64,000 bases of DNA from Desulfoscipio sp. XC116 (GTDB taxonomy: Bacteria > Bacillota > Desulfotomaculia > Desulfotomaculales > Desulfallaceae). Each line of letters opens with the position of its first letter. The first letter of the stretch is position 1. The notes under the pieces are model-generated. The model was not told the DNA's origin. It ran no database searches and saw nothing but the letters and a program-made list of their open reading frames with translations. The stretch is from contig NZ_CP156660.1 in the NCBI RefSeq assembly GCF_039851975.1, positions 2,361,035-2,425,034 on the forward strand. Reading direction: 5' to 3'. Positions 1 to 64,000 of the stretch are shown here, one piece after another. Made by a program: the position numbers and the translations under genes.

Positions 1-949
1 TGGAATAACCAACGACATATTTCAGGTCCTTTTGGGCCAAAGCACCCATGGCCGCATAAGCAACACCAATTACACCCAGCACAGCCATGTAAGGGGCCCA
101 GAAGGAAGCTCCCATCGGCAGCATATACACGGCTATTTTTACCAGGCCGTAACCGCCGATTTTTTTCAGTACGCCCGCATGAATCATACTCACCGCGGTA
201 GGAGCTCCGGCATAACCGTCCGGCGACCAGGAGTGGAACGGCCACATGGAAATCAGTGAGCCGAAGCCAAACAGCATCAGCGCAAACAGCCAGATTTGGT
301 CAAATCGGGATAGCTGCTGAGCCACGATGGCCATACCTGTAAAGCTCATATCCGGTACCCCGGCCAAAGCCGTGGTTTTAACAAATAGAGCAATCACACC
401 AACCAGCAGGAATCCGCTACCGATAAGCAGGTAGATAGTCAGCTTCATACCGGCATATTCCTTGGTGACCCGCTTGGAGCTGCCCCAAATAACCACCATG
501 ATGTAAATGGGGATAACCACCACTTCATAGAACAGCAGGAATATAAACAGATCGTGAGCGATAAACGTGCCCATAACACCGGTAATCAACAACAACAGCA
601 GTATAAAAAACTCTCTGGGCCGGTTATTGATATTCCAGGATGCAAATATCGCTGAGAAACCAATCAAGTTGGTCAGCAACAGCATGGGCAAGCTGATACC
701 GTCCACGGCCAGGTAAAAGGTAACGCCCAAATCTTTAATCCACGGAATGTCGTGCCCGAAAACAAACTGCAGCCCGCCAATATCCTGATTATAAGTAAAG
801 TAAGCATACAAGCTCAGGGCCAGAGATACAAATGTACCCATAGCGGATATACATTTAATCAGCAGGTTTTCTTCCTTTGGAATAAACACCAGGATTAAAG
901 AGGCTGCCAGCGGTGCCAGCAAAGTGGCTAACAGGATCGGAAAATCCAT
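1..949 (-). CDS. nuoM: NADH-quinone oxidoreductase subunit M (partial)
   Basis: Membrane proton-pumping subunit of complex I, homologous to Mrp antiporters. The visible 316 residues (N-terminal part, starting MDFPILLATLLAPLAAS) contain many hydrophobic helices and the conserved stretch with FLLFYEVVVIPIYIMV and PFHSWSPDGYAGAPTAVSMIHAG, typical of NuoM. The 3' end runs off the left edge of the window. Its ATG shares one base with the nuoL stop (TAATG), so the two are translationally coupled. A nuoN gene would be expected beyond the edge but cannot be seen. Confidence 0.95.
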   Translation of the reverse strand, partial: MDFPILLATLLAPLAASLILVFIPKEENLLIKCISAMGTFVSLALSLYAYFTYNQDIGGLQFVFGHDIPWIKDLGVTFYLAVDGISLPMLLLTNLIGFSAIFASWNINNRPREFFILLLLLITGVMGTFIAHDLFIFLLFYEVVVIPIYIMVVIWGSSKRVTKEYAGMKLTIYLLIGSGFLLVGVIALFVKTTALAGVPDMSFTGMAIVAQQLSRFDQIWLFALMLFGFGSLISMWPFHSWSPDGYAGAPTAVSMIHAGVLKKIGGYGLVKIAVYMLPMGASFWAPYMAVLGVIGVAYAAMGALAQKDLKYVVGYS

Positions 950-2883
950 TATTTCACACCTCCCAGTACCAGGCTGGCGGCGGACGGACCGGTAAAGGCC
1001 ATTAATGCAGCCACAGCCAATACGCCAAGGAAGAAAATTAACGCATAGTTCTGCATCCGACCGGACTGGAATACGCGCAAACCATCTCCGGACAGCTTGC
1101 CAAAGGCACCAATGCCGTTAACAATATTGTCCACCACATAAATATCGAACAGGTAAAACAGCCTGGCGGTACCATCCACCAGCGCGTGGTTAAACCAGAG
1201 GTACAGCTCGTCAATATAGTATTTATTCCAAAGCATCCGGTAAATAGGACCGAACCATTTAGCCATAGCCTTGGCCCGTTTCTTTTCAACGTCTCTCAAA
1301 TACAATGTATAGGCCAGATAGATACCGCTGCAAGCCAGTACTATCGATAAAAGCATGGCGCCATAATTAGCCGAGGCATGATGCGGATGTCCAAAGTAAA
1401 TCCACTCGGCCCACACGTTGTTCCAGGGAGTACCCAGCCAACCGCCGCCTATAGCGCCAATAGCGAGGACTATGAGAGGTACGGTCATATTCCACGGGGA
1501 CTCTTTGGGATGATTTGCGGGGTTCTCCTTGCCAAAGAAAGCCAGAAAAATCATCCGCCACATATAAAATGCAGTTAAAAACGCGGTAAACGCCGCCATG
1601 GCAAACAGCACATAGTGCCCCTCAGCCAATGTAGCGACTAAAATTTCATCCTTACTCCAAAAACCCGAAAAGGGTGGTATTCCGGCGATAGCCAGACCGC
1701 CAATTACAAACGTCCAGGCAGTGATGGGCATTTTCTTAACCAGTCCGCCCATATCCCACACATCGGCCTTGTGGTGCAGGGCAACCAGCACACTACCGGC
1801 GCCGAGGAACATTAAAGCCTTGAAGAAAGCATGCGTCCACATGTGAAACATACCGGCGGTCAGACTGCCCACCCCCAGAGCCAGCATCATATAGCCCAGC
1901 TGGCTGACGGTGGAATACGCGAGTATCTTCTTAATCTCTCGCTGCGTTATAGCAATGGTCGCGGCAAACAGCGCGGTAAAGGCACCGGTGACCGCCACCA
2001 ACTGCATGGCCGACTCCACCTCATGAAACAGGAACATGGTGCGCCCAACCAAATATACACCGGCCACGACCATGGTGGCAGCGTGGATCAGTGCACTGAC
2101 CGGAGTGGGGCCTTCCATGGCATCCGGCAGCCACACGTGCAACGGAAACTGACCGGATTTGGCGATCGGTCCCATAAACACCAGCACGGCCATCAGCGTT
2201 AGCATACCAAAGGTTGTGTACTCCTCAAAGTGAGCAATTCTGTCGCCCAGTTCAGTCAAGTTCAGCGTGCCAAACACTATTTGCAATGCCAGCAGGCCCA
2301 ACAACAGACCAAAATCAGCTATCCGGCAGGTGACAAAGGCTTTTTTGGCCGCCTCTCGGGCTGATATCTTATGCGTATACCACCCGATCAACAGATAGGA
2401 ACAAAGCCCCACCAACTCCCAGGCAATAAACATTTGCAGCAGATTACTGGAAATGACCAATAAAAGCATGGAAGCGCCGAACAGTGACAGGTACGAAAAG
2501 AATACTGAGTAACCATCTTCCCCTTTCATATAGCCGGTAGAGTATAAAAATATAAATGTAGATATAAACGAAACCATGACCATCATCATGGCCGATACAG
2601 GGTCCAGCTGTACCCCCACGTCTATTTGTAATGCAGGCATATCAGACAGTCCCAGGGAAAACCAGTGCGCAGCGTAAACCAGCGGTTTTTCCGCATACTC
2701 ATGATTGGTAAAAATCCCGTACGCCGCCAGAATGGCAATGACACAGGCAGAGGCCATTGATCCCACCGCCACGATGGCACTTAGCTTTTGCCATGGCCGG
2801 ATGAGGAATACTATTGCCACAAAGGCAAGGGCGGGAAGGAGCGGCACCAACCATGCATGCTGCATTGCATATTCAACAAGCAT
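949..2883 (-). CDS. nuoL: NADH-quinone oxidoreductase subunit L
   Basis: Largest antiporter-like membrane subunit of complex I, 644 residues, close to the usual length. The conserved core is present (GWELVGLCSYLLIGW-like segment, HVWLPDAMEGPTPVSALIHA, and the lysine/histidine-bearing helices SGQFPLHVW and LGYMMLALG), followed by a C-terminal amphipathic stretch and last helix. The ATG at 2883 follows an AGGTAGG ribosome binding site. It sits between nuoK and nuoM in the operon and would couple quinone reduction to ion translocation. Confidence 0.96.
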   Translation of the reverse strand: MLVEYAMQHAWLVPLLPALAFVAIVFLIRPWQKLSAIVAVGSMASACVIAILAAYGIFTNHEYAEKPLVYAAHWFSLGLSDMPALQIDVGVQLDPVSAMMMVMVSFISTFIFLYSTGYMKGEDGYSVFFSYLSLFGASMLLLVISSNLLQMFIAWELVGLCSYLLIGWYTHKISAREAAKKAFVTCRIADFGLLLGLLALQIVFGTLNLTELGDRIAHFEEYTTFGMLTLMAVLVFMGPIAKSGQFPLHVWLPDAMEGPTPVSALIHAATMVVAGVYLVGRTMFLFHEVESAMQLVAVTGAFTALFAATIAITQREIKKILAYSTVSQLGYMMLALGVGSLTAGMFHMWTHAFFKALMFLGAGSVLVALHHKADVWDMGGLVKKMPITAWTFVIGGLAIAGIPPFSGFWSKDEILVATLAEGHYVLFAMAAFTAFLTAFYMWRMIFLAFFGKENPANHPKESPWNMTVPLIVLAIGAIGGGWLGTPWNNVWAEWIYFGHPHHASANYGAMLLSIVLACSGIYLAYTLYLRDVEKKRAKAMAKWFGPIYRMLWNKYYIDELYLWFNHALVDGTARLFYLFDIYVVDNIVNGIGAFGKLSGDGLRVFQSGRMQNYALIFFLGVLAVAALMAFTGPSAASLVLGGVK

Positions 2884-2916
2884 TATTTAAAAGCACCTAC
2901 CTTCACTATTGAAATC

Positions 2917-3231
2917 CTACCATTTCAGCCAGTCGAAATCGTCAAGATTTACAGACAGCCTATTGCGGTAGATGGCTATGATAATGGCCAATCCTATCCC
3001 CACTTCGGCGGCGGCCACGGTAATGACAAAAATAGAGAATATCTGCCCGACGAAGTCGGCCGGTGTAATATATTTACTGAAGGCCACCAGGTTGATATTT
3101 ACTGCATTGAGCATCAGTTCAATACAGATCAGAACGGCCACGGCGTTTCTTTTGGTCAGTACTCCGAATAGGCCGATACTAAAGAGAAGAGCTGAAAGCA
3201 CCACATAATGCGTCAGACTAATCGCCAACAT
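2917..3231 (-). CDS. nuoK: NADH-quinone oxidoreductase subunit K
   Basis: Small three-helix membrane subunit of complex I, 104 residues. The conserved GVLTKRNAVAVLICIELMLNAVNINLVAFS segment carries the two membrane glutamates (IELM and, in the third helix, AAAEVGIGLAI) implicated in proton movement in this family. The start overlaps the end of nuoJ by 14 bases, indicating co-translation. Confidence 0.96.
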   Translation of the reverse strand: MLAISLTHYVVLSALLFSIGLFGVLTKRNAVAVLICIELMLNAVNINLVAFSKYITPADFVGQIFSIFVITVAAAEVGIGLAIIIAIYRNRLSVNLDDFDWLKW

Positions 3232-3748
3232 TGGCCTTCACCTCCTCATCCCTGGCAATAACAATGGCACCAATTAAAGCTACCAGCAACAGCAGCGCGG
3301 CTACTTCAAAAGGAATCACGTATTTGCTCAGCAGAAGTTCCCCGATTGCCTGAACAGTGTTAGCCGGAACTTCTCCCGCCGCAACCAAATCGGTCCAGGC
3401 AGTGCGGCCGGCAAATACAGCACACATGGCCACAACCAAAGCCACCAGACCGGCCCCGGCGAATATTTGTTTATTGAACAAGTTTGTAGCTTTCATGTCA
3501 GTTCGCTGAATCAACATGATAGCAAAAACCACCATGATACACACCGCTCCGGCATATACCATTACCTGTACTGCCGCGATAAAGTCGGCATCAAGCAATA
3601 AAAACAGTCCGCCCATGGCAATAAAAGTTACAGCCAGGAATAAAACGGAATGCACGATGTTGCGCATGAACACCACCATAGTGGCCGCACCCAGGATGGT
3701 AACCGCCAGACCGTAAAATGCTATTACAGAGAAAAAACTGGTCTCCAT
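3218..3748 (-). CDS. nuoJ: NADH-quinone oxidoreductase subunit J
   Basis: Membrane subunit of complex I, 176 residues with five predicted helices. The third helix has the family sequence FIAAVQVMVYAGAVCIMVVF with the conserved MVYAGA motif. It ends inside the start of nuoK and begins 3 bases after the nuoI stop, so it is part of the same polycistronic unit. No unusual feature was seen. Confidence 0.95.
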   Translation of the reverse strand: METSFFSVIAFYGLAVTILGAATMVVFMRNIVHSVLFLAVTFIAMGGLFLLLDADFIAAVQVMVYAGAVCIMVVFAIMLIQRTDMKATNLFNKQIFAGAGLVALVVAMCAVFAGRTAWTDLVAAGEVPANTVQAIGELLLSKYVIPFEVAALLLLVALIGAIVIARDEEVKANVGD

Positions 3749-3751
3749 TTG

Positions 3752-4276
3752 TTACTGACCCTCCTTAGCGGAAGCTTTAGCGGCAGCAGCCTCGGAATCG
3801 GCATTGGCAACGGCTTCAGCTTTCGCCTTGGCTTTTGCTCCGGAAGCCTTACCAACCGCTGCAGGAGTCTCCCCGCTGAGTTCTTCGCTAGATTCCGGAG
3901 CCGGACGGTCCACCAGAGTAAGGCGGACCCAGTCACGCCGGTACTGGTTCATATCAATAATATTACTGAACTTAAGGGCGTTTTTGTTGCACGACTCCAC
4001 GCACATCCCGCAAAAAAGACAGTATTCTATACGCATAACATATTTCGTCAGGTATTGTTTATTATTGACCTTTTCCTTCTCAATTTGGATCACCTTGTTG
4101 GGACAGGCGTTGGCACACAGTCCACAGGCTATGCACTTGTCAACATCCAGTTGAAACCGGCCGTGGTAGCGCGGAAACATTTCCAGTTTTTCATCCGGGT
4201 ATTGCACCGTATATTTCTTGCCCAGCATTCTCCTCCAGGTTATCTGCAGGCCTTTCAACAATCCTTGTCCGAACAT
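3752..4276 (-). CDS. nuoI: NADH-quinone oxidoreductase subunit I, 2x[4Fe-4S]
   Basis: Peripheral-arm iron-sulfur subunit that passes electrons to NuoB. Two classical 4Fe-4S motifs are visible: Cys48-x2-51-x2-54-x3-58 (CIACGLCANACP) and Cys86-x2-89-x2-92-x3-96 (CLFCGMCVESC). After about residue 125 there is an extra roughly 45-residue tail rich in Ala, Lys and Glu that is not part of the ferredoxin fold. In a complex I lacking NuoEFG this subunit lies near the likely electron entry point, so the tail may help dock a donor; that is inference. Confidence 0.95.
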   Translation of the reverse strand: MFGQGLLKGLQITWRRMLGKKYTVQYPDEKLEMFPRYHGRFQLDVDKCIACGLCANACPNKVIQIEKEKVNNKQYLTKYVMRIEYCLFCGMCVESCNKNALKFSNIIDMNQYRRDWVRLTLVDRPAPESSEELSGETPAAVGKASGAKAKAKAEAVANADSEAAAAKASAKEGQ

Positions 4277-4280
4277 TTAA

Positions 4281-5333
4281 TCACCACCCTATCGCCCGGT
4301 AGATATACATGCCTGCACCGGTCACAAAAATGTTGGCTAGGGTGAGAGGCACAAGTACCTTCCAGCCGAAGCCTAACAAATGGTCAATCCGGATCCGCGG
4401 GTAGGTCCAGCGAACCCACATGAATATAAATATCATCACATACATCTTTAGGAAAAACCACAGCCAGGACGGTATGAAATCCAGCCCAAAGGGGGCCAAC
4501 CAGCCGCCCAGGAACATCACCGTGCACATTGCCGATATTACCATCAAGCTAACATACTCGGACAGAGAAAATAAATTCCAAGCCAAACCACTATATTCAG
4601 TGAACGGGCCAGCTATAATCTCAGACTCACCTTCCACCAGACAGAAGGGCGTCCGGTTGGTCTCGGCTATACCGGCGATAAAGAACACAAGAAAAGCGAT
4701 GGGCTGTGTGAACATAAACCAAACATTCTTTTGCGCATTGACAATTTCATTCATATTCAGAGTACCTGTAATCATAATCACGCCCAGCAAGGACAGCGCT
4801 AATGGCAATTCATAACTAACCATTTGAGCCACAGCGCGCATGCCTCCGATTAGAGAATACTTGTTGTCGGACGACCAGCCCGCGCCCCACAAAATGATTG
4901 TGGTCAGAGAGGCCACGGCCAACAGGTAAAAAACGCCGATATTCATATTGATGGCCACCATATCCCTGCCGAAGGGAAGCACCGCGTAAATCAAAAATGG
5001 CGGAACAAATATAAGCATCGGCATCAGCAGGTACACCACACGATCAATATCCTTGGGTAAAAAAATTTCTTTGCTCAAAGCCTTTAGCATGTCCGCAAAA
5101 GGCTGTAAAAGTCCCTGGGGGCCTACGCGGTTCGGTCCGAGACGGGACTGTATTATCCCGGCTACCCGGCGCTCCATGTAAACCAGCCACAAACTGTTTA
5201 ACAAAATAAACAACAGAATGGCTACAAGTTTTACTATCATTAAGGTGATATCATTCAATAACAAGGGTGCCCCGGCAGCGTCAAGGACCGATCGCAACCA
5301 GCCGGCTATATTTGTAAAAATATTTTCACCCAT
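4281..5333 (-). CDS. nuoH: NADH-quinone oxidoreductase subunit H
   Basis: Membrane subunit that forms part of the quinone chamber, 350 residues, eight helices. Conserved loops are seen: MERRVAGIIQSRLGPNRVGP, the acidic loop with AETNRTPFCLVEGESEI, and WVRWTYPRIRIDHLLGFGWK near the C-terminus. The gene lies 26 bases downstream of nuoD and 4 bases ahead of nuoI. Length and motifs match canonical NuoH. Confidence 0.96.
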   Translation of the reverse strand: MGENIFTNIAGWLRSVLDAAGAPLLLNDITLMIVKLVAILLFILLNSLWLVYMERRVAGIIQSRLGPNRVGPQGLLQPFADMLKALSKEIFLPKDIDRVVYLLMPMLIFVPPFLIYAVLPFGRDMVAINMNIGVFYLLAVASLTTIILWGAGWSSDNKYSLIGGMRAVAQMVSYELPLALSLLGVIMITGTLNMNEIVNAQKNVWFMFTQPIAFLVFFIAGIAETNRTPFCLVEGESEIIAGPFTEYSGLAWNLFSLSEYVSLMVISAMCTVMFLGGWLAPFGLDFIPSWLWFFLKMYVMIFIFMWVRWTYPRIRIDHLLGFGWKVLVPLTLANIFVTGAGMYIYRAIGW

Positions 5334-5359
5334 ACCTCTTCTCCCCTACTTTGTTTTCG

Positions 5360-6454
5360 CTAACAGTCCACTTCACCCACTACGACATCAATACTGGCAA
5401 AAATGGCAATCACGTCGGCGAGCAACCACCCCTCACACAGCTTTTCCAGATATCCCAGGTTGATGAAGGACGGGCGGCGGAAATGAACCCGGTAGGGCTT
5501 GGGACTACCGTCACTGACCACGTAAGCCCCGTATATACCCTTGGAACTCTCGATTTCGGCATAGGCATCACCCACAGGTGGCTTGATTACCTTGGGAACC
5601 TTGGCCCGAATTAGCCCTTCGGGGATTTGTTCCAGCGCCTGTTCGATAATCCTCTTGCTCTGGCGCATTTCTTCAATCCTGATCCAGAAACGGTCGAAAC
5701 AGTCACCGTCTTTGCCCAGAGGAATATCAAAGTCAAAACGGTCATAAACGCTGTAAGGCCGTACTTTGCGCAGATCGTAATTGACACCGCTACCCCTTAA
5801 AGTAGGCCCGCTCAGGCTGTAGTTGATACCTGTCTCGGGAGTGATAATCCCTACATGCTTGGTCCGGGTTTGAAATATCTCGTTTCCCGTAATCAGCCCG
5901 TCGTACTCGTCACACATGCCCGGCAATTCGTCCAGGAATTTTTTAGCGGCCGAATAGAATTCCTCCGGAAAATCGGCTGCCACACCGCCAATACGGAAAT
6001 AGCTGAAGGTCAAACGTGATCCGGATACCATTTCCAATAAATCCAAAATATATTCTCTGTCCCGGAAGGTATACGTGAATGCCGTTAACGCTCCAATGTC
6101 GGCGCCCATGGCACCGACGGCAATCATATGGCTGGCAATCCTGGAGAGTTCTCCCACAATGACCCTGATATACTCAGCTCTTTCCGGAACCTCTATGCCC
6201 ATCAACTTTTCAACCGCCTGCACATAGCCCCAGTTCATCAGCATGCTGGCCACATAGTCCATCCTGTCTGTATAAGGAATGACCTGCGTATAAGTCCTGG
6301 CTTCGGCCAGCTTCTCAACGCCCCGATGCAGATAGCCTGGCACGGCGGTAGCCTTGACCACTGTCTCCCCATCCAGCTCTAAAATGATGCGAAACACGCC
6401 GTGAGTACTGGGGTGCTGGGGGCCGAGGTTCAGGGTATAAGTTTGAGTTTTCAT
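5360..6454 (-). CDS. nuoD: NADH-quinone oxidoreductase subunit D (49 kDa-type)
   Basis: Quinone-site subunit of the peripheral arm, related to the large subunit of NiFe hydrogenases. The 364-residue product starts with [23 protein letters not shown] and has the [11 protein letters not shown] segment and [11 protein letters not shown]. The C-terminus ends [17 protein letters not shown], keeping one terminal cysteine but not a full nickel-binding pair, as expected for complex I rather than hydrogenase. NuoC is a separate gene upstream. Confidence 0.96.
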
Positions 6455-6489
6455 TTACCACAACACCTCTAATCCCATAAGTCGCAATT

Positions 6490-6951
6490 TTACGTTTCCC
6501 TGCCGCCTTCCCACTGAAAATCCTTACGCAGCGGGTGCCCTTCAAAATATTCATCCAGCAAAATGCGGGTGGGGTGACCGGGATAGCCTGTAAAGACAAT
6601 ACCCATCAGGTCGTAAACCTCGCGTTCCTGCCAGTTGGCCCCCATCCAAAGAGGACAAAGGGATGACACCTCCGGTTTTTTCTTATCCTCAATTATAACT
6701 TTAACCATCAGGGTATACCCTTGAGTTAGGGAAGCCAAATTATAGACCATCTCATAACGATCCTGGTAATCCACACCAGTCAGGTTGGTCAGAAAGTCCA
6801 TAGCATAGTCGGGATTTTCTTTAATTTCTGTCATGAACGGGGTCAAATCAGCCAAAGGAACGATGACATCCTGGCTTTCCAGGACCTCCAAGCCGGGAAA
6901 CTTGCTTTTTAATGCCTTCAACTGTTCGGCGGGTAGTTTATAATCAGCCAC
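6490..6951 (-). CDS. nuoC: NADH-quinone oxidoreductase subunit C (30 kDa-type)
   Basis: Peripheral-arm subunit, 153 residues. The family signature is present near the C-terminus: [21 protein letters not shown] followed by RILL and GHPLRKDF. It overlaps the nuoB stop region by 8 bases, and nuoD follows after 35 bases. It is somewhat shorter than many NuoC proteins but carries the full core. Confidence 0.95.
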
Positions 6952-7483
6952 GGACCTGGCTCACCACCTTCGGAGTCAGGATTTTCTGTTTAATCATTAA
7001 CCAGGCTTCAAGCACAGCCTCGGGTCTGGGCGGGCAACCGGGAACATATACGTCCACCGGGATCAGCTTATCCACGCCGGGTACCACATGGTATGAATCC
7101 ACAAAGGGCCCTCCGGAAATAGCACAACTGCCCACAGCCATAACCCACTTAGGCTCCGCCATCTGCTCGTAAAGCCTGATCACGAATGGCGCGGCCTTGC
7201 GGGTTACGGTACCGCACACCACCATAACATCTGCATGGCGCGCGCTTCCCCATATGGCTTCGTAACCAAAACGGGACTGGTCAAAACGGGGCATGTTGGC
7301 CCCCATCAGGCTCTCAAAGGCACAGCAGGCCAAGCCGAAACCCAAAGGCCAGAGGGAATGGGCGCGGCCAATATTCAGAAGTTTTTCCAGCGGAGCAATA
7401 TAAACAAGACGCTTGACCTGATCAATAACCACCGGATTGTTGGTCATTTCCTCCACCGGGTGGGTATCTTTTGTTACTTCCAT
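6944..7483 (-). CDS. nuoB: NADH-quinone oxidoreductase subunit B (PSST-type)
   Basis: Carries the terminal N2 cluster that reduces quinone. From the ATG at 7483 the protein has 179 residues with cluster ligands Cys53-Cys54 (GLACCAFE), Cys120 (VGSCAISGG) and Cys150 (PGCPPRPE). This start was chosen over a longer reading to 7546 because an AAGGAAGGAG ribosome binding site lies 7 bases before it. The end of nuoA overlaps the start by 10 bases. Confidence 0.95.
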
Positions 7484-7827
7484 TCTAATGCTCCTTCCTT
7501 CCAGGCATACCACAAGCCCACAATTAATATAAAGATAAAGATACACATTTCAAGGAACGTAAAAAATTGCATTTTATTGAAGCTTACGGCCCAAGGAAAA
7601 AGGTAAATTGTTTCAACGTCAAATATTACAAATAACAAGGCATACAAGAAATAACTGGTTTTAAATTGGATCCAGGTTGGGCCAATGGTGTCCATACCGC
7701 ACTCATACGGCATACACTTCTGGACGGAACTACGGCGCGGGTGAATCAAAAAACTGGTAATAATACCCCCTACTCCAAATGCTACGCCAACAACCAAAAA
7801 GATAAATACAGCACCCCAGTCAGACAT
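7474..7827 (-). CDS. nuoA: NADH-quinone oxidoreductase subunit A
   Basis: First gene of the complex I operon; small three-helix membrane subunit of 117 residues. The conserved [12 protein letters not shown] loop and the [16 protein letters not shown] segment identify it. The ATG at 7827 follows an AGAAAGGGGGGAG ribosome binding site; an in-frame reading to 7893 has no such signal. The promoter must lie between 7828 and about 8100, but I could not place it with confidence. Confidence 0.95.
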
Positions 7828-8838
7828 TTTTCTCCCCCCTTTCTTGATAAATTTCAACCCCAAAAAAAGGTTGGCTATAGAACTGGTGCGCAAACGAAAA
7901 AATAACTACAAATTTCATAACTATCTGCGCATTAATAAAAAAGTTAATCAGGCAAGAAATTAATCAGAAGATTTCTGATATTTTTTCATAATATGTCGTA
8001 CATCTGACGGAAATGTTGCGATGTATTGGTTAATATTTTTTAAAGGTCATATTCATTGTTAAATTTTTAACTATCTTTAATTAATTGTTTAACGAGAACA
8101 AAATCACGCTTGCGCACCGGGGCATGGACCGACCCTTGTGCAGATCAAAGCCATATTCGGGGTATAATAAATGGCAAATATAAATGGCAAATATGCATCA
8201 ATTTATCCTTGGTTATCTTGGTTATTTTAGCCACCATTGATGCTGCAGCAATCAAGGGGTAAAGTCTGTTCCCACCTACTATCTTATTTTAATCCCGGTT
8301 GGTATCAGGCAGAGTAAAACACCAGTCCACCAGAACAAGATCAGGTTGTATGTTTAAACCTTTTACAGCTCGCAACATAATACAAGATGGTAGAATGATG
8401 TATATTGTATAACTCTATTTCGCTCACAGCAACCGTACCTGCCACCCAAGCAAGTGCAGTTCTAATGCCGGCATCAAACATGGAAACATGGCACACTTGG
8501 CAGGGGATTAACTTATTAGACGAATGCATCTAAATTCCCCAAAGCAAATAACTCGGACAGTACTGCAGTATATTTTCATTTTTGCCGAACGCTTACATAA
8601 TGCCTGTACAGCGTTTGCACAGCGAAACGCTTATCCACTTATCCAGTGCCACAACCTGCAGCAATTCACCGGCAAAACCACAGTTTCGGGCAGCCGATTC
8701 TTTAATTTAGGGCACGGTTAAAGAAATCATATTCATGCTACCACTCCGACAGAAAAGCTAAGCTTATATTTTTTTTCGAGATTGAGCTTAAAATCCCTGC
8801 CTTAATAAAATATTTTTATTATTTTTATGGTTTTTCAA
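7828..8838. other. 1 kb intergenic region without a convincing gene
   Basis: AT-rich spacer between the nuo operon and rbgA. Short open frames exist on both strands (8341-8529 minus, 8524-8721 plus), but they have no ribosome binding site and no recognisable family. A direct repeat of TAAATGGCAAATA occurs twice in tandem near 8169-8196. A short stem ATCAGAA/TTCTGAT followed by T residues lies near 7963-7990. The nuo promoter region is included here. Confidence 0.5.
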
Positions 8839-9687
8839 TTAGCGCACAGGTAATTCAAGGCTATACTTCCCTAATTTACCTTCACGAAACTCCTTAATAA
8901 TAAATACAGCTGTTTTATACCCGTCTATTCTACCGCCAGATAGGTAAAATCCCCTGTAGACACCGATTCTTTCAATAACCTCCCAGACATTCTCCGACAA
9001 ATCGTTTAATTTATAACGTTTGGCCAGGGCACCGGGCGCGTTGCTCAGCAACCATTGCACCAATTTAATGCAAATTTCCTCAGGATTGTATATCTGTTCT
9101 TTAATGGCCCCGGTAACCGCCAATTTGTAGGCCGTTTCGGAGTCCTCAAATTTCGGCCAAAGAATGCCGGGCGTATCCAGGAGTTCCAACTTTCCTCCCA
9201 GCTTAATCCACTGTTCACCCCTTGTCACACCGGGGCGATTGCCTGTACGGGCCGCTTTCTTACCGGCCAGCCTATTAATCAGCATGGACTTACCTACATT
9301 GGGCACGCCCACAACCATGCAGCGGGCTAACCGGGCAAGCCGTCCCCTGGACATATATTTTTTCACGGCCGGGCGGGCCAGTTGTTCGGTTAAAGCAACC
9401 ATTTTTTTAATACCCGCACCGTGATGAGCATCCACAGCCACCGCTAAGGATCCATCATTAGTGAAATAATCCAGCCAAGCTGCCGTGGCATCCAAATCAG
9501 CAAGATCTGACTTATTCAATACCATCAGCCTGGGCTTATTTTTTAAAATGTCATTTATATCGGGATTTCTGCTGCTGGCCGGTATGCGGGCATCCAGCAA
9601 TTCAATGACCACATCCACCATTTGCAGGTTCTGCTGAACCTGTCTGCGAGCCTTGGCCATATGACCGGGGTACCACTGAATATCCAT
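8839..9687 (-). CDS. rbgA: ribosome biogenesis GTPase RbgA/YlqF
   Basis: Circularly permuted GTPase needed for late assembly of the 50S subunit. The order of motifs is permuted as expected: G4 NKSDLAD first, then G1 GVPNVGKS, then G3 DTPGI. The N-terminus MDIQWYPGHMAKARRQ is the family hallmark, so the start is placed at the ATG at 9687, giving 282 residues, the same length as the Bacillus protein. It closes the rplS-lepB-rbgA group; the rnhB often found next to it is not present. Confidence 0.93.
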   Translation of the reverse strand: MDIQWYPGHMAKARRQVQQNLQMVDVVIELLDARIPASSRNPDINDILKNKPRLMVLNKSDLADLDATAAWLDYFTNDGSLAVAVDAHHGAGIKKMVALTEQLARPAVKKYMSRGRLARLARCMVVGVPNVGKSMLINRLAGKKAARTGNRPGVTRGEQWIKLGGKLELLDTPGILWPKFEDSETAYKLAVTGAIKEQIYNPEEICIKLVQWLLSNAPGALAKRYKLNDLSENVWEVIERIGVYRGFYLSGGRIDGYKTAVFIIKEFREGKLGKYSLELPVR

Positions 9688-9865
9688 TTCTTCACTAATC
9701 CTTTTATTACCTAGCTTATTCCTTCCAGCCACACTTATGCACGGTTGCAAGGTCACGGGTGCAGCGAGGCGACAGAGTCTCCGGTAAAAGATTAAGTTAT
9801 TAATCTAAAGAGCTGCTAATTGCGATTTGCCGGATATAAACGCATGATGAAAATGGAACTGTTTG

Positions 9866-10417
9866 TCATAAAAGCCTGATGCGGTCCAGGGGCCAGTAAA
9901 TTAATACCGCTTTGCCAATAATGTTCTCTTCCGGCAATGCACCCCAAACCCTGCTATCGTCGCTGTTATTGCGATTATCCCCCATCATAAAATAGCTGCC
10001 GTCCGGCACCTCCTCCGGTCCGAAATCAGGAAACAAAAGCCCTTCCGGCAAATAGTCCTCCCGCACCTGCCGACCATTGATATATAAATGACTATCGCGC
10101 ATGGCCAAGCTTTCACCACCGACGCCGATAGTGCGCTTCACAAAATCCCTGTTCGGGTCGAGGGGAAACTTAAATACCATAATATCGCCCCGTTTTGGTT
10201 CACCAAAATGATAGTTGAATTTGCTGACAATAATTCTATCCCCCACTTGCAGGCTGGGAACCATAGATTCGGATGGAATGTAAAAAGGCTGAAACACAAA
10301 CATCCTGATAATAACAGCCAACAATACCGCTATAGCCACTGATTCAAAGATTTCCACTATTGCCGACTTACTCTTTATTTTTTTTTTGACCGGTTGATCC
10401 TGACCCGAATTATCCAT
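9866..10417 (-). CDS. lepB: signal peptidase I
   Basis: Membrane serine protease that removes signal peptides from exported proteins; 183 residues. A single N-terminal membrane helix (residues about 20-42) is followed by the catalytic serine in IPSESMVPSL, the catalytic lysine in DFVKRTIGVGGE, and the box GDNRNNSDDSRVWG. The start follows GAGGGG. It is separated from rplS by a transcription terminator, so it may have its own promoter or depend on readthrough. Confidence 0.95.
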   Translation of the reverse strand: MDNSGQDQPVKKKIKSKSAIVEIFESVAIAVLLAVIIRMFVFQPFYIPSESMVPSLQVGDRIIVSKFNYHFGEPKRGDIMVFKFPLDPNRDFVKRTIGVGGESLAMRDSHLYINGRQVREDYLPEGLLFPDFGPEEVPDGSYFMMGDNRNNSDDSRVWGALPEENIIGKAVLIYWPLDRIRLL

Positions 10418-10455
10418 CTTTATCCCCTCAATTTAATCATCAGTTAATTTTCATT

Positions 10456-10489
10456 TAAAAAGGGACTGTCTTATCAGCAGTCCCTGTGG
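10456..10489 (-). terminator. Rho-independent terminator after rplS
   Basis: On the minus strand an AGGGACTG stem pairs with CAGTCCCT and is followed by TTTTTAAAT. It lies just past the rplS stop codon and before lepB. Confidence 0.8.
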
Positions 10490-10491
10490 CC

Positions 10492-10836
10492 TTAGCGGCG
10501 AATTTCCTTAATACGAGCAGCTTTGCCGCGCAACTTGCGCAGGTAGTAAAGTCTGGCTCTGCGGACACGTCCTCGCTTGGTGATTTCTATTTTATCAATA
10601 CGCGGTGAATGTATGGGAAAAGTTCTTTCCACGCCGACTCCGTAAGACACACGGCGCACTGTGAACGTTTCTCCGAGTCCACCACCGCGACGTCTAATTA
10701 CTACACCCTCAAAAACCTGAATCCGTTCCCGGCTGCCTTCTACCACCTTAACGTGTACCTTAACTGTATCGCCAGGGTGAAAATCAGGAATATTTTCTTT
10801 AAACTGTCCCTGCTCAATGGCCTTGATTAAATCCAT
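10492..10836 (-). CDS. rplS: 50S ribosomal protein L19
   Basis: Ribosomal protein at the 30S/50S interface, 114 residues, the standard length. Sequence features are [46 protein letters not shown] and [19 protein letters not shown]-like C-terminus (here [19 protein letters not shown]). The leader (10837-10970) contains an imperfect hairpin CCGCTATC/GATAACGG that might be an autoregulatory leader, as known for L19 in other Firmicutes; I cannot confirm it. Confidence 0.97.
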
Positions 10837-10973
10837 GCTGTAACCTCCTTCCCCTCAGATGTTCATACCCCGTTATCTTTCCAGGATAGCGGACCACCGT
10901 AATAAACCAGAAAAATTATACCACAATCCGTCTTATGGTGCAACAACCCATAAAATGCCGCACCTTTAACTTT

Positions 10974-12065
10974 TTATTTATGCCTGTTTAATATACTCGC
11001 CTTATCTAATAGGTATTCTTTAATTTTACTTGTCGGGTTATTTATGAATACGAATATTAAACCGATTACAATAACCACTGCGCCAATAAAAAGAGCGGTC
11101 TTCCAACCCTGTCGGCCTGTTTTTGATAATTCAGTTTGGGTTGGCTGGGGCGGCGGCGTTAAGCCAAGCATTTCCGGAACTGCACTGGCCAATAGAGCAA
11201 CACCGTTTTCCGCCTCCGGCTTTTGATTAGTGTACGTACCGGCTTCAATCAGCAGGGCTGTGGCCATTAAGTCCTGGTTGTAGTTACCCCGGGCCAAATA
11301 TATCTCCTTAACCAATTCGGGATTTTTTTTGTTCACATAAGCCATTAAGCGTTTGGCAAAGTCTAAATTAGCGGACATTTTTGGATTCTGCCTGCCCACC
11401 ACAAAGCGAACTTGGGTGACATCCTGGTTTGACACAGTATGACGATAGAAATCGGGGTCATCTATACCATCCCGATGCACATCAAAAATAGCCACCGGAT
11501 TTTGTTTCAACAACTTAAGGGCTGTTCGCCGGGACCGGTAATAGGCATTGGCGTCATGGGGGTCGTGGGGTGTTTTATTATAATCTACTTTTATTTTTTG
11601 TTCTTGAAGTGCATTATCAAAAATAGCCCCTACTTGAAAAATACCTCCCTTAAAAGGTATAGAGGCCGCCCCGTCGGTAGGCAAATAGGATTCATCGGAA
11701 TGCGTATGATAGATCCCGACGGGACGATTACGCCACTCTTGCTCCGACACCACAGGCACATCTTTAATTTGGTCATAATAATCCATATATGAGAGCAATA
11801 TTTTTTCCTTACCTATAAAACTAACCCGGGCGGTATTGCCATGCACACTGACTACTTTATAGTGATCACCTTTGCTGTTAATTATTTCATCACCCCTGGC
11901 GGGCTCTCGTGATGTAAGAGTCACCACATTGCCATGCCGGTCGATATGTTTATAACACACCCCCGGCACATGGTCGGCTTGGTCCCCGGCCAAAGAGGGC
12001 AGGGGGCACAATGTAAAACTTAAACAAATACCGACTATCACAAAAACTGCACGCAATTCTATCAT
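10974..12065 (-). CDS. spoIIP: stage II sporulation protein P family (cell wall amidase/endopeptidase)
   Basis: Peptidoglycan hydrolase of the engulfment machinery in sporulating Firmicutes. The 363-residue protein has an N-terminal signal segment (about 1-26), the SpoIIP catalytic core with VGIYHTHSDESYLP, FDVHRDGI and LLIEAGTYTN, and an unusual C-terminal membrane helix (about 325-345). It contains the zinc ligand candidates His and Glu of the family. The start follows GGAGGG. Its C-terminal rather than purely N-terminal anchoring suggests a paralogue of the main SpoIIP. Its presence supports an endospore former. Confidence 0.88.
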   Translation of the reverse strand: MIELRAVFVIVGICLSFTLCPLPSLAGDQADHVPGVCYKHIDRHGNVVTLTSREPARGDEIINSKGDHYKVVSVHGNTARVSFIGKEKILLSYMDYYDQIKDVPVVSEQEWRNRPVGIYHTHSDESYLPTDGAASIPFKGGIFQVGAIFDNALQEQKIKVDYNKTPHDPHDANAYYRSRRTALKLLKQNPVAIFDVHRDGIDDPDFYRHTVSNQDVTQVRFVVGRQNPKMSANLDFAKRLMAYVNKKNPELVKEIYLARGNYNQDLMATALLIEAGTYTNQKPEAENGVALLASAVPEMLGLTPPPQPTQTELSKTGRQGWKTALFIGAVVIVIGLIFVFINNPTSKIKEYLLDKASILNRHK

Positions 12066-12230
12066 AGCCGCGACCCTCCATTATAAAACATAGTAGTCTT
12101 ATAATGGCCTTATCTAATTAAAACTAGACATGGCAAACATTTAATTTATTAACAGTAAGTACTTTTTCCAAAATCCGATCATAAACTATATAAGGGTTAG
12201 GCAGCTAATTTTGATTGGAGAGAGTCATCC

Positions 12231-12296
12231 ATGTCAATTTTAATATACCGCCGGGCACAAAAGACAGCTATAGCTCCGACCGGACGGTTGCGGTAA
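12231..12296 (+). CDS. possible 21-residue leader peptide ahead of the LysM gene
   Basis: A short frame reading MSILIYRRAQKTAIAPTGRLR begins with ATG after GGAGAG and ends 3 bases before the ATG of the LysM gene, which itself has only a weak ribosome binding site. It could couple translation to that gene. No homology is claimed and it may be chance. Confidence 0.3.
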   Translation: MSILIYRRAQKTAIAPTGRLR

Positions 12297-12299
12297 GCC

Positions 12300-12644
12300 A
12301 TGTCCGAGTCAATTAATCAAGTTCCTTGTTTATCCGGCAGATTTTGGATAGTCAAGCCGGGGGACACTCTTTATTTGATAGCGTCATTTGTTGGCGCCGC
12401 AATTACCGAATTAGAGCGGCTCAACCCCGGCATTGACCCCGCTGAGCTGCAGATCGGCCAACAGATTTGCCTGCCCCCGGAGAGATTCTGTCCCTCGGGC
12501 GTATTTTGGCAGGTAGCCCCGGGTGATACCCTGTACACCATCGCCCGGTCAACCGGAACGACACTGGAAAAGCTATTGGAGTTAAATCCCTACACCGACC
12601 CGTTTAAACTATTGCCCGGACAAACTATCTGCCTGCCGGGGTAA
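12300..12644 (+). CDS. tandem LysM-domain protein
   Basis: A 114-residue protein made almost entirely of two LysM repeats, residues about 13-60 (WIVKPGDTLYLIA ... QIGQQICLP) and 67-113 (WQVAPGDTLYTIA ... LPGQTICLPG). LysM domains bind peptidoglycan or spore cortex glycan. No signal peptide is present, which fits a spore coat or cortex-associated protein such as SafA-like factors, but that is inference. It lies convergent to trmD and divergent from spoIIP. Confidence 0.82.
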   Translation: MSESINQVPCLSGRFWIVKPGDTLYLIASFVGAAITELERLNPGIDPAELQIGQQICLPPERFCPSGVFWQVAPGDTLYTIARSTGTTLEKLLELNPYTDPFKLLPGQTICLPG

Positions 12645-12670
12645 ATATATCGGTCACGGTTTTCCGCTAT

Positions 12671-13435
12671 CTACGCTTTACCTTTTATAACTCCCTGAAT
12701 ATTATCCACTATTTCACGTAAGATATCCCGATCCTCATTGCTCAGCACGTCTTCCCGGAGCAGGTCGGGGCGACGCTCCAACGTTTTGAGCAAAGCCTGG
12801 CGTCGACGCCAGCACCTGATTTTTTCGTGATGTCCGCTCATCAAAATCTCCGGCACGGACAATTCTCCGTAAGCACGGGGGCGAGTATACTGCGGATATT
12901 CCAGCAACCCCTGGTAAAAGGAATCATCTTCAGCGGAGGCCTTTTCACCCAGTACACCGGGGATCATCCGGGAAACAGCGTCCACAACCACCATGGCCGG
13001 CAGCTCGCCACCGGTGAGCACATAATCACCTATGGATAATTCGTCCGTTACGGCCAGTTCCCGCACCCTTTCATCAATACCTTCGTAATGACCGCAAATT
13101 ATTACCAGGTGTTCCTCGCAAGCCAAATCCCGAGCCCAGTATTGATCAAAGGTTAAGCCGGTGGGGCACATCAATATTACCCTGGCCGGCAGCATATCGC
13201 CTCTTTGCTCACGCACATGTTCCAGAGCACGCATTATAGGCGGCGCCTGCATTACCATACCGGCGCCGCCGCCGTACGGGGTATCGTCCACTGTATTATG
13301 CTTATTGGCGGAAAAATTCCGAATATCGGTAAAGCATATTTCCAATAAGCCTTTATCCCTGGCCCGCTTAATAATGCTGCTGTCAAAGGGACCGGTAAAC
13401 ATTTCGGGGAATAATGTAAGTATGTCTATCTTCAT
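12671..13435 (-). CDS. trmD: tRNA (guanine-N1)-methyltransferase
   Basis: Makes m1G37 in tRNAs using S-adenosylmethionine; an essential SPOUT-knot enzyme. The protein from the ATG at 13435 is 254 residues, with [38 protein letters not shown] and [16 protein letters not shown]. Its ATG overlaps the rimM stop (ATGA), so it is translationally coupled to rimM. The standard neighbourhood rpsP-khpA-rimM-trmD-rplS is preserved, with spoIIP and the LysM gene inserted before rplS. Confidence 0.96.
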
Positions 13436-13959
13436 GACAACTCTTCCAACCCTTCCGGCAAACAAACAGTCATTTTTTTCCCCACCATATCGACATTACG
13501 AACCACTTTCTTCAACGCCGGTATTAGTAACGGACGTTTCTTTACCCCTTCCACGATAAAAACATCATTAGCACCGGTTTGCAAAACATCTTTAACTTGC
13601 CCCAGCAAACGCCCGTCACTATCAAATACCTGCATGCCAATTATATCAAAGATATAAAACGTGTCTTTAGGCAGCGGCATCAATTCTTCCCTGGGAATCA
13701 AAAGGGAGGCGCCTTTTAAGGTCTCTGCGGCATTCATATCATCAATACCGGCAAACTTTATGATAATGAACTTTTTATGTTGATAGGTTCTTTCAATATT
13801 AATCAGGTTAGTTTGTCCTCTTAACCCGACATAAGCTGTATTCATAGCCTCAAACCGTTCGGGGAAATCGGTTAAGGGCAGAGCCCTGACTTCACCCCGG
13901 CGCCCCTGAGTGTTAACTATTTTGCCGATAGTTATATATTGCTCGTTTACATCCGACAG
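13432..13959 (-). CDS. rimM: 16S rRNA processing protein RimM, probable CTG start
   Basis: Maturation factor for the 30S subunit that binds ribosomal protein S19. The usual N-terminal sequence [20 protein letters not shown] is encoded upstream of the first in-frame ATG (13845). Reading back, the only start-like codon before an in-frame TGA is CTG at 13959, which lies about 6 bases after GAGGTGA. This gives 175 residues, normal for RimM. The PRC-barrel half follows ([15 protein letters not shown] ... VLLIPA-type). A CTG start would be unusual; a sequencing error is the alternative. Confidence 0.85.
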
Positions 13960-14156
13960 AAATCATCACCTCAAACATAAATCAGCTATCACCATTATGT
14001 CATATATGGTTATAAAGCAACCATATCCTTAATGCGAACCGGTTATGTATTAATTAAATTTAGCGCTAACCTGTTTCCACAGCAAAATCGACCCTTAAAC
14101 ATGATACATAACACGAAAGAGGGCGGTATGCCCCCTTTGGTTATTATCTTATAAAA

Positions 14157-14384
14157 TTAAATAATCTCTACGGTGACCTTTTTGCGCTCTTTAGTGGCTG
14201 CCGCTTTAACAACGGCCCGAATGGCCCTGGCAATTCGACCCTGTTTACCGATAACCTTGCCCATGTCATCCTGGGCAACCCGTAATTCAATCACACAAGA
14301 TTTATCCTTTTCAATCATATTCACGGTCACCATATCAGGATGGTCGACGAGGGCCTTGGCCAATGTTTCCACCAGTTCCTTCAT
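14157..14384 (-). CDS. khpA: KH-domain RNA-binding protein KhpA/YlqC
   Basis: Small RNA-binding protein of 76 residues. It is a single KH domain with the GxxG loop in MGKVIGKQGRIARAIRAV. The ATG at 14384 follows TGAGGAGGTT, preferred over an upstream in-frame codon at 14420. It lies between rpsP and rimM, as in other Firmicutes. The rpsP stop lies 13 bases before this start. Confidence 0.93.
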   Translation of the reverse strand: MKELVETLAKALVDHPDMVTVNMIEKDKSCVIELRVAQDDMGKVIGKQGRIARAIRAVVKAAATKERKKVTVEII

Positions 14385-14397
14385 CGGATAAACCTCC

Positions 14398-14667
14398 TCA
14401 CTGGCCTTCGCCGCCGGCAACGTTTTTGTTTATACCAACCTTATTAAACAGCGCCTTAGTAGTATCCGTAAGCTGAGCTCCCTTACGCAACCACTCCGCC
14501 GCTTTGGTTTCGTTGATATTAATCACGGCCGGGTTTTTCAGCGGGTCGTAATAGCCGATTTCTTCTATAAAACGACCGTCCCGGGGAGAGCGGGAATCAG
14601 CCACCACTATCCGGTAAAACGGCTTTTTCTTGGCTCCCATTCTTTTTAGCCTGATCTTCACTGACAT
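14398..14667 (-). CDS. rpsP: 30S ribosomal protein S16
   Basis: Ribosomal protein of 89 residues with the typical N-terminus [32 protein letters not shown] (quoted in part: [18 protein letters not shown]) and the [11 protein letters not shown] motif. A perfect AAAGGAGGTG ribosome binding site precedes the ATG. It is placed directly after ffh. Confidence 0.97.
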
Positions 14668-14708
14668 TTTTGTTCACCTCCTTTAGCTGGTGTAAATCCA
14701 TTACTCCT

Positions 14709-16070
14709 TTAAAATGGTGTTCGGTTTTTACCAAAACCAAGCAATCCTTTTTTCCCTTTTTTCACACCCTTCTCCATTTCCATTAACTGGCGCATCATCT
14801 TTCTGGTCTGCTCAAACTGTTTAAGCAAGCGATTGACTTCTTGCACGCTGGTGCCACTGCCCTGAGCTATGCGCCTGCGCCGGCTCCCGTTGATCTCCTG
14901 GGGATGCTGCCTTTCCCAGGGAGTCATGGATTTAATGATTGCCTCCACAAAAACCAAATCCTTTTCATCCACTTCCAAATCCTTAAGCTTTTTCATACCC
15001 CCCAGCCCGGGAAGCATGCCTAAAATTTGGTCAATGGGGCCCATTTTTTTAACCTGGCTTAATTGTTGAACAAAATCATCCAGAGTAAACTCCATGCTCC
15101 GAATGCGTTTATTAAGCTTTTCCACCTGCTCCTGATCAAAGTTGGCCTGAGCTTTTTCTATCAAAGTAAGCATATCACCCATGCCTAAAATACGGTCGGC
15201 CATCCGGTCGGGATGAAAATCTTCCAAAGCGTCCAGTTTTTCACCCATACCGACAAACTTAATGGGACATCCGGTAACCGCTTTAACAGAAAGAGCAGCT
15301 CCACCACGTGTATCCCCGTCCAGTTTAGTAAGGACCACCCCGGTTAAAGATAAACGCTCGTTAAAGGTTTTAGCCACATTAACGGCATCCTGCCCGGTCA
15401 TAGCGTCAACTACCAACAGTATCTCATTAGGTCCGACTGTCTTCGTTACATTCTGCAGCTCGGTCATTAGTTCTTCATCAATGTGCAGGCGTCCGGCAGT
15501 ATCAATAATGACCAGGTCATTACCCTCCCGGCGAGCCTTTTCCACAGCTGCCCGGGCAATATCCGGCGGAGCCACGCCGTCGCCCATATTAAATACAGGC
15601 ATATCCAATTGTCCGCCCAATACTTGCAGCTGTTTGATAGCAGCCGGGCGGTATATATCACAGGCCACCAACAGAGGCCGACGGCCCTGGCGACGCATGT
15701 GGTTGGCCAGCTTGGCGGTGGTTGTGGTTTTACCTGCCCCATGCAGTCCCACCATCATTACCACCGTGGGCGGTGCAGGAGCCAGCTCTATTTTGCTCCG
15801 GGTGCCCCCCATCAAGGAGGCTAACTCATCGTGCACAATTTTAATTACCTGTTGAGCGGGTGTGAGGCTTTGTAAAACATCTATACCCACGGCTCTTTCC
15901 CTGACCCGGGCGATAAAATCCTTAACCACTAAAAAGTTGACATCGGCGCCAATAAGCGCCCGGCGAACTTCCTTAAGGGCCTGGTCAACGTCTTCCTCGG
16001 TGAGCCGGCCCTTACTCCGCAATTTTTTAAAGGTCTCCTGGAGTTTTTCAGCTAAACCGGAAAAAACCAT
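14709..16070 (-). CDS. ffh: signal recognition particle protein Ffh
   Basis: GTPase of the signal recognition particle that targets nascent membrane proteins to the translocon with FtsY. The 453 residues comprise an N domain (1-85), a G domain with GLHGAGKTTTTAKLA (G1), DTAGRLHID (G3) and TKLDGDTRGG (G4), and a methionine-rich M domain with RRRRIAQGSGTSVQEVN. It ends in a short basic tail. It is 5 bases from ylxM. The ftsY gene often found upstream of ylxM is absent here, while an ftsY fragment lies near 63.1 kb. Confidence 0.97.
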   Translation of the reverse strand: MVFSGLAEKLQETFKKLRSKGRLTEEDVDQALKEVRRALIGADVNFLVVKDFIARVRERAVGIDVLQSLTPAQQVIKIVHDELASLMGGTRSKIELAPAPPTVVMMVGLHGAGKTTTTAKLANHMRRQGRRPLLVACDIYRPAAIKQLQVLGGQLDMPVFNMGDGVAPPDIARAAVEKARREGNDLVIIDTAGRLHIDEELMTELQNVTKTVGPNEILLVVDAMTGQDAVNVAKTFNERLSLTGVVLTKLDGDTRGGAALSVKAVTGCPIKFVGMGEKLDALEDFHPDRMADRILGMGDMLTLIEKAQANFDQEQVEKLNKRIRSMEFTLDDFVQQLSQVKKMGPIDQILGMLPGLGGMKKLKDLEVDEKDLVFVEAIIKSMTPWERQHPQEINGSRRRRIAQGSGTSVQEVNRLLKQFEQTRKMMRQLMEMEKGVKKGKKGLLGFGKNRTPF

Positions 16071-16075
16071 ATCCT

Positions 16076-16429
16076 TTACCCCCTGTCCATCTCCAGTAGT
16101 TCCTGCAATACCTCTCTGGCCCGGGCTAATTGTTGGAACGAAGGCTCTTGCGACTCTTCCAACAACCGGGCAACTTCAGCCAGTTTATTGCGCTGCATTA
16201 AAAACTTATCAATTAATTTCAGTTTAGTTTCGTAATTAGCCAGCACACTTTCCGCCCTTTTAAGGGTATCGTGCACTGCCTGCCTGCTGACGCCGTAGTT
16301 CTCGGCAATTTCCCCCAGGGAATAATCGTTTCCATAATATAATTCGATAAACTTCTGCTGTCTTTCCGTCAACAGCGGACCGTAAAAATCGTACAGCAAA
16401 GTCATCCTAATAACCTTATCCATAGGCAT
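16076..16429 (-). CDS. ylxM: YlxM-type sigma-region-4-like DNA/SRP-associated protein
   Basis: 117-residue helix-turn-helix protein of the UPF0122 family, encoded with ffh in Firmicutes and reported to modulate SRP GTPase function in streptococci. The motif YYGNDYSLGEIAENYGVSRQAVHDTLKRAE is the sigma-70 region 4-like helix-turn-helix (shown here as YSLGEIAENYGVSRQAVHD). It leads the ylxM-ffh-rpsP group on the minus strand. Upstream an AAAGTA/TACTTT inverted repeat occurs at about 16446-16461. Confidence 0.92.
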   Translation of the reverse strand: MPMDKVIRMTLLYDFYGPLLTERQQKFIELYYGNDYSLGEIAENYGVSRQAVHDTLKRAESVLANYETKLKLIDKFLMQRNKLAEVARLLEESQEPSFQQLARAREVLQELLEMDRG

Positions 16430-16651
16430 AATTAACCTTTCTGTATAAAGTAAAAATACTTTACAGCTAAATTTTACTTAATTTATGCACCGGTGTCAAG
16501 CAATCCTTCTTAAAACCCACCTTTTATTTACAACCCCGGCACTATAGCAATAACGCATTTCTATGTCAAACTAGGCTAAACCCGGTAAAATATTTTTTTT
16601 ACCAGGTAAGCTAAAAACCGCAGGAATCACTATTTCCAAAGCCACTATAAA

Positions 16652-16680
16652 TTGACATGCCTTAATTGGCATGGTACATT
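16652..16680 (+). promoter_or_regulatory. sigma-A type promoter of the aminotransferase gene
   Basis: TTGACA at 16652-16657 and TACATT at 16675-16680 are separated by exactly 17 bases. The spacer itself contains an ATGCC/GGCAT inverted repeat, a possible repressor site. The gene start is 44 bases further on. Confidence 0.75.
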
Positions 16681-16684
16681 AATG

Positions 16685-16706
16685 TTGTGCACAAAATTTT
16701 GCACAA
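16685..16706 (+). promoter_or_regulatory. 22 bp dyad TTGTGCA-N8-TGCACAA, candidate operator
   Basis: A perfect 7 bp inverted repeat lies around the expected transcription start, between the -10 element and the ribosome binding site of the aminotransferase gene. It would suit a dimeric repressor. It could also form a weak RNA hairpin. Confidence 0.6.
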
Positions 16707-16723
16707 ACCAGGGAGGTGTTATC

Positions 16724-18139
16724 TTGGGGATCAATGAACATGTATCCATAGTGTCACCCGAATTGATTATTTCTGTAGCTAGAGCCCAATCTCTGCAAAG
16801 GGACGAGGTCAGAACATTACATAAGCATTACGGCAACGCCAGTTTAGTTAATTTGATGGGTATGCTGAACTTTGACCGGCAGTTCGTCCGGGCTCAGGGA
16901 ACTCAGCTATGGGACAGCGACGGCAATGATTACCTTGATTTTCTGGGCGGTTATGGTTCGCTTAATCTGGGGCACAATCACCCGCGGATTATCGCGGCTT
17001 TGGAGCAGGTCAAAGAAATGCCTAATTTACTGCAAGCCAGTGTACCTACTATAGCGGCGGCGCTGTTGCACAACCTGGCCGTAGTCACCCCGGGCAAATT
17101 AAAAAAATCATTTTTGGGCAACAGCGGCGCAGAGGCGGTAGAAGGAGCGTTAAAGCTGGCTCGGGCCGCCACAGGGAAAAAAGCGTTTATTTATTGCCAA
17201 AACTCTTTTCACGGCAAATCCTTCGGCGCCCTCTCCGTGACGGGACGGGATAAATACCGCAAACCTTTCGAGCCGCTATTGAGTGAATGCGTTGAAGTAC
17301 CGTTCGGTGACATTAACGCGCTTCGCCGTGCATTAAAGGAACATCAGGCCGCAGCCTTCATAGTAGAGCCCATCCAGGGCGAAGGCGGCGTAATCACACC
17401 GCCCCCGGGTTACCTGCCCGAAGCCGCACAGGCTTGCCGGGAAGCCGGGACTTTATTCATCGCCGATGAAATTCAGACCGGTTTTGGCCGAACCGGGAAT
17501 ATGTTTGCCTGCCAGCACGAAAACGTAGAGCCGGATATTATGTGCCTGGCTAAATCCCTGGGCGGAGGGATTATGCCGATAGGAGCGTTCATTACTACTG
17601 AAGACATCTGGCATAAGGCCTACGGCAGCGTGGAAAAAGCCACTCTGCATACCTCAACCTTCGGAGGTAATACCTGGGCGGCCATCGCAGGTGTAGCGGC
17701 TATAGAGATACTGGTCCAAGAAAACCTTGCGGAAGCAGCCGGGGAAAAGGGACGCTATTTCATTACAGGACTGGAAAATTTACAAAAAAAATACCCCCTA
17801 CTGCAGAAGGTGCGGGGACGAGGACTTTTGATCGGTATTGAGCTGGCTCAACCGGGCAATCTGGCCAACAAGGCTACAATGGGAGTAGCCTCAAAACTTT
17901 CCAACGAATACCTGGGCAGCATGGTGGCCGGCGAGCTGCTTAATAAACACCGTATCGTCACTGCGTACACATTAAATAATCCTAACGTAATCAGGCTGGA
18001 ACCACCCCTAATTGTCAGCAAAAAAGAAATTGACTATGTGCTAAACGCCCTGGAAGATGTGCTTAAACGAAACAAAGGCTTTTTCAGTTTCGCGGCCACC
18101 AGCGCTAAAACGGTACTGAGAACCATAAGGAAAAAATAG
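16724..18139 (+). CDS. class III aminotransferase, putrescine aminotransferase-like
   Basis: PLP enzyme moving an amino group from putrescine, ornithine or a similar diamine to a keto acid. Conserved parts include FLGGYGSLNLGHNHP, FLGNSGAEAVEGALKLAR, the aspartate in IADEIQTGFGRTG and the Schiff-base lysine in CLAKSLGGGIMPIGAF. Residue pattern and the LNNPNVIRLEPPL C-terminus resemble E. coli YgjG (PatA). The start is the TTG at 16724, six bases after GGGAGGTG; this gives 471 residues. It is a single-gene unit with its own promoter and operator-like dyad. Confidence 0.88.
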   Translation: MGINEHVSIVSPELIISVARAQSLQRDEVRTLHKHYGNASLVNLMGMLNFDRQFVRAQGTQLWDSDGNDYLDFLGGYGSLNLGHNHPRIIAALEQVKEMPNLLQASVPTIAAALLHNLAVVTPGKLKKSFLGNSGAEAVEGALKLARAATGKKAFIYCQNSFHGKSFGALSVTGRDKYRKPFEPLLSECVEVPFGDINALRRALKEHQAAAFIVEPIQGEGGVITPPPGYLPEAAQACREAGTLFIADEIQTGFGRTGNMFACQHENVEPDIMCLAKSLGGGIMPIGAFITTEDIWHKAYGSVEKATLHTSTFGGNTWAAIAGVAAIEILVQENLAEAAGEKGRYFITGLENLQKKYPLLQKVRGRGLLIGIELAQPGNLANKATMGVASKLSNEYLGSMVAGELLNKHRIVTAYTLNNPNVIRLEPPLIVSKKEIDYVLNALEDVLKRNKGFFSFAATSAKTVLRTIRKK

Positions 18140-18237
18140 TAGGCCTCATTAATAAAATCTAAAAGGATTATATTCATTTGCAGCGAATAAATAGTGCTTG
18201 GATTAAGAATATATTTTATCAGGAAAGGGGAAAAGGT

Positions 18238-18495
18238 ATGCCGATATACGAATATAAATGCGGTTGCGGCAAAGTGTTTGAAGTATTGCAAATACCCGGC
18301 AAAGATAACGGCCAAATCAAATGTCCCGAATGTGGAAGCGAAATACTATCCAAGGTAATATCCAGACCTTTTCTGCCTAATGCTGTGGGCGCACCTGCGG
18401 ATTTAAGCGCAAAGGCCGCCACCTGCTGCGGCAAAAAACCGGAGAACACCGGCTGTATGCCGGGAGAATGCTGCGGGGGCGGAACCAAAGAGTAA
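18238..18495 (+). CDS. FmdB-family zinc ribbon protein
   Basis: An 85-residue protein with the FmdB zinc ribbon at the N-terminus (MPIYEYKCGCGKVFE ... IKCPECGS). The C-terminal part is cysteine-rich (ATCCGKK, GCMPGECCGGG), suggesting a second metal site. The family is found near amidases and C1 enzymes, but its role is not settled. The ATG at 18238 follows AGGAAAGGGG. It lies between the aminotransferase and cooS and ends before a strong terminator. Confidence 0.85.
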   Translation: MPIYEYKCGCGKVFEVLQIPGKDNGQIKCPECGSEILSKVISRPFLPNAVGAPADLSAKAATCCGKKPENTGCMPGECCGGGTKE

Positions 18496-18560
18496 AAATA
18501 AATATAAAATAAACCCTTAAATATACAGCCCAACTTTTGCTTAATTTGTGTGTCCGCGAT

Positions 18561-18598
18561 AAAGGCGTTGGTCGTTTTGCCGATCAAAGCCTTTTTTT
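18561..18598 (+). terminator. Rho-independent terminator after the FmdB gene
   Basis: AAAGGC and TTGGTCG pair with CGATCAA and GCCTTT, followed by a run of T residues. Confidence 0.85.
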
Positions 18599-18615
18599 GT
18601 GTCCAATGGCTTATG

Positions 18616-18672
18616 TTGCAAAGTATGCATAAGATAACCTCTAATTTAGAAGAATAAATTAAAACTTTGCAA
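18616..18672 (+). promoter_or_regulatory. long-range inverted repeat in the cooS leader
   Basis: TTGCAAAGT (18616-18624) and its exact complement ACTTTGCAA (18664-18672) are 39 bases apart. The second arm abuts the GGAGG ribosome binding site of cooS. It could bring the leader into a stem that touches the ribosome binding site, or be two half-sites of a regulator. No known CO sensor site was recognised. Confidence 0.45.
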
Positions 18673-18685
18673 ATGGAGGTATTTT

Positions 18686-20599
18686 ATGCCGAGGGAAGCA
18701 GCACACCGGGTGGACGGACGCATCAGCGTCCACGACTCGGTGCAGGAAATGTATGAGCGCATACACAATGACGGCCTCAGCAATGTATTTGACCGCTATG
18801 ATCCCCAGAGCAAAATTCGCTGTGGGTTTTGCGTAGAAGGGGTAAGCTGTCAGCTTTGCACCGGCGGGCCATGCCGCATCTCCGATAAGGCAGGGGCTAC
18901 CCACGGAACCTGTGGCATCGACCGCAACGCCATGGCCATGCGAGACATGTTGCTCCGTAATATGATGGGCACTTCCACCTATACGCATCACGCCTACAAC
19001 GCCTTTCGCACTTTAAAATCCACGGCGGAGGGTAAAACGCCCTACCAAATTACCGACACCAACAAGCTTTACTGGATGTGTGACCAACTGGGCATTGATA
19101 AAAGCGGCGGATTGGAGCAAACCGCCATTCGCCTGGCGGACTTTTTAATGTACCAGCTCAGCAGTGGTTACGATGAACCGCCGAAAATGGTAGAGGTTTT
19201 TGCTCCCGAACCAAGGAAAAAACTGTGGCGGGAACTGGCTATTTACCCGGCCGGGGTAATGCATGAGATTAAGGATTCCGCGGCCAGCTGTCTGACCAAC
19301 GTGGACGGTGACTTTGTATCCATGGCCAAAAAGGCGCTGAGGTTGGGGATTGCCACTATTTATGGTTCACAAATCGGGCTGGAAATGGTGCAGGATATTT
19401 TATTCGGTACACCATCCCCCCATGAGGTGCAGGTGGATTTGGGGATTATGGAACCGGATTATGTCAATATAGTTTTTAACGGGCATGAACCCTGGATTGG
19501 TGTCGCCTGTATTTTGGCCGCCAGGGACCCGGCCAACCAGGAAAAGGCCCGGCAGGCCGGTGCAAAGGGGATCAAGGTAACGGGGTCTATTGAATGCGGT
19601 CAGGAAGTACTGCAGCGCTTTGCCATGGACGACGTTTTTAACGGACTAACCGGTAACTGGATGGCTATTGAGCCTTTGCTGGCCACCGGAACGGTGGACG
19701 TATTTGCCATGGATGAAAATTGTTCTCCCCCATATATTACGCCTTACGCTGAAAAGTACCAAATTACCCTGGTATCGGTAAACGACCTGGTGCGCATACC
19801 GGGAGTGGAAAAGAATTTTGACTACAAACCGCCCGAAGCCGCCAACACGGCCCGGCAGCTTATTGACTGGGGCATTGAAAATTTTAAAAAACGTAAGGAA
19901 CGCAATATTACAGCCAAGGTACCTAAAAAAGTGCAAAAGGCTATAGCCGGTTTTTCCACCGAAGCAGTACTAAACGCCCTAGGCGGCAAAATAGACCCTC
20001 TGCTGGACGTGATTAAAAGCGGTAAAATCAAAGGTGTGACAGCACTGGTGAACTGCACCACCCCGGCCACCGGCATTCATGATTACATGACCGTGAACGT
20101 AGCCAAAGAACTGATCAAACGGGATATACTGGTGATCAGCGGCGGCTGCGGCAACCATGCCCTGGAAGTGGCCGGCTTGTGCAACAGCGACGCGGTAGCC
20201 ATAGCCGGCAACGGTCTGCAGGAAATATGCCGGGCACTGGGCATCCCCCCCGTGCTGAGCTTCGGCACCTGCACGGATACCGGGCGCATGTCCATGCTGG
20301 TCACGGAAATCGCCAATGCCCTAGGGGTAGATACCTCTGATCTGCCGGTTGCGGTTACCGCACCCCAGTACCTGGAACAAAAGGCCACCATTGACGCCAT
20401 TTTTGCCCTGGCCTTCGGACTATACACTCACCTGGCCCCCACCCCACCCATAACAGGCGGCCCGGAATTGGTGAAACTGTTAACCGAAGACTTGGAAAGC
20501 CTGACCGGCGGCAAGGTAGCCCTGGCGGATACGCCGGAAGGAGCCGCCGACGGCATTGAGGCACATATTATGAAAAAGAGGGCCGGACTGGGCATTTAA
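18686..20599 (+). CDS. cooS: Ni-dependent carbon monoxide dehydrogenase, catalytic subunit
   Basis: Interconverts CO and CO2 at a Ni-Fe-S C-cluster. The 637 residues match monofunctional anaerobic CODH. Cys46, 49, 55, 58, 63 and 76 in the N-terminal part (RCGFCVEGVSCQLCTGGPCR ... GTCG) supply the D and B clusters. The C-cluster ligands are seen in FNGHEPW, ECGQEV, VNCTTPATG, GGCGNHALEVAGLC and FGTCTDTGRM. No cooF, cooC or acetyl-CoA synthase gene is next to it. The electron partner is therefore unknown. The gene has its own leader and terminator. Confidence 0.95.
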   Translation: MPREAAHRVDGRISVHDSVQEMYERIHNDGLSNVFDRYDPQSKIRCGFCVEGVSCQLCTGGPCRISDKAGATHGTCGIDRNAMAMRDMLLRNMMGTSTYTHHAYNAFRTLKSTAEGKTPYQITDTNKLYWMCDQLGIDKSGGLEQTAIRLADFLMYQLSSGYDEPPKMVEVFAPEPRKKLWRELAIYPAGVMHEIKDSAASCLTNVDGDFVSMAKKALRLGIATIYGSQIGLEMVQDILFGTPSPHEVQVDLGIMEPDYVNIVFNGHEPWIGVACILAARDPANQEKARQAGAKGIKVTGSIECGQEVLQRFAMDDVFNGLTGNWMAIEPLLATGTVDVFAMDENCSPPYITPYAEKYQITLVSVNDLVRIPGVEKNFDYKPPEAANTARQLIDWGIENFKKRKERNITAKVPKKVQKAIAGFSTEAVLNALGGKIDPLLDVIKSGKIKGVTALVNCTTPATGIHDYMTVNVAKELIKRDILVISGGCGNHALEVAGLCNSDAVAIAGNGLQEICRALGIPPVLSFGTCTDTGRMSMLVTEIANALGVDTSDLPVAVTAPQYLEQKATIDAIFALAFGLYTHLAPTPPITGGPELVKLLTEDLESLTGGKVALADTPEGAADGIEAHIMKKRAGLGI

Positions 20600-20641
20600 T
20601 CCCCACCCCCTCACAGGACAGAAGCAGTATCTTTATAAAAA

Positions 20642-20690
20642 GCTGTTGCACTACGAACTATTTGGCTCGTTGTGCAACAGCCCTTTTATT
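20642..20690 (+). terminator. Rho-independent terminator after cooS
   Basis: GCTGTTGCAC pairs with GTGCAACAGC with a loop of about 20 bases, followed by CCTTTTATT. Confidence 0.8.
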
Positions 20691-20748
20691 AGGTGTATAA
20701 CTTGGCATGAGCGTCGTAACATGACAAAACATAGCAAAATACTCCCTT

Positions 20749-21207
20749 TTACTCAAAATGGCTCTTTTCTATTGTTTTGTCAAATATTTTACTATATAAA
20801 TATTTTACTATATACTGGCAGAATAATTCAAAATCACTCAATTTTGTCTGCAATATATCATAAAGCTCCGGTACAGTAACCTTGTTATACTCATGTATCA
20901 AACGGTTTCGGTAACCAGCCATTCCTGTAATCTTATGACAAAAATCCGCCGGTAATATATCCTTTTCACTTAACATAGCAACAACAGACCGGTAATCATG
21001 GGGTATACCCGCTCCGGATTTAACCGCTATATGACGACCTAAATCAAATAAAGCCTCCAGTGCTTTACGCAACCTATTTTCAGCAATATCCTGGGCATCC
21101 TCATTACCCTGGAAATCTTCCAGAGACATGCCTGTCAATGTCTTTAATCGTAAAACCGAAGAACGTATTAATTCCAGTCTTTCAGCTATAAGCTGCTGAT
21201 TAAACAA
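20749..21207 (-). CDS. HEPN-domain toxin, HepT-like (DUF86)
   Basis: Probable RNase toxin of a HepT/MntA type module, 152 residues, all-helical. The catalytic R-x4-H motif is visible as Arg100 to His105 in YRNRLIHEYNKV, followed by Tyr107, the position that the antitoxin modifies with AMP in the characterised Shewanella pair. It overlaps the upstream nucleotidyltransferase gene by 8 bases. It is immediately downstream of the cooS terminator in convergent orientation. Confidence 0.85.
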   Translation of the reverse strand: MFNQQLIAERLELIRSSVLRLKTLTGMSLEDFQGNEDAQDIAENRLRKALEALFDLGRHIAVKSGAGIPHDYRSVVAMLSEKDILPADFCHKITGMAGYRNRLIHEYNKVTVPELYDILQTKLSDFELFCQYIVKYLYSKIFDKTIEKSHFE

Positions 21208-21622
21208 ACAAATTCCCCTCCATTATCTCTTCATAATATTCCTGGCGGGCAATTTCCAAATGATATTTAAAATCAAGATACTCCCTGGTAATTCCATCCT
21301 CAAAATCGGTGCGCCGGTCAACATCCGCACAGTAAATTACTTTTCCCGTACTAATGATTTCAAAACACAAGGGCAACCTCACCGAATGCATAAACAAAAG
21401 ATCCACTTCCAAAGGAGCAAAGACTTTTAATAATGCCGGGTAAAGAGCAACATATAAATCTACATTACTTTTAGGCGGACTGTTAAATAGCAATGCCAAA
21501 TCAACATCCCCCGGTTTGGGAATCTTTTCGTCCAAAGATGAACCAAAAAGATAGACAGCGACTATTTGCTTATACTGTCCTATAATATCAGCTAGTTCTT
21601 GCATGTCAAATTTTAAGCTCAT
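21200..21622 (-). CDS. MNT-domain nucleotidyltransferase antitoxin, MntA-like
   Basis: Minimal nucleotidyltransferase of 140 residues that neutralises the adjacent HEPN toxin by AMPylation in characterised systems. The active-site pattern G-S-x10-D-x-D is present in YLFGSSLDEKIPKPGDVDLA (the two aspartates at its end), and a third carboxylate lies in EVDLLF. The ATG at 21622 was chosen because AGGTGG lies 5 bases before it; a GTG three codons upstream overlaps that site. Confidence 0.85.
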   Translation of the reverse strand: MSLKFDMQELADIIGQYKQIVAVYLFGSSLDEKIPKPGDVDLALLFNSPPKSNVDLYVALYPALLKVFAPLEVDLLFMHSVRLPLCFEIISTGKVIYCADVDRRTDFEDGITREYLDFKYHLEIARQEYYEEIMEGNLFV

Positions 21623-21813
21623 GTTATCCACCTGTACTTATTAAACATTTGGTAATAATTATACCTTATATTACACTTTGCATATACTATTTATTGTAAA
21701 CCTCATAACCTAATATGACACCATTGAAGATAAGTACTTATTTGTTAACTTTTATGATAACATACATTTTGAAACGTCTATCATTAAATTTGCGTCGCTA
21801 TGTTTGTGGATAT

Positions 21814-21854
21814 ACGCACTAAAGCCGCCCTCCAAGAGGGCGGCTTTAGTGCGT
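21814..21854. terminator. strong hairpin at the end of the dehydratase operon
   Basis: A 19 bp perfect stem (ACGCACTAAAGCCGCCCTC and complement) with a 3-base loop begins 8 bases after the stop of the 21862 gene. It lies between two minus-strand units and probably ends the catabolic operon. Confidence 0.75.
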
Positions 21855-21861
21855 ACGTCGG

Positions 21862-23358
21862 CTATTTCCGTTTAAAACGGTCCATGATTTGCTTGGGCGT
21901 GACGGTGCCGCGTTCAAAACAAGTAAAATCAGTGTCTATGCCGGCCAGATATTTGGCCACCCCTTTAAGCTTCTTCAGCGGATACCTCTGCATTAAAGCG
22001 ATGGTTTCCATCTGCGGAGAACCACCGCCGTGGATGCCGGCCACCTGCATGACCCCGGACAAATCACCCACGGTCAGGTGTTCCACCAGGCGATAGCAGC
22101 GAATGATATCTTCCACCGGCACACCGGCGGCCCGCTGCATATACTTGCGCAGAAGCTCACCGTTCTCGCTGTCGAAATCATCTTCAAAGGGCATTGTGGC
22201 GCATAGGCCGCCGGCCAGGTCGGCCAGGATTTCATATTCATGATAGATATTATGACCGGCATGCCTTCTGCCCACATTGGTATAAATTTCATCAGGCACC
22301 TGGGTACCCGAGGCGAATTTTTCTGAGGCCTCGGCGCTGGCTATACCGGTGGCGTAGACCAGTTCCGCCGTGCCAATGATATGGGAAATCTTTTCCCGTA
22401 CATAATGGGCCTTTTCCAGACCACTATATTCAGCCACCAGAGCGGCGGCGCTGGCCAGCACGTCCGACACGGCCGGCTTGCAGCCTGTATAGGAATGACG
22501 GTGAAAGTGAGCGAACATCAGGGCCAGGAAACCGGCAAACATAAACTCACCCTTCATAAACACTCTTTCCTTGGGCACAAACACATCGTCAAAAATGGTA
22601 AAGGACTCGACGTCGCCGTATTGGAAAATAGGAGACGGCGTGGCCTCCCGGGTGCGAGGCAGTGCCGGCCTGACTACCATTTTGACACCGGGATGGTCGC
22701 CGGGCACAGCGAACGCCACAGCATAAGGAGCATCCTTATCTGTCATAAACCGGGTGGGAATAACAATAATTTCATCGGCATAGGGAGCGGCGGTGTTGTG
22801 TGCCTTGGCACCGCGCACCACAATACCGTCCTCCCGCTCCTCCACGATCCTCAAGTATAAATCGGGATCCGGCTGCTCGTTTGGCCGCTTGCTCCGGTCC
22901 CCTTTAACATCCGTCTGGGCACAGCAGCCCACCAGATCGTTCTCCTGGAAATATTTCAGGAAGTTAAGGAATCTCTGATGGTACTCCATACCCATGACAT
23001 CGTCCATTTCCTTGGTGACCACGGAAAGGGCGTTCATAGAGTCCGTACCCATACAACGCTGGATGCAGCCCCCGACCCGCTGGCCCAGCATGCGGGTCAT
23101 CTTTTGTTTTTTCAATAAGTCCTCTTTATTCTGATGAATATGACAGAAGCGGTTAACGGTCTCTCCGGTAAGATGTGAAGTAGCTGTACATAGCTCCTGC
23201 CATTCAGGCTGCGCCGCCAATTTGAAAGTTTCTTTAATAATATTGATACCGGGCTGCAAGCGGGGGTCCAGCCTGTCTAACTCTTGGCCATTGATGTAGA
23301 TATTTTTACGCATCTTGAACAAGCGTTCCATATATTGTTCAGCGGTTTTTAGAGCCAT
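21862..23358 (-). CDS. 4-hydroxybutyryl-CoA dehydratase / vinylacetyl-CoA isomerase family protein
   Basis: Flavin and iron-sulfur radical dehydratase family, also called the 4-hydroxyphenylacetate 3-hydroxylase fold. The 498 residues carry all four cluster ligands of the Clostridium aminobutyricum enzyme at matching spacing: Cys98-x3-Cys102 (GGCIQRCMG) and His286-x6-Cys293 in HFHRHSYTGCKP, with Tyr290 and Lys294 also matching catalytic positions. This argues for a true dehydratase rather than a flavin monooxygenase. The exact substrate may differ from 4-hydroxybutyryl-CoA. It is the last gene of an operon with an acyl-CoA ligase and a lactonase-like hydrolase. Confidence 0.82.
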   Translation of the reverse strand: MALKTAEQYMERLFKMRKNIYINGQELDRLDPRLQPGINIIKETFKLAAQPEWQELCTATSHLTGETVNRFCHIHQNKEDLLKKQKMTRMLGQRVGGCIQRCMGTDSMNALSVVTKEMDDVMGMEYHQRFLNFLKYFQENDLVGCCAQTDVKGDRSKRPNEQPDPDLYLRIVEEREDGIVVRGAKAHNTAAPYADEIIVIPTRFMTDKDAPYAVAFAVPGDHPGVKMVVRPALPRTREATPSPIFQYGDVESFTIFDDVFVPKERVFMKGEFMFAGFLALMFAHFHRHSYTGCKPAVSDVLASAAALVAEYSGLEKAHYVREKISHIIGTAELVYATGIASAEASEKFASGTQVPDEIYTNVGRRHAGHNIYHEYEILADLAGGLCATMPFEDDFDSENGELLRKYMQRAAGVPVEDIIRCYRLVEHLTVGDLSGVMQVAGIHGGGSPQMETIALMQRYPLKKLKGVAKYLAGIDTDFTCFERGTVTPKQIMDRFKRK

Positions 23359-23376
23359 ATTATTTACTCCTTTCTG

Positions 23377-24174
23377 CTAACCAATTATTTTACCAACCAA
23401 GGCAGGCTCATGCCCGGGGATGACTAAATCACGCCGGGAAGCTACGGCTGCCGTACGCCACATACTGTCATACCACTGGCTTAAATCTATATGAATCCCG
23501 GGGGGCGCAAAGGGCAGGTCAGGCCTAGGCGTCATGATAATTCTATTCCCGGCCAGGTCCGTTAATTCAGCTAAACTTGGGTTTAAATTATAATAACAGT
23601 AGGCAAGGTCACCGGCCAGCACTGCAGTACCCCGAGCGGTGTTGACGGCCAAACCCTGCATACCCTGGGTATGACCGGGCAGCAATAAAGTGGTCACATC
23701 ATCAGCAATTTCCCGGTCTCCGTCCACCAGCACCAGGTCCATTTGCTCCAGCGCCCGGAAAAGGGACTGTTCATAAACCAAACGGGCGGTGGGCACCGGG
23801 TTAAAGGCTGTCTCCCACTCCCTTTTCTGCACAATAATGCGGGCATTTTTAAACAGATGGGCTGTGGCGCAGTGATCAAAATGCAGGTGGGTCAGCACTA
23901 GAATATCTATTTCTTCAGGCATCGTACCCACGGTTTTTAACGCTTCACGTATGCCCGCTTCGCCTCCGCTGCCAATAGGGAAACCGTGCACCAACCCGTC
24001 ACTACCCGGCCCCGGCACACCGGCGTCCACTAAAATTTTCTTATTACCGCCCTCCAGATAGAAAACAAAAATAGGGGCCACCACGTAACTTTGCATATCA
24101 CCCAGCATAGCCAGCACCCCCAGCGGAGCGGTGATTTGGGCTACCTTAAGTGGATGAATCCTATATTGGGTCAT
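23377..24174 (-). CDS. metallo-beta-lactamase fold hydrolase, N-acyl/gamma-lactonase-like
   Basis: 265-residue zinc hydrolase. The HxHxDH motif is in LTHLHFDHCATA, with further ligands in LLPGHTQGM (His), LAGDLAY (Asp) and VIPGHEP (His). The motif with Asp and the overall length resemble AiiA/AttM-type lactonases, which open gamma-butyrolactone or acyl-homoserine lactones. The gene begins 3 bases after the acyl-CoA ligase stop. The context suggests it opens a lactone to a 4-hydroxy acid for the ligase; that is inference. A thioesterase role is an alternative. Confidence 0.75.
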   Translation of the reverse strand: MTQYRIHPLKVAQITAPLGVLAMLGDMQSYVVAPIFVFYLEGGNKKILVDAGVPGPGSDGLVHGFPIGSGGEAGIREALKTVGTMPEEIDILVLTHLHFDHCATAHLFKNARIIVQKREWETAFNPVPTARLVYEQSLFRALEQMDLVLVDGDREIADDVTTLLLPGHTQGMQGLAVNTARGTAVLAGDLAYCYYNLNPSLAELTDLAGNRIIMTPRPDLPFAPPGIHIDLSQWYDSMWRTAAVASRRDLVIPGHEPALVGKIIG

Positions 24175-24176
24175 GA

Positions 24177-25844
24177 TTATTTCCCTCCTTTAAACTCTGC
24201 CCGGGCTTCCTCTTGAACCTGACGCCAAAGAATTTTGCCGGTAGCGCTTTTAGGCAGAGCATCTACAAATAATACCTGGCGAGGATATTTGTAGGCCGCC
24301 ATTTCTCCCTTGGACCAGGTTATAATATCGTTGTCGGTCACCTTATCCCGGTAAGCCTCCTTAAGGACAATATACGCTCGCACCTCTTCCACCCGCACCG
24401 GGTCAGGTACGCCAACCACACAGGTTTCCTGCACGGCCGGATGATTATACAAATTATTTTCCACTTCCGCCGGCCATACCTTAAAACCAGCGGCGTTAAT
24501 CATACGTTTGGTACGGTCTACAATGAAAAAATATCCCTCATCGTCCATATAGCAAACATCCCCGGTACGGAAAAAACGTTTGCCGTCAAGTTCCAGGAAA
24601 GCATTGGCGGTTTCCTCGGGGCGTTTCCAGTACCCCTGAAATACCTCCGGGCCGTTAATGACCAGTTCACCCGCGGTATTGGACGGTAGTTCCTCCAAAG
24701 TTTCCACGTTAATTACCCGGGCATCCACACCAAAATCGGGTATACCAATACACTGCATTTTTGGCCGGTCGGGAGGATTGAAGTGGGTTTGGGAAATAGT
24801 TTCGGTGAGTCCGTAACCCTCCACATACTCCAACCCGGTAAGTTCCAACAGTTTGCGGCCGATAGCGCCGGGCAGCGGTGCACCGCCCCCGCCTAAAATA
24901 ACCAGGGTGCTCAGGTTACGCCGAGTTATGTCCGGCGCGCTGAGCAGGTCTACCACCATGGTGGAAATATTCACCCAATGCGAAACGCGATATTTTTCTA
25001 TAGCATCCAGGGCGGCTCTGCGGTCCCAGCGGGTCAGCAGCACAAGGGTCGCCCCGGCATAAAGGGGGGCAAGCATGCTATGCACCAGCCCGGTGACGTG
25101 GAAAAACGGCAATACCGACAAATGCACGCTGGATGCGGTGTTGGCCAGCCAATAATAAGCGCTGACTACATTTGATATTACGGTCCGGTTGGTATGCATA
25201 CAACCCTTGGGCACCCCCGTGGAGCCCGAAGTATAAGGCAGCAGGCACATGTCGTCCGAACCAACCTGTACAACAGGGGGAGGAGCCTGTTCATCCAAAA
25301 CTGTTTGCCAGTTCAGGCAGCTGTCCGTACAAGCGGGTGCCCGCAGCATAAACTCCGGCACTGCCAGGGTGGGCTCGTCCGGCAGGTAATCCTGGTACCT
25401 TCCCGCCACCAGGCATTTCAATTCCACCCTTTCCCGCACTTTTTCCGCTCTGGGCAGCAAGTCGGTGGTGGTTATCGCGGCCACGGCCTCGCTGTCCTCC
25501 AGGATAAAAGCCAATTCTTTTTCATTATTCATGGGGTTAACCGGCACCACCACCGCATTGGCCCGCATTACCGCAAAAAAAGCGATGATATACAGGGGTG
25601 AGTTCTGCATATAAACGGCTACCCGGTCCCCCTTTTGAACTCCCCGCTTGGCCAGAGCCCCGGCCAGGCTTTTAATATCCCGGTCCAAGCGGCGGTAGCT
25701 GATTTCCTGGCCATAGTAAATTAAGGCTGCTTTTTCCGGGTAATACTCGGCAGCCACCTCCACCAGGCGAAAAAGCGGCACCGCCGGGTAATCCAGGGTT
25801 CTAGGCAATCTTTTGGGCCAAAAAGCTTCGTGAAGATTATGCAA
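24177..25844 (-). CDS. AMP-forming acyl-CoA synthetase (medium/long-chain type)
   Basis: Activates a carboxylic acid to its CoA thioester through an acyl-adenylate. Of 555 residues, key motifs are YTSGSTGVPKGCMHTNR (P-loop like), EGYGLTET, FFRTGDVCYMDDEGYF, RTKRMINAAGFKVWPAEVE and the catalytic lysine in PKSATGKILWRQ. The start is TTG at 25844, eight bases after GGGAGGT. It is first in the operon, about 50 bases downstream of the probable start of a sigma-54 promoter. The substrate is not fixed by sequence; 4-hydroxy acid is inferred from context. Confidence 0.87.
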   Translation of the reverse strand: MHNLHEAFWPKRLPRTLDYPAVPLFRLVEVAAEYYPEKAALIYYGQEISYRRLDRDIKSLAGALAKRGVQKGDRVAVYMQNSPLYIIAFFAVMRANAVVVPVNPMNNEKELAFILEDSEAVAAITTTDLLPRAEKVRERVELKCLVAGRYQDYLPDEPTLAVPEFMLRAPACTDSCLNWQTVLDEQAPPPVVQVGSDDMCLLPYTSGSTGVPKGCMHTNRTVISNVVSAYYWLANTASSVHLSVLPFFHVTGLVHSMLAPLYAGATLVLLTRWDRRAALDAIEKYRVSHWVNISTMVVDLLSAPDITRRNLSTLVILGGGGAPLPGAIGRKLLELTGLEYVEGYGLTETISQTHFNPPDRPKMQCIGIPDFGVDARVINVETLEELPSNTAGELVINGPEVFQGYWKRPEETANAFLELDGKRFFRTGDVCYMDDEGYFFIVDRTKRMINAAGFKVWPAEVENNLYNHPAVQETCVVGVPDPVRVEEVRAYIVLKEAYRDKVTDNDIITWSKGEMAAYKYPRQVLFVDALPKSATGKILWRQVQEEARAEFKGGK

Positions 25845-25903
25845 AATATACTACCTCCCAGCACTAATCATAATTTTAATACTCGCAACAGTTATTAGAA
25901 TAT

Positions 25904-25919
25904 TACAAAAACCGTGCCA
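25904..25919 (-). promoter_or_regulatory. sigma-54 (-24/-12) promoter
   Basis: On the minus strand TGGCAC (25919-25914), five bases, then TTGTA (25908-25904). This matches the TGGCAC-N5-TTGCA consensus with one mismatch. It lies 60-75 bases before the acyl-CoA ligase start and downstream of a sigma-54 activator gene. Confidence 0.75.
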
Positions 25920-26034
25920 TGGGATTAAGCGTGTAATACAGGCACTTTGGAATAAATGAAAGCAGCCGCGGAAGGAACCAACGCAACACTGTCAAAACAC
26001 TTACCGCTAAATGCTTTTTTTACAGGCTTGGACG

Positions 26035-26054
26035 CCGTTGCCTTTGCGCAACGG
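26035..26054 (-). promoter_or_regulatory. 20 bp dyad CCGTTGC-N6-GCAACGG, candidate enhancer for the sigma-54 activator
   Basis: A perfect 7 bp inverted repeat lies about 115-140 bases upstream of the -24 element and just past the regulator's terminator. The distance is typical for an upstream activating sequence of an NtrC-type regulator. Confidence 0.6.
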
Positions 26055-26095
26055 GTAAAACAAAAGGACAAACATTACTTAAATAATGTCTGCCC
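26055..26095 (-). terminator. Rho-independent terminator after the sigma-54 activator gene
   Basis: On the minus strand a 12 bp stem (GGGCAGACATTA with TAATGTTTGTCC, including two G-U pairs) is followed by TTTTGTTTT. Confidence 0.8.
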
Positions 26096-26111
26096 CTTTA
26101 ATTATCTCAAG

Positions 26112-27485
26112 TTAAATCCCGTATTTTCTTTTTTTACGCAAGATCGTAGAGGGAGCTACCCCCAGTGCCCGGGCCGCAGCCCGGATGCCCCCGTGCTCTT
26201 CCAGTGCCTTTTCCAGGACTTCCCGATCCATTTGCGCCTGAACTTCCTTATATGTCATGCCCGGAGGAGGGCCCTGGGTATCTGCCCAGTTCAGTATATC
26301 TTCCGCTGTAATAATTTGCTGTTTAACCATAACATTTAATCTCTCCACGGTGTTTTGCAATTCCCGGACGTTCCCCGGCCAGGGGTACGATTCCAACACT
26401 TTGACGGCATCATTGTTCAACTCCTTGGCTAATCCGGCACAAAGTGCCGAATGGTTTAAAAAGTGTCTGGCCAAAGGCACAATATCAGTTTTTCTCGTGC
26501 GCAGTGGAGGAATAGTCAATTTAATACCCGCAATCCGGTAATAAAGGTCTTCCCGGAAAAGACTATCTGCAACCGCCCCGGTCAGGTCCCGGTTGGTAGC
26601 ACAAATAACCCTTACATCCACCCGCTGCAGATTGGTGCCCCCCACCCGGTAATATTCCATGTTTTGCAAAAAACGCAGCAGCTTGGCCTGTGCGGAACCG
26701 GGCATCTCCGAAATTTCATCCAGAAATAAGGTTCCCCCGTGGGCTATTTCTACCAATCCTTTTTTACCATGCCGGTTCGCCCCTGTAAAGGCGCCCCCCT
26801 GGTAACCAAACAGTTCCGCCTCAAATAAAGGCTCGTTTATAGCGGCGCAGTTCACCGGCACAAAGGGTCCGTCGCTCCTGTCGCTGTGCTCATGGATAAA
26901 CCTGGCTACCAAATCCTTGCCGGTGCCGGATTCACCCAGCAACAGCACAGTAAGCTTAGACGGCCCGATCCGCTGCGCCAATTCCAACACATGCAACATT
27001 TCCGAACTGGCCGCCACCACCCGGGGTGCCCGATTGCGGATATCGCGCCAAAAATCATGATGGACATTCGGGTTAATACCATGCTTAAATAAATCCGGGT
27101 CACGCACGTTAGTGACCACAGCCTTAATTCGCCCCAACTCATCAAACAATGGATTGCCGGTAACCAGTACTCTTTTGCCGGTCTTAATACGCTGCACAAG
27201 GGTTATTGTTTTTCTCTGTTTGAGCACTTCCACGGTGACGGATGGATTGACAAGACCCTCTTGCACCAAATCTTCCATGGGCCGACCCATGGCACCTTTA
27301 ACATCCTGGGCGGTAACTTCGGTAATCCGGCAATAACTTTGGTTTAGCTGCATTAAAACACCGTTTTCATCACATAGCACAATACCATCGTATGAACCCG
27401 CCAAAGTCATTGAGGTTGCGTAATGAGTATTTTGGGGAGGCAGTTTTTGCCGGTTGTCCTCCTTGGCCACACTACAAACCCCCAA
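26112..27485 (-). CDS. sigma-54-dependent activator with PAS domain
   Basis: Enhancer-binding AAA+ protein, 457 residues. A PAS sensor domain occupies about 25-130 (GSYDGIVLCDENGVLMQLN). The AAA+ domain (about 155-390) has Walker A GESGTGKD, the sigma-54 contact motif GAFTGA, and Walker B TLFLDEIS. A Fis-type helix-turn-helix ends the protein (GGIRAAARALGVAPSTILRK). No receiver domain is present, so a ligand or redox signal to PAS is likely. The start is TTG at 27485. It should act on the sigma-54 promoter just downstream. Confidence 0.9.
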   Translation of the reverse strand: MGVCSVAKEDNRQKLPPQNTHYATSMTLAGSYDGIVLCDENGVLMQLNQSYCRITEVTAQDVKGAMGRPMEDLVQEGLVNPSVTVEVLKQRKTITLVQRIKTGKRVLVTGNPLFDELGRIKAVVTNVRDPDLFKHGINPNVHHDFWRDIRNRAPRVVAASSEMLHVLELAQRIGPSKLTVLLLGESGTGKDLVARFIHEHSDRSDGPFVPVNCAAINEPLFEAELFGYQGGAFTGANRHGKKGLVEIAHGGTLFLDEISEMPGSAQAKLLRFLQNMEYYRVGGTNLQRVDVRVICATNRDLTGAVADSLFREDLYYRIAGIKLTIPPLRTRKTDIVPLARHFLNHSALCAGLAKELNNDAVKVLESYPWPGNVRELQNTVERLNVMVKQQIITAEDILNWADTQGPPPGMTYKEVQAQMDREVLEKALEEHGGIRAAARALGVAPSTILRKKRKYGI

Positions 27486-27877
27486 TCCCCAAGTTAATAG
27501 ATATCCACCAGCTAATTAAGACAAGTTAGCTTCCTTTCGACAAACAGGTTAAAGCAGCAAACCATTGCGGCATCTAAATATATGAAACCGCCGGCAATGT
27601 GTGCGAGTACCTTATAAGCTCCTTGTAAATTAATTGACTATTGTAATAATAATAAATTATAACGCATTTTAAAACCCAATCTGATCTTGCTGCCACCCTC
27701 ATTCTTCTATCTTCCATATTCTCACCAATCCCCATAATCCCACCGTTGCACAATTTTCTTAATCGTGGTAAAAAGTATAATGTAATATTTTCCGGAAAGA
27801 AGGTTATAAAAAATTAATTTCCAAATGAATAGATAACTTATAATGACTTATAATGACTTATAAGGGAGGGTTGGTTT
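27486..27877. other. intergenic region with 10 bp tandem repeats
   Basis: AT-rich spacer upstream of the sigma-54 activator. Three units of ACTTATAATG-like sequence stand in tandem at 27836-27865, each containing a TATAAT-like hexamer, and another TATAAT occurs near 27777. These could be -10 elements for a plus-strand transcript running to the terminator at 28261. No gene was found here. Confidence 0.4.
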
Positions 27878-27973
27878 TTGCAGTTTATTTTGCCGTGGCT
27901 GTTTATCGGATTGCGGGATCTTGCTTTGACAGCCTGCTTTGTGGGCGCCATGATTCTCCGACAGCTCCGGTAA
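27878..27973 (+). CDS. possible 31-residue membrane microprotein
   Basis: TTG start eight bases after AAGGGAGGG, reading MQFILPWLFIGLRDLALTAC and then FVGAMILRQLR. It forms one hydrophobic helix with basic residues at the end. TATAAT-like repeats lie upstream and a plus-strand terminator lies at 28261. No homologue is recognised, and it may be fortuitous. Confidence 0.3.
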   Translation: MQFILPWLFIGLRDLALTACFVGAMILRQLR

Positions 27974-28114
27974 GCTTACATTTAGTGAATCACAAAAATA
28001 CAACGACCCCGGTGTCAAACCAAATGGTCCACACATCCACCGGCTTCGCCCTTTTCTTCTGTATGTTCACTGTTATCTTAGCCATGGGAAACATACTGGA
28101 TGAAAAGCGGGAAG

Positions 28115-28179
28115 GAACGGTGCCGGGTGTAGAAAGTTGAAAATCCAAGATTTTCAACTTTCTACACCCGGCACCGTTC
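28115..28179. repeat. 65 bp perfect hairpin, copy A of a palindromic repeat
   Basis: A 31 bp arm (GAACGGTGCCGGGTGTAGAA, then AGTTGAAAATC) is followed by CAA and the exact complementary arm. The right half is related to the sequence at 30578-30606 downstream of ahcY, so it belongs to a small repeat family. There is no gene here. Confidence 0.85.
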
Positions 28180-28260
28180 AAGACGGCGAAAGCTTTGTTT
28201 GAAAAACAATTTGCGCCGCAGTACTGACAACGTCTGTCAGAAAATCTCACAGCACCTGAT

Positions 28261-28297
28261 AAACCGGGGCTTTACATGCATCCGCCCCGGTTTTATT
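28261..28297 (+). terminator. Rho-independent terminator-like hairpin
   Basis: AACCGGGGC pairs with GCCCCGGTT and is followed by TTATT on the plus strand. The only gene candidate it could serve on that strand is the microprotein at 27878. In the minus direction it follows the mtaD stop and has a weaker TTTAT tail. Confidence 0.65.
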
Positions 28298-28370
28298 ATG
28301 CGAACTTACATTTAGACCACCATGTCACTTGCGGCACCAACGGAATATGAAAATTTTATTTTCAGGATAA

Positions 28371-29690
28371 TTACTGATTATCCCGGGCGGCGCTTCTCTG
28401 TACCAGCGCCTCGGCGCAGCGCTGGGCTTCCGACATAATCACATCTTCATCCAGCGTTAGTATGCGGCGATCCTCCATAACCACCCGGCCATCAATTATT
28501 ACCGTGTGTACATCCGACGCCGCCGCGGCATAAGCAATTTGGGCATAAATATCAAACAGCGGGTACAGGTGCGGCTTATGCATATCCATTAAAATTATGT
28601 CGGCTTTGAGGCCGCTCACCAGCCGCCCGATTTGATCCTGCATACCCAGCGCCCGGGCCCCTCCGGCAGTGGCCATATGCAAAGCCTGATAAGCCGGCAA
28701 TGCGCTGGCATCACCGTTATGCAGCTTTTGCAGCAAAGCCGCGGCCCGTACTTCTTCCAGCATATCCAAGTTATTGTTGCTGGACGCGCCGTCCGTACCC
28801 AAGCCGACCACCGCGCCAGCCTCCAGCAAACGAGTCACCGGAGCCACGCCGCTGGCCAGCTTCATATTGCTCTGGGGGTTATGCGCTATACCCACCCGGC
28901 GCCGCACTAAAATATCTATATCCTGATCGTTTAAATGCACACAGTGGGCGGCCAGCACAGGCAATTCAAAAAGGCCGACCTCTTCCATCAAAGCAACAGG
29001 CGTTTTGCCGTACTTTTCGTTAATTTCTTTTATCTCATCATTAGTCTCAGCCAAATGGATATGGATGCCCACACCCAGTTCCTTCGCCGCGGCAATCACT
29101 TTTTTCAGATATTCCGGCGGGCATGTATATGGGGCATGGGGACCAAACATGGCGGTGACCCGTCCGCCGGCACCGCCGTGCCACTGTTTGATAAATTCTA
29201 TGCTTTCGGTAAGCGCCGTTTCTCCCCTGGACCCAAAACCAATCATGCCCCGGCTGAGCGCAGCCCGCATGCCCGACTCATCCACGGCCCGGGCCACCCG
29301 GCCCATGGCATCATACATATCGGCAAAGGCGGTAGTACCGCCGCGAATCATTTCAGCACAGCAAAGCAGTGTACCCCGGTGGATATCATCGGGAGTCAGG
29401 TACGCCTCAAGGGGCCAAATCTTTTCATTCAGCCACTGCATTAAGGGCATATCATCGGCATAACCTCGAAACAGCGTCATGGCAGCATGGGTGTGGCAGT
29501 TAACAAAACCGGGCATAGCCACCATATGGGGGTATTCCAGCACCCGCTCAGGTGAAAAATCAGCGGGCGTTGAACCGCTGGGACCCACATGATAAATAAC
29601 GTCATTCCGTACCGCGATTTCGCCGTCGTGCACTACATCACCCTCGCCGTTCATAGTTAAAACGGCCATACATTTGATCAACAAATCCAC
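28371..29690 (-). CDS. mtaD: 5'-methylthioadenosine/S-adenosylhomocysteine deaminase family amidohydrolase
   Basis: Metal-dependent deaminase converting adenosine-type nucleosides (MTA, SAH, possibly 5'-deoxyadenosine) to inosine forms. About 439 residues with metal ligands in FVNCHTHAAMTLFRGYADD, the catalytic HLAETNDE, HCVHL and LGTDGASSNNNLDM. Three start codons (TTG 29696, TTG 29693, GTG 29690) follow GGAGG; GTG at 29690 gives the usual N-terminus MDLLIK. It is last in a mtnP-mtnA-ahcY-aldolase-mtaD row. Confidence 0.87.
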   Translation of the reverse strand: MDLLIKCMAVLTMNGEGDVVHDGEIAVRNDVIYHVGPSGSTPADFSPERVLEYPHMVAMPGFVNCHTHAAMTLFRGYADDMPLMQWLNEKIWPLEAYLTPDDIHRGTLLCCAEMIRGGTTAFADMYDAMGRVARAVDESGMRAALSRGMIGFGSRGETALTESIEFIKQWHGGAGGRVTAMFGPHAPYTCPPEYLKKVIAAAKELGVGIHIHLAETNDEIKEINEKYGKTPVALMEEVGLFELPVLAAHCVHLNDQDIDILVRRRVGIAHNPQSNMKLASGVAPVTRLLEAGAVVGLGTDGASSNNNLDMLEEVRAAALLQKLHNGDASALPAYQALHMATAGGARALGMQDQIGRLVSGLKADIILMDMHKPHLYPLFDIYAQIAYAAAASDVHTVIIDGRVVMEDRRILTLDEDVIMSEAQRCAEALVQRSAARDNQ

Positions 29691-29748
29691 CAACAAAAAC
29701 CTCCTTTGGGGTCAGGCTTAAACTTTCATAAACTATCTTAGACCTACT

Positions 29749-30426
29749 TTAACCCTGACGGCCCGCCGATTTGCCCGGCTGCCCGTAACTGGTCAGGAAG
29801 GCTTCTCTTAATATGGCAATTTCGCCGGGCGGTATTACCGCAGCCTGTCCGATTAATTCAGCTAAAATATAAACCTGCGCAGCCTTTTCCACCACCTGGC
29901 AAACTGTGAACGCCTCCTCCACCGTGCGGCCCAGCCCCACCAGACCATGATTGGCCAGCAGTACGGCATTGCTTTGCCCCAGGGCATCCACGGCGGCAAC
30001 CGCCAGGTCGGCGGTACCTGCCCGGGCATACCGGGTTACCGGCACCGCGCCACCGACAAGCTGCACCTGGTCTTCTAAAATAGGCGGCAACGCTTTACCG
30101 GCTACGGCCATGGCACTGGCATAAATACTATGGGTGTGCACAATGGCGCCCGCATGTGCACGTGCGCCGTATATGGCCAGATGCAGTTTTAATTCACTGG
30201 AAGGCTTGCGCTCGCCCTCAACCGCGCGCCCCTCTCCATCCACCACCACTAAATCAATCTTACCCATCATATCGTAAGGTATACCGCTGGGGGTTATTAC
30301 AAACAAGTTTTCGCCGGGCACCCGGGCCGAAATATTGCCCCAGGCGCCCATTACCAAACCGGCACAGGCCATGCGAGAGCCTGTTTTCAGAACCTGTTCC
30401 CGCACCTTTTCCGCTGCCACAGACAT
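29749..30426 (-). CDS. class II aldolase, probable 5-methylthioribulose/5-deoxyribulose 1-phosphate aldolase
   Basis: 225-residue zinc aldolase of the fuculose-1-phosphate aldolase family. Metal histidines are in VHTHSIYA and LLANHGLVGLG, with the acid residue in KPSSELKLHLAIY; the N-terminal GAWGNISAR loop binds phosphate. Standing with mtnA and mtnP, it fits the DHAP shunt, in which such an aldolase (Ald2) splits 5-methylthioribulose-1-phosphate to dihydroxyacetone phosphate and an aldehyde. Fuculose-phosphate aldolase or methylthioribulose-phosphate dehydratase (MtnB) are alternatives; the companion genes for MtnB's pathway are absent. Confidence 0.78.
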   Translation of the reverse strand: MSVAAEKVREQVLKTGSRMACAGLVMGAWGNISARVPGENLFVITPSGIPYDMMGKIDLVVVDGEGRAVEGERKPSSELKLHLAIYGARAHAGAIVHTHSIYASAMAVAGKALPPILEDQVQLVGGAVPVTRYARAGTADLAVAAVDALGQSNAVLLANHGLVGLGRTVEEAFTVCQVVEKAAQVYILAELIGQAAVIPPGEIAILREAFLTSYGQPGKSAGRQG

Positions 30427-30553
30427 AACTCAACCACCTCGACTATCAAAATGATAATCAGCAAATATAACACACTAACTACAGCGAACCGAACCATTAA
30501 ACCACTATCAAAGCGCGGCAAGAAATTCCCCGAAATTATTCGGTGCCGTTTAG

Positions 30554-30606
30554 CCGGTGCCGGGCGCTGAAAAACTTTTTGATTTTCAACTTTCAACACC
30601 CGCGCC
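30554..30606. repeat. copy B of the palindromic repeat, between ahcY and the aldolase gene
   Basis: Contains GATTTTCAACTTTCAACACC, nearly identical to the right arm of the 28115-28179 hairpin, and a left arm GGTGCCGGGCGCTGAAAAAC that pairs with it through several G-U pairs. It may act as a hairpin in the operon mRNA. Confidence 0.65.
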
Positions 30607-30627
30607 ATATGGCGACGAAAGTTTTAA

Positions 30628-31881
30628 TTACTCGCATCGCCATTCGTTAACGTAACTGAATTGTTCACTGGTAAGGCGGTCTATCTGTATACCCAGCGAT
30701 TTTAACTTCAACTCGGCCACCCGGTTGTCTAATGCGGGCAAAACATCGTACACTTTTTTATCCAGTTCGCGCCCATGCTGCAGGAGATACAGCGCTGAAA
30801 GAGCCTGCAGAGCAAAAGACATATCCATAATTTCCGCCGGGTGACCGTCCCCGGCCGCCAGGTTCACCAACCTGCCCTCGGCCAGCAGGTACAGGCGACG
30901 CCCGTCCGGCAGCTTAAATTCTTCAATGTTTTTGCGCACTGTGCGGCGGGAAACCGTTGCCCGCTCCAGTTCCGGAATATTGATTTCCACATCGAAATGA
31001 CCGGCGTTGGCCATGATGGCGCCGTCCTTCATGCGCCTAAAATGCCTGGTGCGCAGCAAATCCCGGCAGCCCGTAACAGTGATAAAAATATCCCCCTCAA
31101 AAGCCGCCTGCTCGCTGTGCATCACCCGATACCCATCCATATATGCTTCAATGGCTTTGACCGGATCGGTTTCGCAAATAATTACATTGGCGCCCAAACC
31201 CTTGGCCCGCATGGCCACACCCTTGCCGCACCAGCCATAGCCCATCACCACCACGGTTTTGCCCGCCGTCACCAGGTTGGTGGTACGCAGTATGCCGGTC
31301 CAAGCCGACTCGCCGGTACCGTAGCGATTGTCAAACAAATGCTTGCACCGGGCGTCATTAACCGAGATCATGGGAAACAACAATTGGCCGGCCCGCTCCA
31401 GCGCCCGCAGGCGCAACACACCGGTGGTGGTTTCCTCCGCACCGCCCAGCACCTCCCCGGCCTGGTCCCGCAGGTCGGTATGCAACAGATGCACCAGATC
31501 TCCCCCATCATCTATCACCACTTGGGGATGGTTGCCCAGCACCATACGCAGGTGCCTGTCATATTCATCCGGCGTGGAGTTATACCAGGCGTAAACTCTG
31601 ATCCCGGCTTTAGCCAGCGCAGCAGCCACATCATCCTGGGTGGACAGGGGATTGGAACCAGTTATGGACACTTCGGCCCCCCCGGCGCTGAGCACTTCAG
31701 CCAGATAAGCTGTTTTAGCCTCCAGGTGAATGCTCATAGCCAGCCGGGCCCCCTGGAAGGGCCGGGTTTTTACAAATTCCTCCCGGATAACATTAAGCAC
31801 GGGCATATGCGCCCGCACCCAATCTATCTTCAGGCGACCTTGTTCATGTAAATTAATATCTCTGATTACGTAATCCGACAA
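30628..31881 (-). CDS. ahcY: adenosylhomocysteinase (or S-inosylhomocysteine hydrolase)
   Basis: NAD-dependent hydrolase splitting S-adenosylhomocysteine to homocysteine and the nucleoside. The 417-residue product is the short form lacking the 40-residue insert. NAD-binding is through VVMGYGWCGKGVAMRAKGLG, with LSTQDDVAAAL and GNRYGTGESAWTGI-like substrate segments (here DNRYGTGESAW). The start is TTG at 31881 after AAGGAG. Beside a nucleoside deaminase it may act on S-inosylhomocysteine, as shown for a methanogen homologue; that is inference. Confidence 0.93.
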   Translation of the reverse strand: MSDYVIRDINLHEQGRLKIDWVRAHMPVLNVIREEFVKTRPFQGARLAMSIHLEAKTAYLAEVLSAGGAEVSITGSNPLSTQDDVAAALAKAGIRVYAWYNSTPDEYDRHLRMVLGNHPQVVIDDGGDLVHLLHTDLRDQAGEVLGGAEETTTGVLRLRALERAGQLLFPMISVNDARCKHLFDNRYGTGESAWTGILRTTNLVTAGKTVVVMGYGWCGKGVAMRAKGLGANVIICETDPVKAIEAYMDGYRVMHSEQAAFEGDIFITVTGCRDLLRTRHFRRMKDGAIMANAGHFDVEINIPELERATVSRRTVRKNIEEFKLPDGRRLYLLAEGRLVNLAAGDGHPAEIMDMSFALQALSALYLLQHGRELDKKVYDVLPALDNRVAELKLKSLGIQIDRLTSEQFSYVNEWRCE

Positions 31882-31922
31882 AAGATCAGCTCCTTAGGTA
31901 TATATAGCAAAGCCTTGGTTAA

Positions 31923-31975
31923 CCAAGCCGGCATAGAGCCGGCCTGGTGTAAACATTGTATGAAATCCGTTTACA
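31923..31975. other. inverted repeats between mtnA and ahcY
   Basis: ACCA-GCCGGC/GCCGGC-TGGT forms a hairpin at 31923-31949, and GTAAAC/GTTTAC flanks 14 bases at 31949-31975. These lie upstream of ahcY on the minus strand and could be a terminator, operator or leader element. I did not recognise a known riboswitch. Confidence 0.4.
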
Positions 31976-32048
31976 TATGCACACTGTTGGAACGTACGTA
32001 TAATTTTGTAAAATATGAAATTCAGAGTATCGATTGATTAACCATAGA

Positions 32049-33083
32049 CTACTTACCGGCCAGCGCCGCCAGCGTATCCGTATAAGGCGGCCGGGCCACG
32101 CCCCGGTCGGTGATAATGGCGGTCACCAAGCGGGCCGGTGTAACGTCAAATGCCGGATTCCAAACCTTTATTCCCGCCGGGGCCACCTGCTGCCCGGCAA
32201 AATGGGTCACTTCCCGCTCATCCCGGTTCTCAATAGGTATCTCCCGCCCGCCGGCTATATTAAAATCAACGGTGGACATGGGCGCGGCCACGTAAAAGGG
32301 TAAGCCATGCTCTTTGGCCAGCACCGCCACGCCATAAGTGCCGATTTTGTTGGCCACATCACCATTGGCGGCAATACGGTCCGCCCCCACAATAACCAGG
32401 TTCACCTTGCCGCCGGCCATCAGATAACCCGCCATATTATCCGTCAGAAGGGTCACCGGTATTTTTTCCTGTACCATTTCCCAAGTGGTTAAACGGGCTC
32501 CCTGGAGCAGAGGTCTGGTTTCGTCCGCGTATACACTTATATTTTTACCGGCCTGATGAGCCGCCCGGATTACCCCCAGAGCGGTGCCGATACCCGCAGT
32601 GGCCAGAGCACCGGCATTGCAATGCGTTAAAATTCCGGCGTGGGGGGGGATCAGCTTTTCACCGAACTCACCCATGCGGCGGTTGCTTGCCAGGTCTTCC
32701 GCATAAATAGCGTGGGCCTCCGCCAGCAATGCTTCCTTTAAACCCTCAATACTATTGGAGCCGTTACTTTGCAAAACCCCCAGCATCCGGTCCAAAGCCC
32801 ATTGCAAATTAACCGCCGTAGGCCTGGTGGCGGATAAATCCCGGGCAATTTGCCCCACCGCTGCAATAAATTCATCCCTGCCCGCAAGTTTCAGAGCCGC
32901 AGCGCCCAGAGCCAGCCCGTAAGCGGCGGCGGCTCCGATAGCCGGCGCGCCACGCACACTTAGCCGGCGAATAGCATCGCAGACAGTGGCATAGTGCTCG
33001 CATTTGATATACTCGGCTTTACCCGGCAGCAAAGTCTGGTCCAAAATCTCCAGGAAGCCGTCAACCCAGCGCATTGTCTCCAT
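32049..33083 (-). CDS. mtnA: S-methyl-5-thioribose-1-phosphate isomerase
   Basis: Converts methylthioribose-1-phosphate (and 5-deoxyribose-1-phosphate) to the ribulose form. The 344 residues show RGAPAIGAAAAYGLALG, the active-site cysteine in GILTHCNAGALATAG, YADETRPLLQGARLT, and the aspartate in GADRIAANGDVANKIGTY. Start ATG at 33083, 48 bases after the mtnP stop. It is related to eIF2B subunits, but the catalytic residues identify the isomerase. Confidence 0.95.
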   Translation of the reverse strand: METMRWVDGFLEILDQTLLPGKAEYIKCEHYATVCDAIRRLSVRGAPAIGAAAAYGLALGAAALKLAGRDEFIAAVGQIARDLSATRPTAVNLQWALDRMLGVLQSNGSNSIEGLKEALLAEAHAIYAEDLASNRRMGEFGEKLIPPHAGILTHCNAGALATAGIGTALGVIRAAHQAGKNISVYADETRPLLQGARLTTWEMVQEKIPVTLLTDNMAGYLMAGGKVNLVIVGADRIAANGDVANKIGTYGVAVLAKEHGLPFYVAAPMSTVDFNIAGGREIPIENRDEREVTHFAGQQVAPAGIKVWNPAFDVTPARLVTAIITDRGVARPPYTDTLAALAGK

Positions 33084-33131
33084 TTTCCCAACACCAATCC
33101 TTTCCGGCTGTGCAGCGCGTTACATAAAAAA

Positions 33132-33917
33132 CTACTTCACTGAGGATGGATCCTGCGGCAGATGCTGACATAAACAGTCAGCCTGCTCATCGACTCCGGC
33201 TATGGCTTCCATGACAAGACCTCTTAAATTGTTTACGTTTTCATTCATAACATCCACTACTTCCTGGTGAGAAAGGCAATCCGGGGATATACCCGCGGCA
33301 AAGTTCGTAACCATAACAATGGTGGCGTAGCATATTTCCGCTTCCCGGGCCAGCACCACTTCAGGTACGCTGGTCATGCCCACCACGTCGCCGCCCAGCT
33401 GTTTGAGCATACGAATCTCCGCCGGAGTTTCAAACCGCGGTCCCTCCATGCAAACATATGTGCCTTTTTTGTGGTAGGGCAAACCTTGTTTTTGGGCGGC
33501 ATTGCACAGCACTTGACGCAAACGCGGGCAATAGGGATCGGTCATATCCAGGTGTATAACCCCCTGCTCCGCAAAGGTTTGGGGCCTGGATTTGGTAAAG
33601 TCCAAGAACTGATCGATAAAGACAAACTCCTTGGGCTTCATATCGGGATTTAAAGAACCCACCGCCGCGGTGGCAAAAATATTTTTCACACCCAGCATAC
33701 GCAGCCCGGCTATATTGGCCCGGTAATTGATACGATGCGGCGCCACGGAATGGTCTTCACCGTGCCGGGCCATAAATGCCACCCTCTTGCCTTGGTAACT
33801 GCCCACTTTCACTTTGATGCCGCCAAAGGGCGTATCCACCTTTTCCTCGGTAATATCCTTCAGTATATTGGGGTCGTATACCCCGGTGCCTCCGATAATG
33901 GCAATACGTACGCTCAT
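33132..33917 (-). CDS. mtnP: methylthioadenosine/methylthioinosine phosphorylase
   Basis: Phosphorolytic cleavage of methylthio-nucleosides, 261 residues. Family motifs: IIGGTGVYDP (phosphate binding), FMARHGEDHSVAPHRINYRA, YVCMEGPRFETPAEIR and MTSVPEVVLAREAEICYA. The purine-recognition segment reads VTNFAAGIS; methylthioadenosine phosphorylases usually have TDYD with aspartate here, while 6-oxopurine enzymes have asparagine. This suggests a preference for methylthioinosine, consistent with mtaD in the same cluster. First gene of the group, good GGAGG site. Confidence 0.92.
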   Translation of the reverse strand: MSVRIAIIGGTGVYDPNILKDITEEKVDTPFGGIKVKVGSYQGKRVAFMARHGEDHSVAPHRINYRANIAGLRMLGVKNIFATAAVGSLNPDMKPKEFVFIDQFLDFTKSRPQTFAEQGVIHLDMTDPYCPRLRQVLCNAAQKQGLPYHKKGTYVCMEGPRFETPAEIRMLKQLGGDVVGMTSVPEVVLAREAEICYATIVMVTNFAAGISPDCLSHQEVVDVMNENVNNLRGLVMEAIAGVDEQADCLCQHLPQDPSSVK

Positions 33918-34157
33918 GTATGAACCTCCATTTACTTATTAATCTTCCGTTTATTAGCATTACTTATAACATAACCTAGTATTCGCGCTTTTTCCATGTA
34001 TTCCTTTTTCACAATAAATTATGCACTGTTTACCATCAAACATTTTCAGAGACAGCACAACACACCATGCTATGCTGAAAAAAATATTTTGTTATAAGTT
34101 GCATCAAATAGGTCTATATTAAGACCAAAGTTTAATTATCCAAGGAGTTTGGGTTAT

Positions 34158-35558
34158 ATGAAACAAAGTGACGGATTATCCGCGGGGCAATTAACTATGC
34201 TGGCCCTTGGAACTGTTGTTGGCGGTTCCTTTTTCTTGGGTTCTTCGATAGCAATTAGAGCTGCCGGTCCGGCGATTCTGCTTTCCTTTATTTTGGGAGG
34301 TATTTTAGTTTACTTAATTCTGGCGGCTCTCTCTGAAATGACCGTGGCCGATCCTAAAGCCGGTTCTTTTAGAACTTATTCGGAAAGATTATTTGGACCA
34401 TGGCTTGGATTTATGGTTGGTTGGGTCTATTGGACAGGCCTGATTCTAGCCATGTCAAGTGAAGCAACCGCAGCTTCAATTTTCTTGCGAGCATGGATAC
34501 CACAAGTTCCATTACAGATTTTAGCAATCTTAATTGTAATTGCAGTCACCCTTTTAAATTTACTGGGTGCAAAGCTTTTAAGCAATCTTGAAGGCGGCCT
34601 GGCATCAATAAAAATAGGCGCTTTAATTGGTTTTATCGGCCTGGCTATTGCTCTGATATTGGGATTAGTTCCTCAAGAAGCTCCTGTCGGACTGGGAGCC
34701 CTGGTCCAGGAACCGTTCTCCCCGGGTGGCATTTCAGGGATTGCCGGAAGCATGTTAATTGTTCTCTTCAGTTATGCCGGATTTGAAATAATAGGATTAG
34801 CCGCTTCAGAAGCACGGGCACCACATAAAACCATACCCAGGGCAATAACATACACGGTTATTGCCCTGGTAGGATTATACTGTGTCGTAATTGCCGTATT
34901 ACTTCCACTGATTCCCACCGGAACCCTTAGCGAAGAACAAAGCCCATTTGTTGCGGCTCTTAACGTCAATGGTTTGAACTGGGCCGCCGACTCTATCAAT
35001 GTTGTTTTAGTGAGTGCCATCCTTTCAACAATGCTGGCATCTACTTTTGGTTTGGGAAGAATGATTCGGTCACTGGCAGATGCGGGGCACGCGCCCTCTG
35101 TTTTAAAAGACCGTGGTGATATACCCTTGCGCGGTATACTTTTTTCCGGTGCCGCCATGCTTCTTTCCGTAAGTTTGGGATACATTTTACCGGAACGGAT
35201 TTATATTTTTTTAGTCAGCGCCGGTGGGTTTTCTTTGCTATTTGCTTACGTAATAATTTTGATCACACATTATCGCCATAGAAAGATTAATGGCTGCCCC
35301 CCTCAAGGTAATTGCCAATTGGCCGGTTTCCCCTTTAGCTCGTTATTAGCCATTACAGGCTTGATAATCGCTATCCTTTCCATGCCTTTTATCCCCGGTC
35401 AGGGATCAGGTCTATATGTGGGATTAATGCTTGCGGCCTTTTACTTAATCCTTTATTATCTTTTTAAAATACTGCCCGGTAAAAAGCTTTTAAGAATAAC
35501 AGCATACGCAAAACCATTACCCGATAAATTTCGAAGGAATAAACCATCGAAAAAATAG
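34158..35558 (+). CDS. APC-superfamily amino acid permease
   Basis: Membrane transporter of 466 residues with 12 predicted helices. The first helix has the unwound-helix motif LALGTVVGGSFFLGSSIA, the third helix AGSFRTYSERLFGPWLGFMVGWVYW (in part), and the sixth SYAGFEIIGLAASEARAP. Substrate is an amino acid or related amine; it cannot be fixed from sequence. The ATG at 34158 follows AAGGAG by 10 bases. It stands alone on the plus strand, divergent from mtnP, so a link with methionine salvage is possible but unproven. Confidence 0.85.
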   Translation: MKQSDGLSAGQLTMLALGTVVGGSFFLGSSIAIRAAGPAILLSFILGGILVYLILAALSEMTVADPKAGSFRTYSERLFGPWLGFMVGWVYWTGLILAMSSEATAASIFLRAWIPQVPLQILAILIVIAVTLLNLLGAKLLSNLEGGLASIKIGALIGFIGLAIALILGLVPQEAPVGLGALVQEPFSPGGISGIAGSMLIVLFSYAGFEIIGLAASEARAPHKTIPRAITYTVIALVGLYCVVIAVLLPLIPTGTLSEEQSPFVAALNVNGLNWAADSINVVLVSAILSTMLASTFGLGRMIRSLADAGHAPSVLKDRGDIPLRGILFSGAAMLLSVSLGYILPERIYIFLVSAGGFSLLFAYVIILITHYRHRKINGCPPQGNCQLAGFPFSSLLAITGLIIAILSMPFIPGQGSGLYVGLMLAAFYLILYYLFKILPGKKLLRITAYAKPLPDKFRRNKPSKK

Positions 35559-35606
35559 ACTTCCGGCATTGTCCGACAGGTTCATCCATTGCCCGAAATT
35601 TTTAAC

Positions 35607-35650
35607 AAACTCACCCTCCGGCCGTTATTCGCCAGAGGGTGAGTTTATGT
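35607..35650 (+). terminator. Rho-independent terminator after the permease gene
   Basis: AAACTCACCCTC pairs with GAGGGTGAGTTT with a 16-base loop; a short T-rich tail follows. Confidence 0.75.
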
Positions 35651-35653
35651 TGG

Positions 35654-35676
35654 ATGCATTAGTTAAACTTATGCAT
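35654..35676 (+). promoter_or_regulatory. dyad ATGCATtAG-N5-CTtATGCAT, candidate PadR operator
   Basis: A near-perfect 9 bp inverted repeat ends 8 bases before the -35 element of the padR gene. PadR regulators usually bind ATGT/ACAT-type palindromes near their own promoters. Confidence 0.5.
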
Positions 35677-35684
35677 TTTTAGTA

Positions 35685-35713
35685 TTGACCTGGCTTTGAT
35701 TTATTGATAAAAA
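35685..35713 (+). promoter_or_regulatory. promoter of the padR-exporter operon
   Basis: TTGACC (35685-35690), 17 bases, TAAAAA (35708-35713), with an AT-rich stretch up to the padR start at 35753. Confidence 0.55.
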
Positions 35714-35752
35714 TAATAATAATAAAATTAATAGACCAATGAGGTATTTACT

Positions 35753-36112
35753 ATGTCCGGTAAAAAGAAAGACCGGGAAACCCTGATGAAGCTTATTTTG
35801 GGGTTATACATACTAAAGCTGCTTCAGCAGGGGCCTAATCACGGCAATAAGCTTGTGATGGAAATAAAACAGCGCACACAAGACGCATATATACCTAATA
35901 CGAACGCCTTGTATCCCCTGCTGCGAAAGATGGAAGAACGGGGATATGTAGTCGGAGAATGGGAAAGCCCGACGACACGCGGTAAACGGGTATACACTAT
36001 AACTGATGCCGGCGTCGCTCGGATACCGGCATTGGAATTAATGCTGGAAGAGCGGCTGAAACAAATTGAACGGAATATTGAAATTCTGCGCTTGGACTTG
36101 CTTGACCATTAG
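35753..36112 (+). CDS. PadR-family transcriptional regulator
   Basis: 119-residue winged-helix repressor of the PadR family. The domain runs from LILGLYILKLLQQGPNHGN to the wing with VVGEWESPTTRGKRVYTIT, followed by a C-terminal dimerisation helix (LMLEERLKQIERNIEILRLD). Its gene precedes the exporter gene by 30 bases, so it very likely controls that pump in response to a toxic ligand. The ATG follows GAGG. Confidence 0.9.
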   Translation: MSGKKKDRETLMKLILGLYILKLLQQGPNHGNKLVMEIKQRTQDAYIPNTNALYPLLRKMEERGYVVGEWESPTTRGKRVYTITDAGVARIPALELMLEERLKQIERNIEILRLDLLDH

Positions 36113-36142
36113 GATTTTTGACACTTGAAGGGACGTGCGATT

Positions 36143-37699
36143 TTGGAGCAGCAAGAAACAGCAAAAAAGGATTCTTTTTGGCTGCCGCTATTTGTGGTGG
36201 TTATCGCCGCCTTTGCGGCAATATTAAACAACAGCTCAATAAACGTGGCACTGCCTAAAATGATGGCCATTTTCGGAGTATCGGCGGAAGATGCCCAATG
36301 GATTTTAACCGCATACATGCTGACTTCCGGTATAGTTATCCCGGTCACAGGCTATCTCGGCGACCGTCTGGGCACCAAGCGGGTTTATCTTATATGTACA
36401 GCCATTTTCACACTCGGCTCGGTATTATGCAGTCTGGCCTGGAATAACAGTTCCATGGTGGCGGCAAGAGTGGTGCAAGGTATTGGCGGGGGCGCCATGA
36501 TGCCGATAAGCATGGCCATAGTATACAGGATCGTTCCCAGGGAGAAAATCGGTCTGGCCCTTGGATTCTGGGGTATGGCGGCGGTGTGCGGACCGGCTAT
36601 CGGGCCGACGCTGGGCGGTTATATTGTAGACAATTTAAACTGGCGGTTTCTTTTTACTATGAACATACCTGTAGGGGTTACCGGATTATTTTTAACCCAT
36701 CTTTTGATCCCGGAAGGTCCTTTGCGCAAGAACCTTAAATTTGATTATTGGGGATTTATCTTTTCCACCGTGGGCTGCTTTGCACTGCTCCTGGCACTGA
36801 GTGAAGGGACCAATAAAGGCTGGAGTTCTTATTACATCGTGTCTTTATTTACTTTTTCTTTCTTTACTCTGCTGCTATTTATTATCGTTGAGCTTAACCA
36901 GGAACAGCCAATGCTTGACCTTAGACTGTTTAAAAGCCGTGTTTTCTCTATCAGCGTCTTTGCCGGCAGCTTGATTACGGTCGGCCTGTACGGAGGTGTC
37001 TTTTTAATACCCCTCTTTACTCAGAACCTGCTGTCCATGACACCTTATGAAACCGGGCTATTGCTTATGCCTGCCGCCATTGTGACAGCTTTGATGATGC
37101 CCATCAGCGGCTTTCTCTTCGACAAGTTCGGCGCAAAACTTCTGGCAGCCACGGGCTTGATTCTGTTAGCCTGGGGAACTTTTGAATTCCATAATTTGAG
37201 TTTAGATACAAGCAACCAGAGCATCATATTATTTGCAATAATAAGATCTTTAGGCATGGGGCTGGCAATGATGCCCATAACCACCGCCGGAATGAATACT
37301 ATCCCGCTTAATCTGGTAGGCAGAGCCTCCTCCCTGAATAACGTCACCCGCCAGATTGCCGGTTCTTTTGGTATAGCTGTTCTTACGGCAGTAATGCAAA
37401 ACAGGCAGGCTTTCCATGCCGCTCGTTTGTCGGAAGCCGTTTCCGCGACCTCTCCTGCCGCCACCTCCCTGTTGGCACAACTGCAGGGGCTATTAGCGCA
37501 TACCGGAGCGGGAATAGCGTCTAAAGGCGCCGCGCTGGGAATACTAAGCGGACTTATAGCCCAGAGCTCCATGGTCTGGGCCATAGATGACACCTTTGTT
37601 GTAGCTGCGCTGTTTATATTTATAGCAATTCCCCTGTCTTTTTTCCTAAACAAGCCCGCTAAAGAGGTCGATTTACCCGGTACATCAACAAATGCTTAA
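36143..37699 (+). CDS. DHA2-family (EmrB-type) 14-helix MFS drug exporter
   Basis: Proton-driven multidrug exporter of about 519 residues. The signature motif A is GYLGDRLGTKRVYLI, and motif C-like ARVVQGIGGGAMMPISMA and WGMAAVCGPAIGPTLGGYI are seen. Fourteen hydrophobic segments fit DHA2. Start taken as TTG at 36143, nine bases after GAAGGGA; a TTG at 36125 overlaps that site. It forms an operon with padR. No EmrA-like partner is present, as usual for Gram-positives. Confidence 0.9.
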   Translation: MEQQETAKKDSFWLPLFVVVIAAFAAILNNSSINVALPKMMAIFGVSAEDAQWILTAYMLTSGIVIPVTGYLGDRLGTKRVYLICTAIFTLGSVLCSLAWNNSSMVAARVVQGIGGGAMMPISMAIVYRIVPREKIGLALGFWGMAAVCGPAIGPTLGGYIVDNLNWRFLFTMNIPVGVTGLFLTHLLIPEGPLRKNLKFDYWGFIFSTVGCFALLLALSEGTNKGWSSYYIVSLFTFSFFTLLLFIIVELNQEQPMLDLRLFKSRVFSISVFAGSLITVGLYGGVFLIPLFTQNLLSMTPYETGLLLMPAAIVTALMMPISGFLFDKFGAKLLAATGLILLAWGTFEFHNLSLDTSNQSIILFAIIRSLGMGLAMMPITTAGMNTIPLNLVGRASSLNNVTRQIAGSFGIAVLTAVMQNRQAFHAARLSEAVSATSPAATSLLAQLQGLLAHTGAGIASKGAALGILSGLIAQSSMVWAIDDTFVVAALFIFIAIPLSFFLNKPAKEVDLPGTSTNA

Positions 37700-37796
37700 A
37701 CCGGGAGAAAGCTAATATAATCTCTCCTTCATTTTTTCGCAGCTTTTGCAGGGCAATAATATATAACAAATAATATATAAAAGGAAGGTTAAAACG

Positions 37797-38135
37797 ATGC
37801 AAAATGTAATTAATACGGTTAAGGAAAAACTAAATGGTGTTATGTTGCAAGAATTAACAGATAAACAAAAGATTCAATTCAAGAACAATTATAACTGCAA
37901 ACTATACAACTTTGAGTATGGGCTAAATACAGATGGAGATTTAGTAATTTACACAAATAAAAATAATTACACTAATATGGTTTATTTCATGGGATTTGAT
38001 CATGCTAAAAATGATTACATCAAATTAAAAATAGAGATGGAAGATGTCGTAACTGCTGTTTATGATATTGATAACGAAAGAGTTGCAAATTTAGCACAGA
38101 AATTAGGCTTAAAACCCAAAGGAGACCGCAGATAA
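37797..38135 (+). CDS. hypothetical protein, 112 residues
   Basis: Not recognised. It is a soluble, lysine- and asparagine-rich protein with no signal peptide or membrane segment, and its codon use is much more AT-rich than the flanking exporter gene. The ATG follows AAAAGGAAGG at good spacing, so it is probably expressed. It is a single-gene unit 97 bases after the exporter. The central part (YNFEYGLNTDGDLVIYTNK) suggests beta strands. Possible acquisition from an AT-rich source. Confidence 0.6.
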   Translation: MQNVINTVKEKLNGVMLQELTDKQKIQFKNNYNCKLYNFEYGLNTDGDLVIYTNKNNYTNMVYFMGFDHAKNDYIKLKIEMEDVVTAVYDIDNERVANLAQKLGLKPKGDRR

Positions 38136-38156
38136 TTTTATAATACGGGCAAAGGC

Positions 38157-38193
38157 AATTAAACCCGTTGCCTATTTGGGCATCGGGTTAATT
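38157..38193 (+). terminator. hairpin after the 112-residue protein gene
   Basis: AATTAAACCCG-TTGCC pairs with GGGCA-CGGGTTAATT around a short loop. It lies between convergent genes and probably terminates both transcripts. Confidence 0.6.
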
Positions 38194-38221
38194 CTCCATT
38201 GCATGTCAAGATCACTTACTG

Positions 38222-38911
38222 TTACACAAAAACTTTTTTCATCCACTCAACCAAACTAATATTGTGTTCTTCCCGTATATTATCTATTTCTTCGATCTTT
38301 AATACATTACCATCGCGTATAGCTACAACCATATCTAAAAGTGGTTCTATCTCCGATACTTCATGGGTGGTCATTATAACAGTCTGTTGTTCCAAGTCTA
38401 TAAAAGAAGCCAAACCCTCAATTATCGATTCCCGGACTATGGGATCCAGCCCTGATAAAGGTTCATCCATTAAAATAAGCTTGGCACGCCGGGATAAAGT
38501 CAAAACAATCTTAAGACGGCCCCGGTTGCCTTTGGAAAGATCCTTAACTTGTGCATCCGGTTTTAATTGCATAAACTTTAACATTGACTCTGCTTTATCC
38601 AAGTCAAAATCTCTATACTGTTCATGGTAAAAGTTAATGGTTTCTTTAACGGTATAAAAAGAATAAAAAGCATCTAGTTCGGAAAGGAAGGCAACATCTT
38701 CACTGATTCTCCGGCAGGCCGGTTTACCGCACACGGTTACTTTTCCTCTATTGGCCCTTATCAGTCCTGCCATAAGCTTTAGTGCTGTTGATTTACCGCT
38801 TCCGTTGGGACCGATTAAACCAACTATTTTCCCGCCGGGGAGTTCGAAACTTACGTTATCCAGAGCTGCTTCTCTATAATATTTCTTGGCTACATTTTCA
38901 AATTTAACCAT
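38222..38911 (-). CDS. ABC transporter ATP-binding protein (YtrB-like)
   Basis: Nucleotide-binding subunit of 229 residues. Walker A is GPNGSGKSTALKL, the signature is LSKGNRGRLKIVLTLS, Walker B LILMDEPLSGLD and the H-loop MTTHEV. It is third in an operon permease-GntR-ATPase on the minus strand, as in the ytr-type operons that respond to cell-wall antibiotics. The partner permease is the 39302 gene. Confidence 0.9.
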   Translation of the reverse strand: MVKFENVAKKYYREAALDNVSFELPGGKIVGLIGPNGSGKSTALKLMAGLIRANRGKVTVCGKPACRRISEDVAFLSELDAFYSFYTVKETINFYHEQYRDFDLDKAESMLKFMQLKPDAQVKDLSKGNRGRLKIVLTLSRRAKLILMDEPLSGLDPIVRESIIEGLASFIDLEQQTVIMTTHEVSEIEPLLDMVVAIRDGNVLKIEEIDNIREEHNISLVEWMKKVFV

Positions 38912-38936
38912 GACCTATTGGTCCCCCTTAATCGCT

Positions 38937-39299
38937 TTAATTGGCCAGATGTCCATCTAACCCGGCTTTAATTTCCATTGAGTTAAAACCCATTTCTTTC
39001 ATGTCTTGAATAAAGGTAACAATTTTTTCGTGCTTTAATTGTTCGCGCAATTGGTCTAAACGTGTTTCGTCCTCTGTTATGAAGGTACCAAGCCCCCGTC
39101 TGGTTTCCACAACAGTTAAACGTTCAAGCTCGGCATATGCCCGCTGTACCGTGTTGGGATTTACTTTGAACTGCGTACCCAATTCTCTGACCGAAGACAG
39201 CTTCTCTCCCACCTTTAAATCACCCCGTACAATTTGTATGATAACCTTCTGAACAAGCTGGAGATATATTGGTTGAGTTGCATTAAATCCGTCAGTCAT
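38937..39299 (-). CDS. GntR-family regulator, YtrA subfamily
   Basis: 120-residue repressor with an N-terminal winged helix (LQLVQKVIIQIVRGDLKVGE; LGTQFKVNPNTVQRAYAELE) and a very short C-terminal helical dimerisation part, as in YtrA. It lies 2 bases after the permease stop and 25 bases before the ATPase, so it probably represses its own operon through the dyad at 40112-40134. Confidence 0.9.
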   Translation of the reverse strand: MTDGFNATQPIYLQLVQKVIIQIVRGDLKVGEKLSSVRELGTQFKVNPNTVQRAYAELERLTVVETRRGLGTFITEDETRLDQLREQLKHEKIVTFIQDMKEMGFNSMEIKAGLDGHLAN

Positions 39300-39301
39300 A
39301 A

Positions 39302-40090
39302 TTACACCTCTACTTTATTGTCTAGAAGCCAACCGCAAAGATAGAATACAGCTGCCATGACCAGAGCATCAAATAAAATTTCTCCGGCATAAAACATTTG
39401 TTGAGTATAAACCTGCTCCAAGCCATTAAAAAGTGTTAGCGGCACATTAATATTACCCCATTTAACAAGCAGGTCATAAGCGGCGGTATTTTGGAATACA
39501 CCCATACCCCAGGTAGGGATCAGAAAAACCCCAACCCCAATGAAAAAACGGCCTCTTTTTATAAAGTTTCTGGTAGATGCCATGGCTACAGAAATCATCA
39601 TGGCCCACAAACCACTGTAAATGGCGCCCGCAATTAACAGTACGGCCCCTACCCAGCCGTAATTAAGGATTGTTGACCAGATTAATTTTGTTTTTTGCGG
39701 GTCATAAAGATGCGCAAAGTTATTAATTTCCACAGCCGCCACCCATAAGGTAAAGATACAAGTTATGCCAAACGATACCAGCATTGCAATTAGTCCACTT
39801 GCCAGTTTGGCAGAAATTAATGACCACCCCGACCGGGGTAAATGAAGCCATAAGTGCGCATTTTTCCATTCGTTAGACAAACTTTTCAAAATATAAATTG
39901 CCAAGTAAAAAATATGCAAAGCAACTGTAATAAAAGCCAACACTGTGGCCAGCCCCGGCCTGCTGTTCTGGTAGGCCAGGTATAGCTCCAGCAAACCGGC
40001 CGCAATAACGATAACCAGCCCCCATAATACGCTCGACCTTGTCATCTTGAATTCCTTTTTCAATAAACTTACCCATTCACCCAATGCCAT
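39302..40090 (-). CDS. ABC transporter permease (ABC-2 type)
   Basis: 262-residue membrane protein with six hydrophobic segments, first gene of the GntR-regulated operon. The GGGAGG ribosome binding site is only two bases from the ATG at 40090; a TTG two codons downstream (40084) has better spacing of eight bases and may be the real start. Partner of the ATPase encoded two genes downstream. Substrate is unknown; similar transporters protect against peptide or glycopeptide antibiotics. Confidence 0.85.
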   Translation of the reverse strand: MALGEWVSLLKKEFKMTRSSVLWGLVIVIAAGLLELYLAYQNSRPGLATVLAFITVALHIFYLAIYILKSLSNEWKNAHLWLHLPRSGWSLISAKLASGLIAMLVSFGITCIFTLWVAAVEINNFAHLYDPQKTKLIWSTILNYGWVGAVLLIAGAIYSGLWAMMISVAMASTRNFIKRGRFFIGVGVFLIPTWGMGVFQNTAAYDLLVKWGNINVPLTLFNGLEQVYTQQMFYAGEILFDALVMAAVFYLCGWLLDNKVEV

Positions 40091-40111
40091 GTCCTCCCTT
40101 GTATTGTTGTC

Positions 40112-40163
40112 TTATTGTATTGGTGTACTAATAATATAATACACGTTGGATAGAATATGTCAA
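40112..40163 (-). promoter_or_regulatory. promoter and operator of the GntR/ABC operon
   Basis: Minus strand: TTGACA at 40163-40158, 16 bases, TATTAT at 40141-40136. Downstream lies an imperfect inverted repeat TTATTGTA/TACTAATAA (40112-40134) over the transcription start, a good site for the GntR repressor. Confidence 0.65.
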
Positions 40164-40313
40164 GTGGTATGTTTCTTAGGAAGATAGGTTTATTGTACCT
40201 TGATTTAAAAAGCCGTTCAGTATAAGGCTACCGTATATCCTAAAACAATCAAGCGCTAGTTTAAAATACAAACCCATCGATGATAGAGTTTGGTCTATAG
40301 GTTCTCGTTCGCT

Positions 40314-41489
40314 TTAATTTGCCTTGGTAGTAAAATTGACAGTTCCCAGCTCTGCATCCCATTTCACTTGGACTCCTAAAGTTTCCGCAATGAAACGGGC
40401 GGGGACAAACACGTGGTTTTGATACAAACTGGGCGGAGTTTCCGGATTGGCTTTACTGCCGTTAATCCACAGTTCAATTGAGACTGAGGAAAACCGCTCC
40501 GAAAGTTCGGTTGCTTTGGTATTAACTAAAACGGTATTGGACTGGGCATCCCACTCTATGGCAACGCCCAAAGCAGAGCTCAGAACCCGCAATGGAACAA
40601 GGAGACGGCCTTGCTCAATACGCGGGGGCATGTCTGAGGGAACAAACCGTCCGTTAACCGTTAATAATGGATTAGGATTTGGTGCAACAGTGAGTGCGTT
40701 CGAACTTTCCTGGTTAGAGGCTACGGTATAAAGCTCCCATTGACCAGGGGCAATGGGTACCATTCCCCCGTTTAATGCTTCCCCAAAGGGAGGTATGACT
40801 ACTGAGGTATCGTATCTGCCGAATTTGACCGGGATGGATGCAATGTATAGATCATCTTTATTGGGAAAGAATCGCCCGTTTACCCCTTCATAGTTATTTC
40901 CTCCAGAGACGCCGCGCAACGGTCCGATAAAAATATTGATCTCTCTGCTCTCTGTAGTTTTTCCCTGCACAGGGTACATTTTCCCCAGCATCATCGTGTC
41001 CGGCCAGGGAATATTATAAGTCGGTATAATAAAAAGTCCGATTAGATTTGAATATTCGGCGGCAATTACCGGGTCTACTCCAAAGGGCTCTTGCCCGGGC
41101 AAGGATAAATTGACTATATCTTGAGATGCGTACGTAAGCACAATAAAAGTACCATCTTTTAGCTGCAGCACGAATTCCGTATCAAAAAAAGCTTCCCAAG
41201 GATCCTGTTTATGTAATTGCGCGGGGTGTTTACTCATAACATTTACCGCATCAACTATAATCTTCAGAGCGGGGCGGTCTTCCTCACGTTCATAAAATAA
41301 GGGCACATAGCTTAAATCAGCTTGTCCGGCTGTCACATAGTCAATTTCTTCCATGCGAAGCTTCATGGCTGTTTCAACATTGGCACTCGCCGGCATTTCG
41401 GCGATGAGAACGAACATACCGGACACTACAAGAACAGTTAACAATTTATATAGATTACGAACAATATATGCTTTTAAAGTTCGATTCAC
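40314..41489 (-). CDS. exported protein with copper amine oxidase-like N-terminal (stalk) domains
   Basis: 391 residues, N-terminal signal segment (about 15-37, ending EMPASA). The first 250 residues are of unknown fold. The C-terminal part (about 265-391) has two stalk-domain motifs: RIEQGRLLVPLRVLSSALGV with EWDAQSNTV, and LYQNHVFVPARFIAETLGV with KWDAELGTV. Such domains are widespread cell-surface modules in sporulating Firmicutes and have no oxidase activity. GTG start after GGAGAT. Probably wall-associated. Confidence 0.82.
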   Translation of the reverse strand: MNRTLKAYIVRNLYKLLTVLVVSGMFVLIAEMPASANVETAMKLRMEEIDYVTAGQADLSYVPLFYEREEDRPALKIIVDAVNVMSKHPAQLHKQDPWEAFFDTEFVLQLKDGTFIVLTYASQDIVNLSLPGQEPFGVDPVIAAEYSNLIGLFIIPTYNIPWPDTMMLGKMYPVQGKTTESREINIFIGPLRGVSGGNNYEGVNGRFFPNKDDLYIASIPVKFGRYDTSVVIPPFGEALNGGMVPIAPGQWELYTVASNQESSNALTVAPNPNPLLTVNGRFVPSDMPPRIEQGRLLVPLRVLSSALGVAIEWDAQSNTVLVNTKATELSERFSSVSIELWINGSKANPETPPSLYQNHVFVPARFIAETLGVQVKWDAELGTVNFTTKAN

Positions 41490-41766
41490 TTAAATACATC
41501 TCCATTCATTTATCTGCCCATACCCCGTTAATTCATCATCTGCCCTGTCTTTCCCTTCATACACCGGCCATTTAGCAGGAAAAAATGATAAGTTGAGCAA
41601 ATAATATAGCTGATTGTCATATTTTTATTAAAAAGAGAAATAACCTGCCGCTTTGAACAGGTGCACCGTTTCGGATTCTCTTTCTTACGCTTAACCAAAC
41701 GTGCATAATCTGAGGATTTGGATTCCATGGCTCTATTGTAGCCCGAGAGTACGCCAGCCGGTGGCA
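41490..41766. other. intergenic region, no supported gene
   Basis: A minus-strand frame (41528-41770) exists but lacks a ribosome binding site and overlaps the kinase stop; I do not call it. Otherwise nothing was recognised. Confidence 0.4.
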
Positions 41767-43146
41767 TCATAAATCAGCGTCCGCAGTGCTCACGGACAAG
41801 CCAAGTACAACTGCGCAGCCTCCTTCGGGAAGATTGCGGAACTCTGTGGTTCCCCCGTGCGCCTTGATAATCTGCCGGACTATGGTAAGGCCCAGACCGT
41901 GGTTTTCCAGTCGGGCAGAGCCTTTCGGATAATTCAGGTTGTTAAGCGCCTCCTGCGTGAAACCAATGCCGTTGTCGGAAACGGAAAGAGAACAATTGCC
42001 CCAGCCTTTTTCCAGAGTGACCTTAATATCACATCCATTGGGGTTGTGCCGAATACTGTTGGCCATCAAATTGTAGAGCGCCCGCTTCAAAAGCTCTTCA
42101 TCGCCGCCGACCACCGTGTTTTGAGCATTTTCGCCGATCATAACGGCGACGGAATAGCTGCCGGAAAGCCCGCTGTTTAAAAAATCAGCTGCGACAACGC
42201 GCAGGAGCGGCGCCAGTGCAACGGAACCCCGCCGAAGCGGCTGCATGTCGTATTCGAGTTTGGAAGCCAGGTTTAAATCGCTTACCAACGTTTTGATCCG
42301 TTCGCTCTGCCTGCGGATGATGCCCGCTTGTTCCCGTTTGGATTGCGGCAGCTCGGGATCGTCTTCAAGCTGACTTGAATAGCCCATCACGATGGACAGC
42401 GGCGTACGGATATCATGGGACACACCGGCAATCCATGTCGTGCGGGCGTTGTCCCGCTTATTTAGAGCGGCCTCCTGTTTTGTCAGCCGGGCCGAGGTTT
42501 TATTGATTCCGGCGGCAAGGTCGCCAAGAAGGCCGCGGGTGGAGAGCTCTACAAGGCGTTTTTCGGCCATGTTCTCAATGCCCTCGGCCAGCGGTTTCAG
42601 AGAACGGAACAGCTGCAAGCCGAAAAGCAGCGCAAGCAGAACGGCAGCCGCGCCGTTTAGGATCAGAACGGCCGGAAACCAGGCAAGGGCATTATCCATT
42701 ACCTTATGCGGCATTTCGATGCCGTGCTTCCAGACACTGTCCCTGGCACCGCCCAATACGAAAAGACCGTCCGGATGCCGCCAGACATGGACCGGATAGT
42801 CATTCAAGTACCAACGGGTAAAACCGGCCACATCCGAAACAGAGTATTTCAGCGGTACGTCGCCCGGCAGATTCTCGCTCCAGATCACATGGCCGTCATC
42901 GCTCAACAGCATCGCCCATTGATATTGTCTTGCAATCTCATTTTTTGCAAATCCGGAAAGCGAGTAAATGCCGTCGGACTCGGTCAGGCCATTAGCCAGC
43001 TGTGAGACGCTGTAGTCCTTTGGGGCTATTTTGCTCGTCTGAACGATCCATGCTATCAGCAAAGCGAAATTGATGATCAGTAGAATAATTGCAATTACGG
43101 CGGCAGAGAGTACATAGCGTGATAGAATTTTCATCATGCTTTTCAT
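41767..43146 (-). CDS. sensor histidine kinase
   Basis: 459 residues. Two membrane helices (about 10-33 and 160-180) enclose an extracytoplasmic sensor of about 120 residues. The HisKA box is AGVSHDIRTPLSIVMGYSSQ and the ATPase domain shows N box NLMANSIRHNPNG, G1 VSDNGIGF and G2 NHGLGLTIV. Its ATG overlaps the regulator stop (ATGA). With the divergent ABC transporter this fits a lantibiotic-sensing pair of the NisRK/SpaRK or BceRS kind. Confidence 0.92.
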   Translation of the reverse strand: MKSMMKILSRYVLSAAVIAIILLIINFALLIAWIVQTSKIAPKDYSVSQLANGLTESDGIYSLSGFAKNEIARQYQWAMLLSDDGHVIWSENLPGDVPLKYSVSDVAGFTRWYLNDYPVHVWRHPDGLFVLGGARDSVWKHGIEMPHKVMDNALAWFPAVLILNGAAAVLLALLFGLQLFRSLKPLAEGIENMAEKRLVELSTRGLLGDLAAGINKTSARLTKQEAALNKRDNARTTWIAGVSHDIRTPLSIVMGYSSQLEDDPELPQSKREQAGIIRRQSERIKTLVSDLNLASKLEYDMQPLRRGSVALAPLLRVVAADFLNSGLSGSYSVAVMIGENAQNTVVGGDEELLKRALYNLMANSIRHNPNGCDIKVTLEKGWGNCSLSVSDNGIGFTQEALNNLNYPKGSARLENHGLGLTIVRQIIKAHGGTTEFRNLPEGGCAVVLGLSVSTADADL

Positions 43147-43862
43147 TTATCTTCTACCCCTGTCAGCTTATAGCCAAGGCCGCGCACGGTGACCAGATAA
43201 CGCGGAGCCGAGGGCTCCGGTTCGATCTTCTCGCGCAGTCGGCGGATGTGCACCATCAATGTATTCTCATAACCATAGAGATTGTCCCCCCAGGCCGCGC
43301 GGCATAAGCCGTCACCGGTTACGATTTTTCCCCGGTTCTCATATAGTTTTTCAAGCAAAATAAACTCCTTGGCGGTAAGTGTAAACAGGCCGGCTTTTGC
43401 CGATACCGTTCCGCTGTTTAAGTCTATTTCCGTCTCGCCCAGACGGAAGGCCGGCTTTTCCGTTCGTCTGAGAACAACCGGAAAATAGGCGCGGCTCAGT
43501 ACGGCACAGAGTCTCAGAGTCAGTTCGCGCGGCAAAAATGGCTTGGTAATATAATCGTCCGCGCCAAGTCCCAGGCCAAGCAGACGGTCTTCATCCTCAT
43601 CGCGCGCGGAAAGAAATAATACCGGAGCGGCCGATATGGCGCGAAATTCGCGCATCAGTGAAAAGCCGTCCCCGTCCGGCAGGGAAACATCCAAAATCAC
43701 GCCGTCCGGTTTCTCCAACGCAAATAACTGACGCGCTTCTTTGCAGCCGGCGGCGGAAATGACCTTCATAAAACCTTCCCGCCGCAGTATTTCACTTACC
43801 ATCCTGCGCAGCTCCGGCTCGTCGTCTACGATCAGCAGCCTACAATCAAAAATATCGTTCAT
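43143..43862 (-). CDS. OmpR-family response regulator
   Basis: Receiver domain with the phospho-acceptor Asp58 in GVILDVSLPDGDG and the conserved lysine in DYITKPFLP, followed by a winged-helix DNA-binding domain ending GYKLTG. The ATG at 43862 (239 residues) follows GGTGAT; an in-frame codon at 43892 is less likely. It is read away from the ABC transporter genes and probably activates them across the 146-base gap, where TTAAG-type direct repeats occur (43919-43943). Confidence 0.92.
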   Translation of the reverse strand: MNDIFDCRLLIVDDEPELRRMVSEILRREGFMKVISAAGCKEARQLFALEKPDGVILDVSLPDGDGFSLMREFRAISAAPVLFLSARDEDEDRLLGLGLGADDYITKPFLPRELTLRLCAVLSRAYFPVVLRRTEKPAFRLGETEIDLNSGTVSAKAGLFTLTAKEFILLEKLYENRGKIVTGDGLCRAAWGDNLYGYENTLMVHIRRLREKIEPEPSAPRYLVTVRGLGYKLTGVEDK

Positions 43863-44008
43863 AGTAATCACCACGATCATTATAACGTACATACAGGATA
43901 AATTGAGTGCTCCTTCTCAAGTTTAAGGTAAATGTAAGCTTAAGCACAGGCCCCTGTAAGGGGGCTCGATTATGATGTTCCCAGTCTAACGTAAAGGGGG
44001 ACATCAAA

Positions 44009-44923
44009 ATGTCTGATATTATCACAACAACCGGCCTTTGCAAACAGTACGGAAAGGTTCCGCGGGTTAAGGACCTGGATCTCTCGGTGCCGGAAGGTAT
44101 CATCTACGGTTTTCTCGGACCGAACGGCGCGGGCAAGTCTACCACCATGAAAATGATACTGGGACTTGCAAAGCCGACAGCCGGAACCATCGCCGTGTTC
44201 GGCAGGCAGGTAAACAGTAGGAATAGACTTGCTATACTGAGGAATGTCGGGTCTCTGATTGAATCGCCCAGCTATTACGGGCACCTGACCGGTGAGGAAA
44301 ATCTGCAGATTTTCTGTACGCTCAAAAATGTGCCGGAAAAAGATATTGACAGGGTGCTGCAAATCGTCCGGCTGGAAAATCAGAAGGAGAAAAAAGCAGG
44401 CCAGTATTCGATGGGCATGAAGCAGCGCCTTGGGCTGGCCTGCGCTTTGCTGGGAAATCCAAAGCTTTTGATTCTCGACGAGCCGACAAACGGCCTTGAT
44501 CCGGCGGGCATTCAGGAAATGCGCGATCTGATTTGCTCATTGCCGAAACAATTCGGCATGACGGTGATGGTATCAAGCCATCTGTTAAGCGAGATTGACC
44601 AGATAGCCGACAATGTCGGAATCATCAGCAAAGGCGAGCTTGTTTTTCAGGACAGCCTGTCCACACTTCATGAAAGGAGCAAGCACAGCATCGCCGTACG
44701 CACTCTAAATAACGAGGCGGCGGCTAAAATACTCGGCGGACAAGACGTTTCCTGCCGGATACAGGAGGATTACCTTTTGCTGCCTAAGCTTTCCGACAAC
44801 GAGCTCGCCGGCCATATTCACCGGCTTTTTGCAAGAAACATAGGTGTGGTGCGCATAGAGGAACGGCGCAAAACTCTTGAGGATATATTCCTCGAACTGA
44901 CCGGAACGGCGGTGAGTTTATAA
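44009..44923 (+). CDS. lantibiotic immunity/bacitracin-type ABC transporter ATPase
   Basis: 304 residues, LanF/BcrA type. Walker A GPNGAGKSTTMKMI, signature YSMGMKQRLGLACALL, Walker B LLILDEPTNGLDPAG. The C-terminal extension of about 80 residues is normal for this group. It opens a three-gene plus-strand operon with two permeases and is divergent from the two-component genes. Start ATG after AAAGGGGG. Confidence 0.9.
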   Translation: MSDIITTTGLCKQYGKVPRVKDLDLSVPEGIIYGFLGPNGAGKSTTMKMILGLAKPTAGTIAVFGRQVNSRNRLAILRNVGSLIESPSYYGHLTGEENLQIFCTLKNVPEKDIDRVLQIVRLENQKEKKAGQYSMGMKQRLGLACALLGNPKLLILDEPTNGLDPAGIQEMRDLICSLPKQFGMTVMVSSHLLSEIDQIADNVGIISKGELVFQDSLSTLHERSKHSIAVRTLNNEAAAKILGGQDVSCRIQEDYLLLPKLSDNELAGHIHRLFARNIGVVRIEERRKTLEDIFLELTGTAVSL

Positions 44924-45672
44924 TGAAAGCGCTTGCCATGGAATTTCAGAAAATCCGCCGCAGAAGAGTATGGCTGATCGTTGCCGCTCTGATTTTCGTG
45001 CAGATACTATGGTCTTTATGGGATATTCAAGGAATGGACGCGCACGACCTTTCCCAGGGGTGGATGTATTTTTTATACCAGTTTCCACTGCTTAATTCCA
45101 TCATGATGCCGGTCGTCGCGGCAGTGGTGGCATCGCGGCTCTGCGATATTGAGCATAAGGGGCAAACGTTTAAGCTTCTGAATACCGTGATGCCCGCCCA
45201 GCGTTTGTTTGCCGCCAAATTCTTATGCGGAGCTCTGTATATGCTCACCGCAGTTGTTTTACAGCTTGTTTTCATGGTTGCTGTAGGCTATGCAACAGGA
45301 TTTGACGGGAACCCGCCGTCCGATAAATTATTATATTACCTGCTCTTTACAACAGCCGTAAATCTGACTATCCTTTTACTGCAGCAGATGCTGTCCCTTC
45401 TTTTTGCCAACCAGATGGCGCCTCTTAGCGTGGGACTGATCGGTGGGTTTGCCGGTCTTTTTATCTTGTTCTTTCCCCAAAGCCTGGAAAGGTTTCTTCT
45501 CTGGGGATATTACGGGGTGCTGATGTCCGTCCGAATGGACTGGGACAAGACCACGCGCATCGTCGATTTTTACTATGTTTCGATTGATTGGCCCGGCTTT
45601 ATAACTTTAGCCGTTGCGTTCTGCGCAATCTATATGATTGGTCGCACGCTGTTTATGAGAAAGGAGATGTGA
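44923..45672 (+). CDS. lantibiotic immunity ABC permease, MutE/EpiE type
   Basis: 249-residue six-helix permease. Features such as EFQKIRRRRVWLIVAAL, the region NSIMMPVVAAVVASRLCDIE and EHKGQTFKLLNTVMP are characteristic of the LanE subfamily. Its ATG overlaps the stop of the ATPase gene (TAATG), indicating coupling. It forms the transmembrane part with the next gene. Immunity to an external lantibiotic or similar peptide is inferred. Confidence 0.87.
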   Translation: MKALAMEFQKIRRRRVWLIVAALIFVQILWSLWDIQGMDAHDLSQGWMYFLYQFPLLNSIMMPVVAAVVASRLCDIEHKGQTFKLLNTVMPAQRLFAAKFLCGALYMLTAVVLQLVFMVAVGYATGFDGNPPSDKLLYYLLFTTAVNLTILLLQQMLSLLFANQMAPLSVGLIGGFAGLFILFFPQSLERFLLWGYYGVLMSVRMDWDKTTRIVDFYYVSIDWPGFITLAVAFCAIYMIGRTLFMRKEM

Positions 45673-45675
45673 GCC

Positions 45676-46410
45676 ATGTTTTTCCAAACACTTCGCGCCG
45701 AGAGGATGAAACTGCGGCACAGCCCGGTCTGGCTCGTTTTTCTCATCCTTCCGGTTCTGCCCGCCGTTATGGGCACCTTTAACTACCTTCAGAACATCGG
45801 CATTCTGCAGGATCAGTGGTACAGCCTGTGGACACAGCATACCCTCTTCACCTGTTATTTTTTTCTCCCTGCTATTATAGGTGTTTATTGTTCCTATCTG
45901 TGCCGTTTGGAGCATACGAACCACAACTGGAATGCCGTCATGACGGCGCCCGTGCCGGTTTCACACATCTATCTTGCAAAGCTTCTCGCAGCCTCCGTCA
46001 TGGTGATTTCTACGCAGGTCTGGATCGGCGCGCTGTTTGTGATTTCCGGCAAGCTTTCGGGCCTGGCCGCTCCGATGCCGCCCGAGCTTCCGGAATGGCT
46101 TTTATACGGCGTTGTCGGCGGGATCGTCATCTGCGCTCTGCAGCTTTGTATCTCGCTTGTGATCCGCAGCTTTGCCGTGCCGGTGGCTATGGCGCTGATC
46201 GGCGGCGTCACGGGAATAGCGGCGCTCGCCAAGGGCTATGGAGCGCTGTATCCGTATTCTCTTCTGTGTCTGGGCATGCGGGCCAACAGCCCCGGAGGAC
46301 CAATGCAGTGCAGTATTGAACAATTTGCCCTCAGTTGTTTTTTCTACCTCGCTGTCTGCGCCGCGTTTGCCGCTGTATGGCTGAAAAAACGGGATGTGGT
46401 TGTAGGGTAA
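45676..46410 (+). CDS. lantibiotic immunity ABC permease, MutG type
   Basis: 244-residue six-helix permease of the LanG type: RAERMKLRHSPVWLVFLILP at the N-terminus, and LEHTNHNWNAVMTAPVPVSH as the characteristic cytoplasmic loop. It follows the MutE-type gene by 3 bases after a GGAGATG site. No lantibiotic precursor or modification gene (lanA/B/C/M) is nearby, so the module is probably for resistance. Confidence 0.87.
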   Translation: MFFQTLRAERMKLRHSPVWLVFLILPVLPAVMGTFNYLQNIGILQDQWYSLWTQHTLFTCYFFLPAIIGVYCSYLCRLEHTNHNWNAVMTAPVPVSHIYLAKLLAASVMVISTQVWIGALFVISGKLSGLAAPMPPELPEWLLYGVVGGIVICALQLCISLVIRSFAVPVAMALIGGVTGIAALAKGYGALYPYSLLCLGMRANSPGGPMQCSIEQFALSCFFYLAVCAAFAAVWLKKRDVVVG

Positions 46411-46459
46411 TTTATAAATGCCTATTTACAAAGGCTTATCAAATAATCGATGCTCGGTT

Positions 46460-46500
46460 AGTTTTTGGTCCTGGCATACGACAGGGCCAAAAACTTTATT
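46460..46500. terminator. bidirectional terminator
   Basis: AGTTTTTGG-CCTG pairs with CAGG-CCAAAAACT, with T-rich tails on the plus strand. It lies between the converging permease and M24 peptidase genes. Confidence 0.8.
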
Positions 46501-46513
46501 TAGATGACCCATT

Positions 46514-47710
46514 TCAACGGCTCCCTTGATATTGAATGGCCTCGTCAAAATAGGTAATCTGCTCCAGGCCGCTCTCGGTTACCACAAAAGTGTCTTCAAT
46601 GCCCACAGCGCCCTCGTCGGGGAAAATAAACTTGGGCTCAAGGGCAAAAACCATCCCCGGCTGCAGGATTATATTAAAGTTTTTTGCGATTACGGGCAAT
46701 TCATCAAGCTCAATTCCTACCCCATGCCCGATAAAGCTGACGCGGTCCTCGAAGCCCATAAAATACTGCCGGTAGCCCGACTCGGCGGCTATGTTGCCGG
46801 CAATCTCATACAGATCCTTTCCGTTTGCACCCGGCAGGGCATTTTTAACAATTTGAGCCTTTATTTTCAATGCGGCCTCATATGCCCCGACCAATTTTCC
46901 GGACAGTTCGCCGATGCAAAAAATCCTCGCCTGATCCACCATGTATCCGTTATACACCCCTACATAGTCGACCATAATCGGTTCGTTGACGCCTATCTTC
47001 TTAAAGCCGGCGCTTTGTGGGTAAGACGGATTGAGGCCGGTTCCTCCGGTAGGACCGTCAAAAAAGCTGGGATAGGATAAATTCCACCCGGACATAAGGT
47101 GCCCGTAAAAAATTTCCTGATTAAATCCTCTCATGCGGATGGCACCCTGATGCCCCTTCTCCCGGTACAATGACTCCAACTTGCCCGCCAGTTCAACCTC
47201 AGTCATTCCCTCCCCTAGAATATCAGACACACCGGAGAACATCTCAAAATTCAGTTTAGCCGAATCTTTGAGCCTGTCAATTTCGTAGGGAGATTTTATC
47301 ATTCTGGTTTCGCGGATGAATTTTGATACATCCACTACCTCTAGCGGGAATAGGTGTTTTTTATATTTTAAAAATAGATTGGCCGGCAATACATCCATTT
47401 CCAGGCCGACCTTCCCGCGCCCATTGAGCCGGGCGGCAATGGTTTTGAACAATTCATCCAGACCCCGCAGATCGTTAATATTATCCAGGGCGCTTTCTTC
47501 CCTCGCCCTTTTCAAGCTCTTTCTGACCATCAAGACAGACTCTCCCTGGGCCGGTATAAAAAGGTGGGCGTTTTGACAGGTTCCGCTAAAATAAAACAGA
47601 TCTGCCTTTTGAATGATCAATGCTCCGTCAACATCATTGTTTAATAATAACTCCTGAAATCTCTTAATTCTGTGATAAAGCTCTTCGCGAGGGGTATATT
47701 GCATATTCAT
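46514..47710 (-). CDS. M24 metallopeptidase, Xaa-Pro aminopeptidase-like
   Basis: 398 residues with a creatinase N-terminal domain (about 10-150) and an M24 catalytic domain. The five metal ligands can be seen: Asp in IMVDYVG and YMVDQARIF, His in FIGHGVGIELDELP, Glu in FALEPKFIF and Glu in GIEDTFVV. The ATG follows AAAAGGAGG. It would cleave an N-terminal residue before proline or act on a related small substrate. Stands alone before the accessory region. Confidence 0.9.
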   Translation of the reverse strand: MNMQYTPREELYHRIKRFQELLLNNDVDGALIIQKADLFYFSGTCQNAHLFIPAQGESVLMVRKSLKRAREESALDNINDLRGLDELFKTIAARLNGRGKVGLEMDVLPANLFLKYKKHLFPLEVVDVSKFIRETRMIKSPYEIDRLKDSAKLNFEMFSGVSDILGEGMTEVELAGKLESLYREKGHQGAIRMRGFNQEIFYGHLMSGWNLSYPSFFDGPTGGTGLNPSYPQSAGFKKIGVNEPIMVDYVGVYNGYMVDQARIFCIGELSGKLVGAYEAALKIKAQIVKNALPGANGKDLYEIAGNIAAESGYRQYFMGFEDRVSFIGHGVGIELDELPVIAKNFNIILQPGMVFALEPKFIFPDEGAVGIEDTFVVTESGLEQITYFDEAIQYQGSR

Positions 47711-48166
47711 TTCTGCCTCCTTTTAATCATTAAAGAACCACCGTGGAATTTCTCTGTTGTAATGTTTGCGCAAAAGAAACCCAAAACTTATACTTTAACC
47801 ACGTGCGTAATCACAGTGCTTAATTGTAAAACCAACGTAAAAATTATAAAATTACAGGCTGACCCTTCTTGGTACTATGATTTTACAATATTAGCAACAA
47901 AGCTATCAATACTATTTTGAATATTCTAAAATTTAAAGCATGTTGCTATGAAACACATGGATTTACCAGATTCACGGGTAACACCCATTCAACCATGAAT
48001 ATCTACTTCCATCTTTCTGTATCTTTTCAAAAATTTCAAGGGTTATTTTATTTACCAGCAAGGCCGCTTAATTATTGGGATACAGGTCGTTTTGCAAGTG
48101 GGAAAGTTGAGTCTTTGAATTAATGCCATGAGTTTCTATTATAGCTTCACTGGTAAGAACTATATC
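47711..48166. other. intergenic region at the start of the patchwork region
   Basis: AT-rich sequence without a supported gene. A plus-strand frame at 47917-48123 has no ribosome binding site. Marks the change from housekeeping-type genes to accessory DNA. Confidence 0.4.
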
Positions 48167-48358
48167 CTAATTAATTTCAGAAGTCATATATTTAATTTCT
48201 CCTCTTTCATTATTGTTTAGTTTGTCATCTGGCTCACTCCATTTTTCCAAATAATATTGCCCAGTGTTTAATTTGAGCTTTTCTCCAGATTCTAATTCAA
48301 CTTTGATTTTATTAAAACTGGGTATATATTCATTGAGTTCGATATTAATATTATGTTT
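48167..48358 (-). pseudogene. 5'-truncated gene fragment, unknown function
   Basis: An open frame of about 63 codons with protein-like sequence (FNKIKVELESGEKLKLNTG; WSEPDDKLNNNERGEIKYMT) ends at a TAG but has no start codon: it is cut exactly where the repeat at 48358 begins. It looks like the C-terminal part of a hydrophilic protein whose 5' end was lost. Confidence 0.5.
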
Positions 48359-48500
48359 TTATTACTAAATTACAACCCCAAAACCCCCTTTTTTATTAAG
48401 ATAAAGAAAGGGGGCTTTCGGTTTCAAGATTATTTATTTTTATTACGACACATGTTTTAAATTATTGACAAGCACAACTTACAGGAAGTAAAGAAAAATT
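48358..48500. repeat. R element, copy 1
   Basis: About 140 bp shared with 52181-52322 and 55083-55184. The common core has a CCCCCTTT/AAAGGGGG stem around ATTAAGATAAAG, then GGCTTTCGGTTTCAA, an A/T stretch, CGACACATGTTTTAAATTAT and ACAAGCACA. The stem is terminator-like on the minus strand. See findings. Confidence 0.85.
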
Positions 48501-48540
48501 ATAGAATATTAACAAAAACAAATATAGCAAAGGTATAGCT

Positions 48541-49134
48541 ATGTTTAAAAATCCTTCTGAAAATAAAGCAAAAAAGTTAGACAAAGAATGCAGTAGATTA
48601 ATCTTCACTTTATATTATGAAACGGCCTATAAAGCGGCCTATTTTTACTGTGGAGATAAATATATAGCTGAGGAAGCGGCTCAAGAGGCCATTTATAAAG
48701 CGATTCAGAATATTCATCAACTAAATGACCCAGGCAAAATTGAAGACTGGATCAAAAAAATTGCTATAAACAATGTTAATGCAATTTTTAAGGAGCATGA
48801 AAAAGAAGTTAACCTTGAAAAATCGTTACCGATCTCGGATTTGCCGGAAAATTTACCGGAATATGTAGTTGTATCCCAAGAAACTGTGGATACTGTTGAT
48901 AGGGCTATTGAATCACTTGACCCTGTAATGAAACAGGTAATCCGCCTCCGATTCTATGAGGAAATGAAGGTTAAAGATATTTCCTTATTGCTTAACAAGC
49001 CGGAGGGTACCATTAAGATTTGGCTGTACAGGGGTAAAGCCCTAATCAAGAAACAATTGCTTAGGGAAGGCTATATAAAAATAAATGATGATTTAATAGG
49101 AGCAAAGATTATTAAGGGAGGTATCAATAAATGA
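48541..49134 (+). CDS. ECF sigma-70 family factor
   Basis: 197 residues. Region 2 is seen in YYETAYKAAYFYCGDKYIAEEAAQEA and the -10 recognition part IEDWIKKIAINNV; region 4 is LDPVMKQVIRLRFYEEMKVKDISLLLNKPEGTIKIW (quoted in part: VKDISLLLNKPEGTIKIWLY). It overlaps the next gene by 4 bases (ATGA). The pair looks like a sigma/membrane anti-sigma module. AT-rich, distinct from the core genes. Confidence 0.88.
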   Translation: MFKNPSENKAKKLDKECSRLIFTLYYETAYKAAYFYCGDKYIAEEAAQEAIYKAIQNIHQLNDPGKIEDWIKKIAINNVNAIFKEHEKEVNLEKSLPISDLPENLPEYVVVSQETVDTVDRAIESLDPVMKQVIRLRFYEEMKVKDISLLLNKPEGTIKIWLYRGKALIKKQLLREGYIKINDDLIGAKIIKGGINK

Positions 49135-49886
49135 GTGAGCGCAATCCTCATGGCTATGCCTCTATTGATGAATTAATAAAAGAAGCCCTTCAACAACGGG
49201 CAGGAAAAGATACCGACATTAATTTGGAAGAAGCATGGGAGAAATTTAATCAAAAATACCATACAAAGAAACAAAAACCGGTTTTAAAACTAGCATTAGC
49301 TGCCTGTTTGATCTGCTTAATACTGGGAGCGCCGTTATTTCTTTTTCCCGTAGAGGGGGGAGCTTTCGGCAGTAAGCTATTTAAGAGTATTAAAACGTTT
49401 CTAAACGGAAAAGTCCAATCTGTGGAAATATCTTTTAATAGTTCCCCGTGGAAAGAGAAAGAAAGCACGGAGAATTACCTGAATCCGAAAATTATCCGTG
49501 CTCTACAGGATGTCCCTTATAAGATATTGCTACCTGTTGATATGTTGGGTATGTATGAAATAAAACAAATAGAAACTGATCAGTTAGGAAACTCAACGGA
49601 AGTTAACATTACCATGGTCGGAGAAAAATCGGAGCAAATCATTATTACTGAAATAAATATAATTAAAGGTTTTGAACAGGGTATCTCCTACGATACTGAA
49701 GATGCACAAATGAAAAATGTAAAAGTTAAAGGACAAGATGCAATATTAATTAATTATAAAAATAATTTAGTAGACTTATCCTGGATGGACATGGATATAT
49801 TCATTTCTATAAGCGGAGAAGCTTCTGAAGATGATATTTTATTGCTGGCCAATGCAATGAGAAGAATTGATTACTCAACCAAATAG
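49131..49886 (+). CDS. membrane anti-sigma-like protein with DUF4367-type domain
   Basis: 251 residues: a cytoplasmic N-terminal part (1-52) likely binding the sigma factor, one membrane helix (LKLALAACLICLILGAPLFLF, about 55-75), and an extracellular domain with IRALQDVPYKILLPVDML and the C-terminal DILLLANAMRRIDY typical of DUF4367. It is coupled to the ECF gene. It ends in a 16-base convergent overlap with the next minus-strand gene. Confidence 0.8.
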   Translation: MSERNPHGYASIDELIKEALQQRAGKDTDINLEEAWEKFNQKYHTKKQKPVLKLALAACLICLILGAPLFLFPVEGGAFGSKLFKSIKTFLNGKVQSVEISFNSSPWKEKESTENYLNPKIIRALQDVPYKILLPVDMLGMYEIKQIETDQLGNSTEVNITMVGEKSEQIIITEINIIKGFEQGISYDTEDAQMKNVKVKGQDAILINYKNNLVDLSWMDMDIFISISGEASEDDILLLANAMRRIDYSTK

Positions 49887-50305
49887 GCTTTTGTGTTTGA
49901 GGTATTTGTTTCTATAGATTTACCTTTCTCTGCCCGGTGGTGACAATAAGCCCGGTATTTATAACCTTTAGCTACGGTAATTGTACCTTTGACATTACAA
50001 GAAGATTTGTTATTTGTGCTGTTGGTCCAGCTTTTTACGTTTACCCATCCCTTGGAAGTATTTTTTTGCAAGTAAACAGTTGTTGTAATACTATCAACGC
50101 TTTCGTACGTTTTTGTCTTTCCGGTAACACTGAGCACGCCATTACCGCTATCTGTTAAAAAGCACTTTGTGGTTACTAAATAATTGTATGTCTGTGGAGT
50201 AATCTCGGCTTTCGGATTATTCTCCCGGGCTAAAACAGGTTGTTCTAAAGTAAAAATCATTAACCCTATCAGCATCATTGCTATTAACTTGGAACGCTTT
50301 ACCAT
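49871..50305 (-). CDS. small secreted protein, DUF6147-like
   Basis: 144 residues with a clear signal peptide (MVKRSKLIAMMLIGLMIFTL ... VLA, cleavage near residue 26). The mature part is Ser/Thr/Lys/Asn-rich, probably beta-sheet (YLVTTKCFLTDSGNGVLSVT; TVYLQKNTSKGWVNVKSW). Two cysteines may form a disulfide. Function is unknown. Its 3' end overlaps the anti-sigma gene, so antisense interference between the two mRNAs is possible. Confidence 0.75.
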   Translation of the reverse strand: MVKRSKLIAMMLIGLMIFTLEQPVLARENNPKAEITPQTYNYLVTTKCFLTDSGNGVLSVTGKTKTYESVDSITTTVYLQKNTSKGWVNVKSWTNSTNNKSSCNVKGTITVAKGYKYRAYCHHRAEKGKSIETNTSNTKAYLVE

Positions 50306-50524
50306 CTTATATCCCCCTTATTTTATTATTTAATTACTAGATAAAAAAATCTGCCATTTAGTTTCAAAAATAATAGTAATAAACTAAAAAAATTTATAGA
50401 TGTTCTCAAGTGTCAACGGCCATTTGAGAATCCACATTTCTGGCCATTAAAAACTAGCATAATTGGACGGCATTTAACTTTCCGCTAAGCTAGTGACCGT
50501 TTATCGGAGCGAAGCAGAGACCAT

Positions 50525-50921
50525 TTACATAGAGAATCCCGTGTTAGCCTTTTGGCAAGGGGCCACAAGCGAAAAGCTAGATGCCTCGGCCCCTTTTAAA
50601 ATACGGGCGCGAGGCTCCATGTCAAGGGCGGTCCTCATCCGGTAGCTATCCCCCGTAAAAGTATGGTCAGAGGCTGTTTCGTCCATTGATAGGTAACTTA
50701 ATTCGTCTAATATAATCATGTCATTTTTAAGTATGTTATTAATTTTCCTTGTTTACATTGTTATCAGCTAGGGCAGCATAAAGATCCATAACCAAATCAT
50801 TGAAGGTGTAAAACCGCACTTGGTAACCTTCATTAACGGTGTATATACCTAGCGCTATACTAATGTGACTTTTGCCGTTATCGCAGCTATTCCGAATTCG
50901 GAATAGCTGCGATAACGGCAA
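50525..50921 (-). pseudogene. IstB-like transposition helper ATPase, fragmented
   Basis: Two short frames show IstB motifs: NSCDNGKSHISIALG (Walker A region, with glycines lost) followed by YQVRFYTFNDLVMDLYAA, and MIILDELSYLSMD (Walker B). They are separated by stops/frameshift and the N-terminal part is missing. The remaining C-terminal part has unrelated sequence. The Walker A region is disrupted by a palindrome at 50870-50923. Confidence 0.7.
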
Positions 50922-50923
50922 AA
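50870..50923. repeat. perfect 54 bp palindrome
   Basis: The 27-base arm (TTTTGCCGTTATCGCAGCTA then TTCCGAA) is followed directly by its exact complement, with no loop; the centre is GAATTC. One arm is the Walker A coding part of the istB fragment, so it arose by inverted duplication of element DNA. Confidence 0.9.
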
Positions 50924-51088
50924 CCTACCTAGCTTGTGCTTCCGGGATGATCGCCTCAATCTCAGCCGTAACCGTGGCTCAATTTGCTCCGTAAACATGG
51001 CTCATTAACTGCCAGAACAGTGACTTTAGCGAACCGAAATATGCACTAGACACCATTTTATTACCAGAGTAATGCTACTTACTAGCAC

Positions 51089-51304
51089 TTAATTTTTACG
51101 ATATTCAGATAAAACGTATCTTTCAATTCTTCTCAGTTCTTTACATGCTTTTTCTTGGGATATATTTAACACCAAAGCAATCTCAGTTAAAGTATGCACT
51201 TTACTATCAATTAAACCGTTTCTTAACCTAAACATATAAGAATCTTTATTATCTAGCTTATCAATAATTTTCAGCAATCTTTCTTTATCAAAAGCCACAT
51301 TCAT
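51089..51304 (-). CDS. small sigma-70 region 4-like protein
   Basis: 71 residues. The sequence ends with a helix-turn-helix (HTLTEIALVLNISQEKACKELRRIER) resembling sigma-70 region 4 without the other regions. It is clearly related to the product of 53395-53622 (same length, same LLxxIxxLxxxDxYxxxLRxGxI pattern). Its ATG overlaps the stop of a broken upstream gene (ATGA), the same arrangement as in the intact cassette at 53.4-54.6 kb. Confidence 0.6.
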   Translation of the reverse strand: MNVAFDKERLLKIIDKLDNKDSYMFRLRNGLIDSKVHTLTEIALVLNISQEKACKELRRIERYVLSEYRKN

Positions 51305-51493
51305 AATCCTTTCTTGTCTAAAATGATATTATCAATAATCCAATGGTTATTTTTTTTAGATAAAAAAATAACCATTGCTGTCTTATAATCAGTCGTGCCT
51401 TCAATGTCTGTAATTATTTGTCTGGACATCATAGATATTTGAGCTTTGTTGTCCCATCCAAATAGTCCAGTGTACTTTAAATTTTTTAATCAT
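51301..51493 (-). pseudogene. frameshifted homologue of the 53619-54101 protein
   Basis: From ATG at 51493 (after GAGAAGGTGG) the frame stops early, but a shift restores NKAQISMMSRQIITDIEGTT and then KKNNHWIIDNIILDKKGL up to the TGA at 51301. This aligns with the C-terminus of the 53619 product (NAQVYLTARYIK ... KWVIYNIIFKKDETGT). The long N-terminal part including the membrane helix is lost. Confidence 0.65.
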
Positions 51494-51981
51494 TTTTACC
51501 ACCTTCTCGTTTTGATTTAAATCATTTCCTTTCTAATTCACTAACATTTTTTCGACTTTGGGCTACATGTCTAGCCAAATCTATTTCTTTTAAGTCCATA
51601 TTCGCTTTCTGTACCGCCTCTTCCACCATTTTTTAATTCATAGACTACCATGCTGCCAACACGGCACCATCAGAGGATGAAATTAATACATGGGTCAGTC
51701 ACCAAAGCTTGGATATTCGTCCAATGATCTTGCAATGGGAAGGTAAAACCAACTCTCAAGTAGCTTAGCTCTTTCAGTTGCCCAATCTATAAAATCTGGC
51801 TAACCTAGTTATTAGCATTTAACTGGGTTCTTTTGCATACCCAAAACCCGAAATTCTAAGTAAGCTTTATCACTCCCATCAGGATTAATAAACATTTGTT
51901 CGCAACTTTATTCTAATTTCCGAGAGTCTACTTTGATTTAAAATTAAATCTTAGCAGTTGAAAACAGACTAAAAACGCATT
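51494..51981. other. degraded intergenic DNA
   Basis: No complete gene. A minus-strand frame of 35 codons (MVEEAVQKANMDLKEIDLAR ..., about 51527-51634) looks protein-like and may be the tail of a lost gene of the decayed cassette. Confidence 0.35.
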
Positions 51982-52110
51982 TTAATTAGAGTAGCAATAG
52001 TGGTTATGGGTGGCAATATTATGGGCACATGCCTGCAAGGTCTGTACCCGGCTTGTCCCCAGATCACTATTACTTTTTGGGGGAGGATCTCGATGTTGCC
52101 TAGTTAACAT
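51982..52110 (-). CDS. possible 42-residue small protein
   Basis: ATG at 52110 follows a very strong AAGGAGGTGAG site by 6 bases. It reads MLTRQHRDPPPKSNSDLGTS and continues to CAHNIATHNHYCYSN, with two cysteines and several histidines at the end. No family is recognised. It starts 70 bases from R element copy 2 on the same strand. Confidence 0.35.
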   Translation of the reverse strand: MLTRQHRDPPPKSNSDLGTSRVQTLQACAHNIATHNHYCYSN

Positions 52111-52180
52111 ATTAACTCACCTCCTTGTTAAGTAGTATTTAATTTTTAGATATAGCCCGGCAGTTCCGAAAAACTAAATA

Positions 52181-52322
52181 ATTATTACTAAATTATAATC
52201 AAAAAAGCCCCTTTTTTACTAAGATAAAGAAAGGGGGCTTTCGGTTTCAAAATTATTATTTTTATTCCGACACATTCTTTAAATTATCGACAAGCACAGC
52301 TCGCAGAAGTTAAAGAAAAATT
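52181..52322. repeat. R element, copy 2
   Basis: Shares the whole core with copy 1, including the flanking ATTATTACTAAATTA at one end and AAAGAAAAATT at the other. The hairpin GCCCC/GGGGC with a T-run on the minus strand would serve as a terminator. Confidence 0.85.
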
Positions 52323-52612
52323 GTTTTCACTCAAACAGTCTTGTCCGAAAATTTTTGAAATTTTACAGATATTAATAATCGTAAAAGGTCAATCAGTCCG
52401 TCCATTAGTTTTTATCATTGCCCGGGTGTCATCCATAATCAATATGTGGCAGATTTATGTGACATAAATATCTCCATTACGAGAGATTGTTATTATTGTC
52501 TCCGCTCTTGCTACTTTATTTTCCAATCGCCAGGTCTAGAACCTTCGCCTTTAGGCGAAGAGCTTTAGCATAGATTTTCCCCCCTACGCCATAATATGGT
52601 TGGGGGGATGCT

Positions 52613-53044
52613 ATGGCAGAATATCGAAAAGGGAGCCATACGGTCTACAACATTGAATACCACATGGTTTGGGTTACGAAGTACAGGTATCAAGTGTTAC
52701 GTGGTGAAGTTGCTTTGCGTACGCGAGAGCTTATACGGCAAAGTTGTTTAAGCCGTGATATCACAATAATTAGAGGTAGTGTAGGCAAGGATCATGTGCA
52801 TCTATTGATCTCCTGCCCACCTAGTTTGTCACCTTCAAAAATCATTCAATATCTTAAAGGACGGTCATCGCGGTTACTGCAACAAGAATTCGAACATTTA
52901 CGAAAGAAATATTGGGGCCAACACCTCTGGGCAAGAGGATATTTTTGTGCAACAGTAGGTGCCATCACGGAGGATATCGTTAAAGAATACGTTGAAAATC
53001 AGCAAACAGATGGACCAGAGGAAGCATTTAAAGTTGATGACTGA
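52613..53044 (+). CDS. tnpA: IS200/IS605-family Y1 transposase
   Basis: 143-residue HUH single-strand transposase. The metal-binding HUH motif is His61-Val-His63 (GKDHVHLLIS) and the catalytic tyrosine is Tyr126 (VKEYVENQQ). Length and motifs are intact, so it may be active. ATG at 52613 follows GGGGGGATGCT. The last codons form one arm of a 15 bp hairpin (53030-53062) that probably blocks transcription in or out of the element. Confidence 0.93.
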   Translation: MAEYRKGSHTVYNIEYHMVWVTKYRYQVLRGEVALRTRELIRQSCLSRDITIIRGSVGKDHVHLLISCPPSLSPSKIIQYLKGRSSRLLQQEFEHLRKKYWGQHLWARGYFCATVGAITEDIVKEYVENQQTDGPEEAFKVDD

Positions 53045-53062
53045 GTTTCAGTCATCAACTTT
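53030..53062 (+). terminator. hairpin at the end of the IS200 transposase gene
   Basis: AAAGTTGATGACTGA, a 3-base loop and its exact complement; the stop codon lies within the stem. Confidence 0.7.
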
Positions 53063-53189
53063 AAGGTTGCTTAAGCCACGGGTTGCTTTTAGCCGGCTTT
53101 AGCCGGTGGTCAGTTTAATTTTAGCCGGCTATTCATTAAAGCTGGCCAAACGGGAAACAAGGTTAGAAACAGAATTGCTTCAGAGAAGT

Positions 53190-53221
53190 GCATAACTTGA
53201 ATCCCAAAATGCAAGTTATGC
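53190..53221. other. 10 bp inverted repeat in the IS200 flank
   Basis: GCATAACTTG and CAAGTTATGC around 12 bases. It stands in a 350-base gap between the IS200 element and the 53395 gene in which nothing else was recognised. Confidence 0.4.
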
Positions 53222-53394
53222 GCCAACGGCTTTTATAATCACCTTACACAAGTATACGGATATCCGAATGCAAAGCGGTATAACCAAGCTGAAGAATACA
53301 CCTAAAAACTATGCCGAATTTTCCGAAGAAAGCCCAGTGATATAGGGTTCTGAACAATACACTGTAGGCCGCCTTGTTTATTATCCGATTATCT

Positions 53395-53622
53395 TTACGA
53401 ACCTTTTATTTCACGTAATTTGGCTTGAGCAATTTTCTCTATTTGACGTAGTTCTTTATACATTTCATCTGTAGATATATTATAGATTTTAGCTAACTCT
53501 TCAATAGACTTAGGGTTGGATTCTATAAAACCAAACCTTAGCTTTAATAGATATGCATCGTTTGAAGCTAAACTCTCAATCACTGCTAAAAGTTGTTCTG
53601 GTTTAAGGGGAGAATTCCTCAT
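53395..53622 (-). CDS. small sigma-70 region 4-like protein
   Basis: 75 residues, homologous to the 51089-51304 product. Helix-turn-helix near KSIEELAKIYNISTDEMYKELRQIEKIA (in part: SIEELAKIYNISTDEMYKEL). Its ATG overlaps the stop of the upstream membrane protein gene (ATGA), which overlaps the secreted protein gene, so three genes are coupled. It might be a small DNA-binding regulator of the cassette; that is inference. Confidence 0.65.
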   Translation of the reverse strand: MRNSPLKPEQLLAVIESLASNDAYLLKLRFGFIESNPKSIEELAKIYNISTDEMYKELRQIEKIAQAKLREIKGS

Positions 53623-54101
53623 GTTCCAGTTTCATCCTTTTTAAATATTATGTTATAAATAACCCATTTTTCTTGATTTTTACGCATTATCAGAACCATA
53701 TCAGTTGAATAAGATCTTTTCATATTCAAGTCGGATTTAATATAACGTGCTGTTAAATATACTTGCGCGTTTATTTTATCAATTATTTTGACACCTTTAA
53801 ATTGCTCAACATAACACCTAGACGTTATTTTTTGGCACTTAACATACTGCATGTTTTCCTTTAAATCCTTTAGAAACAGTCCTTTTTGTAGTTCTGGTGA
53901 ATAATAAGATATCCCTTCTTTACCTGTATAGGTTTCCCAATTGTAAGTATTACTAATTCTTAAAGCGTCAGATGCATATCGTTCAAGATACCTCTCTACT
54001 ATAATGTCAGGGACAAGCTGGAACATGAGAAGAATTAAATTAATAGCGCATATAGTAATAATTAGTTTTGTATTGCTAACTAAAAATTTACCAATCAACA
54101 T
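53619..54101 (-). CDS. membrane-anchored protein of unknown function
   Basis: 160 residues with an N-terminal membrane helix (about 12-31, LIITICAINLILLMFQLVPD) and an extracytoplasmic domain resembling conjugative or NTF2-like folds (TDMVLIMRKNQEKWVIYNII at the end). A decayed homologue lies at 51301-51493. It overlaps both neighbours (14 bases with the upstream gene, 4 with the downstream one). Function unknown. Confidence 0.65.
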   Translation of the reverse strand: MLIGKFLVSNTKLIITICAINLILLMFQLVPDIIVERYLERYASDALRISNTYNWETYTGKEGISYYSPELQKGLFLKDLKENMQYVKCQKITSRCYVEQFKGVKIIDKINAQVYLTARYIKSDLNMKRSYSTDMVLIMRKNQEKWVIYNIIFKKDETGT

Positions 54102-54648
54102 TTATAATCTTACTATAATCAGTTGATGCTTGCGAAGACGGAACAAACCTTGTATCACAATAAGAACCAACTGCCTTGCATCGCCACTGCCCCCAAGAGA
54201 CACCATAGATTCCGGTAGCGGTTTCTACATTGCTGGTATTCTCTTTTTCAACAACTCGCACACTCTGTTCTCTAATCCATTTACCACCAGCAGGACTAGC
54301 ATACTGTAACTCTGCACGGATAGATAACTTTTGGGCAACCGGTTTACTTGATATTTTCCCATAATATTTAAAATTTTGTTTTTTCTTATCCAAAGAAAGC
54401 TTTGCCCAAACTGCACAAATGATACCAGGAGAAGAGCCTTCTGCAGAAGAATTAATCGTACTTGGTTCATCAAGCGAATTTTCATCATTTGTAACTTGGA
54501 GTAAATCTATTTTGTTTGAATCTTTTAAAACGGGAGCCGCAAAGCCTTGATCATCTACCAACTCAGAATATGCAAAAACGGTTGAGTTGGCCACAAAAAG
54601 ACAAATAATAAATACAACAAGAGCATAGTACACTCTTTTTTTATGCAT
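54088..54648 (-). CDS. secreted protein of unknown function
   Basis: 186 residues with a signal peptide (MHKKRVYYALVVFIICLFVA, cleavage near residue 26). The mature part has a linker (27-65) and a beta-rich domain with IICAVWAKLSLDKKKQNFKY and WRCKAVGSYCDTRFVP; its three or so cysteines may form disulfides. First gene of the three-gene coupled cassette. Organisation and size recall the secreted 49871 protein, but sequences are not clearly related. Confidence 0.65.
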   Translation of the reverse strand: MHKKRVYYALVVFIICLFVANSTVFAYSELVDDQGFAAPVLKDSNKIDLLQVTNDENSLDEPSTINSSAEGSSPGIICAVWAKLSLDKKKQNFKYYGKISSKPVAQKLSIRAELQYASPAGGKWIREQSVRVVEKENTSNVETATGIYGVSWGQWRCKAVGSYCDTRFVPSSQASTDYSKIINVDW

Positions 54649-55082
54649 TATATATTTTCCTCCCTTTTAGTTATTAAAAGTATCTTCCCACACACTACAA
54701 CAATTGTCCTGAATCTGCACTTTGGAATAACTTACAAGACAAGCAAGATAGATGTAACACCTCCCATCCTCTTAAGCTTCCTTTAAAAAGCTAGATGTTT
54801 TAGCGTACGTCCGCTTTAAATTCCCCAAAAAAGCTAAGTCAAGATAACATGTGTTAATGCTTTGTGCGGTCTAACTATGATGTATTTATTCGGACTTCTC
54901 TGGTATACCACGAACCACTTATTTAACAAGAATCATTGGAAATGTTATTAACCGCGATATGACTAAACTGGCTAATCCACTTGCGTTAGTGCGCGACATT
55001 GGGCCTGTGTTCTCTGCCGGTATATTTCTCCTGTGACATACCCCCATTGTTTTCTAAATATTCCTTTAGAATTCTTTCCTTC
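54649..55082. other. intergenic region, nothing recognised
   Basis: AT-rich DNA without a supported gene. It probably holds the promoter of the 54088-54648 cassette. Short frames are interrupted and match no family I know. Confidence 0.4.
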
Positions 55083-55184
55083 ACCCCCTTTTAAACTAAG
55101 ATAAAAAAAGGGGGCTTTCGGTTTCAAAATTATTTATTTTTATTCCGACACATGTTTTAAATTATCAACAAATACAGCTTCGGC
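55083..55184. repeat. R element, copy 3 (shorter)
   Basis: Matches copies 1 and 2 from the CCCCCTTTT stem to TAAATTATCAACAAATACAGCT. It lacks the ATTATTACTAAATTA flank. Confidence 0.8.
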
Positions 55185-55263
55185 AAAGCGAATATCCTCA
55201 ATTTCATCGCAACACAGATAATTAATAGAGAGGAATAAACCGCCATTCTTTTTTCAGAACATC

Positions 55264-55302
55264 AAAAAGCCCTTACCCCTTTTTATAGGTACCGGTAAGA
55301 GC
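55264..55302 (-). terminator. terminator of Rpn fragment A
   Basis: GCTCTTACC pairs with GGTAAGGGC (one G-U) and is followed by TTTTTGATG on the minus strand. The same hairpin recurs at 59249-59287. Confidence 0.7.
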
Positions 55303-55319
55303 CAACTTCACTTTTAATT

Positions 55320-55655
55320 TTAGTTTTCCAATTCTTTCTTTAGTTCAAATACAGTCTCCATGGATAGTCCAGTTATTTCTGCCACGTCATTCACAGAGAG
55401 ACCCTTTTTCAAAGCAATTTTGGCTACCTCAACTTTGCCTTCAATTTTACCTTCGATTTTGCCCTTTGTTTGACCTTCTTTAATTCCTTTTTCCATTCCC
55501 CTTGCTTTAGCTGCCCTTTGCATCTCGTCCAGCGTCCGCTCAATGTTGGTGATCATTTCTTCCACCTCCCGGGGTTCGCTTTTATCCAGTACATGTTCAA
55601 TTTCCTTTTGCAATGCTCCTGGCAATTTGCGCTTTATCACGTTCCTCAGCCACAC
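55320..55655 (-). pseudogene. C-terminal fragment of an Rpn-family nuclease/transposase, copy A
   Basis: 111 residues with no nuclease domain. Sequence: LRNVIKRKLPGALQKEIEHVL, a coiled region, GKIEGKIEGKVE repeats and GLSVNDVAEITGLSMETVFE. Such tails belong to the Rpn (PD-(D/E)XK) transposase-like family. It is truncated at 55666, where the DUF4097 gene's end adjoins. Probably not functional. Confidence 0.7.
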
Positions 55656-55670
55656 TATTATCTGCCTGAG

Positions 55671-56822
55671 TTATCTCCCCTTTAACTCAATGCTTCCGCA
55701 TTCTGTCCGGAGGGTGAAGGTCGGGTTGGGTGTACCGATGGTTTGCTTAATCTGTTGACGGAGACCGTCTTGGGGTGCAACTGCAGGCTCCTCCGTTGGC
55801 GCACGATCGGACGCCGGGCCATGCGGGTCACTATGGAGAGCTCCTGTAATGCTCAATTCCGTATCGAAACCTCCGGTATTGATTTCCCCGTTTTCGGTGG
55901 TTACATCAAATGTTCCCTCCTGAGCGAACGGCAAATACACCTGAATACCGCCCGTTTTGTTGAAGAGGCTTACATTGTGCGCCACTGTTTTGGTATTGCT
56001 GTAAACGATTTCACCGTTTTCACTTTCAATTTTGACTATACCGGCGACATCATCGACCCTGGTCTGGCCAAAGCTGTTCTTAATCTGCAAATTACCGCCC
56101 AATCCGTCTACTTTAACCTCGCCGGACTCCCCGTAAATCTTCACCTCGCCTGCCAGACCCGCGAGAGTGGTACTTCCGTATTCATTACGGATATCGTATT
56201 TCAACGTTTTGGGAACTTTGACCACGTAATCAAGACTGCCTTGATAATTGGAGCCGCCATTTAAAACAGAGTCATTCGTGCTGATTGTCAGCGTTTTATG
56301 CGCATTGATTTCGATCAGTTTCTCCGCCAGCTTTCGGGCGGCTTCTTCGTCGTTGTTGCGGATGTGAATCGAAGACTTGATCCGTATTTTATTTCCTGTG
56401 TAAGGTTCTATCCGAACCTTTCCGTAGCTGTTCTGCAGCTGCAATTTGTCGACGCCTTCGGCATCATACTCATAATCCCGGGTAATCAGCGTTTCGTACT
56501 TATAGAGGCCCATCCCGCCCAAAAAGTGTCCGGAAAAATCGCTTTTGAGGAAAACGCCGGCACCATAAGCAGCTGAACTAATCAGAATAATCATGATGAC
56601 TATAAAAATGCTCAAGCCGTCGAACTTAATTTTCGGTTGTTCTTCCCGGGAAACGAAGACATAGACCAGAATCTCCGCCCCGAGGATAATCAGAATTGCC
56701 GGCCACCAGCGCAGGATGAGCCCCGCTCCATTGTACCCCTGAATCTCGCCGGCCAGGAGGATAAGGCCTGTGGCAATCAGGAGCACCCCCATGGAAATGG
56801 TTCCTACTCTCCACTTTCTCAT
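55671..56822 (-). CDS. membrane protein with DUF4097-type beta-repeat domain
   Basis: 383 residues. The N-terminal part has two or three membrane helices (about 8-28, 33-53, 68-90), like LiaF-type proteins; then an extracellular beta-solenoid-like DUF4097 domain (about 125-330: GVDKLQLQNSYGKVRIEPYT, LAGEVKIYGESGEVKVDGLG, ENGEIVYSNTKTV). It is last in the operon ECF sigma - anti-sigma - membrane protein - DUF4097. Likely part of an envelope stress response. The anti-sigma regulon link is inferred. Confidence 0.82.
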   Translation of the reverse strand: MRKWRVGTISMGVLLIATGLILLAGEIQGYNGAGLILRWWPAILIILGAEILVYVFVSREEQPKIKFDGLSIFIVIMIILISSAAYGAGVFLKSDFSGHFLGGMGLYKYETLITRDYEYDAEGVDKLQLQNSYGKVRIEPYTGNKIRIKSSIHIRNNDEEAARKLAEKLIEINAHKTLTISTNDSVLNGGSNYQGSLDYVVKVPKTLKYDIRNEYGSTTLAGLAGEVKIYGESGEVKVDGLGGNLQIKNSFGQTRVDDVAGIVKIESENGEIVYSNTKTVAHNVSLFNKTGGIQVYLPFAQEGTFDVTTENGEINTGGFDTELSITGALHSDPHGPASDRAPTEEPAVAPQDGLRQQIKQTIGTPNPTFTLRTECGSIELKGR

Positions 56823-57625
56823 TCCTGTCCCTCTCCCTTTATCGTCTCTTTTTCCTTGCTGCCCATCATTAGTTTAATGCCGCCCAGGATAAACAAAATC
56901 GCGATAAATCCCGTTCTTAAATATTCGATGTATCTGCAATCCAGGTAAACGCTGATGTACGGCAGAACAATCTGATTCAGAATCATAATCACGCCGATGG
57001 CAATTAGACCGATGCCTGCGAATTTGCCGGTTTTCTTCGTCAGCTGCCCTTCCTTAATCAAATCTCCGATAAACGTAGGCTCCTCTTTCCTTTCTGTGTC
57101 GGCAACCCTGTGCATGATATCAAAGATGCTGTAAAACCAAAGTACCGGAGCAAACATCATAAGCAAGGACAGCCTGAGAAAATCACTTAAATAGAGAGTC
57201 AGGAAGAAAGTAATCATCAGCACAATTCCTTTTTCCATCAGACCAATATACATATGGCCTGCGCCGGGAATAAAAGAAAATGCCATGGCCAGAATCTTAT
57301 TGTTTTGGCCTTTTAAATCTTCCTCCAGCCTATGCCAGGCCTGGCCGGCATCTACACCCGCCGCCTGCGAATCAAATAGCTGCCGGTTTATCCTGTCGGC
57401 CTGAACCAGGCCATCGACCCAAGCCGCCAGCCAAATAAAGGGCAGGACAAGAAACGGAATCGGCTCGTAGAAAATCCCCAGCAGCATAAACATTACCCCG
57501 CCACAGACCACGAACGCTGTGGCGACGATAAAGACAATCCCCCTGGACGCCAATCCCAGGTAGATATGGCCAAGGCCCGGTATAATCGATAAAAGAAACG
57601 TCAAGAATTTACTCTTACTTTTCAT
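56819..57625 (-). CDS. multi-pass membrane protein of an ECF operon
   Basis: 268 residues with about eight helices. Two internal repeats begin SIIPGLGHIYLGLASRGIVF and SFIPGAGHMYIGLMEKGIVL, the TM2-like motif seen in many Firmicutes membrane proteins. It overlaps both neighbours (11 bases with the anti-sigma gene, 4 with DUF4097), so it is co-translated. Function unknown. Confidence 0.8.
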   Translation of the reverse strand: MKSKSKFLTFLLSIIPGLGHIYLGLASRGIVFIVATAFVVCGGVMFMLLGIFYEPIPFLVLPFIWLAAWVDGLVQADRINRQLFDSQAAGVDAGQAWHRLEEDLKGQNNKILAMAFSFIPGAGHMYIGLMEKGIVLMITFFLTLYLSDFLRLSLLMMFAPVLWFYSIFDIMHRVADTERKEEPTFIGDLIKEGQLTKKTGKFAGIGLIAIGVIMILNQIVLPYISVYLDCRYIEYLRTGFIAILFILGGIKLMMGSKEKETIKGEGQE

Positions 57626-58133
57626 AAATCTGCTCCTTTTCTTCGAAGAATTTTTGCAGGAAAAACGATTGTTGATTATCCAATATTTTAAACGTCCATC
57701 CTGTCTGGATAATGCCCGGTAATGGCTCTATTCTTGTTTCCACCAGCTGCGTGGATTTGGCCATGCCTTTTTCCAGGCCGGCGGAGACTTTATCGAAATA
57801 GCCGCCCACCCAGAAAAACATGGCGATACCGGCTGCAAGAGTATAAGAAACGAGAAGCTTCGTTCTGGAGATTGGGAGCGTCGAATACTGCGGTTTCTTG
57901 TACCCGTCAGCAACACGGCTCATTATTTCAGTGGTAAAATTAGGACCGGGACCGGAAACGTCTTCGTTTTGCAGTTCTTCCTCCAAAATCTGCAGATAGA
58001 TCTCCAGGCAGCTTTCACAAGTGAGAATATGTTCTTCCATCGCCAGTCGTTCCATATCGCTAAGTCTGTCCGCCTGATAAGCTTTCCAGGCGCTGGAGTC
58101 ATGGCATTGTGGATTATTCAGATGTTCATCCAT
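57615..58133 (-). CDS. zinc-finger anti-sigma factor (ZAS type)
   Basis: 172 residues. The zinc-binding motif His35-x3-Cys39-x2-Cys42 (MEEHILTCESC) is followed by a membrane helix (about 100-122, LLVSYTLAAGIAMFFWVGGY) and a short outer domain. It overlaps the ECF gene by 8 bases. It should hold the sigma factor inactive at the membrane until an envelope or redox signal. Confidence 0.88.
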   Translation of the reverse strand: MDEHLNNPQCHDSSAWKAYQADRLSDMERLAMEEHILTCESCLEIYLQILEEELQNEDVSGPGPNFTTEIMSRVADGYKKPQYSTLPISRTKLLVSYTLAAGIAMFFWVGGYFDKVSAGLEKGMAKSTQLVETRIEPLPGIIQTGWTFKILDNQQSFFLQKFFEEKEQIYEK

Positions 58134-58677
58134 TCTTGCTCAACTCCTCAAACTGTTCTCGCAGGATTTTTTTCCCGCGGTAAAGCCTGGTTTCCACTGT
58201 ACGAATACTGATGTTTTCTTCTTCCGCGATCTGCCTGGGGCTTCTGTTCGCCAGATAATTCTTCCTTAGTACTGCCGCATAGTGTTCCGGAATTCGGCTC
58301 AAGGCTTCCGCCAGCAACAATCTTTCCTCTTCCCGGATGATGATGTCCTGAACCGGCGTACTTTCGTCGGCTACCAGTTCGATATCGGCAAGGGAAATAG
58401 TTTCACGGTTTTTCTTGGCCAAAAGTTTTCGTTTATAATCAATTGATTTATTTAGCGCAATCCTGCTGATCCACGTCTTAAGACCTCGGAATTCGTATTT
58501 CGGGAGGGATTTGTAGACCTGGAGAAACGTTTCCTGCGCGAGGTTTTCCGCTTCGAACGGATCGTGCACCGCATTGAAGCAGATGGCGTAGACAAGATTT
58601 TTATATTCGTTTATCAGAAGGCGAAAAGCGTCTTGGTCGCCATCTAAAATCCTGCGGACGGTTGTCTCGTGCTTTAT
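58126..58677 (-). CDS. ECF sigma-70 factor, no canonical start codon
   Basis: Region 2 begins upstream of the first GTG (58569) with RRILDGDQDAFRLLINEYKN and LVYAICFNAVHDPFEAENLAQET; region 4 is ALSRIPEHYAAVLRKNYLAN and SPRQIAEEENISIRTVETRL. No ATG, GTG or TTG is present before this region; ATA at 58677 lies six bases after AGGGAGGAG and gives a normal 183 residues. Either an ATA start is used or the start codon was lost by mutation. Coupled to the ZAS anti-sigma gene. Confidence 0.8.
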   Translation of the reverse strand: MKHETTVRRILDGDQDAFRLLINEYKNLVYAICFNAVHDPFEAENLAQETFLQVYKSLPKYEFRGLKTWISRIALNKSIDYKRKLLAKKNRETISLADIELVADESTPVQDIIIREEERLLLAEALSRIPEHYAAVLRKNYLANRSPRQIAEEENISIRTVETRLYRGKKILREQFEELSKNG

Positions 58678-59213
58678 TTTGCTCTCCTCCCTTCCGTCAT
58701 ACTATTAGACGAGATTACTTTAAAGAGTACTTCAACTTTTATTAGGGATACCGCCAACATTTTAACGAAAATATACGTTAAGCCCTGAATTGCGTCCTAC
58801 TTGGCGTTTCTCCCTACCCGAAGCTCAAACGACACGATCACCCGACAAACTGAATTGGTCCCCTAGCTTGTTTTCGCCCAGTCCGCTGATTTTCCTCATA
58901 TCTACCTTTCACAACAAAAGCAATTGTTTTTCCGTTATATCCATCAGAAAACGACAATGAAAGGCGTAGGCCGCAGGAAGAACCTTGCAGCCTACGCCCC
59001 GATTTGACAAGAATACGGAGGATAAACCTCTTATGTCTTGAACCTGTATATTTAGTTATCTTACATAAGCTCTAATTGTCGTAGACCTGCAAGGACACGA
59101 AATTTACCTCCATTGCTTCGCGGCTTTAATTCAAAATCGTCGGTTAGTTTTACTATCGTTTTTGGGCTTAATCGCTTATAACAATACCTTCGTCCGTAAT
59201 TTGCTGCACTACA
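58678..59213. other. intergenic region with a hairpin
   Basis: A stem GGCGTAGGC/GCCTACGCC with inner pairing lies at 58963-58998 and has TTTCATTGT after it on the minus strand. It probably ends transcription from the Rpn fragment. No gene was found. Confidence 0.45.
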
Positions 59214-59675
59214 AGAGGAATAAACCGCCATTCTTTTTCGAGAACATCAAAAAGCCCTTACCCCTTTTTATAGGTACGGGTAAGAGCCAACTTCACTTTT
59301 AATTTTAGTTTTCCAATTCTTTCTTTAGTTCAAATACAGTCTCCATGGATAGCCCGGTTATTTCCGCCACGTCATTCACAGAGAGACCCTTTTTCAAAGC
59401 AATTTTGGCTACCTCAACTTTGCCTTCAATTTTGCCTTCAATTTTGCCTTCGATTTTGCCTTCAATTTTGCCCTTTGTTTGACCTTCTTTAATTCCTTTT
59501 TCCATTCCCCTTGCTTCAGCTGCCCTTTGCATCTCGTCCAGCGTCCGCTCAATGTTGGTGATCATTTCTTCCACCTCCCGGGGTTCGCTTTTATCTAGTA
59601 CATGTTCAATTTCCTTTTGCAATGCTCCTGGCAATTTGCGCTTTATCACGTTCCGCAGCCACACTATTATCTGCC
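59214..59675. repeat. direct repeat B (copy of 55229-55666)
   Basis: Second copy of the 440 bp direct repeat with two extra 12-bp GKIE units. The two copies bracket the 55.7-58.7 kb ECF operon. Confidence 0.85.
59249..59287 (-). terminator. terminator of Rpn fragment B
   Basis: Same GCTCTTACC/GGTAAGGGC hairpin and T-run as at 55264-55302. Confidence 0.7.
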
Positions 59676-59733
59676 GGAATTGCTCCTGGTCCATTTCTTT
59701 CAATACGTCGGCTAAATTCTTAAGACGAGACAC
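59305..59733 (-). pseudogene. C-terminal fragment of an Rpn-family nuclease/transposase, copy B
   Basis: 142 residues, longer at the N-terminus than copy A (MSRLKNLADVLKEMDQEQFR) and with four GKIE units. The N-terminal PD-(D/E)XK nuclease domain is missing; the family is usually about 250-330 residues. It adjoins an IS91 remnant, which probably cut it. Confidence 0.65.
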
Positions 59734-59778
59734 TAAATTGATTTGTGCACGGGTATCAGCTGCCAGCCATTAGGTTGA

Positions 59779-60328
59779 TTACTTTTTGAAACCTGCTTTC
59801 CAAAGCGTTATTTCGGGTATAATATAGCAATTCTGTTCCTTTTCAATGCTAACGATGCGCTTATTGGATATAGCCACCCGGTGAGTATAACGACCCAGCT
59901 ATTCAACAACACAAGCATCATTTCTAAATGGTGGTTTGCAGTAAACAATCCACTCTTTGCCATAGAGAGAGGAGAACAGCGTTTCAAATTCATTATTGTC
60001 GGAAAGATAGGTTTGACTGCCGTGGAATTCAAGCTTATTTTGGTCGTGGAGTTGTTTATGGTGATACGGAAACTTACCTCTGAACTTGCGGGATAATACC
60101 TTAACAGGGATGAAAAACTTCTTTCTGCTATTTACCCATTTTCCGATGAAAGATAATCCGCCGCCGGGTACAATGTAGTGAATATGCGGGTGGTGCATGA
60201 GGTTTTGTCCCCATGTATGCAGAACAGCCGAAAAGCCAATCTTTACACCTAGATATTTTTTGTCAGCAGCTAATTCGGTAAGAGTTTCAGCAACGGCCTT
60301 AAACAAAAGGGTATAGATCCCTATGCGG
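59779..60328 (-). pseudogene. IS91-family (Y2/HUH) transposase remnant
   Basis: Reading minus: LLFKAVAETLTELAADKKYL, then LHTWGQNLMHHPHIHYIVPG with the family HUH motif (HPHIH) and GGGLSF. An in-frame TAG at 59899-59901 interrupts VVE-LGRYTHRVAISNKRIV, and the N-terminal zinc part and C-terminus are missing. A 53-codon frame just upstream (60324-60482) belongs to different DNA joined at about 60328. Confidence 0.8.
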
Positions 60329-60492
60329 CAAACTGATCCGGGTATTCTACGCCATTTTGAACAAGGGCATCGACTACAACCCGGAGAAGATGTCTACTTC
60401 CGTTTTCCTGCAAACGCCAGCACTTTTGCCGGATATTTTGATACATAGCATTGTAGATTTTTCCTGTCAGGTTCTTCGTATTCATAGAGTAT

Positions 60493-61908
60493 TTACCGAT
60501 CCAAAAACGGCGTATTCTTTTGCCGCATCAGTCCCAAAAGCTGCCGCACACGGAGCTGTGTATGCTTTTCAATGGCCTCCAGCCGTTCCTCCGGCCAGTT
60601 GATAGAGGGATGCCGGGTAAATTTGAACCCGATCAGGCGGCGAAGCCGCTGCGCCTGCGCTTTGCCCATGACCTCGGAACAGATACGCTCAAAGGAAATA
60701 TCCCCATATGCGGGAAAACGCGTTTTCGCGTATTCGTCCAGATGGACGATGTCGTCCCGCATGGCGTAGTTGAACAGCGAAAGCCCGTTGTCGAATATGG
60801 GAGCCGGAGCGATGATCGCGCCTGCATGGTTATCCCGCAGTACGCCAAAGTTGCCAAAGTGCCGATCCTCGTTGTAGATTACGGCGTCAAACACCAACAT
60901 GCTGTGCACGGTTTCCAGAAAATCCTCGCCCAATTCGGCGCAATAGTCAAGGCAAGCCTGCAGGCTACTGGAGCGCACTAACCGCCCGATAGGAATAAAG
61001 GCGGTATCAATATCGGTAAATAGCCTGCACTTGGAGGACAAAATACCTTTCCAACGTTCCAAATCATACATGACGGCGTTCAGGCCCATGGCTTGGGCGA
61101 TCTGGCAGGCGTAAAACTCGCTGTACGGCTCATTGCCGGTGTTAGCCGCGCCGCTGGTGCCACCCTTATACAAATAGATCTCGCCGTTCTCCAGCCGGTG
61201 CCACGCCTTGGGCAGCATACCGCCCGTGGTCAGCTCTGGAGAAGTGGTAAAGGCCCGGTTGATCCGCCCAATGCCCGTGTAGGCAACCAGCGAAAGAATT
61301 TCCGAGAACTCGTTTTCATAGAGGTTGTATTCCGCAAACGTCCCGGCAGAGCCCTTGGGAACCACCCAAAAGCTATCATTGAGGGATAGCCCCTTGCATA
61401 CGTCGATGATACCTTTAGTGTTTCCCACCGAAAGCCCCAGCGTCTTTAATATTTCCTCCACAAAGGCGCGGTTTTTCGGGATTACCCGATGCCGCAGCCA
61501 GCTTAATACGCCCTCGTCGGTCAGCTGTAAATCCAGCGGCAGCAGATGCTTTTGCTCATCCGGCACGTTCGTAATTTCTGCCGTCAGACTAACACCCCGT
61601 TCCTCCAGCTTGAATTCCAGCAAAGGCGTATCATATAATCGAAGCTCATAGAGGTTTTCCATAGCAGCCGTGTCCTCCTTTTCCTTTGGAACCAAATCCA
61701 ATTCCATACACAGCGCGTCAGCGACATTCAAAAGAAAATCCAGGGAGGGATTGTGCGCGCCGCTCTCCAGCCGGGAGATGTTGGAACGCTGTGTTCCAAC
61801 CTTTTTTGCAAGCTGCGCCTGCGTCAGCCCCTGGTCTGTCCGTGCCTGTATAATCCGCTCAATCAGGCTTTGCCGCCACTGCTTTGTTATCTCATCATAA
61901 TCAGGCAT
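60493..61908 (-). CDS. HipB-HipA fusion: XRE helix-turn-helix joined to a HipA-type kinase domain
   Basis: 471 residues. An XRE domain (about 15-75: ARTDQGLTQAQLAKKVGTQR, SNISRLESGAHNPSLDFLLN) is followed without stop by MENLYELRLYDTPLLEFKLE, which looks like the start of a separate protein in relatives, and then a HipA-like kinase fold with catalytic YNEDRHFGNFG and metal-binding PIFDNGLSLF. It could be a self-regulated kinase toxin. The ATG at 61908 follows GGAAG; an upstream start at 61968 is possible. Confidence 0.8.
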   Translation of the reverse strand: MPDYDEITKQWRQSLIERIIQARTDQGLTQAQLAKKVGTQRSNISRLESGAHNPSLDFLLNVADALCMELDLVPKEKEDTAAMENLYELRLYDTPLLEFKLEERGVSLTAEITNVPDEQKHLLPLDLQLTDEGVLSWLRHRVIPKNRAFVEEILKTLGLSVGNTKGIIDVCKGLSLNDSFWVVPKGSAGTFAEYNLYENEFSEILSLVAYTGIGRINRAFTTSPELTTGGMLPKAWHRLENGEIYLYKGGTSGAANTGNEPYSEFYACQIAQAMGLNAVMYDLERWKGILSSKCRLFTDIDTAFIPIGRLVRSSSLQACLDYCAELGEDFLETVHSMLVFDAVIYNEDRHFGNFGVLRDNHAGAIIAPAPIFDNGLSLFNYAMRDDIVHLDEYAKTRFPAYGDISFERICSEVMGKAQAQRLRRLIGFKFTRHPSINWPEERLEAIEKHTQLRVRQLLGLMRQKNTPFLDR

Positions 61909-62045
61909 TGCTATGCTTCCTTCCCGCAAAGTCATCCTTATGGTATCATATTTGTATCCATAATTCAAAGAGAATAAACGAGGCCCGTTTCACAGATGTT
62001 GCAATAGGGCGGGCATTTGTTCTTTTATACGGGTGCGCTCACACA

Positions 62046-62087
62046 GCAAAAGACGGCACGCTATCCATACCGCCTTTTGCTTCTTTT
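62046..62087. terminator. bidirectional terminator between the hipBA-like and hydrolase genes
   Basis: GCAAAAGACGG pairs with CCGCCTTTTGC (one G-U); T-rich TTCTTTTT follows on the plus strand. Confidence 0.7.
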
Positions 62088-63061
62088 TATAGAACTGCGT
62101 CCATTGCGTTAGAATCAGTACTGTTTACCACACGCATCCCGGCGTCCTTAAATCTTTGCAATGACTGCCGGGCAATAGCCGGGAAGTCCACAACACCCGG
62201 GATGCCGGGTACGGGGCTCATGCAGTCCTGTAGAATATAAACCTTATGCACCAGGTTTGGATTAGCCTCATGAATATCCAGCAGATCTTCGATAGTAGCT
62301 TTAACACAGTGGCTGGAGGCCTCACCGGCAATATACACCCGATCGTTGCGCATCAATGCGTTAAAAAACTTGGTGTTAAACGAGCCAACATTCAGTGTAT
62401 CGGAACCGTCGGTTAACTCTTTAACTTCCGGTGATAGTACGCTATAGTTTTCTGTCAGCGGATGCTCTCCTTTAATTTCGAAATTGGTCCGCACCTTGCG
62501 TGCTATCGCGTGAAACAATGCGGCTTCGAAAAGTATCGGCATCAACGCATGGTCTATGCTGCCAAGCATAGTATGAAAGGGCCAGATACACAGGTTATAT
62601 TTGCCGGCCGCTTCAAGACGTTTGATATAATCAGCTGCCAAAGCCGGTTGAAACTGCGGCATCCATTTGCCCGACTGAATATCGTTATAAGTTATAATCG
62701 TATACGGGGCAGGGTGGAAGCCATTCTTATCAGCCCACCACGACGGATGAAAAATCTGATACGCCCGGTGCGTATCCAGAGAAAGATGGATTTCGCTCAA
62801 CTTTTCCAGGTTACCATAGATAAAATCACATAAACGGACCACATCATCAACAGCACCCGGTACTGACAGGCTGCCATCAGGGTGACAAAAACCAATTTGC
62901 ATATCAATGACAAATAAGGCTATTTTAATTTGATCGCTGCCAGCCGGCGCTATCTTCCGTTCGTTACGTATTCCGGTGGCTTCTTGAACCACCTTGTCAT
63001 AACGGGGCAGATACAATTCGCTTGCTTTGTTCTTGTTATAATAGCTGGGGAATACCATCAT
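62087..63061 (-). CDS. isochorismatase-family cysteine hydrolase (nicotinamidase-like)
   Basis: 324 residues. The catalytic aspartate is in ALFVIDMQIGFCHPDGSL, a cis-peptide/cysteine segment in YIAGEASSHCVKATIEDLL (nucleophile Cys), and metal-site candidates are in SLDTHRAYQIFHPSWW. It is longer than PncA (about 210) with an extra N-terminal 45 residues and a long insert. The substrate is an amide such as nicotinamide or an N-carbamoyl compound; it cannot be fixed. The ribosome binding site AGGTGAGGT lies in the tail of the ftsY remnant. Confidence 0.82.
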   Translation of the reverse strand: MMVFPSYYNKNKASELYLPRYDKVVQEATGIRNERKIAPAGSDQIKIALFVIDMQIGFCHPDGSLSVPGAVDDVVRLCDFIYGNLEKLSEIHLSLDTHRAYQIFHPSWWADKNGFHPAPYTIITYNDIQSGKWMPQFQPALAADYIKRLEAAGKYNLCIWPFHTMLGSIDHALMPILFEAALFHAIARKVRTNFEIKGEHPLTENYSVLSPEVKELTDGSDTLNVGSFNTKFFNALMRNDRVYIAGEASSHCVKATIEDLLDIHEANPNLVHKVYILQDCMSPVPGIPGVVDFPAIARQSLQRFKDAGMRVVNSTDSNAMDAVL

Positions 63062-63063
63062 TA

Positions 63064-63310
63064 TTACCTCACCTGCTTCACTGCTTTGTTATCCTTTGCA
63101 AAGAGCGCATCGGCAAATTATCGGGCGTTGAAAGAACGCAAGGCGTCTATCCCTTTGCCGGCGCCAAGCATTTTAATGGGTATGTCCAGGCCCTGTTTAA
63201 TAGCAATTACCACGCCGCCTTTGGATGGATGCCGTCCAATTTGGTCAAGGTTACCCAGGCTACCCATCCGGTTAAAACACCATACCCTTTGCATGCATAT
63301 ACACTTGCTG
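63064..63310 (-). pseudogene. ftsY: C-terminal remnant of the SRP receptor gene ftsY
   Basis: Minus strand: WVTLTKLDGIHP in one frame, then SKGGVVIAIKQGLDIPIKML and GAGKGIDALRSFNAR in another, an in-frame TAA, and FADALFAKDNKAVKQVR to a final TAA at 63064. This is the G4/G5 and C-terminal part of FtsY (TKLDGTAKGG type) with one frameshift and one nonsense codon. The rest of the gene is missing. Confidence 0.75.
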
Positions 63311-63333
63311 TATGCCAAACCATTCCATCACTA

Positions 63334-63432
63334 TTATCCATTACTTTGCGCATACTTGTCCAGTACTATCCCGGCCGCTTGCTGTTCCGCTTTTTTATCC
63401 GGCCCCGCCCCATGAACAAATATTTGATGTCC
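63334..63432 (-). pseudogene. probable C-terminal remnant of RNase III (rnc), dsRNA-binding domain
   Basis: A short frame reading GGHQIFVHGAGPDKKAEQQA and AGIVLDKYAQSNG then stop resembles the end of a dsRNA-binding domain (GxGxSKKxAEQxAA pattern). It lies directly upstream of the ftsY remnant. In Firmicutes rnc-smc-ftsY is the usual order, so smc would have been deleted. Confidence 0.45.
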
Positions 63433-63593
63433 CCCAGGGGAAAAATGGTTTTTGGGGTTGTTCCGGCATTGTTATGATATGGCAGTGCCTCGGGATAAAG
63501 GGGTCCAATCCTCCTGCAGCCAAATTATTCCCTTGGTTGTATAAAAACGAAGGAATGAAACAAATTATAGACAGACAAAGGAGGTATGCCTTT
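63433..63593. other. short intergenic region before the last gene
   Basis: Contains the promoter region of the 63594 gene; AAAGGAGG stands 9 bases before its ATG. The antisense frame 63395-63796 is not a gene. Confidence 0.4.
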
Positions 63594-64000
63594 ATGCAGG
63601 ATGTATTAATACGGTCCCTTGCGGCAGGGCTCGTAGGAGCTCTCATCGTAGACGGTCTGACATTTGCCGCACTGTTATTAGGTATTCCAACCAGCACGCC
63701 ATGGGAGATAGCAGCAGATGTGTTTTTAGTTTCTTCAATAATTAACAGCCCATTAGGATTGACATTGGGGTTAATCGGAACATTTTTTTTGAGCACTGTT
63801 TCCGCGGCTCTAATTTTACTTCTGATGAGAATAACGGGAGGTGACCATCCTGCCTTAAAGGGAATCGCTGCAACCTACTCAATAGGGTTCGTAACCCTGG
63901 GCTTTTTTATGCCCCTTTTGGGAATTGCCCCCTGGGTTCAACGGGAACCTGTTACTTATCTGGTAGCGCTTTTCGTGTTTGCAGTCTTAGGAGCCGTACA
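63594..64000 (+). CDS. integral membrane protein (partial)
   Basis: At least 135 residues with four hydrophobic segments: LAAGLVGALIVDGLTFAALL (about 8-30), PLGLTLGLIGTFFLSTVSAA (53-78), IATTYSIGFVTLGFFMPLLG (90-110) and VTYLVALFVFAVLGAV at the window edge. It is not recognised by family; similar small membrane proteins of unknown function occur in Peptococcaceae. ATG chosen by AAAGGAGG. The 3' end is beyond the window. Confidence 0.7.
   Translation, partial: MQDVLIRSLAAGLVGALIVDGLTFAALLLGIPTSTPWEIAADVFLVSSIINSPLGLTLGLIGTFFLSTVSAALILLLMRITGGDHPALKGIAATYSIGFVTLGFFMPLLGIAPWVQREPVTYLVALFVFAVLGAV

Follow-up and report, generated by a model that had tools for sequence, protein, structure and literature searches.

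Duplicated regions with a predicted ECF-type promoter around an ECF sigma factor gene in Desulfoscipio sp. XC116

Within the window, by which we mean the whole 64,000-nucleotide stretch of Desulfoscipio sp. XC116 DNA analysed here, a non-coding element that we call R is repeated around a gene for an ECF sigma factor. We consider R likely to be an ECF-dependent promoter region that has been duplicated and is read by the sigma factor encoded at 48541, rather than an RNA gene or a mobile unit. Each copy carries on the minus strand a bipartite promoter-like site, TTGAAAC-N16-TTATCTTA, in which TTGAAAC would serve as the -35 and TTATCTTA as the -10 of an ECF-type promoter, with a Spo0A-box-like TGTCG 17–18 nt further upstream.

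In the mechanism that we propose, the DUF4367 protein (49131) would hold the sigma factor (48541) until a signal arrives, and the freed sigma factor would then transcribe genes for small secreted or membrane proteins from copies 1–3 and from the site at 50337–50367. Copy 1, which is divergent from the sigma operon, would probably be the original copy, its own target gene having been truncated; copy 2 would lead a decayed cassette (p43 and p71), and the cassette behind copy 3 (p186, p160, and p75) is intact. The features concerned are collected in Table 1.

Table 1. Positions of the R copies, promoter-like sites and neighbouring genes (numbered from the first letter of the window).
Feature	Position	Strand	Remarks
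R copy 1	48358..48500	-	Intergenic, divergent from the ECF sigma gene; promoter-like site directed away from sigma
-35-like TTGAAAC, copy 1	48421..48427	-	-10-like TTATCTTA at 48397-48404, spacer 16 nt
Spo0A-box-like TGTCGTA, copy 1	48444..48450	-	TGTCG 18 nt ahead of the -35; consensus from an excerpt of PMC3485338
R copy 2	52181..52322	-	-35 52244-52250; -10 52220-52227; box 52266-52272
R copy 3	55083..55180	-	-35 55121-55127; -10 55097-55104; box 55144-55150; precedes the p186-p160-p75 cassette
Fourth promoter-like site, TTGAAAC-N16-TTATCTAG	50337..50367	-	About 30 bp before the p144 gene
Open frame without start beside copy 1	48167..48346	-	Appears to be the 3' end of a gene that was truncated
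ECF sigma factor	48541..49134	+	Pfam Sigma70_r2 and Sigma70_r4_2; proposed promoter reader
DUF4367 protein	49131..49886	+	Membrane-helix-like stretch (by eye)
p144, 144-aa secreted-type protein	49871..50305	-	All-beta domain predicted, after a signal-like helix
p71, 71-aa sigma-region-4-like protein	51089..51304	-	53% identical to a D. aeronauticus cassette protein
p43, 43-aa remnant of the 160-aa protein family	51301..51432	-	Without the N-terminal part
42-aa candidate frame	51982..52110	-	Strong ribosome binding site; about 110 bp downstream of the copy 2 -10
p75, 75-aa sigma-region-4-like protein	53395..53622	-	36% identity to p71
p160, 160-aa protein	53619..54101	-	Hydrophobic stretch at the N-terminus
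p186, 186-aa secreted-type protein	54088..54648	-	First gene of the cassette

An earlier note on this DNA had described three copies of R within 7 kb, and this was borne out: the copies are 87–91% identical pairwise (copies 1 and 2, 87% over 142 aligned bp; copy 3 against the others, 89–91% over 95–98 aligned bp), and they were the sole ones found in a search of the whole 4.26 Mb genome, the remaining matches being no better than E = 0.35. The end claimed for copy 3, 55184, had to be moved, since similarity stops at 55180. The shared core described, with a CCCCC/GGGGG stem and GGCTTTCGGTTTCAA, is present, copy 2 having CCCC in one arm, and CGACACATGTTTTAAATTAT occurs in copies 1 and 3. A weaker fourth occurrence of the core, missed in the earlier note, lies at 50339–50375 (family D4). 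R also appears to be non-coding, as stated; the overlapping frames of at least 40 aa (48462–48608, 52321–52467, and 54972–55127) are not common to the copies.

The exact pattern TTGAAAC-N16-TTATCT occurs four times in the genome, every time on the minus strand and within the cluster, namely in the three R copies and ahead of p144; the motif thus precedes the presumed targets and is rare elsewhere. If one mismatch is accepted, plain bipartite matches outnumber those of the reversed control only about 2-fold (16 vs. 7 in G000; 19 vs. 10 in G050). A strict pattern, TTATCTWRG, was mis-specified and discarded, as it missed sites ending in TTATCTAGT and matched only copies 2 and 3. In copy 2, TGTCG stands at 17 nt from the -35, and a second box, TGTCGAT, lies at 52286–52292. 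R had been placed upstream of small minus-strand accessory genes; its regulatory position on the minus strand holds, and copy 1 lies, in addition, upstream of the plus-strand sigma gene. No site of the TTGAAAC/TTATCT type facing the sigma gene was found within 48201–48541; autoregulation is usual for ECF factors and not obligatory, according to a passage of PMC3817407.

The proposed reader is a protein of 197 aa consisting of regions 2 and 4 only, with Sigma70_r2, Sigma70_r4_2, and TIGR02937 (sigma70-ECF) all above cut-off. The DUF4367 gene overlaps the sigma gene and adjoins it in relatives as well, and its product, in which a hydrophobic stretch was seen by eye, would probably be the anti-sigma factor. 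Among the presumed target genes, p186 is separated from copy 3 by a gap of about 450 bp, and the truncated frame adjoining copy 1 had no relative in the 149 loci fetched (best other E = 0.38).

The arrangement recurs in other genomes. Relatives of the sigma factor at E < 1e-70, a line chosen after a gap between 1.6e-72 and 4e-46 had been seen, are encoded in seven other genomes (eight including its own). A scan of named genomes gave two loci, in Desulforamulus aeronauticus DSM 10349 and D. aquiferis. In D. aeronauticus (G050), whose sigma orthologue has 60% identity, the exact site occurs divergently to that gene and again ahead of the relative of the 53.4–54.6 kb cassette, and a one-mismatch site lies ahead of the p144 relative. 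Likewise, G033 has one site divergent from sigma and another before p144, and G034, G051, G054, and G041 have variants at corresponding places in which the AAC and TCT cores are retained and the spacing is unchanged or nearly so. G041 C20 showed no p144-type site. Two degenerate variants lie near the cluster of G056, where an IS110-type transposase gene stands between site and gene. The relatives' sites were mostly collected by searching for these cores, and core conservation in the 20 aligned sites is therefore partly due to selection; the two G056 sites were found later and are absent from all 20-site counts. In Group 2 relatives (G096, G100, and G101), TGCAACC...TCTA was seen by eye before p144 relatives, and G098 has a similar stretch. 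A DNA-level search for R in seven genomes of the genus and 16 of the family, own genome included, gave nine matches outside the own genome, none with the second half of the motif; three of the matches (L023, L025, and L032) have TTTTGAAACC in common with R.

A three-part pattern, combining the TGTCG box with the -35 and -10, gave five exact and two one-mismatch matches in 113 genomes of the order, compared with two for the reversed control. All seven fall in four genomes, each among the eight with the sigma factor at E < 1e-70 (hypergeometric p = 1.1e-5, or 1.5e-4 with the own genome removed), while the other four sigma genomes (G034, G041, G051, and G056) have no match at up to one mismatch. 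At two mismatches there was no enrichment (29 vs. 28 in the reversed control), and therefore only near-exact matches carry weight. Among the 22 two-mismatch matches, the surroundings examined were those in G053, where the site lies ahead of an Ntox44/DUF5412 pair and no sigma match was found at E ≤ 1e-25.

Alternatively, R might be a housekeeping sigma-A promoter activated through the TGTCG boxes by Spo0A or another regulator, with the neighbouring ECF factor not being its reader. The -35 and -10 can indeed be read as a sigma-70-type promoter, TTGAAA-18-TATCTT, scoring 9/12 in all three copies; among the 13 divergent- or cassette-type sites that were aligned, 8 have TGTCG exactly 18 nt ahead of the -35, and copy 2 has it at 17 nt; and Spo0A is encoded in all five genomes searched. 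However, none of the seven p144-type sites has the box at 18 nt, although they share the same -35 and -10, and three-part matches at up to one mismatch are confined to genomes with the ECF sigma factor. Further, the relatives' variants retain AAC and TCT (TTGCAAC and TTAAAAC; TCGTCTTA, CTGTCTAG, and TTGTCTAG), which is partly due to selection, and they do not drift towards TTGACA/TATAAT. We therefore regard a sigma-A promoter as improbable, while a regulator such as Spo0A may still act at TGTCG together with the ECF sigma factor.

The earlier note had offered R as a small RNA, a regulated leader, or a mobile unit, and of these the regulatory region is what survives. It is quite unlikely that R is a small RNA or a structured leader or attenuator, transcribed from the minus strand and terminating at the C/G hairpin. 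The copies do fold better than dinucleotide shuffles (z of -1.45 to -2.76 on the minus strand and -1.16 to -4.42 on the plus strand), and the hairpin region better than plain shuffles (z of -3.1 to -4.6), but Rfam 15 at the gathering score gave no match in the window, a sequence-only model performed about as well as a structured one when applied to 10 loci from other genomes, and several sites lack strong pairing; it is the -35/-10-like pattern at fixed spacing, with the TGTCG box, that is found again in relatives, ahead of the corresponding genes. A terminator-like stem had been claimed for the end of every copy; by sequence it is present in copy 2, where the stem is followed by the T-run CTTTTTTG, and not in copies 1 and 3, and a terminator scan that allowed loops of 3–8 found no site inside any copy. 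A covariance search with the structured model R1, an approach proposed in the earlier note, gave eight matches at E ≤ 0.01 in the 113 genomes: the three R copies, two in G034 and one in G054 at promoter sites, and two more (own C1:2355737 and G058) judged unrelated from sequence and frames. Moreover, a promoter at this site would place the transcription start within the hairpin. The inverted repeat of R encloses the -10 box.

That R is a non-autonomous, MITE-like mobile unit is very improbable: the three copies are near-identical with different flanks and an IS200/IS605-type transposase gene lies 0.3 kb from copy 2, but the copies are confined to one 7-kb cluster of the genome, in uniform orientation and at promoter positions throughout, no target-site duplications were evident by eye, and plasmid and phage collections gave no match.

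Taken together, a duplicated ECF-dependent promoter region would define a testable regulon comprising a single ECF sigma factor and four predicted promoters, with as many as six small proteins (secreted, membrane or sigma-region-4-like), of which one is a remnant. No function is assigned to the predicted regulon proteins, which are partly conserved in Desulforamulus and its relatives. Sites of this kind also stand ahead of other secreted-type proteins in related genomes, including, at the weaker site of G053, an Ntox44 toxin-like gene and its neighbour, and this may point to exported proteins that are induced as a set. Promoter duplication of this kind would exemplify a route by which genes are added to a sigma regulon. 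We found no description of such an ECF sigma/DUF4367 system in the open-access literature searched, and a term search of the ECF review PMC8103513 did not find DUF4367 in its text.

A more elaborate reading, which we put forward as speculative and rather unlikely, is that R acts as a switch with two locks. The Spo0A-like box and the ECF promoter would time the start of transcription, while RNA reading through from upstream would be folded and left untranslated; because the inverted repeat has its arms on either side of the -10, only such read-through RNA could form the hairpin, and ECF-started RNA, in which the 5' arm of the repeat is absent, would be free. The cassette would have been copied before new secreted-protein genes within a genome and kept alike. 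Sites within the window are 82–86% identical to each other, those of G034 78% and those of G054 72%, compared with 39–73% between genomes; one pair with G053, at 73%, overlaps the G054 value, and the two sites of G050, at 49%, do not fit. An excerpt of PMC3014915 describes the leader of T4 gene e, in which the promoter lies within a hairpin that sequesters the Shine-Dalgarno sequence, and R is similar in that its -10 lies between repeat arms of which the 3' arm is a Shine-Dalgarno-like G-tract. Unlike in T4, a cellular sigma system is concerned here, and the window copies have no ATG within 15 nt after the G-tract. The pairing with the G-tract is suggestive only, with 1121 of 20000 cognate permutations at least as good over the sites (p = 0.056; 18 of the 20 sites, copies 1 and 2 being omitted as near-duplicates of copy 3).

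With the Spo0A box, for which an excerpt of PMC3485338 gives the consensus TGTCGAA, R has the TGTCG core in common. The putative boxes of the window copies read TGTCGTA or TGTCGGA and differ from the consensus at one position, while a perfect TGTCGAA stands at the divergent and cassette sites of D. aeronauticus, the divergent site of G033, and the second G054 site. Compared with ECF systems in general, the site here diverges from the sigma gene instead of preceding it, the presumed targets come as duplicated cassettes encoding small secreted or membrane proteins, and there is an extra TGTCG box 17–18 nt upstream. As in known ECF sigma/anti-sigma systems, however, a Sigma70_r2/r4_2 sigma factor lies beside a protein with a membrane-helix-like stretch, and a GAAAC-type -35 is combined at fixed spacing with a -10 containing TCT, the exact matches in the genome being confined to the surroundings of the sigma gene and of its presumed targets.

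The three-copy repeat R, a non-coding element of about 140 bp described in the earlier note, is real and well beyond chance: copies 1 and 2 align with 87% identity over 142 bp, copy 3 matches both at 89-91% across 95-98 bp, and a full search of the genome's own 4.26 Mb recovered these three only, the remaining matches having E = 0.35 or worse. That note had offered a small RNA, a regulated leader or a mobile unit as possible identities. A regulatory region is supported; the mobile unit is not, plasmid and phage searches for R being empty, nor is the small RNA, since Rfam gave zero matches at the gathering score and a structured covariance model was overall no better on other genomes than a sequence-only model; a tRNA search was also empty. 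Judged from its sequence, R is most likely a promoter region, and its sites point to the ECF sigma factor encoded at 48541 as their reader.

Copies of R and the genes around them (positions in the window)
Feature	Position	Strand	Remarks
R copy 1	48358-48500	minus-strand site	non-coding
R copy 2	52181-52322	minus-strand site	non-coding
R copy 3	55083-55180	minus-strand site	non-coding
ECF sigma gene	48541-49134	+	starts 40 bp past copy 1 end
DUF4367 gene	49131-49886	+	overlaps ECF sigma gene
p144, 144-aa secreted-type protein	49871-50305	-	opposite strand, beyond sigma/DUF4367 pair
p43, 43-aa remnant		-	minus side of copy 2
p71, 71-aa sigma-region-4-like protein	51089-51304	-	minus side of copy 2
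p186, 186-aa secreted-type protein		-	minus side of copy 3
p160, 160-aa, hydrophobic N-terminus		-	minus side of copy 3
p75, 75-aa sigma-region-4-like protein	53395-53622	-	minus side of copy 3

What the copies face differs: for copy 1 it is a truncated frame (48167-48346), for copy 2 a cassette that has decayed, and for copy 3 the intact cassette p186-p160-p75, and therefore not every copy need be useful today. The cassette proteins p71/p75 and p43/p160 share only 35-36% identity, whereas the adjoining R copies are about 90% identical, so that R is not simply a passenger of an old cassette duplication. Sites within a genome are 82-86% alike in the window, 78% in G034 and 72% in G054 (two of the 113 order genomes searched), compared with 39-73% between genomes, and R is therefore probably a lineage-specific duplication or undergoing homogenisation, although Desulforamulus aeronauticus (G050) departs from this trend, its sites being 49% alike.

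Both p71 and p75 are small, free-standing and the last genes of their cassettes, and could modulate RNA polymerase. The structure of p144, modeled from 8 sequences (mean pLDDT 80.8), is predicted to comprise an all-beta domain and a helix resembling a signal peptide helix; among known structures it is matched best by CsgH (E = 3.6e-4, TM 0.39 for the query and 0.51 for the target), which assigns no function to p144. The neighborhood also contains an IS200/IS605-type transposase gene near copy 2 (52540-53120), with hairpin-like stretches close to both ends by eye, and a perfect, spacerless 54-bp palindrome (27 + 27 nt, 50870-50923) where a 60-aa frame begins; this frame has a Pfam match to IstB of IS21, while the 64-aa frame beside it had no match. 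Two genes 4 kb apart (55320-55655, the shorter, and 59305-59733) are 92-96% identical and resemble the end of Rpn-type recombination-promoting nucleases (TIGR01784, below cut-off).

Matches to p160 at E <= 0.001 occur in only 2 of the 113 genomes, the window's own (G000) and G050, where the cassette has the same gene order and a conserved R stretch lies about 480 bp upstream. Both share a minus-strand core, TTTTGAAACC-N15-TTATCT, plus a TGTCG box. Exact TTGAAAC-N16-TTATCT occurs four times in G000, at each of the three R copies and once more some 30 bp ahead of p144, and twice in G050, ahead of the cassette and at C45:23256. The latter contig encodes orthologues of the ECF sigma factor (60%), DUF4367 protein (43%) and p144 (42%), with the exact site divergent from the sigma gene, a position equivalent to copy 1, and a one-mismatch form before the p144 relative. 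Once a single mismatch is allowed, G000 has 16 matches and G050 has 19, while the reversed control gives 7 and 10, and matches with a mismatch are therefore mostly noise.

Among the 113 genomes, the DUF4367 profile matched 27 at E <= 1e-8, of which G000, G050, G034, G056, G033, G054, G052, G051 and G041 form a close group whose best E values are about 1e-76 or below. The sigma profile matched 36 at E <= 1e-25, eight of them at E < 1e-70 and the next at 4e-46; G052, which has an IS66-like frame in its sigma region, is absent from the 36. In the loci read, the sigma gene has a divergent site in G033, G034, G051, G054 and G041, and p144 is preceded by one in G033, G034 (contig 39), G051, G052 and G054; none of the p144 type was seen in G041 C20. 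Second divergent-type sites precede other genes in G034 and G054, and G056 has two degenerate sites, one before a secreted-type protein and the other separated from p144 by an IS110-type transposase. The window's genome carries a second, distant sigma/DUF4367 system (C1:2699994-2700716), with a p144-like protein encoded divergently, in which a motif scan found no match.

With <=2 mismatches, the three-part pattern TGTCG-N18-TTGAAAC-N16-TTRTCT gave 29 matches across the 113 genomes, of which 5 were exact, 2 had one mismatch and 22 had two; this is barely above the 28 of the reversed control, whereas <=1 mismatch gave 7 against 2. The seven comprise copies 1 and 3, a single match in G033 and two each in G050 and G054, and all four genomes fall among the eight with a close sigma orthologue (hypergeometric 1.1e-5, or 1.5e-4 when the own genome is left out); the other four of the eight have no such match. 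The fit to the sigma factor as reader is less than perfect because of G053, which has no sigma match at E <= 1e-25 and yet carries a two-mismatch R-type site; in this locus (L132, 1548-2790) the site is followed by genes for a secreted Ntox44 toxin-like protein and for a protein with DUF5412. Twenty sites were aligned (13 divergent/cassette type, 7 p144 type); most had been picked out by their cores, so that the cores are conserved among them partly through this choice. The distance from TGTCG to the -35 is exactly 18 nt in 8/13 of the divergent/cassette type and 0/7 of the p144 type; the search pattern that brought up two of the eight, those of G053 and the second site of G054, already included the box, making 6/11 the fairer count. 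The Spo0A box core is TGTCGAA (PMC3485338), and Spo0A is encoded in all five genomes searched. The box suggests, by inference, stationary phase or sporulation entry as an input.

A C/G inverted repeat brackets the -10, which lies between its arms, and the 3' arm resembles a Shine-Dalgarno tract; RNA initiated at the proposed promoter would be without the 5' arm. T4 gene e is controlled through an arrangement of this same kind (PMC3014915). Of 17 sites folded, a set with none from G051 or G052, 8 reached z <= -2.6 against plain shuffles (the three R copies, G050 p144, G033 divergent, G054 divergent, second G054 and G053) and the other nine did not. When partners were ranked by duplex energy, the cognate one came first at G050 p144, G033 divergent and G051 divergent, but 16th of 18 at the second site of G054 and last at the second site of G034. 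Across the 18 sites, cognate pairs did better than permuted ones with p = 0.056. The hairpin is treated as a lead. Very short frames follow the G-tract of divergent-type sites in G054 (ATG GAT TAA, twice; L130) and G051 (ATG AAT ATT TGA; L074), and are possibly leader minigenes.

ECF factors usually have -35 elements of the GAAAC type. The sigma factor is suggested as reader of the R promoter region by a TTGAAAC -35 that stands at a fixed distance from a -10 containing TCT, by the relatives' variants TTGCAAC/TCGTCTTA and CTGTCTAG, and by the fact that near-exact matches are confined to genomes carrying one ECF sigma gene. As an ECF regulon, the R cluster is a known kind of system with some uncommon features. 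Autoregulation is usual for ECF factors (PMC3817407), whereas a site facing the sigma gene was looked for here and none was found; the sigma gene must therefore be started some other way.
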